This document shows, one piece after another, positions 1-11,174 of a stretch of DNA of 11,174 bases; position 1 is the stretch's first letter, and each line of letters starts with the position of its first letter. The notes beneath the pieces are model-generated. The model was not told the DNA's origin and ran no database searches. It was given only the letters and a program-made list of their open reading frames with translations. The position numbers and the translations under genes are program-made. Source of the stretch: an uncultured Oscillibacter sp. (GTDB lineage: Bacteria; Bacillota; Clostridia; Oscillospirales; Oscillospiraceae); contig CAOJHG010000028.1 of assembly GCA_948435975.1 (NCBI GenBank), forward strand, positions 1-11,174, in the 5' to 3' direction.

Positions 1-880
<880 letters not shown>

Positions 881-937
881 TCAAAGCTCCTTTCAGAGAA
901 AAACGCCATTGAAATCTCAGGGCGAAAAATATAGAGA

Positions 938-966
938 AGTATATCACAGAAGCTTCGCCGTCACAA
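938..966 (-). promoter_or_regulatory. Predicted sigma-A promoter of ftsH
   Basis: Read on the minus strand, TTGTGA (-35, bases 961-966, 4 of 6 to consensus) is separated by exactly 17 bases from TATACT (-10, bases 938-943, 5 of 6). Transcription would start near base 931, giving a leader of about 54 bases before the ftsH ATG at 877. Read by eye only. Confidence 0.65.
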
Positions 967-1028
967 GAGCGGGAATTATTTTTTCATGAAGTTTCTGTAA
1001 ATTCATACTTTATTGTCTCCCCAGCCTA

Positions 1029-1037
1029 TGTTATACT
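1029..1037 (+). promoter_or_regulatory. Predicted extended -10 promoter for rlmB
   Basis: TGTTATACT is an extended -10 element: TG at 1029-1030, one base, then TATACT at 1032-1037 (5 of 6 to consensus). The hexamer 17 bases upstream (TTTATT, 1009-1014) is a poor -35, so recognition would depend on the extended -10. The expected start is near 1044, giving a leader of about 95 bases before rlmB. With the ftsH promoter it makes a divergent promoter region between 878 and 1138. Confidence 0.55.
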
Positions 1038-1084
1038 ATAAACTGATACAATAGAGCCGCAGGCCAGGCTGGAAAAAATCACAG

Positions 1085-1102
1085 TCTTCCCTGTGGGGAA
1101 GA
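1085..1102 (+). other. Perfect 7-bp hairpin in the rlmB leader
   Basis: TCTTCCC (1085-1091), loop TGTG, GGGAAGA (1096-1102) form a perfect inverted repeat about 25 bases before the AAAGGAG ribosome site (1127-1133). It is not followed by a T-run, so it is not a terminator as it stands. Function unknown; it might be a transcript-stabilising structure, a protein-binding site, or chance. Confidence 0.45.
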
Positions 1103-1138
1103 GGCCAAACGAATCAGAACATACACAAAGGAGCGCTT

Positions 1139-1912
1139 ATGAACGAAGAAACGACCATCCTCGCCGGGGCTGACGGCATTATTGAGGGCCGAAACGCCGT
1201 GCTGGAGGCTTTGCGGGCCGGGACGGCGATTGATAAGATTTACCTGCAAAAAGGCGAAACGGACAAAACCTTAGGGCATATCGCCTCCAAAGCCCGCGCC
1301 GCCGGGACCGTGGTGGCGGAGGCGGACCGGAGGCAGCTGGACGCCACGAGCCGGACCCATGCCCACCAGGGAGTGATTGCTCTGGCGGCGGTGCGGGAAT
1401 ATGCCAGCGTGGACAGCATCCTGCAAGCGGCGGCAGAAAAGGGGGAACCGCCTCTGCTGGTGGTCTGCGACGAGCTCAGCGACCCGCACAACCTGGGCGC
1501 GGTTATCCGAACGGCGGAATGTGCGGGGGCTCATGGCGTCATCATCCCCAAACGCCGCAGCGCCGGACTGACCGCAGTGGTTGCAAAGACTTCCGCCGGA
1601 GCGGTGGCCCATGTGCCGGTGGCAAGGGTGCCGAATCTGCCAGCGCTGCTGAAGGATTTGAAGAAGCGGGGCATGTGGATCTACGGTACGGCGGCGGATG
1701 GGACCACTCCCCTTTACCATGCGGACTTAAAGGGTCCTGCCGCCGTCGTCATTGGCAGCGAGGGCAGCGGAATGAGCCGCCTGGTGTCTGAAACCTGTGA
1801 TTTTCTGGTCAGTATCCCAATGCGCGGGAAACTGAACTCCCTGAACGCTTCTGCGGCGGCGGCGATCCTTCTCTACGAGGCGGTGCGCCAGCGTCTGGAG
1901 GCAGGAACTTGA
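1139..1912 (+). CDS. rlmB: 23S rRNA (guanosine-2'-O-)-methyltransferase RlmB-like (SpoU/TrmH family)
   Basis: SAM-dependent 2'-O-ribose methyltransferase of the SPOUT class. The closest well-known member is RlmB, which methylates a guanosine of 23S rRNA in the peptidyl-transferase region. The protein has 257 residues, normal for the family. The N-terminal substrate-binding domain (about 13-85) starts with the typical EGRNAVLEAL. The knotted SpoU domain (about 106-248) shows all three motifs: motif 1 DPHNLGAVIRTAE (Asn118, Arg124), motif 2 VIGSEGSGMS (205-213), and motif 3 LNSLNASAAAAILLYE (232-247). The start is backed by AAAGGAG at 1127-1133, five bases before the ATG. A 10-base gap separates its stop from the next gene, suggesting co-transcription. 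Other family members methylate tRNA or other rRNA positions, so the exact target is inferred; the family is certain. Confidence 0.93.
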   Translation: MNEETTILAGADGIIEGRNAVLEALRAGTAIDKIYLQKGETDKTLGHIASKARAAGTVVAEADRRQLDATSRTHAHQGVIALAAVREYASVDSILQAAAEKGEPPLLVVCDELSDPHNLGAVIRTAECAGAHGVIIPKRRSAGLTAVVAKTSAGAVAHVPVARVPNLPALLKDLKKRGMWIYGTAADGTTPLYHADLKGPAAVVIGSEGSGMSRLVSETCDFLVSIPMRGKLNSLNASAAAAILLYEAVRQRLEAGT

Positions 1913-1922
1913 GAGGAACGCT

Positions 1923-4298
1923 ATGACGCCCAAGGAAGAGAAAAAAATTGAAAGCACCGCGAAAAATAAAATCGTATCCATCCCCGCCGCAGTAACGGAA
2001 GTCCCCCCGTCAGACGAGGAGTTTTCCCTGGAAGAAATCCTTGCGGAGTACGGAAAAAGCCTGGAGGAGCATCTGCTGCAAGGCGCGGAAGAAGGTCTGG
2101 AAATTCCGGACTCTCCCGCGGCCCCGGAAGCGCCCCCTCAGCCAGAAGTCCCGCCTGCCGGGAACGTCCCGGACCTGGCAGAACAGGCGCCGCCGGAGAC
2201 GCCGAAGGCCCCCAAGCCTGAGCCTGCCGCCCCGCCGGAAGCCCCCGCTTCTCAAAAACACGACTCACCCCCGGAAGAGCCGCAGCATGTACCGGGACCG
2301 GATGTTTCCTTGGAAGAGCTTCTGCATATTCCGGAGCTTCTCGGCCTCACGCCGGAATCCCCGCCCCCAGAGAATCCAAACACCCCAGAATCCTCCGCTC
2401 CCCCAGAAGAGCCGCCCTCCCCTCAGGAAGTCCCGCCGCCCATTCCGGAAGCCGGTCCCGCGCCGCCTGTAGACTCGGAACGCCGCGCTTCCCGGTCCAT
2501 CTCCATCGAGGACGTGGTGAACTACACGGTAGACGCCGTGATGGAGGAACAGTCGGAACCCATTCTCCCAGCGAAAAAATGGAGCTTTTTCCAGCGCAGC
2601 CGTTATACGGAGGAGGACACAGAGCACATCCCCCCTCCGCCGGAACCGGAACCCGAATACGACCCTGAACCCATCGGCCCGGAACCCGACTTGTGGGAGG
2701 CCGCCATGGACCACCGCCGGACCTGCCTCCGTGCCAGACGCACCCGCTTTCCCGCTCTGGTGGCGGCGCTGCTCCCTACGCTGGTTCTCCTGGTCGAGCG
2801 GCGGGGCTTCCTGGTTCCCTTCTGGTCTGGAAACCCGCGCTTTCAGAGCTTCACCCTTCTGGCCTGTCTGGGGATCACCGCCCTTTTGAGCCGTCATGTG
2901 TTCCTCAAGGGGGCCTCTATGCTTCTCCGCGGCCGCTGCGTCAGTGAACTGCTGGTGTCCCTCTCCGCCCTGGTGTCTGCGGCGGACTGCGTGGCCCGTC
3001 TCCACCTGGCCGAGAGAAGCGATGCCATGCCCTATGCCGCCGTGAGCTGTCTGGCCCTGGCAATCGCACAGTGGGGCATAAGCTGGGAGAGCCAGGGAAA
3101 TTACGACATGTTCCGCGCCGCCTCCGTGGACCCCGAGCCGCCCTACTTAGTCACCAATACGGACTGCGGGGCCTGCAAGCAGCGGGGAGCGATTCCCGGC
3201 TTCTACACCACCGCCGCACGGGATGACATCGCCACCCTCCTCCAGGCCGCGCTGCTGCCGGTCTTCACTGTGGCCGCCATCGTCTTTGCGGGCCTCAGCT
3301 CTTTCGGCCAGGAACGGAGCGCCGATTTTCTCCTGAACTGGTCCGCAGCTCTATGCGCGGCGGGCACCTTCTCCCTGCCTCTGTGCTGGAGCCTCCCCTG
3401 GTCCCGCCTGTCCAGGCACCTGCAAAAAACCGGCTGTGCAGTGGCCTCCTGGTCCGGGGCGCAGAAAATCAGCGCCCGCCGGTGCATGATCGTCACGGAC
3501 GCAGATTTGTTTCCCCCGGGAACTATCCGCTTCAATGGCCGGAAAGTCTATGGGGAAGACCCCGGCAAGGCTGTTTCTTACGCCGCCTCCATGGCCCGCG
3601 CCGCCGGATGCGGTCTGGAGCGCCTCTTTGACGGCCTGATTCGAAGCGAAGGGGGCATGTATGAAACTGTCACGGATTTCAGCTTCTACGAGGAAGGCGG
3701 ATATGCGGGCACCATTCACGGAGAGTTCGTGCTGATGGGCACCGCGAACTTTTTGAAGAAGATGGACGTGCGCCTTCCCGGGGACATCCATCTGAAAACC
3801 GGCGTCTTCCTGGCGGTGGACCATCATTTGATTGCGGTTTTCGCCGTGAAATACAATCCGTCGGAGAACGTGGATTTTGCCCTGCGGATGATGCGGCGCA
3901 GTCACATCCAGCCCATCCTGGCCTCTCGGGACCCCAGCATCACCCCCGCTCTGATCCGCCGGAAGTTCAGCAAAAGCGTCCGGCTGGAGTATCCGAGCCT
4001 GACAGAGCGGGTGGCCCTCAGTGAAGCGGAACACGACCACGACCTGCCAAGGGCCCTTCTGTTCCGGGAAGGACTGCTGCCCTATGCCGAGGCGGTGGCG
4101 GGAAGCCTGCGGCTGTGCAAGGCGGTGCGGCGGGCGATTGCGCTGTCTCTGCTGGGGAGCTGGGCGGGCCTTCTGCTGGCGTTTTACCTGGTTTCTCTGG
4201 GGCAGTATACGCTGCTGACGCCGCTGGCTCTGGAGGTCTTCCTCCTGCTGTGGACCCTCCCGGTGCTGCTGATGGCCGACTGGACGAAACGCTATTGA
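1923..4298 (+). CDS. Degenerate P1B-type ATPase-like membrane protein with long proline-rich N-terminal tail
   Basis: No gene name is recognised. The 791 residues begin with a Pro/Glu-rich, probably disordered cytoplasmic tail (1-260). About eight predicted membrane segments follow (near 275-292, 308-329, 340-360, 369-386, 438-458, 470-489, 739-760, 764-786), with a large cytoplasmic loop at 490-738; this spacing is that of P1B heavy-metal ATPases. The loop keeps faint family texture: a post-M4 stretch up to VTDADLFPPGT (524-534) where DKTGT should be, a nucleotide-domain-like stretch with VLMGTANFL (603-611), and ILASRD (665-670) where TGD should be. There is no TGES loop (only about 50 residues between the fourth and fifth segments), no DKTGT, no GDGxND and no CPC; M4 has SLPLCW. 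I infer a catalytically dead pseudo-ATPase, possibly a scaffold or sensor. The start is preceded by a modest AGAGGA site. The frame is intact over its length, so it is not an obvious pseudogene. Function unknown. Confidence 0.75.
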   Translation: MTPKEEKKIESTAKNKIVSIPAAVTEVPPSDEEFSLEEILAEYGKSLEEHLLQGAEEGLEIPDSPAAPEAPPQPEVPPAGNVPDLAEQAPPETPKAPKPEPAAPPEAPASQKHDSPPEEPQHVPGPDVSLEELLHIPELLGLTPESPPPENPNTPESSAPPEEPPSPQEVPPPIPEAGPAPPVDSERRASRSISIEDVVNYTVDAVMEEQSEPILPAKKWSFFQRSRYTEEDTEHIPPPPEPEPEYDPEPIGPEPDLWEAAMDHRRTCLRARRTRFPALVAALLPTLVLLVERRGFLVPFWSGNPRFQSFTLLACLGITALLSRHVFLKGASMLLRGRCVSELLVSLSALVSAADCVARLHLAERSDAMPYAAVSCLALAIAQWGISWESQGNYDMFRAASVDPEPPYLVTNTDCGACKQRGAIPGFYTTAARDDIATLLQAALLPVFTVAAIVFAGLSSFGQERSADFLLNWSAALCAAGTFSLPLCWSLPWSRLSRHLQKTGCAVASWSGAQKISARRCMIVTDADLFPPGTIRFNGRKVYGEDPGKAVSYAASMARAAGCGLERLFDGLIRSEGGMYETVTDFSFYEEGGYAGTIHGEFVLMGTANFLKKMDVRLPGDIHLKTGVFLAVDHHLIAVFAVKYNPSENVDFALRMMRRSHIQPILASRDPSITPALIRRKFSKSVRLEYPSLTERVALSEAEHDHDLPRALLFREGLLPYAEAVAGSLRLCKAVRRAIALSLLGSWAGLLLAFYLVSLGQYTLLTPLALEVFLLLWTLPVLLMADWTKRY

Positions 4299-4358
4299 AT
4301 TTCTTAAAATTTTTCAATCCCCATGCAATAAAACGCGCTTCTTTTACGTTGATATTTC

Positions 4359-4363
4359 GGAGG
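4359..4363 (+). promoter_or_regulatory. Ribosome site of the sigma factor gene
   Basis: GGAGG (4359-4363) lies eight bases before the first of two tandem ATG codons (4372 and 4375), favouring 4372. The 73-base gap 4299-4371 holds no sigma-A promoter that I could recognise, so expression may come from read-through or from a promoter read by an alternative sigma factor. Confidence 0.6.
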
Positions 4364-4371
4364 GATTCCTC

Positions 4372-4908
4372 ATGATGCTCTTCGTGACCCCCGCGCCCGG
4401 CAGCGGTCTGGATGCCTGCATTTCCCGCATTGCCGCCGGAGATCGGGACGCCCTGGCCAGCTTCTACCAGCAGACCCGCGCCGCCGCCTACGGTTTTGCT
4501 CTGTCTCTTCTGAAAAACGGCCCTGACGCGGAGGATGTGCTCCATGACGCATACCTTCGGGTTTGGAACAGCGCCGCAAACTACCGCCCGCAGGAAAAGT
4601 CTATGGCCTGGCTGCTGTCCATCGTCCGAAACCTGGCCCTGGACTGCCTCCGCGCCCGGTCCCGCACCCAGCCCCTGGAAGATCATTCCCGCGATTACTC
4701 CCCATCTGTCACAGCAGAGGACCGCCTTCTGCTCTCCGCCCTGCTGGACGGCCTGGGGGAAGAGGAGCGGCAAATCGTAGTCCTCCATGCTCTGGGCGGG
4801 CTGAAGCACCGGGAGACCGCCGCCCTGCTGGGTCTGCCGCTGCCCACCGTCCTATCCAAATACAGCCGGGCCATGAAGAAGCTGCGCAATGCGCTGGAAG
4901 AATCCTAA
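4372..4908 (+). CDS. ECF-type RNA polymerase sigma factor
   Basis: Alternative sigma factor of 178 residues that would direct RNA polymerase to a dedicated set of promoters and be held by the membrane anti-sigma factor encoded next. Region 2 spans about 16-97 and has the usual signature: aromatic/hydrophobic helix FYQQTRAAAYGFALSLL, the acidic DAEDVLHDAYLRVW stretch (52-65) that contacts core polymerase, and SMAWLLSIVRNLALDCLRAR (77-96) for -10 recognition. A short linker with acidic residues precedes region 4 (about 118-175), which contains a helix-turn-helix of the type HRETAALLGLPLPTVLSKYSRAMKKL. There is no SigI-type C-terminal domain, so it is an ECF-type factor although its partner resembles RsgI. 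The stop is followed by the anti-sigma gene within 25 bases, so the two are translated from one transcript. The regulon cannot be read from this window. Confidence 0.93.
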   Translation: MMLFVTPAPGSGLDACISRIAAGDRDALASFYQQTRAAAYGFALSLLKNGPDAEDVLHDAYLRVWNSAANYRPQEKSMAWLLSIVRNLALDCLRARSRTQPLEDHSRDYSPSVTAEDRLLLSALLDGLGEEERQIVVLHALGGLKHRETAALLGLPLPTVLSKYSRAMKKLRNALEES

Positions 4909-4915
4909 TTATGCG

Positions 4916-4923
4916 AAAGGAGG
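4916..4923 (+). promoter_or_regulatory. Ribosome site that fixes the anti-sigma factor start
   Basis: AAAGGAGG (4916-4923) lies eight bases before ATG 4932. An in-frame ATG at 4911 lies upstream of this site and has no ribosome site of its own, so 4932 is chosen as the start. Confidence 0.8.
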
Positions 4924-4931
4924 CCCCTGAT

Positions 4932-6698
4932 ATGCGTGACCAAGATTTAGAGCAGCGCCTGCGGACCGCCATGGAACACGCCGCCCCAGACCCGCTGGCC
5001 CGTATCCTCGCCTCCTGTGCAGAGCAGAAAGGAAGCGTGAATTCTGTGGAAAATGAAAAGAAAACGCGTATCCCCTTGTTTGCCCGCCGCCGCGCTGTGG
5101 CCGTGATGGCGGCGCTGGTGCTGGTGGCGGCCTGCGGCTTCGGATGGCAGAGCTGGAACGCCTCCAAAGCCGTTGCGTCCGTGGTGTCTCTGGACGTGAA
5201 CCCCAGCATCCAATTGGAAGTCAACAACCGGGAAGAGGTCCTGTCCGCCCAGCCTCTGAACAAAGACGCCTGGGAGATCCTGAACGGCATGGACCTCACA
5301 GGCGCTAAGCTGAATGTAGCCGTAAACGCCATTGTGGGTTCTCTGCTCCAGCACGGCTACCTTAGTGATATTGCCTCTGCCATCCTGATTTCTGTAGAGG
5401 ATAAGGACCCGCAGCGGGCAAGCCGTCTGGAGGCGTCGCTGAACGAGACCGTCACCGCCATGCTGCAAAACGCTTCCGGCGCGGCGGTTCTGACCCAGGT
5501 GATGACCTATGACGCCGGATTAGACGCCCAGGCGCAGAGCAGCAGCGTCTCCGTCGGCATGGCGCGGCTGATTCAGGATGTGATGGACCTGAACGGAAAT
5601 CTCGCCTTCGAGGACCTGGCGGGACTGACTATGGAGGAACTGCGCCAGCTCCGGGACATTGGCGCCCCCGGCCTGCCTATCGGGACCGGCGCGGCCTCCT
5701 ATGCGGCTCAGGAATACGCCGGGGTCCTGGAGATCGACTCCGTCACCGCAGACGTAGACCCTGAGCTGGACGAGCGCACCCCTTACTATAAGGTAGAGCT
5801 TCATCTGGCAGGCACAGGAGAATTTGATTACGAAGTAGACGCATACAGCGGCGAGGTGCTCAGAGGCATCCCCAATCTTCTCAGCATTTCCGTTCCCGCC
5901 CCCACCCCCGCTCCCGACAGCGCGTCCGGCGGCACGGACCAGACCCAGACCGCGCAAACGCCGTCCTCATCTGCCGCCAGCAGCTACATCGGAGAGAACC
6001 GGGCGAAGGAGGCCGCCCTCAGTCACGCTGGTCTGAAAGAGGCGGATACCACCTACTGCAACGCCTGGCTGGAGTACGAAAACGGCCGCCCCGAATGCTA
6101 CGAGGTGGAATTCTCCGCGGGCGGCATAGAGTACGAATACAAAATCGACCTCTACAGCGGCACGATCCTGAAAAGCCAGTACGAGACCTTTTACGCCCCT
6201 ACAGGCACAGACGCTCCCTCTGGCGGCATGGACGCCCTTGGGGACTACCTGGAAACCGTCTTTGCGGATGCGGGCGTCTCTGCCGGGGATGTGACCGGTC
6301 TCAATACCAAGCTGGACCATGAAGACGGCATCCCGGTCTATAAAGTGGAATTCCGCTGCAACGGGACAAAATACGAGTATGAGGTCAATGCTCAGGACGG
6401 CGCGATCCTCAAGCGGGAGCAGGAGCAGGACGACCGTACAGCTTCTCCGGCGCGCCCCTCCGTCCAAGCCCCCGCCGTCTCCCAGAATCCTACCTTCATC
6501 GGGGAAGCCGCCGCAAAACAGGCCGCGCTGGACCACGCTGGCGTCAGCGCCGGAGAAGCTTCGAAATTCAAGTGCGAGCTGGACCGGGACGATGGGCTTT
6601 ACCGGTACGAGATCGAGTTCAAGGCGGGCCGGACAGAATATGAATACGAGATTGACGCAGTAACTGGCGCAGTCCTGAAAGCGGAGATGGATGATTAA
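4932..6698 (+). CDS. RsgI-like membrane anti-sigma factor with extracytoplasmic PepSY repeats
   Basis: Probable anti-sigma partner of the preceding ECF factor (588 residues). Residues 1-53 form a cytoplasmic segment (DQDLEQRLRTAMEHAAPDPL at 3-22) that presumably binds sigma; it lacks the HxxxCxxC zinc motif of classical ZAS anti-sigma factors. A single membrane segment lies at about 54-71. Just outside is an RsgI-type middle domain (about 80-180) with VVSLDVNPSIQLEVN (84-98); in RsgI proteins the Asn-Pro bond of this motif (here 90/91) is known to self-cleave. A helical region (about 183-250) follows, then four PepSY-like repeats at about 254-311 (weakest), 352-414, 437-495 and 521-583. Each ends with a Y-x-Y-x-[IV] strand and a sugar-free turn of the type D-x-x-[ST]G-x-[IV]L. 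Thr/Pro/Ser-rich linkers separate repeats. The PepSY array probably senses or binds something outside the membrane; the signal is unknown. A terminator follows at 6739. Confidence 0.85.
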   Translation: MRDQDLEQRLRTAMEHAAPDPLARILASCAEQKGSVNSVENEKKTRIPLFARRRAVAVMAALVLVAACGFGWQSWNASKAVASVVSLDVNPSIQLEVNNREEVLSAQPLNKDAWEILNGMDLTGAKLNVAVNAIVGSLLQHGYLSDIASAILISVEDKDPQRASRLEASLNETVTAMLQNASGAAVLTQVMTYDAGLDAQAQSSSVSVGMARLIQDVMDLNGNLAFEDLAGLTMEELRQLRDIGAPGLPIGTGAASYAAQEYAGVLEIDSVTADVDPELDERTPYYKVELHLAGTGEFDYEVDAYSGEVLRGIPNLLSISVPAPTPAPDSASGGTDQTQTAQTPSSSAASSYIGENRAKEAALSHAGLKEADTTYCNAWLEYENGRPECYEVEFSAGGIEYEYKIDLYSGTILKSQYETFYAPTGTDAPSGGMDALGDYLETVFADAGVSAGDVTGLNTKLDHEDGIPVYKVEFRCNGTKYEYEVNAQDGAILKREQEQDDRTASPARPSVQAPAVSQNPTFIGEAAAKQAALDHAGVSAGEASKFKCELDRDDGLYRYEIEFKAGRTEYEYEIDAVTGAVLKAEMDD

Positions 6699-6738
6699 CG
6701 CTCCCCGTTAGGAACAGCTCCAGAGACCGGCATGAATG

Positions 6739-6777
6739 AGAGGCTGTGTTTCCAGCAGGGAGCATGGCCTCTTTTCT
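6739..6777 (+). terminator. Rho-independent terminator after the sigma/anti-sigma cassette
   Basis: AGAGGCTGTGTTTCC (6739-6753), loop AGCA, and GGGAGCATGGCCTCT (6758-6772) can pair over 15 base pairs, several of them G-U, followed by TTTCT. It begins 40 bases after the anti-sigma stop and ends before the degV promoter. Confidence 0.65.
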
Positions 6778-6788
6778 ATGGAAAGCCC

Positions 6789-6816
6789 TTGCAATTTTCT
6801 CGAAATTTGGTATGAT
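6789..6816 (+). promoter_or_regulatory. Predicted sigma-A promoter of the degV-family gene
   Basis: TTGCAA (-35, 6789-6794) is followed after 16 bases by TATGAT (-10, 6811-6816, 5 of 6), preceded by an extended TG at 6808-6809. The expected start is near 6823, leaving a leader of about 100 bases in which I recognised no riboswitch. Confidence 0.7.
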
Positions 6817-6922
6817 ATAAGGGTATGCAGCCTGCTGTGCGCTTCCCATGCACAAGCCCACGTTGCAGCGGCTCACGCAAAATGCCAGACTGCGGCGGAT
6901 CTGAAAAGGAGGGTTCTTCCCT

Positions 6923-7768
6923 ATGGCGGTTCATATAATTACGGACTCCACCAGCGACCTGACCGTTCAGGAGGCCCAAGAGCTAAACGTTCACCTGATT
7001 CACATGCGCGTGATTTTTGAAGACGGCGTTTTCACCGACGGTATAGACATTGATAAAGAGCAGTTTTACGCCAAGCAGTCCCAGGCCAAGACCCTCCCCA
7101 AGACCACCCAGGTCAACCCGCAGGAGTACTGCGACGCCTTTCAGCCCCTGGTGGAGAACGGAGATGAAGCCGTTGCCATCCTCATGTCCTCCAAGCTCTC
7201 CGGCACCTTTCAATCCGCCGTTATCGCCAAGGACATGCTGGAAAACGGGGAGCGGCTCCATCTGGTGGACTCTCTCAACGTCACCATCGGCGAGGGGCTG
7301 CTGGTCCGGGAAGCCGTCCGCCTCCGGGACGCTGGAAAGTCTGCCGCCGAGATCGCCTCCACCCTGGAGGAGCTTCGGTGCCAGGTGCGGTTCATCGCTT
7401 TCATCGGCACTTTAAAATACCTCAAAATGGGCGGGCGCATCTCCGCTTCTACCGCCGCCCTCGGCACTGTGCTGAACATCTCCCCGGTGGTTGCCATCGT
7501 GGACGGGGAAGTAAAGTCCGTAGGCCGGGTCCGGGGAAGCCAAAAAATCCTCAGCTACACCCTGGATTTCGCCGCCCATTATCCCGTGGACAGCCGACAC
7601 TGCGTCATGTTCGGCCATTCCCGCTGTCTGGAGGTCATGGAGCCTTACCGGGATAAGATTGTGCAGGCTCTTGGCATACAGGACCACGCTTGGGACGAGC
7701 TGGGGGCCGTCATCGGCGTCCACGCAGGGCCGGGATGCTACGGACTGGCTTACATCGGTCTGAAATAG
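6923..7768 (+). CDS. DegV family fatty-acid-binding protein
   Basis: Cytosolic DegV/FakB-type protein that binds a fatty acid. In characterised systems FakB presents the fatty acid to the kinase FakA, which makes acyl-phosphate for phospholipid synthesis; no FakA is in this window. The 281 residues match the family length. Motifs: N-terminal VHIITDSTSDL (3-13), KTTQVNPQEY (60-69) at the position of the usual TSQPS-type loop, SSKLSGTFQSA (89-99) carrying the ligand-loop serine, LKYLKMGGRIS (164-174), and C-terminal IGVHAGPGCYG (264-274) with its conserved His. AAAAGGAGGG at 6904-6913, nine bases upstream, supports the start. It stands alone between a terminator upstream and another promoter downstream. 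The family is certain; the bound lipid and whether it is a true FakB are not known. Confidence 0.93.
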   Translation: MAVHIITDSTSDLTVQEAQELNVHLIHMRVIFEDGVFTDGIDIDKEQFYAKQSQAKTLPKTTQVNPQEYCDAFQPLVENGDEAVAILMSSKLSGTFQSAVIAKDMLENGERLHLVDSLNVTIGEGLLVREAVRLRDAGKSAAEIASTLEELRCQVRFIAFIGTLKYLKMGGRISASTAALGTVLNISPVVAIVDGEVKSVGRVRGSQKILSYTLDFAAHYPVDSRHCVMFGHSRCLEVMEPYRDKIVQALGIQDHAWDELGAVIGVHAGPGCYGLAYIGLK

Positions 7769-7793
7769 GCCCTCACAAATGTTGCATAAACCG

Positions 7794-7821
7794 CTGAAAT
7801 TCTGCGGATTCGGCATATACT
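7794..7821 (+). promoter_or_regulatory. Possible promoter of the DUF2156/GNAT gene
   Basis: CTGAAA (-35, 7794-7799, 4 of 6) and TATACT (-10, 7816-7821, 5 of 6) are 16 bases apart. The start would be near 7828, giving a leader of about 60 bases that contains two hairpins (7833-7849 and 7865-7878). No clear terminator was found between the degV stop and this site. Confidence 0.5.
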
Positions 7822-7832
7822 AATCAAGATAT

Positions 7833-7849
7833 TGCTCCCCCCAGGAGCA
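7833..7849 (+). other. Hairpin in the leader of the DUF2156/GNAT gene
   Basis: TGCTCC (7833-7838) and GGAGCA (7844-7849) pair perfectly around the loop CCCCA. No T-run follows. Function unknown. Confidence 0.4.
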
Positions 7850-7864
7850 GAAACTCACGACGAA

Positions 7865-7878
7865 GCGCCGCCGGGCGC
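7865..7878 (+). other. GC-rich hairpin directly before the ribosome site
   Basis: GCGCC (7865-7869), loop GCCG, GGCGC (7874-7878) form a compact hairpin ending two bases before GGAGG (7881-7885). It would position the ribosome site at its foot and could influence initiation. Confidence 0.4.
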
Positions 7879-7880
7879 AT

Positions 7881-7885
7881 GGAGG
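7881..7885 (+). promoter_or_regulatory. Ribosome site that fixes the DUF2156/GNAT start
   Basis: GGAGG lies five bases before ATG 7891. The upstream in-frame ATG at 7879 overlaps this site and is preceded only by the GC hairpin, so 7891 is preferred. Confidence 0.7.
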
Positions 7886-7890
7886 TTATC

Positions 7891-9291
7891 ATGGAGTTCA
7901 AGCCAGTGACGAAACAGGACGCGGCAAAGCTGCGGAAATACTACAAAAACTGCAATTACGGTCTGTGCGAGTACTCTGTGGGCACAAAGCTGATGTGGCG
8001 GCCGAAGCTCCATCCCGCCTGGACGGAAACCGCCGGGTGTCTGGTGGTCCGGAACGAGGATGGGGACCGCTGGGTCTTTGACTACCCCGTTCCCGGCCTC
8101 GAAGGAGATGAAGACGCCGCCCTGACCGCCATCGAGTCCTACTGCCTGGAGCGGGGAAAGCTGCCGGTCATCTCCGTGGTGCCCGAATGCAAGGCGGCCC
8201 GGCTCCTGGCTCGCTATCCCTATGTCCGGGTCAGCGATATCCGCACCTGGAGGGATTATGTCTATTACCGGGAGGACCTGCAATTCTTCTCCGGGCGGCG
8301 CTACTCCGGCCAGCGGAACCATATCAAGAAATTCCGCAGGCAGTGGCCAGACGCTTCTATCCGGACCTTGACAGCCGCGGACGCCCCTGCGGTCGAGCAG
8401 TTCTGGCAGGACTATGAGGCGGAGTTCCCCAAGGGCGAGAACGCCAAGGCCAGAAACGAGCTCCAGTTGGCAAAGAAGATGCTGAAAATGGCTGGGAAGG
8501 CCTGGTTCACAGCCGGAGGCATGTTCGACGGGAACAAGCTGATTGCCCTGTCTCTGGCGGAAAAGTGCGGAGACACCTTGATTATCCACATTGAGAAGGC
8601 CCTCTATTCTTATACTGGCATTTATCCCGCGTTTGTCCAGGCCTTCGCCGACGCCTTTGGAAAGGACTGCCAATGGCTCAACCGGGAGGATGACGCGGCG
8701 GATCGGGGACTGCGGACCTCCAAGCTCCAGTATGGTCCCGCAAAGCTGGCGCCGAAATACTGTTTTGAGCCTCAGAATGAGCTTTTGCGCCATGTGGAGG
8801 CCATCCCTGTCCTGCAAACCGAGCGGCTGACCCTCTCCGCCCTGACAGAAGCCGACATCCCCGCGTACAACGCACTGGTTTTGGATACCGAGCGTAACCG
8901 CTGGTGGGGCTATGACGACGCAGCCGGCCTTGGCGGACCGGTGGAGGCCCGCAGCTTCTTCGACGTGGCCCAGCGGGATTTCAGCAACCGCCTGGCAGTA
9001 AACTTTGCCGTCCGGCTGGATGGGAAGCTGATTGGCGAAGCAGTTCTGTACAACTTCGACTGCCGGGGCGGCGCAGAGCTGGGGTGCCGGATCGACCGGG
9101 CCTATGACGGCAAGGGTTATGGAACGGAAGCCTTTGCCGCAGCGGCCAACTGGGGGCTGTATCAGGTCCATCTCAGCCGGGTAATCGCCAAGTGCTTCCA
9201 CGAAAACCCGGCCTCCTACAAGATGCTGTCCTCCTGTATGCGGAAATCCGGGGAGGACCAGCGCTTCACCTACTTTGAGAAGCTGGTATAA
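7891..9291 (+). CDS. DUF2156 (lysyl-phosphatidylglycerol synthase C-terminal-like) protein fused to a GNAT acetyltransferase
   Basis: A 466-residue, apparently soluble two-part protein. Residues 1-295 resemble the DUF2156 family, related to the catalytic part of phosphatidylglycerol lysyltransferases (a double GNAT fold that uses aminoacyl-tRNA). Typical stretches are YVYYREDLQFFSGRRYSGQR (123-142), NHIKKF (143-148) and a closing NREDDAADRGLRTSKLQYGP (264-283). Residues about 305-466 form a RimJ/RimL-type GNAT domain: QTERLTLSALTEADIPAY (309-326), the acetyl-CoA loop DGKGYGTEA (406-414) and HENPASYKML (437-446). There is no membrane part, so it is not an MprF. A plausible job is transfer of acyl or aminoacyl groups to a small substrate, protein or lipid; the substrate is not predictable. 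An 18-bp hairpin terminator follows immediately. Domain assignment is good, function open. Confidence 0.85.
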   Translation: MEFKPVTKQDAAKLRKYYKNCNYGLCEYSVGTKLMWRPKLHPAWTETAGCLVVRNEDGDRWVFDYPVPGLEGDEDAALTAIESYCLERGKLPVISVVPECKAARLLARYPYVRVSDIRTWRDYVYYREDLQFFSGRRYSGQRNHIKKFRRQWPDASIRTLTAADAPAVEQFWQDYEAEFPKGENAKARNELQLAKKMLKMAGKAWFTAGGMFDGNKLIALSLAEKCGDTLIIHIEKALYSYTGIYPAFVQAFADAFGKDCQWLNREDDAADRGLRTSKLQYGPAKLAPKYCFEPQNELLRHVEAIPVLQTERLTLSALTEADIPAYNALVLDTERNRWWGYDDAAGLGGPVEARSFFDVAQRDFSNRLAVNFAVRLDGKLIGEAVLYNFDCRGGAELGCRIDRAYDGKGYGTEAFAAAANWGLYQVHLSRVIAKCFHENPASYKMLSSCMRKSGEDQRFTYFEKLV

Positions 9292-9294
9292 TGC

Positions 9295-9335
9295 AAACCC
9301 GGAGGTCTTTCCGAACGGAAGGGCTTCCGGGTTTT
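9295..9335. terminator. Bidirectional rho-independent terminator between convergent genes
   Basis: An 18-bp stem (9295-9312 with 9317-9334, three G-T pairs) around the loop GAAC is flanked by AAA on the left and TTTT on the right, so it can end transcripts from both strands. It starts four bases after the DUF2156/GNAT stop and lies just beyond the stop of the minus-strand gene. Confidence 0.85.
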
Positions 9336-9337
9336 GT

Positions 9338-9733
9338 TCACCAGTTCAGGCTTGCGGCAAAGCGGTCCAGGGCGCAGAGGGTCTCATACTTTCCCCGGTA
9401 GCCCACGCCGTCAATCACCGCGAAGGGCTGATAGGCAAACACCCTCAAAACCGTCCCGTCCGCCTTCTCCACGCTGAATATTGTCGGGTCCCCGTCGTAC
9501 TCCTGGTAGGACATATCCTTTTGATAAACCGTCAGGCCGTTCAGCAGCGGTGTGAGGCGGGCCGTCTCCTCTGCTGTCAATGTGATTTCCAAATCCGGCC
9601 AGCATTCCGCAGTCACCCGCAGGATATCCCCGGCCCGCAGCTCCTTCAGCGGCCTCCTTCCTGCGCACACACGCCCTAGAACCACTCCCGCCAGCGCCAA
9701 AACTGCCAAACCAATCATGAGCTTTTTCTTCAT
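9338..9733 (-). CDS. Small membrane-anchored extracytoplasmic protein of unknown function
   Basis: Not recognised. It encodes 131 residues starting MKKK, then a hydrophobic stretch (5-20) that can act as an uncleaved anchor or signal peptide, and a soluble remainder of about 105 residues. The cysteine at 23 (GRVC) does not fit a lipobox, so it is not an obvious lipoprotein. The outer part has an alternating strand-and-turn look (ILRVTAECWPDLEITLTAEE, 37-56; DGTVLRVFAYQPFAVIDG, 92-109), suggesting a small beta-rich domain. AAAGGAG (9743-9749 on the minus strand) lies nine bases before the ATG. It converges with the preceding gene onto the shared terminator and diverges from the transketolase genes. 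No convincing promoter was found upstream. Coding status is supported by ribosome site, signal-like N-terminus and terminator placement. Confidence 0.75.
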   Translation of the reverse strand: MKKKLMIGLAVLALAGVVLGRVCAGRRPLKELRAGDILRVTAECWPDLEITLTAEETARLTPLLNGLTVYQKDMSYQEYDGDPTIFSVEKADGTVLRVFAYQPFAVIDGVGYRGKYETLCALDRFAASLNW

Positions 9734-9885
9734 TTTCTCCTTCTCCTTTCCGTCTTACGGCGCTCCTATGCCATATAAGACGGCAAAATTTCAGGATGGT
9801 TTCACAGGCCCGCCGCTTTTATGGAAAACCACAGAAGCTCAGCCAAGGACTCTGGCATCGACTGGGAATTTCTACACTTTTTTTA

Positions 9886-9915
9886 TTGACGCGGCGGGGT
9901 CCGGAGAGGTAGAAT
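9886..9915 (+). promoter_or_regulatory. Predicted strong sigma-A promoter of the transketolase genes
   Basis: TTGACG (-35, 9886-9891, 5 of 6) and TAGAAT (-10, 9910-9915, 5 of 6) are 18 bases apart, with a T-rich stretch just upstream that could act as an UP element. The start is expected near 9922, giving a leader of about 50 bases. Confidence 0.7.
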
Positions 9916-9972
9916 AGGAGTATCGACTATCTGCAAAACGGCATGATATCAACAGGAAAGGAAGAGGCTCTC

Positions 9973-10806
9973 ATGAACGAGAAAAAGTGCAAAGTCCTGG
10001 CTGCCGAAATTCGCCTGGAGACCTTGAAGATCATCCACGCGAGAGGCTTTGGTCACGTGGGCGGCTCTATGGACCTGGCGGACCTGATGGCGGTACTCTA
10101 TGGCGAGGTCATGAAATTCGACCCGAAAAATCCCCGCTGGGAGGACCGGGACTGGCTGGTAATGTCCAAGGGCCACGCAGGTCCCGTCGCTTACGCCACT
10201 TATGGCCTTATGGGCTATTATCCGATTGAGGAGGCGTACACCCTCAATCAGCCCCACACGAAGTTTCCAAGCCACACGGACCGGAAGCTCACCCCCGGCG
10301 TGGACCTGACCACCGGTTCCTTGGGCCAAGGCGTCTCCACCGCTATGGGCGCGGCGCTGGGCAACAAGATCGACGGACGGGACAGCCATGTTTTCGTCAT
10401 CGTCGGGGACGGCGAGGCAGACGAAGGACAGGTCTGGGAGGGCCTCCATTTCGCCTATGCCCACAAGCTGGATAATGTTATCGTCTTTTTGGACCGGAAC
10501 GGGTATCAGTTGGACGGCGCTACGGACGACATCCTTCCCCACGGCGACCTTGCAAAGAAGGCGGAATCCTTCGGCCTGTATACCCAGGTCATTGACGGCC
10601 ACGACGTGAAGGCCATTTACGACGCCATCCAGAACGCCTATTTCACAAAGGGCATGCCAAGCTGTATCGTGCTGGACACCATCAAGGGCAAGGGCGCCAC
10701 CTTTGCCGAGCCGAAGCACGAGCACTCCTCTCAGCCCAAGGAGGAGGCGTGGCAGGAAGCCCTTGCCGCGGCGGAAAAGGCCCTGGAAGAAATTCGGAAC
10801 GCTTGA
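9973..10806 (+). CDS. Transketolase, N-terminal (thiamine diphosphate-binding) subunit
   Basis: One half of a split transketolase, the enzyme of the non-oxidative pentose phosphate pathway that moves two-carbon units between sugar phosphates. The 277 residues carry the cofactor-binding half. Motifs: MSKGHAGPVAYA (64-75); TTGSLGQGVSTAMGAALG (113-130); and the thiamine diphosphate/Mg motif that begins GDGEADEGQVWEG (145-157) and closes at Asn176 in LDRNGYQLDG (173-182). Several starts are possible; ATG 9973 is chosen because AAAGGAAGAGG (9957-9967) precedes it, while in-frame ATG 9943 lacks a ribosome site and sits only about 20 bases after the predicted transcription start. The C-terminal subunit gene begins 16 bases after the stop, so both halves come from one transcript. 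Split transketolases are common in Clostridia. A dedicated paralogue such as a sugar-synthesis transketolase cannot be excluded. Confidence 0.93.
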   Translation: MNEKKCKVLAAEIRLETLKIIHARGFGHVGGSMDLADLMAVLYGEVMKFDPKNPRWEDRDWLVMSKGHAGPVAYATYGLMGYYPIEEAYTLNQPHTKFPSHTDRKLTPGVDLTTGSLGQGVSTAMGAALGNKIDGRDSHVFVIVGDGEADEGQVWEGLHFAYAHKLDNVIVFLDRNGYQLDGATDDILPHGDLAKKAESFGLYTQVIDGHDVKAIYDAIQNAYFTKGMPSCIVLDTIKGKGATFAEPKHEHSSQPKEEAWQEALAAAEKALEEIRNA

Positions 10807-10821
10807 GGGAGGGTGCGAGAG

Positions 10822-11174
10822 ATGAACGTGAATCTGATTGGCAAGCATGAAAAGGATTCCCGGGCCTTCCGGGACGCTCTGGCGCTGACGCTGAATGAAA
10901 TGATGGCGGAGGACAAGTCCATCTGCTATGTGGACTGCGACCTGATGAGCTGCATCAACACCAAGCAGCTCCAAAAGAACTATCCCGACCGCGCAATCCA
11001 GGCCGGTATCGCCGAGGGAAACGCCGCCGGTGTAGCCGCAGGTCTGGCCGCTACAGGGAAGAAGGTCTTTTTCCATTCCTTCGGCACCTTCTCTTCCCGC
11101 CGGTGCTATGACCAAATCTACATGTCCGCCGCCTATGCCGGGCTGAGCGTCCGTGTACTGGGCAGCGACCCCGG
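10822..11174 (+). CDS. Transketolase, C-terminal subunit (5' part, cut by window edge)
   Basis: Second half of the split transketolase; only the first 117 residues are visible. It starts with MNVNLIGKHEKDSRAFRDAL and shows the pyrimidine-binding domain features of transketolase-type enzymes: an AFRDALALTLNEMM helix, DKSICYVDCDL where a partner domain strand is expected, and the conserved AGIAEGNAAGVAAGLAATGK (111-residue region, starting near 61) whose Glu in GIAEGN activates the cofactor, followed by VFFHSFGTFSSRRCYDQI. GGGAGGG (10807-10813) lies eight bases before the ATG. The gene is open to the right edge without a stop. Confidence 0.92.
   Translation, partial: MNVNLIGKHEKDSRAFRDALALTLNEMMAEDKSICYVDCDLMSCINTKQLQKNYPDRAIQAGIAEGNAAGVAAGLAATGKKVFFHSFGTFSSRRCYDQIYMSAAYAGLSVRVLGSDP

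Follow-up and report, generated by a model that had tools for sequence, protein, structure and literature searches.

A descendant of P1B-type metal pumps without their catalytic motifs, encoded behind rlmB in an uncultured Oscillibacter

Introduction

P-type ATPases are defined by a phosphorylated aspartate. An open reading frame (ORF) of an uncultured Oscillibacter sp. raises the question of what a protein built like a heavy-metal pump of this class may do when its catalytic motifs are missing. The ORF lies at positions 1923-4298 of the plus strand of an 11,174-nucleotide stretch of contig CAOJHG010000028.1 (referred to here as the window), and has 791 codons, an ATG start and no internal stop. 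A preliminary description, made from the sequence alone, had regarded its product as a catalytically dead descendant of a heavy-metal P-type ATPase. Scans of the 791-aa product against Pfam and NCBIfam gave no match at E ≤ 1, and its assignment as a pseudo-P1B-ATPase with an N-terminal tail was made by homologue searches.

Results

Layout and descent of the ORF product

In the ORF product, an acidic, proline-rich tail (residues 1-255; positions 1923-2687) precedes a membrane core (residues 257-791). An AlphaFold model covering residues 246-791 (model residue n is protein residue n+245) contains helices at residues 257-293, 305-335, 341-361, 372-401, 436-463, 466-503, 718-758 and 767-789, and these eight helices were taken as membrane spans because they follow the P1B plan. 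MA, MB, M1 and M2 (residues 257-401; positions 2691-3125) are followed by an actuator-domain remnant without its TGES core (residues 402-435; positions 3126-3227), M3 and M4 (residues 436-503; positions 3228-3431), a loop of residues 504-717 between the sixth and seventh helices, and M5 and M6 (residues 718-789; positions 4074-4289), which include the highly conserved W777. The eight segments and the large loop that had been read from the sequence are thus both present in the model. The fold of an N-domain was found at residues 534-645 (positions 3522-3857), and profile alignment and fold comparison placed within this true N-domain the stretch VLMGTANFL, which had been singled out as nucleotide-domain-like.

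Homology to eight-helix P1B pumps was found in both sequence and fold. In the structure-prediction comparison with P1B ATPases that had been proposed as a check, the predicted core had the P1B fold, and together with the match in sequence profiles this bears out the suggested descent from a heavy-metal P-type ATPase. Residues 247-505 by themselves matched P1B at 98.8% and the cytosolic loop by itself at 98.6%; the last two helices (M5 and M6) by themselves gave a match of only 6.4%, which is unconvincing. The profile comparison to P1B scored 259.9, against 35.6 for the best of 59 column-shuffled controls. A spurious likeness through membrane composition was ruled out, since the cytosolic loop matches alone and the match disappears when profiles are shuffled or reversed. 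The best scores of the family went to copper-type pumps, an observation from which no parent subfamily is claimed. When 17 family members were placed in a tree with 35 P-type ATPases, the family formed one clade (100/100). Its place inside the pumps could not be fixed in this 52-sequence tree, for which the software issued a warning of long-branch attraction.

Distribution in the order and selection

Of 7999 candidates scored in the first database search, 943 were relatives at E ≤ 0.001. Oscillibacter, Flavonifractor, Intestinimonas and Caproicibacterium are among the relatives that bear a name. In NCBI taxonomy, Oscillibacter and Caproicibacterium belong to the Oscillospiraceae; the order used in the genome counts, which we take to be the Oscillospirales of GTDB naming, is wider. 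Profile A2 (E ≤ 1e-45) matched in 273 of the 295 order genomes and in 217 of the 225 of good quality, with one match per genome among those listed except for G120, in which the match was in two pieces. The narrower first profile matched in 142 of the 295, and a single-protein query found 54 of 60 near relatives.

Eight good-quality genomes had no A2 match. G253 carries the gene in a diverged form (L256, 1091 aa, 119 bits), G063 holds its N-terminus, including the tail motif, at a contig end (L240), and G321 narrowly missed the threshold (E 4.0e-45) with a match that covers the expected span (columns 83-529) in a 1075-aa frame. The other five (G311, G099, G126, G140 and G169) gave only partial matches that resemble pumps. 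The rlmB orthologue was also missing from these five, which have weaker SpoU relatives only; the locus is therefore absent from the bin or was lost as a unit.

When 391 genomes of the class were searched, strong full-length matches, among those listed, occurred only in the order, in 17 of its 18 listed genomes (the miss being G140). The best listed hits outside the order reached at most 123 bits, covered profile columns of about 184-456 and resembled real pumps; all 13 of the best that were fetched contain DKTGT. A very diverged member outside the order would escape this search, as the weakest true member (L256) scores 119 bits and real pumps score 115 to 172.

The median dN/dS was 0.159 and the highest value 0.459 over 45 pairs, whose cores were 75-97% identical and in which each sequence was used once; for the window copy and its relative L002 it was 0.132. 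A value below 1 had been named as support for the preliminary description, which had also argued from the intact frame of 791 codons for a selected, non-pumping role. The open frame, the low dN/dS and the near order-wide retention support that argument. Purifying selection and long retention, as expected of a pseudoenzyme, were thus both found.

SpoIVA is, like the pseudo-pump gene, nearly universal (257 of the 295 order genomes). The pseudo-pump gene was present without a SpoIVA match in at least nine good genomes (G062, G064, G075, G089, G105, G113, G119, G141 and G145). A role in sporulation only is not supported by these nine, although the incompleteness of metagenome-assembled genomes blurs the comparison.

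Catalytic motifs

Motifs were mapped by alignment to L080, a P1B ATPase from the same order. The aspartate of DKTGT corresponds to T525, in a local stretch TDADLFPPG (residues 525-533; positions 3495-3521) that stands in place of DKTGTLTxG; the alignment is ungapped from M4 onward, which fixes the place of the replacement and confirms the earlier reading. T-G-D is replaced by S668-R669-D670 (positions 3924-3932) and E-H-P by G562-C563-G564; in the profile alignment, the lysine of the pump's LPQDK pairs with E695. After residue 706 (site 4040-4041), 33 P-domain residues including MVGDGIND are deleted, which accounts for the reported absence of GDGxND. The alignments likewise confirmed that M4 lacks the CPC metal site. 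The actuator has lost 74 residues in three pieces (47, 11 and 16), the first of which reaches into TGES, no residue of which was matched. None of the catalytic and metal-binding features of a P1B pump (DKTGT, GDGxND, TGD, a TGES actuator, CPC/CPx, E-H-P and an HMA domain) was found in the ORF product.

Two of the earlier claims had to be amended. The shrinkage of the actuator is real, but the remnant has about 34 residues, not 50. The sequence is indeed SRD where TGD was expected, but this is not a plain loss, because Thr or Ser was retained in 152 of 175 relatives and Asp in 173; it is the glycine that became Arg, in 140 of the 175.

The same catalytic motifs were gone in all 179 family members examined (three of which are fragments of <500 residues), as the proposed comparison of homologues was meant to reveal. 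Neither DKTG nor GDGxND occurred in any of the 179 cores, nor within the last 560 residues of any of 326 proteins. TGE was present at scattered positions in nine of the 179 cores, and EHP, counted at any position, in seven. Homology to an enzyme family combined with clade-wide loss of catalytic motifs, as a pseudoenzyme requires, is therefore seen across 179 members. Judged from its sequence, the ORF product is a P1B descendant and a pseudoenzyme, and is not a P-type ATPase by the defining motifs.

Several positions of the former active site were retained. At the old phosphorylation site these were F530 (168/175), P531 (164/175), D526 (159/175), D528 (153/175, with Glu in 16) and G533 (153/175), counts that are inflated at residues 525-533 because about 80 loci were found through the pattern TDxDLFPPG. 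That search, made with the closer set A4, gave 256 sites, of which 242 encoded relatives and 80 were kept; these 80 are uninformative on how common the pattern is. Elsewhere in the head, K541 (147/175), S/T668 (152/175), D670 (173/175), Y644 (172/175), G593 (174/175) and G606 (175/175) were retained. By alignment, DLFPxG at the former phosphorylation site is the signature of the family, and a few diverged members are without it too. The Caproicibacterium clade (f23) retains an Asp at the old place; it reads DAKDLF there, with the first Asp one residue ahead of its position in the clade of the window copy.

Mean conservation, computed on 175 sequences with an effective number of 63.6, was highest in residues 504-533 (1.99) and the N-domain (1.85), followed by M6 (1.78), M5 (1.69), M1 and M4 (both 1.62), M3 (1.56) and the second part of the P-domain (residues 646-716; 1.52), and was lowest in MB (1.49), M2 (1.48), the actuator remnant (1.33) and MA (1.32). 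The ten most conserved positions were G606, G593, D670, W777, Y644, F530, position 509 (mostly Gly), F569, G330 and F640; D670 is the only charged residue among them.

The N-terminal tail

Residues 1-245 contain 22% Pro and 18% Glu and carry a net charge of -36. The tail stands where P1B pumps have their metal-binding domains, and no HMA domain was found in it by Pfam at E ≤ 1; an N-terminal HMA domain is common, not universal, in P1B pumps. From its composition and the model of a distant relative (P0207), in which the tail mostly has pLDDT<50 and a helix at residues 12-30 coincides with the motif described below, the tail is probably disordered.

Near its tip, the tail carries the motif FSLEEILAEY (residues 34-43; positions 2022-2051). 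A motif of the [FY]SxEEILAE type was found in 248 of 326 proteins, always within the first 34 residues. The strict form occurred in 93 of the 179 family members; the 3577 other ORFs at the same loci, 877,129 residues in all, yielded no match. The motif was unmatched in the other 78 of the 326; the 30 of these that were inspected included shortened proteins, near variants and proteins without the motif. Several Caproicibacterium-type proteins are without it, and two members (L221 and L239) have hardly any tail. A second tail motif, ISIEDVVNYTVDAVMEE (residues 193-209; positions 2499-2549), was seen among near relatives of the window copy by alignment and N-terminal comparison. In the longer members of the f23 clade (P0207-P0326), the tail extends to about 450-700 residues and bears the additional conserved short motifs EDIYYGLQLK and FSYLFD.

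ARAGORN called a tRNA-Arg (tcg) at positions 2165-2241 of the minus strand, within the proline-rich tail region. The call is probably a false positive because no RNA family was found in an Rfam gathering scan of the window.

Genomic neighbourhood

The gene directly upstream is rlmB (positions 1139-1912, plus strand), which encodes a SpoU-family 23S rRNA 2'-O-methyltransferase as identified by Pfam and sequence. Ten bases separate its stop from the start of the ORF, with GAGGA in between. In all 157 loci where rlmB was found, it lay upstream on the same strand, with a median gap of 28 bases and a largest gap of 634. In 21 of the 22 loci where it was not found, the upstream sequence is shorter than 330 bases; the exception is L077, with 4022 upstream bases and no rlmB. 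Outside the order, sequence reading placed a SigH-like gene after rlmB in five of eight genomes, once with a YacP-like gene between them, an order which indicates that the pseudo-pump gene is an order-specific addition at the rlmB junction.

Neighbour clustering of 100 loci, 14 of which were left out because the gene was not among the chosen ORFs, found no constant neighbour other than rlmB across families. A translation-factor-like gene, by sequence reading, adjoins in six of 20 far loci. A scan of positions 900-5000 for promoters and terminators gave nothing useful.

Directly behind the pseudo-pump gene in the window lies a SigI/RsgI-like pair (positions 4372-6698, plus strand). Pfam identified the first product as an ECF-type sigma factor and the second as an RsgI_M protein, in which PepSY matched four times. 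RsgI-like genes turned up at four loci only (L001, L002, L003 and L005). Further downstream are one protein with an LPG_synthase_C domain and a GNAT acetyltransferase domain by Pfam (7879-9291, plus strand), a 131-aa ORF with a start that looks by eye like a hydrophobic signal peptide and no Pfam match (9338-9733, minus strand), and a split transketolase (9943-11172, plus strand), whose N-terminal half was assigned by Pfam and whose C-terminal-like half, by sequence reading, is an ORF open at the window end.

Discussion

Proposed role

The analysis shows that the ORF product descends from P1B pumps and keeps their fold without the catalytic motifs, and that its gene is under purifying selection, nearly universal in the order and fixed in its place behind rlmB. 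The protein has probably taken on a new, non-pumping job. The best explanation, to which we give a probability of about 0.6, is that the pseudo-pump serves as a fixed membrane platform that recruits or regulates and does not transport. A P1B metal pump would have become a pseudo-pump early in the order, behind rlmB. The eight-helix membrane body and the cytosolic head of N-domain and P-domain have been kept, the head without its phosphorylation parts (DKTGT and GDGxND), with the cycle-driving actuator nearly gone and the membrane metal site gone. In place of the metal-binding N-terminus there is a long, acidic tail, which carries a short helical motif close to its tip. On the resulting platform, the tail tip [FY]SxEEILAE may bind a partner from the cytosol, and docking or sensing of another partner, or of a ligand, may fall to the pseudo-catalytic head.

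Some observations weigh against this platform model or restrict it. The second part of the P-domain is no better conserved than the helices, so the head is not evenly constrained. Since some members have hardly any tail and others no match to the motif, a tether cannot be a requirement in every member. Around the former active site, D526, D528, K541, S/T668 and D670 are conserved, and a pure scaffold would not need them.

This cluster of conserved Asp, Ser and Lys residues may leave room for a ligand-sensing version. In such a sensor, the vestigial HAD site (D526-x-D528, S/T668-R-D670 and the DLFPxG loop) would bind a phosphate compound, a nucleotide or a metal ion without turnover, and the membrane body would relay the signal. 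Conservation of D526, D528, K541, S/T668, D670, G593 and G606 (147-175 of 175), and the peaks of mean conservation in residues 504-533 and the N-domain, are consistent with sensing, whereas the E-H-P contact aligned to G-C-G, the deleted GDGxND segment and a candidate site that is not fixed (the first Asp of the f23 clade being displaced by one residue) are not. We regard the sensor as rather unlikely.

It is improbable that the protein pairs with a true P-type pump of the same cell as its non-catalytic subunit, the dead half of a hetero-oligomer. True P-type ATPases were also present in 20 of 20 relatives searched, and the fold would presumably allow similar membrane contacts; however, the constant neighbour is rlmB, and no pump gene is prominent among the 25 commonest neighbour clusters.

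That the ten most conserved positions include a single charged residue, D670, makes catalysis or transport unlikely. Chemistry or transport by another route, as a phosphatase-like HAD activity or a passive channel, would draw on the retained membrane body, part of the HAD core and the DxD beside the old phosphorylation site. This explanation is improbable: the GDGxND segment, which we take to be HAD motif IV, is deleted, the LPQDK lysine, presumably that of HAD motif III, aligns with E695, CPC is missing, and the most conserved positions are Gly, Phe, Tyr, Trp and D670. Although the missing motifs would suit a recently decayed pump gene without function, this was ruled out, with a negligible chance remaining, by its presence in 273 of 295 order genomes, open frames, a median dN/dS of 0.159 and the same loss in 179 of 179 members.

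The membrane platform can be extended, tentatively and at odds below even, to an order-wide, single-copy core gene that would be the first known pseudo-P-type ATPase: a membrane hub with an acidic cytosolic line tipped by the EILAE helix. Its expression would be coupled to that of an rRNA methyltransferase gene, and the hub may connect the membrane with the function of the ribosome or the envelope.

Database names and significance

Relatives are named in databases as hypothetical protein, HAD family hydrolase, cation transport ATPase or Copper-transporting P-type ATPase; among the 120 listed of the 943 relatives from the first search, those named were hypothetical proteins. The pump-like names could mislead counts of metal pumps. 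Among the matches listed, no description of a dead P-type ATPase family or of an order-wide pseudoenzyme with the P-type fold was found in the literature, nor one of such a non-pumping role. The excerpted parts of a review (PMC10654040) anticipate more prokaryotic families and name no pseudo-pump. A family without the phosphorylated Asp and most of the machinery, yet present in 273 of 295 genomes, would be a clear case of a repurposed pump, and the conserved tail motif and fixed rlmB neighbour make its function directly testable.

Comparison with known systems

With P1B-ATPases of the CopA type (e.g., Legionella LpCopA, 3rfu/4bbj, and human ATP7B), the ORF product shares the MA-MB-M1-M6 plan, the break in M4, the strands of the P-domain and an N-domain fold with glycines at G593 and G606. 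In contrast to these pumps, it is without DKTGT, TGES, GDGxND, CPC and EHP, its actuator has only about 34 residues, its P-domain is 33 residues shorter, and a Pro/Glu-rich tail stands where no HMA metal-binding domain was found. KdpB, the P1A-ATPase, is catalytic, and was a weaker match than P1B in both sequence and fold. HAD phosphatases and hydrolases share the P-domain core and the S/T and Asp of TGD retained in the family, whereas in the family the phosphorylation motif is altered and the GDGxND segment deleted; Pfam Hydrolase matches below the cut-off were found in two of nine distant relatives scanned (E 0.011 and 0.16). With pseudokinases and iRhoms, pseudoenzymes that have turned into scaffolds or regulators, the ORF product shares an enzyme fold kept under selection after catalysis was lost.
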